From: Spirochaetales bacterium
Lineage (GTDB): Bacteria > Spirochaetota > Spirochaetia > DSM-2461
Length of the DNA: 36,543 bases
Reading direction: 5' to 3'
NCBI GenBank assembly: GCA_028532905.1
Contig: JAQQAM010000287.1
Coordinates: 1 to 36,543 of the forward strand
In this document: piece by piece, positions 1-36,543 of the stretch
Layout: each line of letters begins with the position of its first letter
Numbering within the stretch: position 1 is the first letter of the stretch
Translations under genes and position numbers: made by a program
Notes under the pieces: model-generated
What the model saw: the letters and a program-made list of their open reading frames with translations, nothing else
Database searches by the model: none
What the model was told of the DNA's origin: nothing

Positions 1-114
1 TAGGATAGGGTGTATCCGGCTGCGGACCCGGGGAGCAGTTCATTATAGCCTGCAAAGGCTTCTCCATGTATCCGAAGTCCTAAAAAAATTGAAAAAAACG
101 ACAGGAGTGTCTTA

Positions 115-1332
115 TTGTCACAAATCGGTCATTATACAATACAATCCGCCCCCCGCAATGAAGGGAAAGGCCTTACTCTGAAGGCAGAAATCTGCGGAGA
201 ACCCCCGGTCCGGGGCCGTTTTCTTCTGTTTCCGGGAGCTCATCCTCTTCGGTTAAGAGATGTCAGAAACAACTCGGGAGGCAGAGAGGTCATACTGGAG
301 CTGAAAGGGATTTCCCAGAGCATGATGAAGCCCGGTGATGTTCTGATTCCAGAGGGCCTGGCCGCAACGGAAGGCAGAAAGGCACTGGTACTATGGAAGA
401 AAAAAATCAGGCACACATCCTCCCTCTCCTTAAGCCTGCGGGATACCCCCGATCTGAAAAGTCCCGACAGTGTCAGTCTCTCAGAGAGTGATTCTACGGC
501 CCTCCTCAGTTCAAGGCTCCCCTTTATACAGATTCCCGGACAGATCTACAGGGTGGAGAAAAACGGACAGCAGGGTGAAGTCCTTCTGCTTATGGCGGAG
601 CCCTGGAGTTCTGATGAACTGAAGAAGATGAAAGCCAGATTATCCAAAAATAAGAACTTTCCCGGCGAAGAGGCTGTGTTCTCCATGAATCTCCGGGTTC
701 GGGGGGCCATGCCCCTCCCGCCGTCTCTGGAAAAAACCGAATTTGAAGGGGCTGTAAAAGCCGGAAGCTGGGTTCTTATGTCGAGACTCCATGACAAGTT
801 TCTGAAAACCCTGGAAAAAAGATCCCGCTCGGAAGAAGGCATCAGTGAAGAACAGCTGTCTGAACTTTTGAATCTCCCCCTTCCCCTGTGCAGGGATATC
901 TGCAGCAGACAGGTGGAGGAGGGCAAGCTCCTGAGAACCAGAGGGGTTCTTGTCAACAACTGTGATGACCACAAAGCCTTTCTGTCTCCCATGAGCCGCA
1001 TGTGGCTTGAAAAACTGGAACAGGCCGGTCAGGAGGGACTGCCCATAAAAGAGACCTTCCACCTGGGAAACCGCCTGCAGGCAATGGAGAGACGCAGACT
1101 GCTGCGGGTCTATGAAGGCTTTGTCATTGATGAAACATCCTATAGGAGCCAGACAGAAAGACTTCTGGCCTCCCTTCCTCAGGATCGGGATTTTGAAATG
1201 ACCGATATCAAGGGTTTTGAAAATCTGAGCCGCAGCCGGCTTCTTGCTTTTCTGGAGACCATGGAAAAAGACGGACTGATTGAAAAAAGTGAGGGCCATA
1301 GACGGCGGGTGGTCCGGAAGGCGGATTCTTGA
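115..1332 (+). CDS. SelB-like elongation factor C-terminal part, no GTPase domain
   Basis: SelB delivers selenocysteyl-tRNA to UGA codons next to a SECIS hairpin. This 405-residue protein resembles only the part of SelB after the GTPase. The first ~85 residues look like beta-barrel domain II (RLRDVRN, then LELKGI and KPGDVL). A barrel-III-like stretch runs to ~residue 225. The rest is a chain of winged helices, starting near EFEGAVKAGSWVLMSRLHDK and ending near LSRSRLLAFLETMEKDGLIE. None of the GTPase motifs (GHVDHGKT, DxPGH, TKxD) is present. The start is a TTG with AGGAG about 8 bases upstream; the same frame is closed by TAG at 46-48. Either the GTPase is a separate gene to the left, or this is a frameshifted or reduced selB. 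Bacterial SelB is usually about 610-650 residues. The stop overlaps the next start (TTGA). Family assignment is by motif memory and is moderately sure. Confidence 0.6.
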   Translation: MSQIGHYTIQSAPRNEGKGLTLKAEICGEPPVRGRFLLFPGAHPLRLRDVRNNSGGREVILELKGISQSMMKPGDVLIPEGLAATEGRKALVLWKKKIRHTSSLSLSLRDTPDLKSPDSVSLSESDSTALLSSRLPFIQIPGQIYRVEKNGQQGEVLLLMAEPWSSDELKKMKARLSKNKNFPGEEAVFSMNLRVRGAMPLPPSLEKTEFEGAVKAGSWVLMSRLHDKFLKTLEKRSRSEEGISEEQLSELLNLPLPLCRDICSRQVEEGKLLRTRGVLVNNCDDHKAFLSPMSRMWLEKLEQAGQEGLPIKETFHLGNRLQAMERRRLLRVYEGFVIDETSYRSQTERLLASLPQDRDFEMTDIKGFENLSRSRLLAFLETMEKDGLIEKSEGHRRRVVRKADS

Positions 1333-2048
1333 ACAGAGTTCTGTTTCCCTTACTCCTGACACTTCTTTTAATACTCTCTCTTTCCTGTTCCGGCAGCCCT
1401 CCCGAAATCATCAATACCGAATGGATGGTGGTGTATACCCGGGATCTGAGCCGCGGAGCCGTATACAGTGAGCTGAATGTCTTTGCCCAGATGCAGGATG
1501 ACGATGGAATTGAAGATATAAGTGAAGTCTCCATACACAGGGATGATCTGGGCTGGTCCTGGAACCTGACAGCTTCTGACTGGTCCAGTTTTTCCCGGGA
1601 AGGGGAGGATTGGATCGGTTCCAACGGCCTGACTCTGGGGGCGGCTCTTCCCGGGGGAGACTACAGATTTCTTGCAGTGGACAGAAGCGGACAGCGTCAT
1701 GAGACCCTGTTCAAGGTGAGAGACCCCGGTATGGATATGGACTCTCTTGTCTTTCCCGAACTTCAGATCCGGAACGGGATACTCTATCTCTCCGGCCGCG
1801 GCTATGAGCCCCTGGTTCTCTGGTTCTACAATGACAAGGGCATACTGATTACAGAAAAATACACCGGATCGGGAGTCATCCCTTTAAATGAAATCATCAG
1901 TCCTGAAGAAAAACAGATTGCCCGGTGGCTTATGATCTATTATCAGGATGAGACGGGGGGATACGGACTGAAGACCGGCCCCTACTTTCTGGATGAAAAC
2001 AGAGAGCCCTCAACAGGGGCTGAGGGTAAAACAGAAAACCCGTCCTGA
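1329..2048 (+). CDS. Putative lipoprotein of unknown function
   Basis: This 239-residue protein starts with a lipoprotein signal peptide: a positive N-terminus, a long leucine-rich stretch, and lipobox LSLSC with the lipid-modified cysteine near residue 20. The mature part is acidic and beta-rich, with several Trp and Tyr residues, suggesting a small all-beta domain; no motif is recognised. Translation probably begins at TTG, overlapping the TGA of the SelB-like gene, so the two are likely translationally coupled. The C-terminus is polar and low in complexity (ENREPSTGAEGKTENPS). It faces a convergent gene 45 bp away, with no clear terminator between them. The function cannot be inferred from the sequence. 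Confidence 0.75.
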   Translation: MNRVLFPLLLTLLLILSLSCSGSPPEIINTEWMVVYTRDLSRGAVYSELNVFAQMQDDDGIEDISEVSIHRDDLGWSWNLTASDWSSFSREGEDWIGSNGLTLGAALPGGDYRFLAVDRSGQRHETLFKVRDPGMDMDSLVFPELQIRNGILYLSGRGYEPLVLWFYNDKGILITEKYTGSGVIPLNEIISPEEKQIARWLMIYYQDETGGYGLKTGPYFLDENREPSTGAEGKTENPS

Positions 2049-2093
2049 TGCCGGCAGGGAGGATGACCGGTATTTTTCCCCCTCTTTAGTTTT

Positions 2094-3017
2094 TCAGTCC
2101 TCGTTTTCTGCTGAGCCGAATTTACTTTTGAACCACTTGATGGGGTTTTTCAGGAAGTGGGAACCGTACTCCTGTGTATATTTAGCCGCTGCGGCTTCCA
2201 GAGGATATTCCTGTCCGTATTTTTCCTTCAGATAATGCCATTGTTTTACGATCCAGATATAAAGGTCCGCATCGGTACGGCCTGGAAATTTATTCAGCAG
2301 GTTGGCTTTTCTGATGGTTTCCACCACAGGAACATAGAGATTTTCATACCAGGACCGGGCCGCTTCGGGGAGGGGAATCTCCTCTTCCTGATCCATATTG
2401 ATAAAATACTTGTGTCCCAGTATATGCTGGAGCATCTCTTCATACCGTCCGGGAGCCGTAAAAAAGATATCTCCCTCTTCAATAATGCCGTCCAGATCGG
2501 TCTGGCTGAGAATCTGATTCCTCTCAAAAGCAATAACCGAGCGTTTGAGCTCCATCATATCCATATCGCTTTTGATCTCCACCTCAGTGGTCAGCTCGAA
2601 AACTTCGGCATCAATGGAGAAGACTCCCTGAGCCTTGGCGACAGACACTCTGTGGTTTCCATCTCTGACAAAATACATATCTCCGATTTTATAGAGCTGA
2701 ATGGGCGGGAGAATCACATCGCCCATATAGGCCTTGTCTATGCTCTCCCAGCGTTTGCGGAGGTGTTCCTTTTTCGGGAGAAAAGCCTTGTTGAAATCGC
2801 TGTACCGCCCTTCGCTGCCGGCAATATCGTCAATCTTGACGGTCTGCATGCCCTTGTAGCTTTCCGACCTGGTTTTAATCAGGGACTTGACATCATAAAA
2901 AGAGAGAAGCTGTCTTTTTTCAGGCCTGAGAATATTCATTACAGTGTTGAACAGAGCCTTGCTCTTTGCCTTGTTGAAATCCGCACTGGCCTGAGAGTTT
3001 GTCATCTCATTGTCCAT
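2094..3017 (-). CDS. ParB-fold protein, possible DNA-binding or nucleotide-binding regulator
   Basis: This 307-residue cytoplasmic protein carries a ParB/sulfiredoxin-like N-terminal fold. The diagnostic stretch is LPPIQLYKIGDMYFVRDGNHRVSVAKAQG (about residues 103-131), with the box VRDGNHRVS typical of ParB-type loops. The C-terminal half (AARSWYENLYVPVVETIR, then FPGRTDADLYIWI) resembles an uncharacterised domain often found after such ParB-like modules, possibly the DUF4032 group; this is from memory. There is no helix-turn-helix of plasmid ParB type and no partner ParA, so a chromosome partition role is unlikely. It is the last gene of a three-gene overlapping operon, starting inside the end of the phosphoesterase gene (11 nt overlap). 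A GAGGTG ribosome binding site supports the chosen ATG. Confidence 0.7.
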   Translation of the reverse strand: MDNEMTNSQASADFNKAKSKALFNTVMNILRPEKRQLLSFYDVKSLIKTRSESYKGMQTVKIDDIAGSEGRYSDFNKAFLPKKEHLRKRWESIDKAYMGDVILPPIQLYKIGDMYFVRDGNHRVSVAKAQGVFSIDAEVFELTTEVEIKSDMDMMELKRSVIAFERNQILSQTDLDGIIEEGDIFFTAPGRYEEMLQHILGHKYFINMDQEEEIPLPEAARSWYENLYVPVVETIRKANLLNKFPGRTDADLYIWIVKQWHYLKEKYGQEYPLEAAAAKYTQEYGSHFLKNPIKWFKSKFGSAENED

Positions 3018-3699
3018 CGTTCACCTCAAAATCCAATAGATAATGGTCATAGGTATTGATTACCGTTGTATTTTTGTACTGGGTAACCCTCTTGTCATTT
3101 AAAGAGTATAGATGAATATGTCCGTGAAGTAGATAGCGTGGAGAAAATTTATCCATAAACCAAAGAAAACTTTTGAATCCCTTGTGGCAGGGGTCTTCCT
3201 TGTCGTGAATTTTACGGGGAGACGCATGGGTAAGCAGAATGTCCAGATAACGGCCGTGTCGGAGTTTGTTCCACAGCAGTTTCGGTATCATTCTGAAAAT
3301 CTTCATATACATCTGGAACTCGGTATACTGGCTGGGGTCCTTGCTGTACCGCCTGCTGCCCCCCAGTCCCGCAATGAGCAGATCCTTGGATTTGACACGG
3401 ATGACCTTGTCGCCGATGTAGGTGGCGCCAAAGCTGTGTTTGTATAAATTCTCCTGGGAATGACTGTCCGGCGCATAATCAAAGGGGGCATCACTCTTTT
3501 TATAGGCATGAAAATGCTTCAGGTTATGGTTGCCGAAGACAAAATAGAGGGGTTTGTTGATGCTGCTGACTATAAAGCCGTAATAATCCATATTCAGATC
3601 GCCTGCCCCCAGAACCAGATCCACATCTCCGAAACGTTTTTTGATATTGGGAGAATAAACCAGAGGATCTTTATGGTCGGCGACTATGAGTATTTTCAT
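3007..3699 (-). CDS. Calcineurin-like metallophosphoesterase
   Basis: This 230-residue protein has the ordered metal-binding motifs of calcineurin-like phosphoesterases: an N-terminal VADHKDP (the usual DxH is changed to D-H), LGAGD near residue 33, FGNHN near residue 56, LLTHASP near residue 160 and LHGHIH near residue 192. These usually bind two metal ions and hydrolyse phosphodiesters or phosphomonoesters; the substrate cannot be told from sequence. There is no signal peptide, so it should be cytoplasmic. It overlaps the upstream TPR gene by ATGA and the downstream ParB-fold gene by 11 nt, which implies translational coupling and joint function. The start is fixed by the overlap rather than by a strong ribosome binding site. 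Confidence 0.85.
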   Translation of the reverse strand: MKILIVADHKDPLVYSPNIKKRFGDVDLVLGAGDLNMDYYGFIVSSINKPLYFVFGNHNLKHFHAYKKSDAPFDYAPDSHSQENLYKHSFGATYIGDKVIRVKSKDLLIAGLGGSRRYSKDPSQYTEFQMYMKIFRMIPKLLWNKLRHGRYLDILLTHASPRKIHDKEDPCHKGFKSFLWFMDKFSPRYLLHGHIHLYSLNDKRVTQYKNTTVINTYDHYLLDFEVNDGQ

Positions 3700-5072
3700 T
3701 TAGGGAGCTTTATTTTTTCAGCCTTCTCCAGAAGATCCTGGAGCTTGTTTTTGTCAATCAGTTCAATGGGTCTTGATTCGGTGAATTCCTTGGCAGACCG
3801 GGTAAACAGGGAACTGGATATCATGATGCCTCTGGTGGCCTTCAGCTTCTGTATCTCCTCATGGAATTCCCTGACCTGTGGCTGATCTATATTGTCTGTA
3901 ATTCTGTAGAAATTGATCAGACGGGGCATTTTTTTCGTATTCCGCCACTGACCGGTGGTCTTTTCGGTGGCAATGATCTGACATCCCAGTTTAGTGAGGG
4001 ACTGATCCGATATGGAGAGGTTCATCACTTCCATAATCTTGTGGCAGAGTTTCAGGAAGTTTTCGTTGGATGAGGTCAGAAAATCCTTCATGCTGTCGTT
4101 CTCTCTGAGATCCTGAAACTGGCTCAGTTTTTCGGCAACATCCTTGAAGGACTGTTTGACCGCATAGATCTTCTCCCACTGTTCGATGGCTTTGTCTATG
4201 TTTCTGTTCTTCTCGTGGCACATGGCCAGGTAGTACCGGGCAAAGAGGGTGGAGTCATCGGGTTTTTCAATGGTGAGTTTCACAGCCCGTTCCAGCTCGG
4301 TGGCACCCTTGTCGTAGTTATTGATGGAGATGTAGCAGATTCCTCTTTCTATGAGGGCTTTTATCTTGAACTCACTGTCCTTCTGTGCCTGTTCGAAGGA
4401 CTGGATGGCAGAGGTGTAATTCTGTGTTTCCTTATGCATCCTTCCCAGATAAAAATGGGCTTTGTAATTGTCGGGGCGGAGCTTCAGAGCCTTGGCCAGA
4501 ATAATCTTGGCATCATTATAACGCTTTCCCTTGTACAGAAGGGAGCCGAGGCTGAAGTGGGCATCCGAGTTGCGGGGGTCCAGATCAATGGCTTTCTTAT
4601 AGTACTGGGCGGCCTGGGCTCCTTTGTTACGCTTTTCAAAAAGCTTGCCTGCATAGTAATAGTAGTCCGGATTATAAGGTTCCATTTTAATCAGAAGGAG
4701 ATACTCTTTGAGGGCTTCTTCAGGAAAGTTGAACTGATCATAAAGCCGGGCTATGTTGGTTCTGAACTCATTCTCCTTGCAGTAACCATGAAAATCGTTT
4801 AAATTACCGACGGTTTTCAGCTCCATAAGGGCCAGTTCGGCTTTGCCGTCCTGTTCCAGAGCTTTAGCAAGGAGGTAATGGGCCTCTCCGTTGCGGGGTT
4901 CCTTGGCCAGTATCTGTTTGGCCATACGGACGGCCTGGGGGTTTTTGTTCTGTTTAACTAAGTCTGCAAGAGTTGCCACTCTTTTGGGCGCAACGACAGA
5001 GCGGATAACAAAAAATATCGCTACGGCCAGTGCTGTGCCGAAAATTATAATTAGTATGATGATTATACTCAT
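3696..5072 (-). CDS. Membrane-anchored TPR protein with degraded Mrr-like C-terminal domain
   Basis: The product is about 458 residues. An N-terminal membrane helix (IIIILIIIFGTALAVAIFFVI) is followed by about eight TPR units (residues ~35-310, e.g. AAQYYKKAIDLDPRNSDAHF). The C-terminal ~110 residues resemble the Mrr-type PD-(D/E)XK nuclease fold, with the characteristic end GIMISSSLFTRSAKEF then PIELIDKNKLQDLL. The catalytic GGDGGID and QxK motifs are missing (INFYRI stands where VQCKRY is usual), so it is probably a binding domain and not a nuclease. A longer start at 5102 is possible, but only the ATG at 5072 has a GGAG box at proper spacing. A TATAAT sits at 5116-5121. It heads the operon with the phosphoesterase and ParB-fold genes, acting perhaps as a membrane scaffold. 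Confidence 0.75.
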   Translation of the reverse strand: MSIIIILIIIFGTALAVAIFFVIRSVVAPKRVATLADLVKQNKNPQAVRMAKQILAKEPRNGEAHYLLAKALEQDGKAELALMELKTVGNLNDFHGYCKENEFRTNIARLYDQFNFPEEALKEYLLLIKMEPYNPDYYYYAGKLFEKRNKGAQAAQYYKKAIDLDPRNSDAHFSLGSLLYKGKRYNDAKIILAKALKLRPDNYKAHFYLGRMHKETQNYTSAIQSFEQAQKDSEFKIKALIERGICYISINNYDKGATELERAVKLTIEKPDDSTLFARYYLAMCHEKNRNIDKAIEQWEKIYAVKQSFKDVAEKLSQFQDLRENDSMKDFLTSSNENFLKLCHKIMEVMNLSISDQSLTKLGCQIIATEKTTGQWRNTKKMPRLINFYRITDNIDQPQVREFHEEIQKLKATRGIMISSSLFTRSAKEFTESRPIELIDKNKLQDLLEKAEKIKLPK

Positions 5073-5115
5073 GAAATCTCCGAAAAAAACCGACCTTTTC
5101 ATAAGCTTGCTTCTA

Positions 5116-5121
5116 ATTATA
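5116..5121 (-). promoter_or_regulatory. -10 box (TATAAT) of the TPR/phosphoesterase/ParB-fold operon
   Basis: A perfect TATAAT on the minus strand lies 43 bases upstream of the ATG at 5072, with the GGAG ribosome binding site between. No good -35 box is visible, but an A-rich run lies just upstream, at 5131-5140 on the plus-strand numbering. Confidence 0.45.
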
Positions 5122-5203
5122 GAAAAAGCGCGATTTTTTTTGTATGTTAATAATCTAAACAGTTTCTACGGATCTGTCAAACCAATGAAGGCGTGGAAAA
5201 ACA

Positions 5204-6004
5204 ATGGTTAAAAAAACACTTCCCCTACTGATCTTCCTTCTTATTTCCTCCTTTGTGCAGGCAGCCGACTATTATGAAACCGGTCTGAAGGACTACAGAG
5301 AAGGAAGACAGGAGCAGGCGGTACTCAATTTTCAAAAAGCCCTGGAGGCGGATCCATTCAATGACGGAGCCTGTCTCTACCTGGGAGTCCTGTATCAGAA
5401 TATGGGGAATGTTACGAAAGCGGAAAGCTATTATCTGAAGGGACGGGAACTGAACGGTCTGAAATACAAAGACCTGACCTTTAATCTGGCCAACCTCTAT
5501 TTGAATCAGAAGCGTTTTGAAGAGGCGACTCCTCTGTATGACTCCCTGATCCTCAGTCCCGGTGTCCACCGGACCCATTCTCTTCTGAACCTGGCCAATC
5601 TGTCTGTACAGTCGGCCCAGTACAAACAGGCTGTGGATCTGTATCTGGAATATCTTCTGGAAGATCCCGAAACCCCTCAAAGACCCAGCATTGAACAGAT
5701 GATTGCCCAGCTGCAGAGAACCATCGACAGCCGGGAACAGGCCAGGCTGGCAGAAGAAGAAAGAAAACGCCAGGCCGAAGAGGCGGCCCGGCAGGCGGAA
5801 CTGGCAGAACAGGAACGGCTGGCGGAAGAAGCCCGGCAGGCGGAGCTGGCAGAACAGCAGCGGCTGGAGGAAGAAGCCCGTCAGAAGGCTCTTCTGGACA
5901 GTATCCTCAACAGTCTTGAATCATCAGGACAGGAAACAAAGAATTTTACGGCGGACAGTGAGAAAGTCGAGGAGACCTTCGAAGAATCCGATCTGGATGA
6001 CTGA
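5204..6004 (+). CDS. Exported TPR protein with charged coiled-coil tail
   Basis: The 266-residue protein has a cleavable signal peptide (LPLLIFLLISSFVQAADYYE, cleavage likely after VQA). About four TPR units follow (residues ~22-150, e.g. YREGRQEQAVLNFQKALEADPF). The C-terminal ~80 residues form a highly charged E/A/R/Q helix with an internal 15-residue tandem repeat, predicted to be a single alpha helix or coiled coil. This places a TPR scaffold in the periplasm. The next gene starts 21 bases downstream and encodes another TPR/coiled-coil protein with a membrane anchor, so the two probably form one envelope complex. The ribosome binding site is weak (GGAAAA before ATG). Confidence 0.8.
   Translation: MVKKTLPLLIFLLISSFVQAADYYETGLKDYREGRQEQAVLNFQKALEADPFNDGACLYLGVLYQNMGNVTKAESYYLKGRELNGLKYKDLTFNLANLYLNQKRFEEATPLYDSLILSPGVHRTHSLLNLANLSVQSAQYKQAVDLYLEYLLEDPETPQRPSIEQMIAQLQRTIDSREQARLAEEERKRQAEEAARQAELAEQERLAEEARQAELAEQQRLEEEARQKALLDSILNSLESSGQETKNFTADSEKVEETFEESDLDD
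5786..5880 (+). repeat. 45-bp tandem repeat inside the coiled-coil coding region
   Basis: Two 45-bp copies lie side by side (5786-5830 and 5831-5875), followed by the first 5 bases of a third. They differ at only a few positions and encode the 15-residue unit ARQAELAEQ-x-RL-x-EE. The repeat keeps the reading frame and extends the charged helix, so copy-number change would lengthen or shorten the coiled coil. Confidence 0.85.
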
Positions 6005-6025
6005 CGCCCTGACTTAGGAGAGTAA

Positions 6026-8116
6026 ATGTTTGACGACAGACGCAAGTACTTCATAATCGGAGGAGCTGTGCTCCTTATTCTGCTTCTGGCAGGTCTGGCC
6101 TGGCTGCTTATTAAATCCCCCCGGGGGGAGCAGACCACCGTTGTCGTTCAGGATGAGTCTTCCTCCCGCCGGGACAATATTATGACCCTGGCCCGGGAGT
6201 ATATGGAACAGAATCAGTATCAGAGAGCCCTGGACCTTCTGGACGGCCTCCTTATTGAGGATGCATCGGATGAAGAAGCCAAAGCCCTCCGGGATACCAT
6301 TATTCAGGCCAAGGCAGACTATGAAGAGGAGCTCCGGCAGCAGGATCTTCAGAAACTGGAAGAGCAGAATCAGCAGCTTCGGGACAGCCTGGATCAGCTG
6401 GGCAGTTCTCTGCAGAATCAGGGCGGCTCGGACAATACAGCCGAAATGCTGGCCCGGCAGGAGGAACTGAGGCTCCAAAGAGAAGCGGAAGAAGCCCGCA
6501 GGGCCGAGGAGCAAAGAAAACAGCAGGAACTGGAAAGGAAAATTGAATCTCTGGTGCAGCAGGGTGAGGATGCTCTGAAGGACGGGGACTTCGATTATGC
6601 CCTGGATATGGCCAGACAGGCTCTGCTCCTTGATCCCGGTTCCGCCAGAGCCTCCGGACTGAAACGGCAGGCGGAACAGGCCAAAAGAGATGCAGAGTCG
6701 GAAGCGGAACGGCAGGCCCGGGAAGCGAAAGAAAAAGCCATGAATACCCTCTATGAAGAAGGGATGGATGCTCTGGAAAGGGGCGCCTGGGCTGAGGCGG
6801 AAGCCAAGGGATATGAGCTTATCGATCTGGACAGTCAGGATGCCAGAGGCTATACCCTTGCCGGACAGGCTCAGTACAATGGGGACCCCGATTCGGCATC
6901 CGCCAGAAGCAAAGCCGCCTCCAATCTGAAAAAAGCCGTTCAGCGGGATCCCTCCAACTGGAAGAATCTGGTCACCCTGGGTGATATCGCCGCAAAAGAC
7001 GGGGATCTGGCCCAAGGAATCGACTATTACAAAAAAGCTGTGAGCATAAACAGCAGAGATGCCAATCTTTTCTATGAAATGGGCAAGATGCAGTACCGTC
7101 TGCGTCAGTATTCAGAAGCTCTGACCTCCTTTAAAAAGTGTGAAGCCATTGATCCCGGTGTGGAAGGAAACTACTTTGCCATGGGACTGACCAATATCAA
7201 GCTGGGTAAAGACAAAGATGCACTGTCTTCCATGAAACTCAGTATTCAGTACCGTCCCGACCATGCCGCCTCTTACTGGGAAGCGGGAAAGCTCTCCCTT
7301 TCCCAGGGAATTGTCAGCGGAGCGGTGAGTTACTTTAAAAAAGCCACAGAGCTGAGACCGGATGAAGGCAAATATTTCAGAAGTCTGGCAGCGGCTCATT
7401 ATGCCGGAGGCAACTTTGATGCCGCTGTTGCCACCTATAACACGGCGGCCAAACTTGAACCCTCCAATGGAGATATCCATCAGAATATTGCCCTTATATA
7501 CATGGCCAAGGGAGATCCCTCATCGGCTCTGACCGCTGCAGCCCAGGCCATCCGGATCGATCCCTCCAACAGCCGGTATATCTATACCATGGGAGAAATC
7601 TCCGAGGCTCTGGGTATGGATGATCAGGCCATTCTTTCCTATAAACAGGCCATTGCCGCCGATCCCTCCTATGTGAACCCCCGAATTAACCTGGGAGTCC
7701 TCTATGTGAAGCAGGAGGACTACGCCGCAGCCCTCAGTTATCTGAAGGAAGCCGAACGGCTGGATCCCGGTTCTCCCCTTGTGTATAACAATATGGGAAA
7801 TGTCTTTACCCATATGGAGGACTATCCCGCAGCTGTGGATGCTTACCAGAAGGGGCTGAAACTGGCCCCCCAGGACGGAGAGATTCTCTTTAACCTGGCT
7901 AAAGCCTACCTGAACGGAAAGGAAAACGAGAGGGCCCTGGTCACCCTTAAACAGGTGATCAAACTGGAACCGGATAACTGGGATGCCCGGGATAAACTGG
8001 CTCATGTTCAGTTTACATTGGGAATGAAGGAAGAAGCCGCTGCTACGGTGGAAGAGCTTTTGAAGAAGAACCCTTCCTATGAAGGAAAGGATGCCCTGAT
8101 GGAGCTGGTGCAGTAA
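6026..8116 (+). CDS. Inner-membrane-anchored TPR repeat protein
   Basis: The 696-residue protein has a short cytoplasmic N-terminus and one membrane helix (YFIIGGAVLLILLLAGLAWLL, residues ~9-29). An early TPR pair is followed by a charged coiled coil (residues ~90-180) and then a long TPR superhelix (about twelve units, residues ~175-690) with regular WxxLG/YxxA patterns ending in LDP or LEP. Such superhelices act as protein-docking scaffolds; the partner is unknown. It follows the exported TPR gene after 21 bases, with an AGGAG box before the ATG, and is closed by a terminator at 8169. No enzymatic domain is visible. Confidence 0.85.
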   Translation: MFDDRRKYFIIGGAVLLILLLAGLAWLLIKSPRGEQTTVVVQDESSSRRDNIMTLAREYMEQNQYQRALDLLDGLLIEDASDEEAKALRDTIIQAKADYEEELRQQDLQKLEEQNQQLRDSLDQLGSSLQNQGGSDNTAEMLARQEELRLQREAEEARRAEEQRKQQELERKIESLVQQGEDALKDGDFDYALDMARQALLLDPGSARASGLKRQAEQAKRDAESEAERQAREAKEKAMNTLYEEGMDALERGAWAEAEAKGYELIDLDSQDARGYTLAGQAQYNGDPDSASARSKAASNLKKAVQRDPSNWKNLVTLGDIAAKDGDLAQGIDYYKKAVSINSRDANLFYEMGKMQYRLRQYSEALTSFKKCEAIDPGVEGNYFAMGLTNIKLGKDKDALSSMKLSIQYRPDHAASYWEAGKLSLSQGIVSGAVSYFKKATELRPDEGKYFRSLAAAHYAGGNFDAAVATYNTAAKLEPSNGDIHQNIALIYMAKGDPSSALTAAAQAIRIDPSNSRYIYTMGEISEALGMDDQAILSYKQAIAADPSYVNPRINLGVLYVKQEDYAAALSYLKEAERLDPGSPLVYNNMGNVFTHMEDYPAAVDAYQKGLKLAPQDGEILFNLAKAYLNGKENERALVTLKQVIKLEPDNWDARDKLAHVQFTLGMKEEAAATVEELLKKNPSYEGKDALMELVQ

Positions 8117-8168
8117 GCCGAACCGTTTCATCACAGCCTCTTATTGTTGACGTATGCTCCTTGAATCC

Positions 8169-8196
8169 AGCTCCCCGAATCCCGGGGAGCTTTTTG
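8169..8196 (+). terminator. Rho-independent terminator after the TPR operon
   Basis: A perfect 9-bp GC-rich stem (AGCTCCCCG / CGGGGAGCT) with a 5-base loop is followed directly by TTTTTGG. It lies 52 bases after the stop of the 6026-8116 gene and ends that two-gene transcript. Confidence 0.85.
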
Positions 8197-8364
8197 GTTT
8201 CAATATGTTTGCCCGGCGAAAACCGCACGCCAGACGGGTGCAGATTCTCTTTTTTTAGCGCAAAGAGGGAAAATCGGATAAATAAAGTCAAAAAACCTCT
8301 TTAAATTACTATCGAACAGCATTCTCCGGCTGATAGCGTTTTACAAACACCTAAGGAGATCACC

Positions 8365-9300
8365 ATGACCGATTTAAAAATAGATAAAAAACAGATTGTG
8401 AAGTACCTGAATATGGAAGCGGACAATCCGGAGATTGAGGCTCTTATCAAAGCTTCTTTTGAGAGAAACAGGAGGGTCTTCGGAACACAGGGCTATGTCT
8501 TTGCCCAGTGGGGCGTGAACTGTGAACCCTGCTCTCTGGACTGTGAATTCTGTTCTCTAGGAGAGTCCAATTTTTCTTTTCCCGCAGAGTTTTCCCTGTC
8601 TCCGGATGAAGCGGTGGCGCGGCTGATGGAAACAGACCTCAGTGCTGTTTCGGACATCTTTATAATGAGTACGGCAGATTACCCCTTTGACCATATTCTG
8701 GCTATCGGACGTAAACTGAGGGCTCTGCTCCCCGCATCCCTCCGTCTTGTGGCGAATGTGGGCGACTTTTCCCGGGAGGAGGCTTATGCTCTTCGGGAAA
8801 ACGGATATACAGGGTTTTACCATATTGTCCGTCTCCGGGAAGGAGAGGATACGAAGGGCGATCCGGAAGTGAGGGAACAGACCATTGAAAACGGGATGGA
8901 TTCAGGGCTGGAACTGTACTACTGCATTGAACCTCTGGGACCGGAACACAAGGCAGAAGAAATTGCACAGGAAATCCTCAGGGCACAGGAGCTGAAACCG
9001 GCCGTTATGGCTGTTATGAGGCGTATTGCCATTCCCGGATCTTCTCTTTATGAGAAAGGGGAAATCTCCGATGGGGAACTGACGAAAATAGCAGCGGTTA
9101 CCAATATGGCCGTACTGCCGGAGCGGGCCATGAATGTCCATGAGCCCTGCCGGGATACCCTCCGGGCCGGGATAAACCAGCTGTATGCCGAACTGGGAGT
9201 GAATCCCAGAGACACGGAAGAAGAGACACAGAAGGGCAGAGGTTTTTCAGTGTCTCAGGCGTGGGAATATCTGAATGATAACGGCTACCATAGAAATTGA
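8365..9300 (+). CDS. Radical SAM enzyme of the BioB/HydE/PylB-like type
   Basis: The 311-residue protein has the radical SAM cluster motif CxxxCxxC at C56, C60 and C63 (CSLDCEFC), with a further Cys at 53. Later features are typical of the BATS-domain group (biotin synthase, HydE, PylB): RIAIPGSSLYEKG near residue 220 and a C-terminal region near MNVHEPCRDTLRAGINQ. It should bind a 4Fe-4S cluster and cleave S-adenosylmethionine; the substrate is unknown. BioB's distinctive YNHNLD-type and 2Fe-2S motifs are not evident, and no biotin, hydrogenase-maturation or pyrrolysine gene lies nearby. A strong AAGGAG box precedes the ATG. It is a single-gene unit, convergent with mutL six bases away. Confidence 0.75.
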   Translation: MTDLKIDKKQIVKYLNMEADNPEIEALIKASFERNRRVFGTQGYVFAQWGVNCEPCSLDCEFCSLGESNFSFPAEFSLSPDEAVARLMETDLSAVSDIFIMSTADYPFDHILAIGRKLRALLPASLRLVANVGDFSREEAYALRENGYTGFYHIVRLREGEDTKGDPEVREQTIENGMDSGLELYYCIEPLGPEHKAEEIAQEILRAQELKPAVMAVMRRIAIPGSSLYEKGEISDGELTKIAAVTNMAVLPERAMNVHEPCRDTLRAGINQLYAELGVNPRDTEEETQKGRGFSVSQAWEYLNDNGYHRN

Positions 9301-9306
9301 TTCTGC

Positions 9307-11190
9307 TTATACCAGCCGGCCCACCAGGCCGTAGAGCTCATCCCTGCTCAGGCGGAACCACATAATCCGGCCATGGGGACAGCGGGGATTCTCCAGTGCC
9401 AGGGCTCCCTGAAGCAGTTCCAGAGCCGCAGAGGGATCAATGGGATCTCCTTCTTTAATGGCATTCCGGCAGCTCATGGTGGCATACAGATCCTTCTGCA
9501 GTTCCGCGGGACTCCCTTTTCTGCATTTCAGAAAATCCGCAATATCCTCTTCCATGGATAACGCCGCCCGGGGGAGGGCTGTTATTTCCCAGATTCCCTC
9601 CTCGGTTCCCGGGCCGAAGGCAATTCCCAGGTCTTCAAAGAGTGTTCGATGGGCTTCCATAAAGCGGACTTCCTCTTCTCCGGCTTCAAATTCGTAGGGA
9701 ATCAGCAGATCCTGTCGGGCAGGGGGCTCGCTGCGGTATCTGTTGTAAAGGAGTTTTTCATGAGCCGCATGCTGATCCAGAATGTAGAGGGCATCCTCCA
9801 CTTCCGCCAGAAGGAAGACTCCCATGATCTGTCCCATATAGCGTATGGAGCCGCTGGCAGCTGTCTGTGGGGGAGCCCCGGGTGCAGAACCTTCCCCCGG
9901 ATGAAGATGGCTGCGCAGGGGGGCGGTCTCTTTCACAAGTTCTGTAAACCGTCTGGTCTGGGCTTCCGGTGTGGCCGGATAGCTGTGATGTCCTGCAGGA
10001 CGGCGGTTGAAGGAGCCTGACGACCCGGAACTGCCGCCGGAGGCGGGGGGCTGCCAGTTGATTCTCTCTCTGGCTGCAGCAGGATATGCTGTGTTTGCTG
10101 CCGGAGTTGTCGGGCTATCAGGGCCGGATGACTTTTCAAAGCCCATACCCAGCTCCTGGGGAGTTGCTTCAGGGAGGGTGGTTCCGGGAAAAGTATGGGA
10201 AAACTCCCTCAGAAAGTCCTTGATCAGGGAGACCAGTTCATGGTGGAGGGCTCCCTTGTTCCGGAACCGGGCCTCCCGCTTGGCAGGATGGATATTGAAG
10301 TCCACCAGGGCAGGGTCCACCTGCAGAAAGGCAAAACAGACGGGGAACACTCCGCCGGGGAGTATTTCGTCATATCCGTACTGCATGGCCTGTACAAAGG
10401 CATATTCGTCAATCCGGCGGTTGTTGGCATACACCTGCATATACCGGCGGTCATTTCTGTTCCATTCGGGTCGGCCGGCAACAATGGTGATTTCCGCTCC
10501 GTCCAGGATTGTTTTCCGCTCTTCCATCATGCCTCCGGGGCAGGCATCGGTATAGGCGGCAACCACACGGTCCTTCAGAGTGGCCGGGGGCAGGACATCC
10601 CTGATTTTACCATTATTGGTAAGCTGGAAGTGAATGCCGGGAAAGGGGAGGGCTTTTTCCAGAAAGGTTTTCCGGCACAGAGTCCCTTCGGAGGCGGGGC
10701 GTTTGAGAAACTTGCGCCGGGCGGGGATGGAGTAAAAGAGATCCCGGGCGTCCACAATGGTTCCCTTGTCTCCCCGCCAGGGGACGGGATCTGTCATTTT
10801 GCCGTCCTGGATGGAAAGCTTGCTGGTTTCTCCCTCTCTGGTGGAGATAATCTCCAGTCGGCTGCTGGCGGCTATACTGCTCAGGGCTTCTCCCCTGAAC
10901 CCCAGACTCTTGATGGTCATCAGGTCGTCTTCTGTTTCAATTTTGCTTGTGGCATGGGGCAGACAGCAGAGCTTCAGGTCATCACGGCTCATGCCCCGGC
11001 CGTTGTCCACCAGACGGATACGGTCAATACCGCCCCCTTCCAGACTGAGATCCAGACGGGTGGAGCCGGCATCTATGGCATTATCCATCAGTTCCCGGAC
11101 AATGGAATTGGGGCGGTCGATAACCTCCCCTGCGGCAATCTTTCTGGCGACTGATTCTTTTAAGACCTTGACCTGTCCGGCTGTCTGCAT
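9307..11190 (-). CDS. mutL: DNA mismatch repair protein MutL
   Basis: MutL couples mismatch recognition by MutS to strand incision. The 627-residue protein has the N-terminal GHKL ATPase with its motifs in order: RELMDNAIDAG (~32-42), VDNGRGM (~61-67), HATSKI, and GFRGEALSSIA (~94-104). A low-complexity linker rich in Pro, Ser and Gly (~340-440) follows. The C-terminal dimerisation/endonuclease domain has DQHAAHE at ~472-478, SCRNAIK near 573, CPHGR near 604 and FRL near 612, so it belongs to the nicking MutL class found where MutH is absent. One acidic residue of the usual DQHA-x2-E-x4-E box is replaced by Asn. An AGGAG box supports the start. It lies 46 bases after the SprA-like gene, probably on the same transcript. 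Confidence 0.95.
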   Translation of the reverse strand: MQTAGQVKVLKESVARKIAAGEVIDRPNSIVRELMDNAIDAGSTRLDLSLEGGGIDRIRLVDNGRGMSRDDLKLCCLPHATSKIETEDDLMTIKSLGFRGEALSSIAASSRLEIISTREGETSKLSIQDGKMTDPVPWRGDKGTIVDARDLFYSIPARRKFLKRPASEGTLCRKTFLEKALPFPGIHFQLTNNGKIRDVLPPATLKDRVVAAYTDACPGGMMEERKTILDGAEITIVAGRPEWNRNDRRYMQVYANNRRIDEYAFVQAMQYGYDEILPGGVFPVCFAFLQVDPALVDFNIHPAKREARFRNKGALHHELVSLIKDFLREFSHTFPGTTLPEATPQELGMGFEKSSGPDSPTTPAANTAYPAAARERINWQPPASGGSSGSSGSFNRRPAGHHSYPATPEAQTRRFTELVKETAPLRSHLHPGEGSAPGAPPQTAASGSIRYMGQIMGVFLLAEVEDALYILDQHAAHEKLLYNRYRSEPPARQDLLIPYEFEAGEEEVRFMEAHRTLFEDLGIAFGPGTEEGIWEITALPRAALSMEEDIADFLKCRKGSPAELQKDLYATMSCRNAIKEGDPIDPSAALELLQGALALENPRCPHGRIMWFRLSRDELYGLVGRLV

Positions 11191-11236
11191 TCTGATGGGC
11201 TCCTGATGTTTAAAGACTGTATCTTCTCATAAGCTA

Positions 11237-14200
11237 TCAGAAACTCATTTCCAGTTCCAGTCCCAGTTCGTACCCATTCCGGAACAGATAATCGGTTCCG
11301 CCGATTCCCAGGGCCATCCACCCTTTCAAGGAACCCAGACCGGTGAGAACCAGTTTGGATTCATGTCTCAGGATCACATCAAAGCTTGTATTTTCAGGTT
11401 CTTCTTCATCAAAATACCCGGTGAACACCAGCTTTTCCTCGTGTTCCATTCTGTTGGGTTTCATTATCAGATAGTCGAAGAAGGGAAATTTAAAATAGGG
11501 ATTTTCCGGTTCAAACCAGCGCAGGATCAGCTGGAAATCATCCTGATAGTATTCACCGGTCCACTTCCGGGTAAAGCGGTTGTCCAGGACAAACTCCCAG
11601 TTCTTCTCTCCGGCCAGAGTCAGATAGTTCTGATAGACCAGTTCTTCGGCTTCGGGAGTCCAGAGTTCCGAGCCCCCCAGTATAAACTGCAGAGAACTGG
11701 AAATCTCATCGGTGGCATAGAAATCAAACAGAGGATACTGCCCCCAGGCTCCGAAAAGGTTCACAGCAGACTGAAGAAGCTGGAAATTCCAGTCGTGCTG
11801 GATATAAACGGAATCCTGTTTCTTGTAGTACTGTCTTTCTATCCCGATATCCACACCCGATGGAATAAACAGATCCCTCAGGTTGGAGGTGGAAAGACGG
11901 TTCAGCTGCACATACACTTCGGGTTTATAGATCGATTCATCCGTCAGAGACAGGGTGTCTTCAAAATCATCCAGATTATGCTGCCCGAATATCTCGTAGA
12001 AGGGTATGAAACTGGTCAGGGGGAACTGGGAACCCAGAACTGTAAAAAGGGTACTCAGATCATCCCCGAATCCATCATATTTATCGGGGTAGACCGTCTG
12101 GGTCAGATCCCGTCTGTATCCGGGAGTAATACTCCAGGGCATTGTGGGATTTTGAATCATCAGGGGGAAGGAGAGGTCCGAATACCAGTTGTTTTCATGC
12201 TGCCAGCTCAGCTCCTGCTGCGCCGTATACCCCATTCGTGTTTCCAGGGAGAAACCCAGGGGCAGGGGATTCCTCTGGGTCCTCAGACTGCTGAGCCCCT
12301 CTCTGCTGGAAATTCCCTCTTCCACGGGGACCAGATATTTGAAGTCCTGACTCCAGTCGGTAAAATATTGTCCCGAATCCGACTCCCAGTCCGATGTCTG
12401 GTACAGATCGGCACTGACCGAAAGGCTGCTGTTCTGTCCTGTATTCAGGTTGATAAAGCCTCCCCAGCCCTGGGTGATCTCTTCCAGAGACGCCGAACTG
12501 CTGCTGTCAGCCTGAAGGGTTATAAAGCGGAAAGGACTGAGGTGCAGTACATTCTCCCGGGTCATAAAGTCATTTCCCGGCTGAAAGGAGCGGGAGTAGC
12601 TGTCGGAGATCCAGCCGAAACGGGACTGGGCGGGAATCCGGACAAGGTGGCCTCCCGCCATATAGGGTTCCCCTCCCGACCAGACCACTTCAAAGTCACC
12701 CTGCAGCCGGACATTCATCAGGTCTGCACCGCTGGACAGCTGATTTTCAATCCGGTTGGCATTCCTCAGGAAATAGGAGTCTGTTGTCACGCCGTAGTAG
12801 TTGAAACGGCTGGAGATATCAAAATTGGCCACAAGAGGAAAACCGCCGCGGGTTTCGGCAATGGTGCCGGGACGGCTGTATTCCACAAGGGTCTCCAGGG
12901 AGGTGCCTGTGGAGAAATTGGGTTCGGAGAAATGGAGTTCGTCCACCAGCATGGTTCCGGAAGGCACGCCGGTCCGGGTCAGATGGAAGCGGGTGAACTC
13001 TGTTGTGTCCTGATCGATGCTCAAGGCGGTGACATTGGATGACCCCGAGAACCGGGCGGTTCCGCTGCGGAGGTCTACGGTCAGTTTTTCCCATCCTGTA
13101 GAACCGGGAGAGTAGTCCACAACAATACCCCGCCCCCGGCTGTCTGTAACAGAGAAGCTTCCCGAACCCTGGGTATTTTCATTTTTCACATACAGCGCCA
13201 GCTCGGCATAATCGGTTACAGGCACAGAGTTGAACCAGGCTGTTCCTTTTATCACATCGTCATCCGCCAGTTCGGCGGCACTGTCGAAATCATCTCCCCA
13301 GGACATCTCCAGAACTTTCTGATCCTCTCCTTCGGGATGAAATATGGTCATCACTTCCGGAAAGGCCTGAGCCAGTTCATAATCGGTGATCTCCCGGAGG
13401 TTCACATTGTCTGAGGGCTGTTCCTGACCGGCGGCACTGGTCACAGAAATATTGAGGGGAGACCCGTTGGCACTGATCCCGCCGATCAGCAGGTCCCCGT
13501 AGGAATTACCCCCGCTGGAAGAAACCACAAAGCGGAGGGAGCGGACCCGGCTCAGCCTCTGGCGTTCAGATTCAGTGAGAAGGATCTCCACCTCTTCCCA
13601 GCGCCCCTGGGCAGAAGGAATCCGGGAACTCAGGTTTTTTGTCACCAGAAATCGCGCATCACCCTTATCTACGGTTCCGTTATCATCCAGATCTTCGGCT
13701 TCGCCGTTGTCCCCGATCCTCAGTTCCAGCTGAAGATTATCGTCTCCCAGGTTCTGCCGGTAGAGGTAGAACTTCAGGGAGCTGTAGCCGGAAAAGTCTA
13801 TGGGGCCGGTTTCTGCGGGCAGATAGTCTCCCGAGGACCATTCCCCGTTGCCCAGATCATAGCTCATCACCATGACCCGGCTGGAAAAGGGATCATTCGT
13901 CAGGGCCGCCGCGATGGAGGGGCCCTCCCGGCTGCTGTCGATGGAGCTGCCGTTCCAGGTGTAGGGGTTAAGGTAGGTCTGGCCGGCGGTATTGGTGGAC
14001 ATGTAGTTCCGGTACAGGAGTTTTTCCCGGGAATTCGGATTGTATGATCCTGAGTCCGGGGTCAGTTCTCGTTCCGCCGGAACCAGCTGGTCTTCTCCCA
14101 CAGAGAAAGAGAAACCCTCTTTATCCATCCCCAGAAGCCGCAGATTCCCGGATGTGTCGGCGGTGGCAATATTGACCGAGCCGTTGACCATGGCATTCAG

Positions 14201-16021
14201 GTTCTCCGACTCATAAAACATGGTGGCTGCCAGTTCCACAAGACCCGGGCTCTCTCCGGCCTCTTCGGTCATCTGATCTTCCGGGAGGGTCCAGCGCAGA
14301 GATTCGGCCAGTTCCAGAGTGGTTCTTTCGTTGAGAAAGAGTCTGTTCCCCTGAGCCATAAAAAGATCGCCCCCTCCCAGGCCGGTGCTCTCGGTCCGGT
14401 AGGTTATGATAATCCGGTCTTCGGGAAAGATGTACCGGCTGAAGGTTATCTCTCCTGTATCGTAATTGACCTGTACCGATTTATCCTCCACTCCGTTCAC
14501 ATAAACCGTTACAGAACCTTTAATAAGATTGGTTCCCAGATAGTAATTGTTGCTGTCCTGTTTCACAGCCAGCAGAATTTCCCGGGACACCTTGTTGCCG
14601 TCGGTTTCCCGTCCCGGACCGTAGACCTCGGGATTCTCCAGGGAGAAGGGGATTCTGTTGATGGCATCCCGGCTGTCGGTATTCTCAATCACAACCGTCA
14701 GGGTTCTATTGTCATTTTCATCCGTATTGGTCAGATACACATAGTTCAGATCTTCATCGATCTGCCGGCTGGCATTCACCAGATAGATCAGGGTCCGCCA
14801 GCTTTCTGCAGGAAGGTTTGTGTAAAAATAGTAGCGGTTGTACATCTGAAAGGAGCTGAACTCCCCCGGATTGTGAACCAGAAGGGCTTCATTTCCGTCA
14901 ATCTCCACCAGGGAGGTCTCCCTGAAGTCCCGGCCGGTCTGATCATAGGGATTCACTTCATCCCAGGAGAAGGGGAGGAGGGGGCGGGATGAATCCGGAC
15001 GTCCCCTTGCATCGGTATCCATAATAAAGTCTTCGGCAATAGAGGGTGAGCCCACTGGGGTGCCGCTCTTCCGGTAGAAGATAAGGACCCGCCCTTCCGG
15101 TGCCTCCACCAGATTGACAAACCCCTTTGTCAGGTCCGCACTGTAGAGAATGCTCCTTTTGGTATAGCGTCTGCCGTCGCTGCCGGTGAGTTCGCCGGTA
15201 GAATCCTCCTGATAGACCGTCAGGTCGGAAATATTGGTATTGGGTAGGATAAAGCGCTGTCCTTCTGCAAAGGAGGGGAGCTCAATGGTCTCTTCATCCA
15301 CCTCGTACTCACCGATAAAGATCTTTTCCTGCAGTTCCGTGGGGTCGTAGCGGATCATCATCTCATGCTCGGAGTTTCTGGTTTCAAAGCGGGCGCTCAC
15401 ACCGGGGGTATTGTATTTGGGACTGGACACATCTATCCCTTCATACTCTCCGATGCCTATTTCAGAATTACCGATGCGAACTTCCTTCAGGGCGGTGGTC
15501 TCATCCCCCACATAGCCCATGGCATAGGTGTTCTTGTCGTTTCCTTCGGTAAATGAAGTTTCGATGAAATAGTGATTCAGCAGAAGGACGGAGAGGAAAA
15601 AGTCCGGTTCCTGGGAGAACTCGAAACCTTCCTGCAGCCCCGGAAAGGCAGAGGGGAACACAAAGCCGTCTTTCCCGTTCTCAAAGCCCGTCCCGTAGGT
15701 CAGGCCGAAGCGCCAGTACCCTTCCCAGAAAATATCGGTTTCCACACTCCCCATATTCATATCAAAGATATGTTTCGGAGCTTCTTCTCCCTCATTTCTG
15801 CTCAGGGGATAGGCTTTTTTTTCATTGTCATCAGAACTGTCTGCTTCCGGATTATCACTGCCGGCATTCTCTGCATCAGAATCCTCAGCCCCGCTACCCT
15901 CATCACCCGTCCCGGGGCTTTCGCTTTCGGTCGAATTTTCCTGAGCCGAAATCTGCTGCGGTACAGGAACCATGAGGAAGATCAAAAGGAATATGGATAA
16001 AATATATGTCTTACACTTCAT
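11237..16021 (-). CDS. Large outer-membrane protein resembling SprA-type translocons
   Basis: This 1594-residue protein has a signal peptide (FLLIFLMVPVPQQISAQ) and then an acidic low-complexity linker (~27-70). The first half is beta-rich and includes a segment near residue 518 of the form VNYDTGEITF...PEDRIIITYR. Two carbohydrate-binding-like beta-sandwich segments start near residues 738 (DFSGYSSLKFYLYR) and 936 (DYAELALYVKN). The first is followed by an EF-hand-like DLDDNGTVDKGD, and the second ends at DELHFSEPNF. From ~1040 to the end, alternating polar/aromatic strands suggest a large barrel, ending in Phe as outer-membrane substrates do. This order recalls SprA of the Bacteroidota type 9 secretion system, which is larger (~2400 residues). 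The match is by pattern only; an ordinary large envelope protein is the alternative. mutL follows on the same strand. Confidence 0.6.
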   Translation of the reverse strand: MKCKTYILSIFLLIFLMVPVPQQISAQENSTESESPGTGDEGSGAEDSDAENAGSDNPEADSSDDNEKKAYPLSRNEGEEAPKHIFDMNMGSVETDIFWEGYWRFGLTYGTGFENGKDGFVFPSAFPGLQEGFEFSQEPDFFLSVLLLNHYFIETSFTEGNDKNTYAMGYVGDETTALKEVRIGNSEIGIGEYEGIDVSSPKYNTPGVSARFETRNSEHEMMIRYDPTELQEKIFIGEYEVDEETIELPSFAEGQRFILPNTNISDLTVYQEDSTGELTGSDGRRYTKRSILYSADLTKGFVNLVEAPEGRVLIFYRKSGTPVGSPSIAEDFIMDTDARGRPDSSRPLLPFSWDEVNPYDQTGRDFRETSLVEIDGNEALLVHNPGEFSSFQMYNRYYFYTNLPAESWRTLIYLVNASRQIDEDLNYVYLTNTDENDNRTLTVVIENTDSRDAINRIPFSLENPEVYGPGRETDGNKVSREILLAVKQDSNNYYLGTNLIKGSVTVYVNGVEDKSVQVNYDTGEITFSRYIFPEDRIIITYRTESTGLGGGDLFMAQGNRLFLNERTTLELAESLRWTLPEDQMTEEAGESPGLVELAATMFYESENLNAMVNGSVNIATADTSGNLRLLGMDKEGFSFSVGEDQLVPAERELTPDSGSYNPNSREKLLYRNYMSTNTAGQTYLNPYTWNGSSIDSSREGPSIAAALTNDPFSSRVMVMSYDLGNGEWSSGDYLPAETGPIDFSGYSSLKFYLYRQNLGDDNLQLELRIGDNGEAEDLDDNGTVDKGDARFLVTKNLSSRIPSAQGRWEEVEILLTESERQRLSRVRSLRFVVSSSGGNSYGDLLIGGISANGSPLNISVTSAAGQEQPSDNVNLREITDYELAQAFPEVMTIFHPEGEDQKVLEMSWGDDFDSAAELADDDVIKGTAWFNSVPVTDYAELALYVKNENTQGSGSFSVTDSRGRGIVVDYSPGSTGWEKLTVDLRSGTARFSGSSNVTALSIDQDTTEFTRFHLTRTGVPSGTMLVDELHFSEPNFSTGTSLETLVEYSRPGTIAETRGGFPLVANFDISSRFNYYGVTTDSYFLRNANRIENQLSSGADLMNVRLQGDFEVVWSGGEPYMAGGHLVRIPAQSRFGWISDSYSRSFQPGNDFMTRENVLHLSPFRFITLQADSSSSASLEEITQGWGGFINLNTGQNSSLSVSADLYQTSDWESDSGQYFTDWSQDFKYLVPVEEGISSREGLSSLRTQRNPLPLGFSLETRMGYTAQQELSWQHENNWYSDLSFPLMIQNPTMPWSITPGYRRDLTQTVYPDKYDGFGDDLSTLFTVLGSQFPLTSFIPFYEIFGQHNLDDFEDTLSLTDESIYKPEVYVQLNRLSTSNLRDLFIPSGVDIGIERQYYKKQDSVYIQHDWNFQLLQSAVNLFGAWGQYPLFDFYATDEISSSLQFILGGSELWTPEAEELVYQNYLTLAGEKNWEFVLDNRFTRKWTGEYYQDDFQLILRWFEPENPYFKFPFFDYLIMKPNRMEHEEKLVFTGYFDEEEPENTSFDVILRHESKLVLTGLGSLKGWMALGIGGTDYLFRNGYELGLELEMSF

Positions 16022-16064
16022 TATTGGTTTATTATTAACTTGTCAGCTTTATCAAGATTAAGCC

Positions 16065-16070
16065 GATACT
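16065..16070 (+). promoter_or_regulatory. Candidate -10 box (GATACT) directly upstream of the 16076 gene
   Basis: GATACT ends 5 bases before the ATG at 16076, with a possible TTGTCA at 16040-16045 (19-base spacing). No ribosome binding site is present. If used, the transcript would start at or near the ATG, i.e. be leaderless. The spacing is longer than ideal. Confidence 0.35.
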
Positions 16071-16075
16071 GACCG

Positions 16076-17026
16076 ATGATTTATCAAAACCCTATGGGAC
16101 AGCACATTATGGAAGATGACAAAGCAAAAGCGCTCCAGTTTCTCAGTAGACTCATGCAGAATCCCAGTTTAAATGGTTTTTCTGCACTGCAGAGGGAAGA
16201 CCAGCTTCTCCAGTTTTTCGTTATTAATGAGGAAAAACTCAAGCCCACACTCTCATCCCCTGCTTACTTTAACGGTTGGTCCTGGCAGGACATTAATAAA
16301 ATCATGACGGATACCCTGTATGATATCACAAACAGGGAGATTCTTCCGCAGATAGAGTCAGAAATCTTTGACAGAACCAATTATGCCTATGTTTCCTTTA
16401 TGAAACTCACTCCCCCTTCGGAGAGTATGAAAAAGCAGTTTATGACCATGATCAGAAAACTGCTGATGGTTCCCGCAGGCCGGCAGAGTCTGGCAGGCCC
16501 CCTGACGGCGCTCCGGACAGGAGTGCTCAAAAAATATGTGATGCTGGGATTCGAACGGCAAAAATACATCAATTTTGAACTGACAAAAGTGCAGCGCCTC
16601 CGAATGCCTCAGGAAGAAATTTACCATCTGCTCAAGACAACCATCCTGATCAGACCTCTGGTGGTTCTCTTTGCTCCCGGAGGTCCCGCACAGGGGGCCA
16701 ATCAGGCCCTGAGTCCCAATTACGCGGAAAAAGTGACCAAACAGATCAACAAGTTTATCCCCGGTCTGCCGGAAGAAATTATCCGGGGAGGCGTTCACAG
16801 CACCATGGGCTTTCAGGACAATCCCACCCTGGAGGCCACAGCCCGGATGGCCGGTATTTTCACATCCCGCTGTTCTCAGCTGAAAGAGGGAATGAAAATT
16901 GACAGAGGCGCTGCCGCATCGGATCAGAGCTGGTTCAACGTGGCAAGGCGAAACTACAAATACTACGGATACGATTTTGACATGCTCACCGAGCTGTACA
17001 ACATATCTGCTGAGAATGGATGGTGA
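16076..17026 (+). CDS. Conserved-looking cytoplasmic protein of unknown function
   Basis: This 316-residue protein has no signal peptide, membrane helix or motif I can recognise. It looks soluble and mostly helical, with scattered Trp and Pro residues and a Gly/Pro/Ala stretch in the middle (LFAPGGPAQGANQALSP, residues ~200-216). Its last codons overlap the start of the voltage-sensor gene by 7 nt, implying stoichiometric synthesis and a physical or regulatory partnership with that membrane protein. The start is uncertain: ATG at 16076 has no ribosome binding site but follows a -10-like box; ATG at 16109 has a weak GGGA. Both are in frame. Confidence 0.7.
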   Translation: MIYQNPMGQHIMEDDKAKALQFLSRLMQNPSLNGFSALQREDQLLQFFVINEEKLKPTLSSPAYFNGWSWQDINKIMTDTLYDITNREILPQIESEIFDRTNYAYVSFMKLTPPSESMKKQFMTMIRKLLMVPAGRQSLAGPLTALRTGVLKKYVMLGFERQKYINFELTKVQRLRMPQEEIYHLLKTTILIRPLVVLFAPGGPAQGANQALSPNYAEKVTKQINKFIPGLPEEIIRGGVHSTMGFQDNPTLEATARMAGIFTSRCSQLKEGMKIDRGAAASDQSWFNVARRNYKYYGYDFDMLTELYNISAENGW

Positions 17027-18141
17027 TACCCATGAAAAAGAGTAAAGACCTGATAGAAAATTTCATCCTCTTTGTGATCCTTCTGGTTCTCATTCAGACC
17101 TTTGTTGAAGACCTTGCCGTCCTGCTGGGATGGTCCTGGTCTGTAAGAAAAGCTCTTATCTTCAGCGGTTTCGGTTTTGACCTGTTTTTCAGTATCGAGT
17201 TCATTACCCGTTATTTCAATTCCCTGAGAAAGGGAAAAGCCCTGAAATACATGCTGCAGGAACGGGGATGGGTCGATCTGATTGCCTCCCTGCCGCTGCT
17301 CTTTCTGAGCTCCGGTCCAGGGGTGATTGCCCTGCTCCAGGGCACAGCTTTTATGAGTGCTGCGGGTATGCTGAACATCCTTAAGGTTGTGAAAACAGTC
17401 AGAATTGCCCGGATACTCCGTCTTCTCAGGCTCCTTAAGGTGTTCAAGAAGATCAAATTCGTCAATTCCGTTATGGCTCAGCGTCATCTGACACGGATTA
17501 TCACCACGGTGATCTCCTCCTTTGTCATTGCACTGACCGCGGCATCCTTTATTCTAGCCTTTGTACCTGTCAGCGATATTGAGCAGGATTTTGTGGAAAA
17601 ACACAGTGTCATGGCCGCAACGGCGGAACGTCTGTATGAAAACGGCAACAGCGGTCTGCTGAAGGAGTTTGACGCCTACAGCTCTGTTCTTATCATGCGC
17701 ACCAGTGAGGGTACAGTGTACAGCCGCTACGACAACGATTTTTACACTCAGTGGTTCGGCCCCTCAGATTACGGATATGTCCGTTCGGGTGATCTGGAAC
17801 TGTTCTACTCTCTGAAGCCCCTGTATGCCACGGAGTCAAAGAATAATCTGCTGATTTTCGTTGCCATTCTCTCCATGCTGATTATTCTGATGGTTGCCTA
17901 TACACCCCATTTTGCCCTGACTGTGACAGATCCTGTGAATATCATGGTAAACGGCATGTCCGATTCCTCCTATAATCTTGAGGTTCTGATTCCCGAAAAC
18001 CTGCAGGAGGACGGCATCTACAAGCTGGCCCGTCAGTACAACGAAGAGTATCTGCCCATGAAAGCCAGAAACAATGATGCTCCCGGTCAGGGCGGCGGAC
18101 TGGCTCTCAAGGTGGATAATATTGAGGATCTGTTCAAGTAA
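17020..18141 (+). CDS. Voltage-sensor domain protein with extracytoplasmic and HAMP-like domains, no ion pore
   Basis: This 373-residue membrane protein begins like a voltage-gated channel. S1 is at ~12-35. S2 (~45-66) has the FxxIE acidic site at E60 and R64. S3 has WVDLIASLP with D86. S4 has a positive charge at every third position: K122, K125, R128, R131, R134, R137, K140 and K143. A fifth helix (~158-183) leads to a ~95-residue extracytoplasmic segment (~184-275). Helix six is at ~276-296, followed by a HAMP-like stretch (DPVNIMVNGM...DGIYKLARQYNEEYL, ~304-344). No pore loop or TxGYG-type filter lies between helices five and six. It therefore looks like a voltage or membrane-potential sensor that signals through HAMP to another protein. 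It overlaps the 16076 gene. ATG at 17032 is an alternative start. Confidence 0.75.
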   Translation: MVIPMKKSKDLIENFILFVILLVLIQTFVEDLAVLLGWSWSVRKALIFSGFGFDLFFSIEFITRYFNSLRKGKALKYMLQERGWVDLIASLPLLFLSSGPGVIALLQGTAFMSAAGMLNILKVVKTVRIARILRLLRLLKVFKKIKFVNSVMAQRHLTRIITTVISSFVIALTAASFILAFVPVSDIEQDFVEKHSVMAATAERLYENGNSGLLKEFDAYSSVLIMRTSEGTVYSRYDNDFYTQWFGPSDYGYVRSGDLELFYSLKPLYATESKNNLLIFVAILSMLIILMVAYTPHFALTVTDPVNIMVNGMSDSSYNLEVLIPENLQEDGIYKLARQYNEEYLPMKARNNDAPGQGGGLALKVDNIEDLFK

Positions 18142-18167
18142 AGGGCGCTGAGTCCTGAACGCAGCAG

Positions 18168-18197
18168 AGCTCCGGGGTCCCCGGAGCTTTTCTTTTA
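18168..18197 (+). terminator. Rho-independent terminator after the voltage-sensor operon
   Basis: A perfect GC-rich palindrome (AGCTCCGGG, 3-base loop, CCCGGAGCT) is followed by TTTCTTTTAT. It is 26 bases after the stop at 18141 and abuts the stop of the convergent HD gene. The reverse side has no T-run, so it mainly serves the plus-strand operon. Confidence 0.85.
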
Positions 18198-19460
18198 TAC
18201 AAAGGGGTCCAGATCCAGTTCCGGGACTTTTTCGGCCACAGAAGAGGGGACAATCACCCTGATATGCCGGAGGGTCTCTGTAAATCCCTGCACAACCGGC
18301 CGGCTGAAGACAGTAGGAGAGCCGATAAAGGGTTTGTTACCGTCCTTATCCAGGATAGGCACATCCACTTCAAAGGAGATCTTGGAGGGAATATCTATTA
18401 CCAGATGATTCACCGGCAGCAGACCGGGATGGCTTTTTTCGATAATCTGGGCCAGCTTGGTTTCATACCGGTTCCGGTAGTCCAGATCCATCAGATCCCT
18501 GTGCAGTTCATTTCCCTCGTCAAAGGGTGTCTGAGAGATGGTCTTGTATTTTCGGGGGGTCTCGGACTCCCGTACCAGGGAAGCTATCTCTTCGGGAGTC
18601 TCCATCATCCTTCTGAAAAACTCGTTATCATCCATTCCGTACAGGTCTTCCGCCTGGAAATGCTTCTGTGCCAGCCCCAGGTAAACAGCCTTTTTAACAA
18701 GGGCCGTGGAAATACGCACATCAATATGCCAGTACACCGTCTTGTACATCAGGTATTTTGAAAACAGTATATTTTCTACAGCCGTAACACCCTTGGTGGT
18801 CAGGCAGATTCCTGTTTCTGTGGGTCTGATCTGGGAAATAACAAAATCGATATCCTGCACCCCATAGGGGACGCCGCAGAAGTAGGCATCCCGGTTCAGA
18901 TAGTCCAGTTTATCCGGGTCCAGTACTCCGCTGAGGATGTTCCGGAAGAAAATAAGCTCTTTGTTGCCTTTATCGGGAATACCCGTATCAATGATGGCTG
19001 CCGTGAGTTCCGGATCCCCGCCAATATCATTCTCGATGATGGAGGCTATCCCCGATTCCCTGATGATCTTTCCTGAAAGTATCTCATGGTCAGCCAGAGG
19101 CAGCTCCATAAAGGAGTGGGCATGGGGAAAATGGCCGATATCGTGGAGAAATGAGGCACAGAGAAATGACTTGACCCCTTTTAGAGTCAGGTGGGAAGGA
19201 CAGCGTTCTGAGAAGAGAATCGATTTGAGAATCCGTCTGGACAGATAAAACACACCCAGCGAGTGATTCAGTCTTGTATGGCTGGCTCCCGGGTAGACCA
19301 GGCTGGCCGGTCCCAGCTGGCTGATTCTGCCCAGTTTCTGAAATTCCCTGTTGTACATGATCTTTCTTAAACCCGGACTCAGGTAGATGTGTTTCCAAAG
19401 GGGATCTCTCACCGCCACTGTATAGTCTTCGCTCAAATGTCTGATGATTTCTTCTTTCAT
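18195..19460 (-). CDS. HD-domain phosphohydrolase, SAMHD1/dGTPase-like
   Basis: HD-superfamily enzymes of this type hydrolyse nucleotides such as dNTPs or related phosphoesters with metal-bound His and Asp. The ~421-residue product has the ordered signature: an early His in SHTRLNHSLGVFYLSRRI, the HD pair in FLHDIGHFPHAHS (~residues 103-115) and the distal Asp in VLDPDKLDYLNRD (~180). It is cytoplasmic. Two starts are possible: ATG at 19460, 7 bases after a TATACT box with no ribosome binding site, or TTG at 19478 with GAGG only 4 bases away. I chose the ATG because a TTGCCG-18-TATACT promoter would place the TSS at about 19460. The true substrate is not readable from sequence. Confidence 0.8.
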   Translation of the reverse strand: MKEEIIRHLSEDYTVAVRDPLWKHIYLSPGLRKIMYNREFQKLGRISQLGPASLVYPGASHTRLNHSLGVFYLSRRILKSILFSERCPSHLTLKGVKSFLCASFLHDIGHFPHAHSFMELPLADHEILSGKIIRESGIASIIENDIGGDPELTAAIIDTGIPDKGNKELIFFRNILSGVLDPDKLDYLNRDAYFCGVPYGVQDIDFVISQIRPTETGICLTTKGVTAVENILFSKYLMYKTVYWHIDVRISTALVKKAVYLGLAQKHFQAEDLYGMDDNEFFRRMMETPEEIASLVRESETPRKYKTISQTPFDEGNELHRDLMDLDYRNRYETKLAQIIEKSHPGLLPVNHLVIDIPSKISFEVDVPILDKDGNKPFIGSPTVFSRPVVQGFTETLRHIRVIVPSSVAEKVPELDLDPFV

Positions 19461-19467
19461 GGAAAAC

Positions 19468-19497
19468 AGTATACACAAAATGCCTCTTTGACGGCAA
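19468..19497 (-). promoter_or_regulatory. Promoter of the HD phosphohydrolase gene, TTGCCG-18-TATACT
   Basis: On the minus strand, TTGCCG (19497-19492) is separated by 18 bases from TATACT (19473-19468). Only 7 bases separate the -10 box from ATG 19460, so the mRNA would be nearly or wholly leaderless. The region also overlaps a plus-strand TTGACG (19488-19493) for the divergent lipoprotein gene. Confidence 0.5.
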
Positions 19498-19517
19498 AGG
19501 GGATTTCTGATAAAAGT

Positions 19518-20240
19518 ATGAGTATGAGATTAAAGCCTCTTATGCTTCTGTTTATCCTGCTCCTTTGCTTCTCATCCTGTACTCCCAAAGAAGAGGCTCC
19601 CGGCCAGTCTGCCGGCCAGACTCCTTTAGAACAGGATCCTGAAAGCGGGACCTCCCTGACCCTGAGCCGGACCAGTACGGACAAAAAAGAATCCGGACCG
19701 GGAGGGAAAGAACAGGGAACGGAAAACGAGTCGGATTCTCAGCAGCAGAAGGCAGGTGAAGTGATCCAGTGGGCTCCTTTTTCCGGACCCCTGCATCTGC
19801 AGAGTATAAAACCGGCTGCCTATATTCTACCTGAAAGTCTGATGATCGGAACCCTCGCCGATCCTCTCTCCTATACAGAATCAGAGCGGCAGGCCTGTTA
19901 TCTGGTGAACCGGTTCTGGACTGTTTTCCGTTCCGGCAGAATCCCCCGGGAGCTGATTTCTTCCAGTGCTCATCCCCTGTTTCTCCAGGAGATGGAAGCC
20001 TATGTGGAAAATGGAGGTCTGATCAGAGATTTTTATCCGGGCAGTTACAGTCTTCTGGGAAAGGGAGCTTCCATCAAGGTCGTCCTGTTGTCCGAAACGG
20101 GTTATATAAGAGGGCAGATGTATCTTAAGAACGAGAATAATTCCTGGCGTTTTGACGACTGGGAGTTTTCATTCAGAGACTGGCCCGGAGAGGCTGTTCC
20201 CCGGGAAAAAGATCTGCTGCAAAGCAAAACTGTCTATTAG
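19518..20240 (+). CDS. Putative lipoprotein of unknown function
   Basis: About 240 residues from this start. The signal peptide (RLKPLMLLFILLLCFSSC) has lipobox CFSSC, so the product is probably membrane-lipidated. A ~50-residue polar linker rich in Gln, Gly, Glu and Ser follows. Then comes a compact domain (from about IQWAPFSGPLHLQ) with many aromatic residues and the end FDDWEFSFRDWPGE, which could be an all-alpha/beta envelope domain; I do not recognise it. A longer frame upstream lacks a signal-like start, so the MSM start is preferred. An AAGGGG is about 16 bases away, too far for a normal ribosome binding site. Convergent with the next gene; the stop codons overlap by 3 bases. Confidence 0.7.
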   Translation: MSMRLKPLMLLFILLLCFSSCTPKEEAPGQSAGQTPLEQDPESGTSLTLSRTSTDKKESGPGGKEQGTENESDSQQQKAGEVIQWAPFSGPLHLQSIKPAAYILPESLMIGTLADPLSYTESERQACYLVNRFWTVFRSGRIPRELISSSAHPLFLQEMEAYVENGGLIRDFYPGSYSLLGKGASIKVVLLSETGYIRGQMYLKNENNSWRFDDWEFSFRDWPGEAVPREKDLLQSKTVY

Positions 20241-20773
20241 TCCAGTTCTATACCGGTGTTTTTCCGGGGAAAGGTTTTCCCTACAGCCACACAGTTGGCT
20301 TTGTCGGTGAACACAACACCCTCATTCCAGTATTCCAGAGCGGCAAACATGGCATTTCCACCGTCGTTGTCGTCACTTTTTTCTGTTCTGAAGGAGACAA
20401 AGTCGGCAAGAGACTCATAGTCTTCATTGCTCAGGCAGTCATTTCTCTTTGCGTTAAACTCGTTCCAGTCTTTTATAGCTGTAAAGCCTTTCCCTTCATC
20501 TTCAATAATGATTCGGGCTTCTTCTTCCGAGAAGGTGTACCAGACTTTCACAAGCTTGTCCGGATCACTTTCGTTTCCGTGTTTCACTGCATTTTTAATC
20601 AGTTCTGAAATCTGCTGTTCCAGAAGGTTTATCTCTCTTATTTCAGGAGGAGCTTTCTGAACAATCAGGAGTGTAAAATAGCGGATCTGTCTGAAATCAC
20701 TGGGGAATTCCTTGAAAAACATTCCCTGGGTATCCATCAGTCTGTGGTTGTCGTCAATCTCAATTCTGTCCAT
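20237..20773 (-). CDS. RsbW/SpoIIAB-like serine kinase (GHKL ATPase)
   Basis: Anti-sigma-type GHKL proteins bind ATP and phosphorylate a STAS partner. This 178-residue protein has the N-box (LLEQQISELIKNAVKHGNE, ~50-68), the G1 box (IEDEGKGF, ~91-98) and a divergent G2 box (DNDGGNAMFAAL, ~135-146). No membrane segments are seen. It begins 7 bases after the STAS gene on the same strand, the classic antagonist/kinase order. No sigma factor gene and no PP2C phosphatase is present in the window. Between G1 and G2 lies a ~35-residue polar insertion (DWNEFNAKRNDCLSNEDYE), longer than usual for RsbW. Confidence 0.85.
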   Translation of the reverse strand: MDRIEIDDNHRLMDTQGMFFKEFPSDFRQIRYFTLLIVQKAPPEIREINLLEQQISELIKNAVKHGNESDPDKLVKVWYTFSEEEARIIIEDEGKGFTAIKDWNEFNAKRNDCLSNEDYESLADFVSFRTEKSDDNDGGNAMFAALEYWNEGVVFTDKANCVAVGKTFPRKNTGIELD

Positions 20774-20780
20774 TTATTTT

Positions 20781-21122
20781 TCAGCCTTTCATTAATTTGA
20801 GGATACCCTGCTTCAGTGTGTCTTCCAGAGGGAAATAGCCTGTCAGTTTTGTCAGCTCAATAACTTTTTTGACTGACCCGTGGACACAGGTGATAACCAG
20901 CCGGGCACTCTTTTTCTTTAAAGCGGAGCTGACATAAATCAGGGCACCGATTCCGCTGGAGTCGATGTACTCAACCTGATCCATATTCACCACAAAGTGG
21001 GATATATTTTTTTCGAGCATTTTTCCGACGAGTTCTTTCAGTTTGTATGCATTGTAGAGATCCATTTCTCCCTCAATGTCTATTATGTAGATATGTTTAC
21101 TTTTTCTGACTGTCAGTTCCAA
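20781..21122 (-). CDS. STAS-domain anti-anti-sigma factor (RsbV/SpoIIAA-like)
   Basis: This 113-residue single STAS domain has the hallmark loop D54-S55-S56-G57 (VEYIDSSGIGALIY). Ser55 aligns with the phosphorylated Ser58 of Bacillus SpoIIAA. Unphosphorylated STAS proteins bind and sequester the partner kinase. I chose the TTG start at 21122 because AAGGAG lies 7 bases upstream; a longer ATG frame at 21149 would put that ribosome binding site inside the coding region. It is followed after 7 bases by the RsbW-like kinase. A TTGACG-18-TAAAAT promoter lies upstream. Confidence 0.85.
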   Translation of the reverse strand: MELTVRKSKHIYIIDIEGEMDLYNAYKLKELVGKMLEKNISHFVVNMDQVEYIDSSGIGALIYVSSALKKKSARLVITCVHGSVKKVIELTKLTGYFPLEDTLKQGILKLMKG

Positions 21123-21166
21123 GAAGTTTCTCCTTCTAAAGGATGTCATTGTTTACAGGTAATGCC

Positions 21167-21196
21167 ATTTTACGGTTAAGGGGGAATATCCGTCAA
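21167..21196 (-). promoter_or_regulatory. Sigma-70-type promoter of the STAS-kinase pair
   Basis: Minus strand TTGACG (21196-21191), 18-base spacer, TAAAAT (21172-21167). The expected TSS is near 21160, giving a ~38-base leader to the TTG start with its AAGGAG box. The pair could therefore be expressed apart from the upstream PilZ/GHKL pair. Confidence 0.55.
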
Positions 21197-21216
21197 GCAA
21201 AGAAAAAAACAGAGTC

Positions 21217-21543
21217 TTATTTCTGTGTCGAAAAGCGCTTATTCATTTCTTTGTACCGGGATTCTCCTTCTGCATCGGTAAAGGAACTGATCCGGAACCC
21301 CATAATGTCCTCGCCGTCCTCTCCCTGACGGTTCCATCGGATTTCTCCTTCAATGTCAAAGGGCTCCCCGTCTGAAGGAATCACCTTGCAGCTGATCCTT
21401 GATCCTTCTTTATAGGGCAGGGGAACCGGAGAGTAGACACGGAATCCCTGGGGACTTATATCTCGCATATAGGCCGGCATGCTGCCGTCCAGCAGTATTT
21501 TAGCATAGCTCTGATTTCTTGGATCTTTTCTTTCTGTGCTCAT
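21217..21543 (-). CDS. Single-domain PilZ protein, probable cyclic-di-GMP receptor
   Basis: The 108-residue protein is one PilZ domain. The two cyclic-di-GMP contact motifs are intact: RxxxR at R5-R9 (RKDPR) and DxSxxG at D28-S30-G33 (RDISPQGFRV). A later EGEIRWNR strand (~65-72) is typical of the barrel. It has no output domain and probably acts by binding a partner when the second messenger is high. Its start overlaps the stop of the GHKL gene upstream (TAATG), so the two are translationally coupled, pointing to the GHKL protein as the likely partner. Confidence 0.88.
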   Translation of the reverse strand: MSTERKDPRNQSYAKILLDGSMPAYMRDISPQGFRVYSPVPLPYKEGSRISCKVIPSDGEPFDIEGEIRWNRQGEDGEDIMGFRISSFTDAEGESRYKEMNKRFSTQK

Positions 21544-22064
21544 TACAGTGTGCTCCTCAATTCAATAACGGTTCCGGCGGTCTGGCCTTCTTCATAATTA
21601 TCCCGGATATTACCCTGATGATCTGTAAAACTCAGTTTGAATCGGTCAAAGGTTTTTTTGGTAATCAGAAGTCCCATACCGAAACGCTGATACCCGTGTA
21701 CCTCCCGGTATTCCAGGAAATTCTGGTCATTTATATCGATTTTCTGAACATCCTGATCCAGATCATAGGGCAGACGGGACTTGTCAAATCCTCCCCCCCA
21801 GTCCCGGAGAGTAATGATCAGCTCCTGCCCGGCCAGTTTAAAGCGGAGCAGGATATCCCTGTTCTCCTTCTGTTCTTTATGAGCCCGTATGGAATTATTT
21901 ACCAGCTCCAGAAGAGAATAGCGGATATTTTCTATCTTCTTTTCATTAATACCTGCCAGAAAAATCTGATGCAGTTCATCCAGTATTCTTGAAAAATCAG
22001 TGTTTTTGGATATCTTCAGAACGACGGATGTATATTTTTTTCCTTTGTGTTTTAAATATCCCAT
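21543..22064 (-). CDS. GHKL ATPase of the anti-sigma/histidine-kinase type
   Basis: This 173-residue soluble protein has the Bergerat-fold motifs: N-box (YSLLELVNNSIRAHKEQ, ~49-65), G1 (LRDWGGGFDKS, ~86-96) and G2 (RFGMGLLITKKTF, ~127-139). It lacks a phospho-His domain, so it may phosphorylate a STAS Ser like RsbW, or bind a partner. It is distinct in sequence from the RsbW-like gene downstream. It is the first gene of the block and overlaps the PilZ gene by one base. It has no ribosome binding site; a TATAAT box ends 5 bases before its ATG. Confidence 0.8.
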   Translation of the reverse strand: MGYLKHKGKKYTSVVLKISKNTDFSRILDELHQIFLAGINEKKIENIRYSLLELVNNSIRAHKEQKENRDILLRFKLAGQELIITLRDWGGGFDKSRLPYDLDQDVQKIDINDQNFLEYREVHGYQRFGMGLLITKKTFDRFKLSFTDHQGNIRDNYEEGQTAGTVIELRSTL

Positions 22065-22069
22065 ACTTT

Positions 22070-22079
22070 ATTATATAAT
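22070..22079. promoter_or_regulatory. Palindromic -10 box (ATTATATAAT) shared by divergent genes
   Basis: The 10-bp palindrome supplies TATAAT on both strands. On the minus strand it ends 5 bases before ATG 22064; on the plus strand it ends 20 bases before ATG 22100. Neither gene has a good ribosome binding site. No convincing -35 box is seen on either side, so RNA polymerase may need an activator, and the two directions would compete. Confidence 0.5.
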
Positions 22080-22099
22080 GAATTAACGTCTTCTTCGCC

Positions 22100-23506
22100 A
22101 TGCAGGATACAATGTTTTACATTTACTACAGACTTGAAAACAAAAAACAGCTGAACCAGCTGTATCCCCGAAAAATTGAAAATCTCGAAAAAAGAGTTCT
22201 CTCTCTTATAAACAGTGCCGGAGGCTCCCGCCTGATTGAAGAGGAAGATATTTTTCAGTTTGCCGCTTTATACAGGGAAACGGCCATAAATGTGCTCGGC
22301 TGTGCCGATTCACTGAAAGGACTGCTGGATGAGTTCCGTCAGTATCTGGCAGGATATTCCATTATCCTGTCTTCCGGGCATGAACAGGATGATCTGATTG
22401 CGCACTTTCATAATCTGTCTCTCACCGTGCCGGAAGAGAACAGGCTCTGGGTGGAGGATTCATGCAGGGATAAATTTGCCGAGTATCTTGAAGAATCGGG
22501 AAGAGAAGAGTACTCCCGGCTGTCTGCGGTGCAGATCAAAGTGGATAAAATGCTTTCTGTTGAGGAGCGGTACCGCCGCTTTCTCAAGCGTGAAGACCTG
22601 ATACCCGGTCTTAAAAAGGATATGAATCAATGGCTCTACCGGCAGGAGGAATCCTCCTCTCTTGTTCTGGACTCTCCCTGCAGCGAGGAGGGCCTCAGCG
22701 TTCTCCGTTCTGTTCTGGAAGACAACAATCATCTGATTGAAGATTTCCTGCTTATTGAACCGGCACAAGAGTTCTGGGACCCCTGGTATCCTTTGTGCCG
22801 TTTTATTAACCTGGATTTTCTGGATCAGGTGGATCAGTATCTGAGCCTGGATGACCTGAATGACTGGAATGCGGACAAAGACTTTCTGAAGAATGTGAGT
22901 TCCGCCGACTGGTATATTCATTACTATGATCAGATGGAGATCGACTTTTTCAAAGCCTTCCTCCTGTACTGGAAAGGGTGTTTGAAAAAACTGGACACCT
23001 ATCCCACTCCTCCGGTTCTGATCATCAGAAATCCTGAACTCTTTACCGAAGATTCTGCCGTTCTGCTGGGCAAACTTCTGGAGATTTTAAGTGAAAAATT
23101 TCCCAGTCAGAAATTCCTCTTTCTGTCTGATCATTCTGATAACGAACTGGCCGCCACAACAGGTAAACCACGCCAGCTGAGCATCACTCCTTTAAGCGAG
23201 CAGGACGTGAGACTGAAGGCTGCCGATGTCTTTCCGGAACTCAAACCCAGTCCCGATGAGCTATTAAAAGTCTATAATCAGGGCGGCTCCATCCTTGTGA
23301 ATCTCTTTTATTTTCTTCAGAACCGGCTGGAAGGGATCAGCCACAGCCGGGAAGATCTGGATGCCCCTTCAGCCTATCTGTACGGCCGGGATAAATGCAG
23401 TCTAGAGATTCTGGCCCTCTGCAGGCCGGGTCGATTCTGTTTTACAAGAGATCAGATTGCCCGGTTCTTTCATTTCAGAGGAATTTCCATTCCCGAGGTG
23501 GAATAG
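22100..23506 (+). CDS. STAND-like regulatory protein, N-terminal part before an in-frame amber stop
   Basis: The 468 codons appear to be the first half of a ~993-residue protein. The frame ends at TAG 23504-23506 and continues in the same frame to 25081. The middle region (~290-420) looks like a degraded STAND/MalT-type NTPase: PVLIIRNPELFTEDSAVLLGKLLEIL resembles the Walker B strand and helix, KFLFLSDH a sensor strand, and SITPLSEQDV the typical post-ATPase loop. No Walker A (GxxxxGK) is visible, so ATP binding is doubtful. The end (FTRDQIARFFHFRGISIPEVE) reads as half of a winged helix completed after the stop. The start is uncertain: ATG 22100 has no ribosome binding site; ATG 22112 has AGGA at 4 bases. 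Confidence 0.65.
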   Translation: MQDTMFYIYYRLENKKQLNQLYPRKIENLEKRVLSLINSAGGSRLIEEEDIFQFAALYRETAINVLGCADSLKGLLDEFRQYLAGYSIILSSGHEQDDLIAHFHNLSLTVPEENRLWVEDSCRDKFAEYLEESGREEYSRLSAVQIKVDKMLSVEERYRRFLKREDLIPGLKKDMNQWLYRQEESSSLVLDSPCSEEGLSVLRSVLEDNNHLIEDFLLIEPAQEFWDPWYPLCRFINLDFLDQVDQYLSLDDLNDWNADKDFLKNVSSADWYIHYYDQMEIDFFKAFLLYWKGCLKKLDTYPTPPVLIIRNPELFTEDSAVLLGKLLEILSEKFPSQKFLFLSDHSDNELAATTGKPRQLSITPLSEQDVRLKAADVFPELKPSPDELLKVYNQGGSILVNLFYFLQNRLEGISHSREDLDAPSAYLYGRDKCSLEILALCRPGRFCFTRDQIARFFHFRGISIPEVE

Positions 23507-25081
23507 AGGATCAAACGCCTTGAGAATCTGGGGTATCTCCGCTTTGCCATGAAAAACGGAGGCATCTGGAACAGGAACATCAACCTGACAGCCCTGCAGG
23601 AATCTCCCGGATTCAACAATAAGGAACTGGAAGCGGATTTTACCCGTTTTCTGAGCCGTGAGATGGAAGTCGGCCATATCGCTTCCTTAAGCGGGCTGCT
23701 TTCATTTCTCACCAGAAAAGGAAGCATCGACTTCGGCCTGGATGTGATGAACAGAATCATCCATCATCTGCTGAAAATCCGTGAGAATGCGCTGGCCGAG
23801 AAGCTTTTGAATACAAATCTCTTTGAAGGACGCTTACTGAGCCACTCCCAGCAGGAGGGACTTCATAACATCCAGTATGCCGGTCGTCTCAGGTCTGCTC
23901 TTCTTCTAAACTCCAGAGCCGAAATCAGCAAGAAGCTGGATGCCGGATACCTCTCTTTGATGGAAGCCCAGGGGGCGGGGAGTGAGGAATTTCTACTGCA
24001 GCAGGCTCATTTTCACGCCCTGAACGGGGATTCTGAAAACGCCCAGACCACCGTAAAGGCCAGCCTTTTTGCCTTTCAGAAAAACAGCGACCATTACGGG
24101 GAGATCCGGGCCAATACGGCTCTGGCTCTGACCCTCCTCAGTCAGAGAAAACTGTCTGCCGCCGTGGACTACTTTGAAATAGCACTGCGGATCAGTGAGC
24201 AGCTGGGAGACAAGGAGGCCTCACTGATCAGCGGCAAGCTCATGGTTCTCTCCTCCTATCTGTTTGGAAACCTTTCAGCGGCCCTGCGGGCATTGGAGAA
24301 TCATATTCCCCTGGCGAAGCAGGAACGGAACAGGGAAACCCAGATCTTTCAGCTCTTTCTAAAAGGGAGAATCCTCTTTGAACTGGGCCGTTATTCGGAA
24401 TCCTTTAAAGAACTGAAGCAAGCCCGGAGACTGGCCAAACGATATAGTCTCACAATGGAGTCCCGTGTTATTACCAGCTGGATGGCCCGTTCTCTGTGTT
24501 TCGGCCACAGTGAGAAGGTGGCTCAGGAGCTCTTTTCCCGTCAGCCCCTCACACTGGAAACCGCCTATTTTAAAGCGGAAGCCGCCTATATGGCCGGGGA
24601 CCGGATCAGCGGTATCGCCCTGCTGGAAGAGGCCTTTGCCTCCTACGATCAGAATCCCCAGTTTATCCATGAAATGGACTGCTGGCTGGACGGTTACCGT
24701 CTGATTGAAGGCCGCCTCTCAGACCGGGATTTTTATGAGGATGTGCTTCTGGATCAGGCCAAGGGCTTCTACTATCTGCTGATCGGTTTAAACGGCAGAC
24801 CCGAGGAAGCCTGGGAAGGCCTCAAGCCTCTGTGCCGAATGGACAAGGCCTATAACCAGCAGCCCTTCGGGTATTATTACTTTCTGTATGCCGCCGAACT
24901 GGTGGAACAGACGGGTATCAAACTGGATGAAACCCATGAGGTTATCGTGTCCCATGCCTTTAAACTTCTGCAGACCAGAGCCGGCCGTTTTGACAGTCAG
25001 CAGATGAAACATAACTTCTTCAGAAAGAACTACTGGAACAACGAAATCATCAAGAAAGCACAGGAACTGAACCTTATTTAA
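23507..25081 (+). pseudogene. Continuation of the STAND-like protein after the amber stop: TPR region
   Basis: Codons directly after the TAG (RIKRLENLGYLRFAMKNGG) complete the winged helix begun before it, so the two halves belong to one protein. The remaining ~500 residues are TPR-like helical repeats (e.g. ANTALALTLLSQRKLSAAVDYFEIALRISEQLGDKEASLI, ~residues 190-230 of this half), as in MalT and other STAND regulators. The first ATG after the stop (23549) lacks a ribosome binding site, so independent translation looks unlikely. Coding quality stays good over the whole half, meaning that the stop is recent, a sequencing error, or read through. A CAG-to-TAG change would explain it, because Gln fits the local pattern. 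Confidence 0.65.
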
Positions 25082-25109
25082 TTCCGGTTAAAAAATTGAT
25101 GAAACCGTG

Positions 25110-25139
25110 TTGACACTTTTTCCGTGTTCGGGTTATATT
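25110..25139 (+). promoter_or_regulatory. Sigma-70 promoter of the tRNA gene
   Basis: A consensus TTGACA (25110-25115) is followed after 17-18 bases by TTATAT/TATATT (25133-25139). The next bases (ACGC) form a GC-rich discriminator typical of stable RNA promoters. The tRNA starts about 18 bases downstream. Confidence 0.75.
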
Positions 25140-25156
25140 ACGCAAGCAATTGAAAC

Positions 25157-25229
25157 GGTGGCGTAACTCAGTTGGTAGAGTAACCGGCTCATATCCGGTC
25201 TGTCAGGGGTTCAAGTCCCTTCGCCACTA
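25157..25229 (+). tRNA. tRNA with anticodon CAT (Met elongator, or Ile2)
   Basis: A 73-base cloverleaf can be drawn. The acceptor stem is GGTGGCG/CGCCACT (first pair G-T) with discriminator A at 25229. The D-arm contains AGTTGGTAGA. The anticodon stem ACCGG/CCGGT has loop CTCATAT, and the T-arm has loop TTCAAGT. The 3' CCA is not encoded. The anticodon stem lacks the three G-C pairs typical of initiator tRNA, so it is elongator Met or the lysidine-modified Ile tRNA; sequence alone does not settle which. Confidence 0.88.
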
Positions 25230-25280
25230 TAAATAAATAAGCAGTCCAACAGGGCTGCTTTTTTTATTTATAATCTGCAC
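25212..25280 (+). repeat. Direct repeat copy 1: tRNA 3' end plus terminator
   Basis: 69 bases running from the T-loop of the tRNA through its terminator to TAATCTGCAC. Copy 2 at 25407-25474 is nearly identical (one substitution in the hairpin loop region and a small change in the T-run). The arrangement resembles the attL/attR pair left when an element integrates into a tRNA 3' end. Confidence 0.85.
25239..25265 (+). terminator. Rho-independent terminator of the tRNA
   Basis: The hairpin AAGCAGTCC / GGGCTGCTT (one T-G pair) has an AACA loop, followed by a run of seven T. It lies ten bases after the tRNA 3' end. Confidence 0.8.
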
Positions 25281-25406
25281 GAAAAGAGGGACTTGAACCC
25301 CGTAACAGGCGCGCGAATACCTGGAGCGTGAGGATGACAGGATGTCATCCGCCAGCCTGTGCAGGCGGCTTTTGACTGGCCGTCAGGACGACGGACAGCC
25401 AAAAGG
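25281..25406. other. Hairpin-rich spacer with inverted tRNA T-arm copy
   Basis: This 126-base spacer between the two direct repeats has no ORF. Near its left end (25288-25301) it carries a 14-base exact inverse complement of the tRNA T-arm (GGGACTTGAACCCC). It then shows three hairpins: GGATGACA/TGTCATCC with a 3-base loop (25331-25350 region), a smaller GCCTG/CAGGC stem (~25354-25368), and a long imperfect stem of about 15 bp (13 matches) beginning TTTTGACTGGCC and closing at GACAGCCAAAA (25370-25404 region). It is more GC-rich than its flanks. It could be a small mobile-repeat unit, a remnant of an integrated element, or a structured RNA. Confidence 0.5.
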
Positions 25407-25474
25407 CAAGTCCCTTCGCCACTATAAATAAATAAGCAGTACAACAGGGCTGCTTATTTATTTATAATCTGCAC
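25407..25474 (+). repeat. Direct repeat copy 2: duplicated tRNA 3' end
   Basis: 68 bases matching 25212-25280, starting at CAAGTCCCTTCGCCACT and ending TAATCTGCAC. There is no tRNA 5' part, so it is not a functional tRNA. It ends three bases before the stop codon of the LuxR-type gene. Confidence 0.85.
25424..25465. terminator. Perfect palindrome acting as terminator, probably bidirectional
   Basis: Within repeat copy 2, ATAAATAAATAAGCAG and its exact reverse complement CTGCTTATTTATTTAT (16 bp) flank a 10-base loop. The AT-rich outer stem gives T-rich tails on both strands. It lies directly after the stop of the minus-strand LuxR-type gene, so it can end that transcript as well as any read-through from the tRNA. 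Confidence 0.65.
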
Positions 25475-25477
25475 TAT

Positions 25478-26518
25478 TCAACAACACACAACCAGCTGAG
25501 TCCTGTTATCCACTCCGGATTTATTGAACATATTCCAGAGGTGCTGTTTGACCGTGGACACCTCAATATGAAGCTGATCGGCAATCTGGGCATTACTCAA
25601 GCCCATTTTGACACCATTGAGTACTTCCATTTCTCTGGGTGTGAAATTGAACTTATTCTCATTTATATTTTCATGGTGTTTATTTTCGATCAAATAGGCA
25701 TCAAGGGGTGTATCATCTGAGAAAAAAGACCTCAGGTCATCGGGAAAACGGGGACGAATAAAGATTTTCCGCGACTCCAAGCCCATACTCAATAAAACAT
25801 CGGATGACCGGAAATTATAGGGGTTCTGAAGAAATCTTTTGAAGGAGTCTGAGAACTGATAATTGTTTTTTGATAATCCCTGACCGGGTGTGAGGGCATA
25901 TTTCTCTCCGAAGAGTCTGCTCAGTTCACTCCGTAATTCCGGGTCAGCATCCAATATTTCTCCCTTTTGAGTAATGCTGAATTTCATGGATTTATTCTCA
26001 GTAATACTTTTATAGGATCTCAAATAATTATTAATATGATGGACAAGAAAACCAAACAGATTAATTTCATTTGCAGAAAAGTGTCTGTTTTTTAATCCCT
26101 CAGGAGCCAGGGAGATGTAACCCATAATCTGTTTATTGGCGAACAGAGGAAAGTAGACAGCATCAGAAATAGGCCTTTCTTTCTGAAGCACCTGAGAGAA
26201 TTCAAGGCTTTCCAGTTGCTTCTGGTTTGGGAACTGTCTCAGTACAATTGGTTTCTGGAGATTTACAAGACTACTCAGCAGGTAGTCTTGATCCAAAAGA
26301 TGAATATAGAGTTCAAGAAAACTATCCGTCAGGTTAGAAAGGAACAAAGGAACGGGGCTTTTATAGCCCTGGAAAAGGTGTATGGCATAGTAATCACATT
26401 TTAGTATTTTGCTGATTATTCGGACAGCCTCAGCGAGGGTCGATTCATCATACTCCGTACTGTAACAAATCTGAATGAGGCGGTTTACATCAGGTATTGA
26501 TTTGTTATTAATGAACAT
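25478..26518 (-). CDS. LuxR-type transcriptional regulator with GAF-like N-terminal domain
   Basis: The 346-residue protein has a C-terminal LuxR helix-turn-helix (~288-342: FTPREMEVLNGVKMGLSNAQIADQL, then VSTVKQHLWNMFNKSG). The N-terminal ~170 residues resemble a GAF sensor fold (AVYFPLFANKQIMGYISL, ~118-136, then FSANEINLFGFLVHHI). There is no phospho-acceptor domain, so it probably senses a small molecule directly. Its codon use is more AT-rich than the surrounding left half. It lies right beside the duplicated tRNA 3' end and ends in the bidirectional terminator. The start has no ribosome binding site; TACAAT lies 9 bases upstream. It is divergent from the chemoreceptor gene. Confidence 0.85.
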   Translation of the reverse strand: MFINNKSIPDVNRLIQICYSTEYDESTLAEAVRIISKILKCDYYAIHLFQGYKSPVPLFLSNLTDSFLELYIHLLDQDYLLSSLVNLQKPIVLRQFPNQKQLESLEFSQVLQKERPISDAVYFPLFANKQIMGYISLAPEGLKNRHFSANEINLFGFLVHHINNYLRSYKSITENKSMKFSITQKGEILDADPELRSELSRLFGEKYALTPGQGLSKNNYQFSDSFKRFLQNPYNFRSSDVLLSMGLESRKIFIRPRFPDDLRSFFSDDTPLDAYLIENKHHENINENKFNFTPREMEVLNGVKMGLSNAQIADQLHIEVSTVKQHLWNMFNKSGVDNRTQLVVCC

Positions 26519-26841
26519 ATAATACTTATTGTATCTTGATTTGTATTACAAAGCCACAATTATTGATGCTGATTCATCACATTCCATTGTAATTTCCACA
26601 TATTTTTTTACTAAATTCATGTATATGTGTTAATTATGAAAAATAATGGAAATTAAGTATGGTATTGTCATATAATGAAATGATGTATATTAATAAAAAA
26701 GGAGAGTGAAATAAAACTCGTATTCAATAATGGAGAACATATAAAGAAATATAATGTGTTAAAAGTAAACTTCAGTAGATTAAAGTTATAATCATTTTAA
26801 TAATAAGGCCAAACTGGAAATAATAAAAAAGGAGACTTCTC
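26519..26841. other. AT-rich intergenic region between LuxR and MCP genes
   Basis: 323 bases without a credible ORF, markedly AT-rich. It must hold the promoters of two divergent genes. Seen inside: TACAAT on the minus strand (26533-26528) for the LuxR gene, a plus-strand TATAAT near 26671, and a sigma-28-like TAAAGTTA at 26781-26788 upstream of the chemoreceptor. No convincing hairpin or repeat was noticed. Confidence 0.6.
26781..26806 (+). promoter_or_regulatory. Weak sigma-28 (FliA)-like promoter of the chemoreceptor gene
   Basis: TAAAGTTA (26781-26788) matches the -35 element of flagellar sigma-28 promoters. After 10 bases comes AATAATAA (26799-26806), matching only the last ATAA of GCCGATAA. 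The spacing is one short of ideal. Chemoreceptor genes are often sigma-28 controlled, but AT-richness makes a chance match plausible. Confidence 0.25.
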
Positions 26842-28683
26842 ATGAAATTGAAATATCAATTCCTTCTTCCTATACTCCTGACTGCTGTGATAACCATGAC
26901 AGCTCTTGCTGTTGTCACATTTACCTCAACCAGAAAAGAAATAAAGTACATTGTGGGCAACAGTTTGGTGCAGATTACAGACGCTTTGTACCGGTCAACA
27001 ACCGATTTTGCAGAAACATCCATGAGTGAAATTGAGATTATGGGTCTGAACAGAGATTTTGCCCAGGTGTATACAGAATCCTCTCAGGCTGTTTCTCTTG
27101 CCAGCTCTCTGCTCCAGGAGGCCATGGAGATCTGGCCCCATTTTGAGCTGCTGGCTCTCACTGACAATAAGGGGCTTGTGATTGCCTCCAGTGACAGCAC
27201 CCATATCGGTTCTTTGGATCTGAAAGACCGGGAATATTTCCGGGAATCCATGAAAGGGAACACATTTTCTTCTGACATCATCATCAGCCGGGTCTCGTCA
27301 GAGCCGGTAATCGTCGTTTCCACTCCTGTGTATGCTGAGGGAGCGGTTCAGGGAGTGCTTTTAGGATCTTTGAATCTCGGGGCTTTTATTGAAACACATA
27401 TCAGCCCTGTTGTTGTGGGGCATGAAGGATATGCCTATATGATGGACGATAAAGGGATTATTTTTGCTCATCCCAATAAAGATCTGATTCTGAAGGAAGA
27501 TCTGTCAAAGTATGATTTCGGAAGGAAGATGCTGGACACAAAAGACGGTATGCTTCCCTATACCTACAAGGGTGTTCTGAAAACAGTAAACTACAGAACT
27601 GTTGCTTCAAAAGGATGGACCATTGCCGTGACAGCCAATGACAGCGACATCTATGCGGGAGTATTCAGAATTCTGAGACTTTCCATAATCTCTACCCTTG
27701 TGTGTATTCTGCTGCTGACCGTGATAATTACCTATTTTGTTCAGTCCATTGTGAATCCTATCAGCCGGGTCATTCAGTTCGCCCATGTTATGTCGGATGG
27801 TGATTTTACAAACCGTCTTGATTCGAAACTTCTGAATCGGAAGGATGAAGTGGGAAATCTGATTACCGCTTTGGACAGAATGCAGAGACAGATTACAGAC
27901 ATTGTACTGGAGATCCGTTCTGCTGTTGTGAATGTGGCCACAGGCAGTCAGCAGCTGAGTGCAACGGCCATGCAGATGTCCCAGGGAGCCACGGAGCAGG
28001 CGTCTTCTGCCGAGGAGGTTTCATCCACAATGGAGCAGATCAGTTCCAATGTCAGGCAGACGGCGCAGAATGCGGTAGAGACCAGTAAGATTTCACAGAA
28101 GTCGGCTACCCATTCCTCCAGCAGTGGGACAGCGGTTAAAGAGGCGGTTGATGCAATGTATCTGATTTCAGAGAAGATCGGTGTTATTGATGAGATCTCC
28201 CGCAATACCAATATGCTGGCTCTCAATGCGGCTATTGAAGCCGCCAGGGCAGGGGAGGCGGGAAAAGGCTTCGCTGTTGTGGCTTCAGAAGTCAAGAAGC
28301 TGTCTGAGAACAGCCAGTCTGCTGCAAAGGAAATTATCGAACTGAGCACCAGCAGTGTAGAGACGGCCCGCCGGGCGGGAGACCTGTTGAACTCCATGCT
28401 CCCGGACATCCAGCATACAGCCAGCCTGATTCAGGAAATCAGCCATTCCAGTACCGAGCAAAGTGTGGGCATGGAGCAGATCAATATCGCCATTTCCCAG
28501 CTGGACCGGGTTATTCAGCAGAATGCTTCCGCTTCGGAAGAGATGGCTTCCATGTCGGAAGAATTGTCCAGCCAGGCCGCCAATCTGAAGCAGTCCATCG
28601 GGTTTTTCAAACTGGAAGAGGGGGATCTGGAAGCTGGTTCTGAATCAAAGAATGAAGATCCCCTTGAGCTGGAGCTGGCCTGA
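26842..28683 (+). CDS. Methyl-accepting chemotaxis protein with double-Cache sensor
   Basis: The 613-residue receptor has TM1 (~7-28) and a large periplasmic region (~30-275) of dCache type ([26 protein letters not shown], and later [16 protein letters not shown]). TM2 (~280-303) and a HAMP domain (~304-356: [12 protein letters not shown]...[13 protein letters not shown]) follow, then a cytoplasmic helical hairpin. The tip reads [33 protein letters not shown], the CheA/CheW-binding core, with Arg-Asn where many receptors have Ala-Gln. It has no C-terminal CheR-binding pentapeptide. The ligand is unknown; dCache sensors often bind amino acids or other small metabolites. A strong AAGGAG ribosome binding site is present. 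No che gene is nearby. Convergent with the GLUG lipoprotein gene, three bases apart. Confidence 0.95.
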
Positions 28684-28686
28684 TTG

Positions 28687-30447
28687 TCAGGGGGCCATCC
28701 CCTGCAGGTGAGGGTAGCCCCAGTTGACAGATGGATCGATAGTCCAGGTATTTGTAAAATCCCAGGTCGGGAAGCTGCTGCTGTTTTTCATTTCCAGTGT
28801 TGTCAGGGGCAGTGTTCCTTCGTCTGATACTGTATTCCCGGATGTTGTGCTGTCGTGGAAGCAGTCTGTGTATGAGTCAGTTGCAACATAGGTTCCATGA
28901 AATCCATTTCCTCCAGAATTCCCTGCTGAGTAGGATCGAGTGAAGGCTGAGCCGTTATTGTTTCCAACGAATCCGCCATAATTATTGGTTCCCGTGACAT
29001 TTCCTCTGGCAAAACAGTCTGTATAACTGGCCGTATTGCTATCCCCTGCAAATCCGCCCACTGAATCAGAGCCGCTGACATTGCCGGTGGCAAAAGCCCT
29101 GGTCACAGCACCTGAAGAGGTCACTTCATGATTTCCGGCAAATCCTCCTACTCCATTGACTCCGTTTACATCTCCAGTTGCCCAGCACTCAACTATTTGT
29201 GAGTCATATAATCCACCCACAAATCCACCGGTATAGTTGGCACTGCCTGTAGCCGTTCCTGTAGCAGAACAGCGGCTGAGGGAAGTCTGTGTAATATAGC
29301 CTGCAAATCCGCCGACATTCCCATCTCCCTGTATATTGCCGTCCACTGCCACTTCCAGAAGGTCAGAGGATGCCAGGGTGCCGGCAAAACCACCTATCTG
29401 GGCTCCAGTTCCGGTAACATTGACACTGGCTGTACAGTTGTCTATATCCAGGCTGTCCAGAAGCCCCCCGAATCCTCCCAGGTCACTGGTTCCGCTGACT
29501 GTTCCCGAGGCACTGCAGCTTTCCGCCGTAGAGGCCTGTGACTTTCCGAAAAAGGCTCCGACTCTGTCCGTACCGCTGACATTCACAAAACTGCGGCTGT
29601 CATAGATAAAGGCTTCTGAAAAGTCTCCGGCAATTCCTCCTATCTCACTGATCCCGCTTATGGACCCGCTGACTTCCACATTTCTGACGATTGTACCTGC
29701 TGCCGTAGAACCGATCAGACCACCGGCCTGGTTCTGTCCTGTTACATCTACACTTTCCAGAGTGACATTCTCTATATAGGCACTTACAGCCGAGCCGAAG
29801 AACCCCACATGCTGAGTGGTTCTGTTGATAACCATATCTGAGATTGTATGCCCGTTCCCGTCAAAGACTCCATAAAAAGGTGTGGTATTCGAACCGATGG
29901 ATATCCAGCCCTCTCCGGAACTGTAGCCGCTCAAGGACAGATCATTTCTCAGAATATAAAAGCCCTGAAGGGTTTCGGTATTGTCGTTTATCGCCAGTAG
30001 TTCCTCCGCTGTATAAATACAGCTTACACTCCGCTGATAGGAAGGGGTACGGATACTGATGACACTGCCTTCAGAGCTGTCGCCGTTAAGAGCAACAGCA
30101 ACCCCGTTTATTTCATAAACAACACCCTCTCCTCCAGCTGGAAGATCAAATGTATTTGAACCTTTTTCTATCACTGCCGGCTCATCCGGTCCGGGGCTCC
30201 AGCTGATCTCCACATGGCTGAAATCATCATCATCCGGTTCCGTCCAGGTCAGGGATATGACATCCGGTCCGGCTTCTGTAATGGTGAGGATGATACTCTG
30301 TTCAAATATTCCGTCTGTCAGATAAGGGTTTTCATCAGAACTGATTTTATTGGAAATCTCATCCAGATAATCACCGGACATTGTACAGCTGAGGGTCAGG
30401 AGGACAACCAGCAGCACAGAACTTGAAAATAGTTTCTGTTTCTTCAT
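28687..30447 (-). CDS. Surface lipoprotein with FN3-like domain and GLUG repeats
   Basis: The 586-residue protein has a lipoprotein signal (VLLVVLLTLSC, Cys near residue 21). A fibronectin-III-like domain follows (~50-135, with VISLTWTEPDDDDFSHVEISW). A linker (YTAEELLAINDN...YILRNDLSLSG) leads to about eleven GLUG-type repeats (~195-500), each ending in a VGGFAG-like step (GGLIG, GGIAG, GGFAG, GGFVG). GLUG repeats form beta-helices in adhesins and surface proteins. The end NWGYPHLQG is typical of this class. It is the second gene of an operon: its ATG overlaps the TGA of the barrel/transglutaminase gene (ATGA), and GGAGG lies 7 bases upstream. It is probably exposed at the cell surface. Confidence 0.85.
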   Translation of the reverse strand: MKKQKLFSSSVLLVVLLTLSCTMSGDYLDEISNKISSDENPYLTDGIFEQSIILTITEAGPDVISLTWTEPDDDDFSHVEISWSPGPDEPAVIEKGSNTFDLPAGGEGVVYEINGVAVALNGDSSEGSVISIRTPSYQRSVSCIYTAEELLAINDNTETLQGFYILRNDLSLSGYSSGEGWISIGSNTTPFYGVFDGNGHTISDMVINRTTQHVGFFGSAVSAYIENVTLESVDVTGQNQAGGLIGSTAAGTIVRNVEVSGSISGISEIGGIAGDFSEAFIYDSRSFVNVSGTDRVGAFFGKSQASTAESCSASGTVSGTSDLGGFGGLLDSLDIDNCTASVNVTGTGAQIGGFAGTLASSDLLEVAVDGNIQGDGNVGGFAGYITQTSLSRCSATGTATGSANYTGGFVGGLYDSQIVECWATGDVNGVNGVGGFAGNHEVTSSGAVTRAFATGNVSGSDSVGGFAGDSNTASYTDCFARGNVTGTNNYGGFVGNNNGSAFTRSYSAGNSGGNGFHGTYVATDSYTDCFHDSTTSGNTVSDEGTLPLTTLEMKNSSSFPTWDFTNTWTIDPSVNWGYPHLQGMAP

Positions 30448-32573
30448 TCTTCATCCTCCCACAATACCTGATCGACTCCTCCCTGAGCTTCGGATGCCCG
30501 CCTTCCTTCAGACCCTCTCAGTTCCAGATAGGCAAATTGCTGGGCCAGAACAGGATCACTCCGTTTCAATTCACTGTATGCCGAACTGACCATGCCGTAG
30601 TTTTCCAGTTCATGATTGCACCGGGCTGAACCCAGCAATGCTTTTTTATTGTCCCCGTCTTTCTCCAGAACCTGGTTGTACCATTTGAGAGCTTCCTGAT
30701 AGTCGTTCCGAATGAAGGATATATTTCCCATATTCAGGAGGCTGGGTAGAAAGACCCTCTCCCTGTTTATATCTGTGAAGTATTCCTCTGCCTGGTCATA
30801 CAACCCGTACCGGGCATGAAGAATTCCCAGTTTATTCCGGTATATATATTTCTTGTCGCTTTTATCCATCTGAGCCTGAATAGCCGCTTTCTGGGGATAT
30901 ATTTCCTGATCAACAAAACGGCTTATGCTTTTTACAAACTCAGCTGTTACATCACTGCGGCCGGGCATATCCAGCCCACCGCCGGCGCTTTCCTTGAAAC
31001 CAACCGCCTGATACTGCTGCCAGGATTCCTGGGTCAGGTACAGACTGGCTTGCTCCTTCGATTCGTTTTCCCGCCACTGTTTGGCTCCCTGCTGCCAGGC
31101 TTCGGCAAAGCTGTCCTGGAACATGGTTATTTCGACCGGAAGCCAGGTCATATCCTCTGTGTAGATCAGATCACTGCGGCGGCTGAAGGTCTTCCGGCTC
31201 TCATCGGGACTGCTTTTCAGGCCGAAGGCCATATAGATATGACCGGGTATGGTTATAAAGGCTGTGGGGATTCCCACAGATTCGAGCAGGGCACAGTAGA
31301 GGGCTGTCAGATCATCACAGTCGCCTGTTGTATATTCCAGAGTCTGTCTGGGAAACTGAATGAAATCCACAAAGGCAGTCTCACTTGAGGCGCCGGCAAA
31401 GGGTGTGGCCGGATCCACCTCATACCGGACACCATAGGATTTTACTGCTTCAAAGAGAATCATCCCTTTCTGCAGGTTGGCATCCACTGCGGGGTTTTCA
31501 AATTCCTGCATCCAGTTGCTCACCTTTTTGGCAAAGCTCAGAATCTGTGGATCTTTTGCTGTAATGAAGGAGGCTATTTTCCTGTCATCATCCCAGACCA
31601 GGGCATTTCTGTCCTTTACTTCCATAACCTTTGTATAATCCCGGCTCTCCTTTGCATCGGCCAGGGAATAGGAGAGGGTAATCCGGGCAGACGCCTTGGT
31701 CCCTTCTGTTATTTCCATCATGTCCTCTGTAAAAAGTCCGTACAGTTCGATGGTTTTTTCTTCCCCTGATTCCAGAGTGAATTTTTCACCAATCTCCATA
31801 GGATTATCCATATACTGTTCCATATAAAACTGCAGGGCAACATCTTTTGCCGCAACGGACTCATTGTTTACAATTTTGACAGAGCCTATGGGATGGCTGT
31901 CATAATATTTGTATAGAACAGGATAGAGACTGATGACCTGAATCTCCTGAATTTCAACACCTGTTCCATCATTTTTCATCTCTTCAATCTGAATCTCCTG
32001 AGTTTCCGTGTAATCCTTAAGGGCTCTTTCCTTTCTGTCCCTATCAAAGTCAAAACGGCCGTACAGAGATGCGGAAAGCCCGTTGTACAGATAGTTGTAA
32101 TAGTCATAGGAAAGACCCAGACCCAGAGAAAAGGCTCCTCCTGTTCTGAAACTCAGCCCACCGCCTCCGCCGTAGGTGAAAGACCCGGATGAACTGCCTT
32201 CCCGCTCCCATCCCATGGCGTCATGAGTATAGTAACCGGCACCCCCCCGGGCAAAGAGAGAAAACCGTTTTCCCAGTCGTATCAGATAAGTCGGACCTGC
32301 CTGTACAGAACCGATCCATATGCTGTCCTGTGTTTTCAGGGGGAGGATGAAGTACTCGGCATTCATACCGAAGCCGAAGCCTCTGAATGCAGCTGGACTG
32401 AATGACAATTCCAGCTCTCCGCCGTATCCGGGATCAAAAAAATCGGGACTGTTTCCCATGGGGAGGGAAATAAAAGGAACTGCGCTGAATGATACTAAGG
32501 AGGGATTGTCCTGTGCCGTTGCGGCAGGTACCAGAATCAATAACAATGCCGCACAAAGAAAAAGACCTTTCAT
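30444..32573 (-). CDS. Envelope protein: barrel-like, transglutaminase-like and TPR domains
   Basis: The 709-residue protein has a signal peptide (LFLCAALLLILVPAATAQ). A beta-barrel-like N-terminal region (~25-178) follows, with alternating aromatics and Gly runs (FTYGGGGGLSFRTG). An all-beta segment (~195-320) precedes a transglutaminase-like domain (~340-490) with an intact catalytic triad: C419 (TTGDCDD), H445 (IPGHIYMAF) and E481 (WLPVEITMF), Glu replacing the common Asp. TPR units (~590-690) end the protein. Such papain-like folds cut or cross-link proteins or peptidoglycan peptides; the substrate is unknown. It lies upstream of the GLUG lipoprotein in one operon, so it may process or anchor that surface protein. 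The ribosome binding site is GAGG. Confidence 0.8.
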   Translation of the reverse strand: MKGLFLCAALLLILVPAATAQDNPSLVSFSAVPFISLPMGNSPDFFDPGYGGELELSFSPAAFRGFGFGMNAEYFILPLKTQDSIWIGSVQAGPTYLIRLGKRFSLFARGGAGYYTHDAMGWEREGSSSGSFTYGGGGGLSFRTGGAFSLGLGLSYDYYNYLYNGLSASLYGRFDFDRDRKERALKDYTETQEIQIEEMKNDGTGVEIQEIQVISLYPVLYKYYDSHPIGSVKIVNNESVAAKDVALQFYMEQYMDNPMEIGEKFTLESGEEKTIELYGLFTEDMMEITEGTKASARITLSYSLADAKESRDYTKVMEVKDRNALVWDDDRKIASFITAKDPQILSFAKKVSNWMQEFENPAVDANLQKGMILFEAVKSYGVRYEVDPATPFAGASSETAFVDFIQFPRQTLEYTTGDCDDLTALYCALLESVGIPTAFITIPGHIYMAFGLKSSPDESRKTFSRRSDLIYTEDMTWLPVEITMFQDSFAEAWQQGAKQWRENESKEQASLYLTQESWQQYQAVGFKESAGGGLDMPGRSDVTAEFVKSISRFVDQEIYPQKAAIQAQMDKSDKKYIYRNKLGILHARYGLYDQAEEYFTDINRERVFLPSLLNMGNISFIRNDYQEALKWYNQVLEKDGDNKKALLGSARCNHELENYGMVSSAYSELKRSDPVLAQQFAYLELRGSEGRRASEAQGGVDQVLWEDEE

Positions 32574-32627
32574 AAGCGTACCTCGCTCATATTCTTTTTC
32601 AGGCTCAATTGTTGTGTTTATATATTA

Positions 32628-32656
32628 ATTATAGCCCTGAAACCGCTGCGCTTCAA
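32628..32656 (-). promoter_or_regulatory. Sigma-70 promoter of the barrel/transglutaminase-GLUG operon
   Basis: Minus strand TTGAAG (32656-32651), 17-base spacer, TATAAT (32633-32628). The expected TSS near 32621 gives a leader of about 48 bases with GAGG before the ATG at 32573. Confidence 0.75.
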
Positions 32657-32680
32657 ATTGAAATGACCGGCAACAGACCA

Positions 32681-34345
32681 TCAGTCTGATCGGGAATACT
32701 CTATCCGGTTGCGTCCGTTTTTTTTGGCCCTGTAAAGAGCATCATCCGCCTTTGCAATTAATTGCTCAAGGCTGGAATGACTGTCAAAGCCGGTTACTCC
32801 CATACTCAGGGTAACAGGTCTGTTTTCAATACAGGACAACTTCATATGTTCCATCTCTTTTCTGACTCTCTCCAGAACACCGGTAGTTGAGGAGACATCA
32901 CTGTCGACGAATAAAAGGAGAAACTCCTCTCCTCCCCAGCGGCACAGTGAATCATATTCCCGGCACTCTTTCCTGAATAGAGCAGAGGTCTGTTTCAGTA
33001 CCTCATCGCCGCAGTCATGACCAAAGCTGTCATTTACATCTTTAAAGTGATCAAGGTCTGCCATGACCAGAGTAAAACGTCTTCCCCCTCTCATGGCGAT
33101 GGCGTACTCCTTTCTCAAAATCTCCATCATTCTTCGCCGGTTATAAAGGCCTGTGAGGGGATCTGTATTGGCCAGTTTTGTGACTTTCTCATACAAAAAA
33201 GCATTTTGAAGTACAAGAGCTATCTGCTCTCCCAGATAGTAGACATAATCTTCATCCAGAAAGAGGTTTTTCCGTTCTTCTGTGTATACCATGGTTATGG
33301 CGCCTATGATTCCGTCTGCTGTTCGTAAAGGAATACTCACCAGCTCACTGACGCCTTTGGCTTTAAAACGTTCGGCTTCCGGGCGGAGGGGATACTGATC
33401 CATATTCATGGATACGATCCTGTTTTCTTCAATCGCTTTACCAGAGATTCCCTCTCCTCTTTTCAGGGTCTGCACAGATTCAAGGGGTAATTCAAGATTG
33501 TTGAACACATACACCATAGAGTGGGTCATCCGATCTTCATCGATAAGAAAAATGCCTGCCGTATCAATATGCATGGATTTTTTCAGAATCTCTTCAATGG
33601 ACTTATAAAGATCATCCAGATTCAGATGACGGGCGGTATCATTCAGGAAATTGAACAGAGAGCTTAATTTATCCTTTTCTCTGACCAGGAGATGATTGCT
33701 GCTCCGAAGGGAGGCATTGAAAATACCCATCATATAAATGAGGTTGAAAACAATAATATTAATGAAACTGATGGTTGTGATCAGATTCATATCAAACAGA
33801 GAACTCACTGTACCGGTTCCCCATGCTGTTGCCAGAGTCCTGAACAGGTAGAAGAACGCCGAGTATATAAAAAGAAGATACAGTTCCAGAGTATCAAAAG
33901 GTTTTTCAGATCTGCTTTTATAATGGTGAAACATCTTCCAGGCGGCATAAAAGTAAAACACCACCAGGAATAGGGATATGATGATAATTCGGACGGCTGT
34001 ATTGAAGGAAATGTATGTGAAGAAGGGGAACAAAAACCAGTATAAAAGAGATACGGACAACAGAAATCCTTTTCTCATGACTTTCTGTTTGTAATCCATC
34101 ATAAGGGCGACGGCTGTCTGGTAATAAAACCCCAGGGTCAACAGGTAATTAGCGACACAGATGGATATAAAGGGAGAAAGGATTCTTTGAAAGGTTATCA
34201 GGAGAAATCCTGAAAACAGACACAGTGAAGAAAGCTGCCACTCCCGGCGTCCCAGTACTCCAGTATTTCTGGATGTAATAATGGTGAAGACGACATATAC
34301 AGCAAGGATAATGATTAATGTTATGAGGATTGTGTAATTATCCAT
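32681..34345 (-). CDS. Membrane GAF-GGDEF diguanylate cyclase
   Basis: The enzyme makes cyclic-di-GMP from two GTP. The 554-residue protein has about seven membrane helices in the N-terminal ~215 residues. A GAF domain (~240-390) and a GGDEF domain (~395-550) follow. The active-site motif is GGEEF at 471-475, which is catalytically competent in known cyclases. The inhibitory I-site RxxD is present at R462-D465, exactly five residues before it, so product feedback is expected. DPLTGLYNRR (~400) and ADLDHFKDVND are normal. The start ATG has no ribosome binding site, and TATACT ends 6 bases upstream. The PilZ protein at 21217-21543 is a possible receptor for its product. Confidence 0.93.
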   Translation of the reverse strand: MDNYTILITLIIILAVYVVFTIITSRNTGVLGRREWQLSSLCLFSGFLLITFQRILSPFISICVANYLLTLGFYYQTAVALMMDYKQKVMRKGFLLSVSLLYWFLFPFFTYISFNTAVRIIIISLFLVVFYFYAAWKMFHHYKSRSEKPFDTLELYLLFIYSAFFYLFRTLATAWGTGTVSSLFDMNLITTISFINIIVFNLIYMMGIFNASLRSSNHLLVREKDKLSSLFNFLNDTARHLNLDDLYKSIEEILKKSMHIDTAGIFLIDEDRMTHSMVYVFNNLELPLESVQTLKRGEGISGKAIEENRIVSMNMDQYPLRPEAERFKAKGVSELVSIPLRTADGIIGAITMVYTEERKNLFLDEDYVYYLGEQIALVLQNAFLYEKVTKLANTDPLTGLYNRRRMMEILRKEYAIAMRGGRRFTLVMADLDHFKDVNDSFGHDCGDEVLKQTSALFRKECREYDSLCRWGGEEFLLLFVDSDVSSTTGVLERVRKEMEHMKLSCIENRPVTLSMGVTGFDSHSSLEQLIAKADDALYRAKKNGRNRIEYSRSD

Positions 34346-34351
34346 ATTTTA

Positions 34352-34357
34352 AGTATA
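34352..34357 (-). promoter_or_regulatory. -10 box (TATACT) abutting the diguanylate cyclase start
   Basis: TATACT on the minus strand ends 6 bases before ATG 34345, with no ribosome binding site and no clear -35 box. It suggests a leaderless mRNA if used. Confidence 0.4.
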
Positions 34358-34422
34358 CAGTTATTCTCAAATATCTTTCTACAACTTTCCGGAAGTCAGG
34401 TAACTGCTATTCCAATCTTAAC

Positions 34423-35601
34423 TCAGGCCAGGGGAATTACAACATCCACCCGTCCCTTATCCGGAAAGGGAAAGAGGATGGTTCCGTAAAAATGTTCCTC
34501 AATGATATTTTTGGCCGCTGTTAATCCGTAACCTAGCCGGGCTTTTTTCGAAGAGAACCCTGAATCCCACACACTATCATATGCTTCGGAAGGTATCCCG
34601 GGGCCGGAATCCTCAACAGATATCAGCAGCTGATAATCTTTAATATTCACTGTCACAGAACATGTATTCTCTTCATTCATCATGGCGTCAAAGGCATTAT
34701 CAAGCAAAGAGAGAATAACCTGAATAAAATCATCCTTTTTATAGGGGAGTTTAAGATCCCTGTCTATGTTCCAGTTCAGTTTTATATCCAGTTCCAGCAG
34801 GATTATGAGATTTTCCAGAAGCTTCCTGAGGCTCGGAATTTCATTTCTAACTTCTTTGATCCCGGTTGTATTCAGATCATTGATCAGATCTATCAGAGAA
34901 AACTGGCATTCCAGAAATTTATCATGCATTGTATGAATGACGCCAGTGAGTTCGGGGGTGACTCTTTTCTGCTGTATCTGTTCCAGTTTCTTTTTCTGTT
35001 CCGGTTTATCCAGATTGACTTCCAGAAGAAATTCCTCAAGCTCCTTGAAGTAAAGCAGCAGATCCGGGATATTGGAAATCAGAGGGTCCAGTTTCTCTTC
35101 TACCGAAGAGAGTTCCTCCACAAGCTGTGCCAAATGCTGTTTGTTGACTGTATGGGTATTCTTCATCCTGTTACACAGGAAAATCTTATCTGTGGATTTG
35201 ATGGTACGGCAGTTTGTGTTCAGTTCGGGGATTGTCTTTTTTGGAAATTGAAGGGCAATTCTTTTAATTACTTCTTCAGGCATAAAGGGTTTTACTATAT
35301 AATCCTGAGCGCCCATACCCATCCCTTTTATTACACTTTCCCGGTCATTTTTGGCTGACAAAAATATGATCGGTATGGAATGTGTTTTCTCATTTTTTCT
35401 GATCCTGCGGCATACTTCGAATCCGTCAATACCAGGCATCATGATATCAAGCAGTATTAAATCGGGAAGATCTTTTTCAAGAAGCTCAAGAGCCTCCTTA
35501 CCGTCTGATGCAAAACTGAGGGAGTACTGATCTTTCAGAATACTCCCCAGGAGCTGTAGATTAGGCAGGGTGTCGTCTACGATCAGTAATCTTTTCATCA
35601 T
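34423..35601 (-). CDS. Response regulator fused to a histidine-kinase-type ATPase domain
   Basis: This 392-residue protein is a receiver domain (1-125) with D9-D10, the phosphorylated D52 (LLDIMMPG), S82 and K104. A helical region (~150-260) and a C-terminal HATPase (~285-390) follow, with N-box LLDNAFDAM, G1 DSGPGIP (~331-337) and G2 GYGLTAAKN (~357). No standard HisKA box (HEIRTP-type) is clear, although TMHDKFLECQ near 225 may stand in its place. This REC-first order suggests that receiver phosphorylation controls the kinase. A start at 35625 is open, but AGGAGG lies 8 bases before the ATG at 35601, which I prefer. It begins one base after the hybrid kinase gene ends. Confidence 0.88.
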   Translation of the reverse strand: MMKRLLIVDDTLPNLQLLGSILKDQYSLSFASDGKEALELLEKDLPDLILLDIMMPGIDGFEVCRRIRKNEKTHSIPIIFLSAKNDRESVIKGMGMGAQDYIVKPFMPEEVIKRIALQFPKKTIPELNTNCRTIKSTDKIFLCNRMKNTHTVNKQHLAQLVEELSSVEEKLDPLISNIPDLLLYFKELEEFLLEVNLDKPEQKKKLEQIQQKRVTPELTGVIHTMHDKFLECQFSLIDLINDLNTTGIKEVRNEIPSLRKLLENLIILLELDIKLNWNIDRDLKLPYKKDDFIQVILSLLDNAFDAMMNEENTCSVTVNIKDYQLLISVEDSGPGIPSEAYDSVWDSGFSSKKARLGYGLTAAKNIIEEHFYGTILFPFPDKGRVDVVIPLA

Positions 35602-35602
35602 C

Positions 35603-36541
35603 TTATGTTCCTCCTGATATTTCATTACCTATCTGTTCAAGGATTTTTTTTACCATTGGAATATCAAAGTCGGCGGTTCCTTTTTTCAGTTGTTCTGCCA
35701 GCTTTTTTCCTTTTTCTCCACAACTTCCCAGATGGGGGAGCAGTTCTTCAATGTCATTGAAATTACAGCTATTCACGGCCTTGAGCAGTGCCTGTCTGCC
35801 AGTCTCACTAAGGGAGTTGTAGGGGAGGAGGGGAGAGCTGTCGCTTTTATGTTCCCGCTGGAATATGCTGAACAGTATGGCCGCTGTTTTATCGGCTTCC
35901 AAATCCTCTCTGATAAAGTAATACTCCGGTTTTTTATTGTTATTCTGCAGCCTGTCGGCAGGAATCAGGGGGATATGGATACAGCCATTTACCAGGGTGT
36001 CTCTAATTGGGTGATGCGCCAATACAAGGACTGTTTTATTTGTCTCTGTACCTTTCTTTGTTTTTGTTCCGCTTAATGGAAGAAAATGGATGTTATATTC
36101 CTTACCGGCTGTTTTCAGTCTGTCATTGAGATAGGACTCTTCTGTAAGACAAATTAATTCTGTATCCAAAACGGGTTCTTTTTTATATGCGAATGTTTTC
36201 CGGCTGGTTTCCTTTGCGTAAACAGCCGGGAGATTCAGGGTGAAGCAGCTTCCCTTCCAGAGATCGCTTGTTACATGAATGCTGCCTCCCATCAGTTTTA
36301 CAAGTTTGTAAACGATACTCAGCCCCAGTCCGGTTCCTTCAAAATGTCTGGCATCCTGTTTATCCTGTTGTTCAAATGGATGAAAAATATCGTTAAGCTC
36401 CTGCTCCGGAATACCTATTCCTGTATCACTGACTTCAATGATCATTCTGTCTTCCCGTACAGTCATATATATACAGATTGCGCCGGCCTGGCCGAAGCGT
36501 GGTTCGACGTTGTCGGGCTGCAACGCGGCGGCGCGGCCATA
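35603..36541 (-). CDS. Hybrid histidine kinase, C-terminal part, cut by the right edge
   Basis: The visible part begins inside a HATPase domain: G1 SDTGIGIPE, the F-box IFHPFEQQD and G2 GTGLGLSIV, then a typical GSCFTLNLP end. A ~110-residue segment (TELICLTEES...AAILFSIFQRE) looks like a receiver without its Asp, i.e. a pseudo-receiver. A C-terminal helical domain (ETGRQALLKAVNSCNFNDIEELLPHL) resembles the tail found in many hybrid kinases. The N-box and the region before it are missing, replaced at about 36480 by GC-rich sequence unlike the rest of the gene, although the frame stays open to the edge. It is followed at once by the REC-HATPase gene, probably one phosphorelay. Confidence 0.8.
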   Translation of the reverse strand, partial: YGRAAALQPDNVEPRFGQAGAICIYMTVREDRMIIEVSDTGIGIPEQELNDIFHPFEQQDKQDARHFEGTGLGLSIVYKLVKLMGGSIHVTSDLWKGSCFTLNLPAVYAKETSRKTFAYKKEPVLDTELICLTEESYLNDRLKTAGKEYNIHFLPLSGTKTKKGTETNKTVLVLAHHPIRDTLVNGCIHIPLIPADRLQNNNKKPEYYFIREDLEADKTAAILFSIFQREHKSDSSPLLPYNSLSETGRQALLKAVNSCNFNDIEELLPHLGSCGEKGKKLAEQLKKGTADFDIPMVKKILEQIGNEISGGT

Positions 36542-36543
36542 GG
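36480..36543. other. GC-rich terminal segment, probable chimeric or foreign sequence
   Basis: The last ~64 bases are about two-thirds GC and rich in GCC, CGC and GGC, next to AT-rich DNA (TATATATACAGATT). In the kinase frame they read as a peptide (AALQPDNVEPRFGQA) that does not fit a HATPase N-box but resembles a TPR helix. This looks like an assembly joint rather than biology. Confidence 0.6.

Follow-up and report, generated by a model that had tools for sequence, protein, structure and literature searches.

A pore-less voltage-sensor protein with a HAMP-like module, encoded beside a partner of an uncharacterised family in Spirochaetota: a putative voltage-sensing receptor

Our analysis of a 36,543-nucleotide stretch of DNA from a Spirochaetales bacterium (contig JAQQAM010000287.1; the whole stretch is referred to here as the window) identified two overlapping genes, here called A and B, whose products form an unusual pair. 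Protein B has an S1-S4 voltage-sensor domain that is followed by neither a pore nor a catalytic domain, but by two further transmembrane helices with an extracytoplasmic domain between them, a HAMP-like module and a short C-terminal tail. This domain order, the conservation of the sensor residues and of the HAMP-like module, the pairing with A and the co-occurrence of the tail with A are observed. From them we infer, as a probable reading that is far from settled, that B is a voltage-sensing, HAMP-coupled receptor with protein A as its output.

The A-B gene pair and its distribution

The list of open reading frames confirmed both genes at the positions given in a preliminary description of this DNA, with gene A (316 residues) overlapping gene B (373 residues) by 7 nt. 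The features of the unit are given below with their basis in brackets.

16076..17026, + strand: gene A, all-helical soluble protein of an uncharacterised family (open reading frame, AlphaFold2, family searches)
17020..18141, + strand: gene B, pore-less voltage-sensor-domain receptor, as proposed (open reading frame, AlphaFold2, Ion_trans in homologues)
17035..17127, + strand: S1, residues 6-36 (AlphaFold2 helix)
17137..17229, + strand: S2, residues 40-70, with D54, F57 and E60, the FxxE charge-transfer centre (alignment, AlphaFold2)
17266..17340, + strand: S3, residues 83-107, with D86 (alignment, AlphaFold2)
17359..17451, + strand: S4, residues 114-144, with K122, K125, R128, R131, R134, R137, K140 and K143 (alignment, AlphaFold2)
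17470..17562, + strand: fifth transmembrane helix of B (TM5), residues 151-181 (AlphaFold2)
17578..17811, + strand: extracytoplasmic alpha/beta domain of B, residues 187-264, Cache-like, variable and dispensable (AlphaFold2, Foldseek match to WalK, entropy, absence at loci L082 and L113)
17815..17961, + strand: sixth transmembrane helix (TM6) running into HAMP AS1, residues 266-314 (AlphaFold2)
17890..18078, + strand: HAMP-like module of B, about residues 291-353, with AS2 at 332-353 (hhalign against 30 HAMP domains)
18079..18138, + strand: C-terminal tail of B, residues 354-373, a short amphipathic acidic motif with the family form LSxDDLL (tail-length comparison of A-linked and A-less B)
18166..18190, + strand: terminator-like hairpin closing the A-B unit (consensus match: 11 pairs, then TCTTTT)

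The unit is flanked on one side by a large divergent gene (11237-16021, - strand) and on the other by a convergent HD-domain gene (18195-19478, - strand). The former encodes a protein of 1594 residues with a signal-peptide-like start, for which no Pfam match was found, and, as cluster 13, it is conserved beside A-B in a number of related genomes. Elsewhere in the window, the large open reading frame 26842-28683 has a HAMP domain (29 bits).

A profile search of 393 Spirochaetota genomes found A in 121 and B in 121, with both in 104, A alone in 17 and B alone in 17, a co-occurrence with a Fisher p of 9e-58 before any phylogenetic correction. The survey therefore bears out the conservation of the pair, whose absence would have counted as a refutation of the original proposal. 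The arrangement of the 70 adjacent pairs is uniform in that A always comes first and lies on the same strand; 43 of the pairs overlap and in 66 the gap is at most 20 nt. Beyond A-B the neighbourhoods vary between families, and in most loci the sole constant neighbour of B is A. A contig scan with one lone protein as query led to a single close spirochaete relative, a tblastn search against plasmids gave no match, and models of anti-phage defence systems matched neither A nor B.

The voltage-sensor domain and the lack of a pore

The standard charge-transfer apparatus of voltage sensors comprises an FxxE motif in S2, an acid in S3 and a charge at every third residue of S4. The sequence of B holds the S2 acid E60, the S3 acid D86 and the eight S4 charges spaced by three that had been ascribed to it, S4 being LKVVKTVRIARILRLLRLLKVFKK, with eight basic residues in a period of three from K122 to K143. 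AlphaFold2 (49 homologues; pLDDT 88.1, pTM 0.82) predicted helices at residues 6-36, 40-70, 83-107 and 114-144, which correspond to S1-S4, followed by helices at 151-181, 266-314 and 332-353 and a short terminal helix at 365-372. The best PDB match of this model in VIA-align was the sensor domain of Ci-VSP (4g7y_S; Z 12.2, 124 residues, rmsd 3.4), after which came the sensor domains of Nav, Cav and Kv channels with Z of 10-12. Ion_trans was the sole Pfam match of the B protein of the window, at a sub-threshold 22 bits, and the same model matched 44 of 49 B homologues at E<=0.1.

The residues on which voltage sensing depends in this kind of domain are also those that B conserves. D54, F57, E60 and R137 do not vary among 49 homologues and are at least nearly invariant across 49-55, D86, R128, R131, R134 and K140 are at least 90% conserved among 49, and the S4 charge repeat across the family is R..R..R..R..K with Leu or Ile between; most lineages retain the sensor pattern DFEYD plus KKRRRRK. 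Because the sensor residues are this close to invariant and the gene pair is conserved, we do not consider the sensor of B a chance resemblance, and the fold, the Ion_trans matches and the conserved residues together uphold its description as a canonical S1-S4 domain.

What follows the sensor is not a channel. No P-loop helix or selectivity filter was found between TM5 and TM6 of B, either in the AlphaFold2 model or in the sequence, and the finding of a standard pore with a filter at this place, which would have refuted the preliminary description, did not occur. The order claimed there (fifth helix, extracytoplasmic domain, sixth helix, no pore loop or filter) held; the length of about 95 residues given for the domain did not, as the alpha/beta domain of the model lies at about 187-264 and comprises about 80 residues. 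The lack of a pore is further supported by lineage f44 (L082 and L113), in which only about five aligned residues are left between the post-sensor helices, such that the extracytoplasmic domain is absent, while the sensor residues, all seven S4 charges, the HAMP-like module and A are still present. Foldseek gave the kinase WalK as the top match to the B model (prob 0.99), and since the E value was 0.019 and the TM score low, this is a resemblance rather than proof of relationship.

The sensor is not retained in every lineage. F57, E60, D86 and the S4 charges, near-invariant in most lineages, are lost in the Borrelia-like (28% GC) and Brachyspira-like (27% GC) genomes, labels that rest on genome size, GC and synteny. 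Since A and B are both retained there although the S2/S4 sensor residues have been lost, the pair must function without canonical voltage sensing, at least in those genomes. In Borrelia-like genomes (L085:6404-9487, - strand), A, B, a HAD phosphatase gene and a gene for a small protein together make up one overlapping unit of four genes, and this unit sits opposite a flaA-cheA-cheX-response regulator cluster; we take the pair to be BB0674/BB0675 in B. burgdorferi. Brachyspira-like genomes (L153:3014-4797) have a shortened A and a B without the S2/S4 charge pattern.

These lineages lend weight to one alternative, namely that the sensor-like domain is a mere membrane scaffold and that B is an ordinary HAMP receptor whose real input is received by the extracytoplasmic Cache-like domain or is envelope stress, as Borrelia-like and Brachyspira-like B proteins still have TM5, the extracytoplasmic domain, TM6 and HAMP. 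In the other lineages, however, the sensor residues rank with the best-conserved parts of B and the extracytoplasmic domain is the least conserved: mean column entropy is 1.46-2.15 bits in the four sensor helices and 2.13 bits in HAMP, compared with 3.15 bits in the extracytoplasmic domain, where not one column is conserved. Lineage f44 has even dropped this domain and retained the S4 charges and A. We therefore regard a pure scaffold as unlikely for the family. In lineages that retain the sensor residues, a ligand is a less likely input than membrane potential, because no part of B varies more than the extracytoplasmic domain and f44 lacks it; for the Borrelia-like and Brachyspira-like groups we judge the opposite, a ligand being the likelier input, because their sensor residues are gone. 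The earlier suggestion that B reads potential and/or a ligand is thus narrowed in favour of potential in one group and turned around in the other, with voltage sensing itself remaining an inference.

A second alternative is that B conducts protons or other ions in a voltage-gated manner, with the sensor itself as the conduit and HAMP and A as regulators. Like B, Hv1/VSOP is an S1-S4 protein without a pore domain, and it conducts protons; isolated voltage-sensor domains can leak ions (PMC10651576), and B has acidic residues at both ends of S1. The latter (E13 and E30/D31) are the only conserved S1 acids and lie near the helix ends, and their match to the selectivity-filter Asp of Hv1 is not fixed. 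A 2023 review (PMC10377628) finds no Hv protein in prokaryotes and is the source of the Hv S4 motif RxWRxxR; the S4 of B has neither this motif nor its Trp, and behind its sensor B runs on into the receptor module with HAMP. The extra transmembrane helices, HAMP and the paired cytosolic gene are likewise foreign to Hv, and we judge an Hv1-like role to be quite improbable.

According to the same 2023 review (PMC10377628), every voltage sensor known from prokaryotes is accompanied by a pore domain. KvAP, NaChBac and SthK share with B a sensor domain of the VIC superfamily, but B is without their pore loop, filter and pore-lining helix pair. In family f42, a K+ channel with a cyclic-nucleotide domain and a TTVGYGD-type filter is encoded directly 3' of B at L076:9908-12305, L080:9349-11031 and L094:6114-7454 (- strand), and at some f42 loci a Na/Ca exchanger gene directly follows B. 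The channels illustrate a contrast, as they have a real filter and a cyclic-nucleotide domain and B has neither. Their adjacency is what speaks for B being an electrically silent regulatory subunit or degenerate member of a K+ channel complex, the explanation to which we give least credit, since such adjacency is limited to one family and A alone is constant in most loci, TM5-TM6 lacks a P-loop, which in f44 would not even fit, and HAMP and Cache-like parts are not features of channel subunits.

The HAMP-like module, the tail and protein A

When residues 285-358 of B were aligned by hhalign with 30 HAMP domains from the same genome as the window, the match had a prob of 92.3 and p of 5.5e-7 and was in register through DEI..LA..FN of AS2; control windows of B outside the segment had a prob of 4.5 or less. 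The segment fits the two-helix AS1-connector-AS2 layout after a transmembrane helix, with DE(I)xxLAxxxN at AS2. The Pfam HAMP model matched none of 49 B homologues even at E 0.1, so on sequence evidence the segment is a divergent HAMP at best. With that qualification, the HAMP-like segment placed at residues 304-344 in the preliminary description is supported by the profile comparison and the fold. Its companion claim, that nothing enzymatic lies behind HAMP, also proved correct: neither Pfam nor AlphaFold2 revealed a kinase, chemoreceptor, cyclase or other catalytic domain in B or its homologues, no PTEN-like phosphatase domain is present behind the sensor, and after TM6 there is just HAMP and a tail of about 20 residues.

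The tail of B is associated with the presence of A. Among complete, A-linked B proteins (those scoring >100 bits), the tail after K348 has at least 19 residues in 49 of 49 and usually ends in a motif like LSxDDLL. Sixteen HAMP-bearing B proteins have no adjacent A; in nine of these the tail is 10-13 residues, and in the other seven it is longer. One of those seven is from a genome with A elsewhere, five are from genus g96 and in the last the tail lacks the motif. Three genomes (G039, G054 and G068) have one B of each kind, A-linked with the tail and short-tailed. These counts are not phylogenetically independent, and the five g96 genomes, in which B is tailed and A was not detected (B being at a contig end in one), count against our main reading. 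A 260-residue gene upstream of B in g96 was considered as a hidden A and rejected, as it has no profile similarity to A.

Pore-less sensors also occur in other settings. In family f17 and some relatives, a paralogous B without the A-linked tail is the middle gene of a three-gene unit, caspase - B - polysaccharide deacetylase (L095:158-3413; L111:5275-8541; L112:4762-8064; L096:6457-9654; L108:4889-8250, - strand). The caspase (PF00656) has kept its His and Cys motifs, GHG and DxCxSG, and has a lipobox-like N-terminus; the gene had been considered as a divergent A, a candidacy that its identity as a caspase ruled out. This unit suggests that the same sensor is put to use on the envelope side. 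A further pore-less protein of the voltage-sensor type, encoded without A beside hflX- and rfaE-like genes (L097:7229-8512, - strand; L098:7735-9201), has both an extracytoplasmic domain and a long cytoplasmic tail. A B-like protein with the sensor, two transmembrane helices and an extracytoplasmic domain, and with no HAMP and no A, is encoded at L166:4273-5178, L168:3948-4874 and L169:3636-4553.

Protein A was predicted by AlphaFold2 to be all helical (pLDDT 92.2, pTM 0.89), and its C-terminal motif is DRGAxxxDxSWF...YGxDxxxLxELYxIAxxxxW. Searches of Pfam, NCBIfam and PADLOC identified no family above the cut-offs; DUF7821 of Pfam reached 18 bits in just one of 51 homologues, which we took as chance. 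In VIA-align, most of the top 38 rows for the A model were HD/PDE proteins, the best being DvhD (Z 9.3), with Bd1817 and PA4781 (both Z 8.5), YhaM, GppA and PDE4 also present. Values of Z below about 13 can arise by chance with helical models such as this one, and Foldseek found no significant PDB match for A. Homology in sequence to HD-GYP/HDOD was rejected because the hhalign p values of 0.11-0.32 fell within column-shuffle controls, and for that reason we claim only a resemblance in fold. A differs from proteins of the HD superfamily, including HD-GYP, in having no conserved His/Asp metal ligands, as no His is conserved at 60% or more among 50 homologues. With moderate confidence, and on the basis of a predicted structure, A may be described as having an HD-like fold without an active site. 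The partner was previously called unknown, which remains right as to family; it is not wholly featureless, given this fold.

A proposed mechanism and its significance

How a voltage-sensing B might signal to A can be outlined, each step being inferred. The S4 gating charges of B would move with membrane voltage, and the short S4-TM5 linker would transmit the shift to the TM-(Cache-like)-TM-HAMP module, presumably a dimer and of a type that histidine kinases and chemoreceptors also use. The HAMP switch, in a direction that can only be surmised, would expose or retract AS2 and the acidic C-terminal tail, and this change may capture, release or remodel cytosolic A. Binding between A and B is itself an inference, without binding data or a model of the complex. 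Potentially, A, in appearance an HD-fold protein without catalytic activity, would then carry the signal onward to a target that has not been identified.

Voltage sensors without a pore or with a non-channel output are known from eukaryotes, in Ci-VSP, Hv1, sNHE and TMEM266. The sea squirt protein Ci-VSP, the source of the best structural match to the sensor of B, likewise has a pore-less S1-S4 domain and passes voltage to a non-channel output. In Ci-VSP a PTEN-like phosphatase, covalently attached, serves as that output. B lacks the enzyme but has two more transmembrane helices, the extracytoplasmic domain, a HAMP-like module and a partner that is a protein in its own right. With WalK-type histidine kinases and MCP chemoreceptors, B has in common the order of transmembrane helix, extracytoplasmic alpha/beta domain, transmembrane helix and HAMP, but in B a voltage sensor precedes this module and neither a kinase nor a chemoreceptor signalling domain follows it. 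We found no such system in the open-access literature on BB0674/BB0675 or on voltage sensors joined to HAMP or histidine kinases; as only open-access papers were covered, this is not proof of absence.

It is evenly balanced, in our estimation, whether A and B represent a new class of prokaryotic receptor, in which a pore-less sensor acts via HAMP on an HD-like, catalytically dead output in trans. Such a class would be Spirochaetota-wide and modular, with a tail-less paralogue that is associated with a caspase lipoprotein instead. If true, this would be the first known bacterial system in which membrane potential is converted directly to a protein signal and no ions are conducted. The pair offers a possible bacterial counterpart of the voltage-sensing phosphatases, and voltage indicators could perhaps be built on it as a scaffold. 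The output of the pair may also matter in Borrelia-like genomes, despite the degenerate sensor, because the pair survives there beside the flaA-cheA-cheX-response regulator cluster. These findings touch on a broader question, namely whether membrane potential carries information that bacteria read, and by means of which protein; A-B, with just two proteins, allows a direct test of the idea of voltage as a signal in a small system. Bacteria may be able to convert membrane voltage to a signal without a channel.
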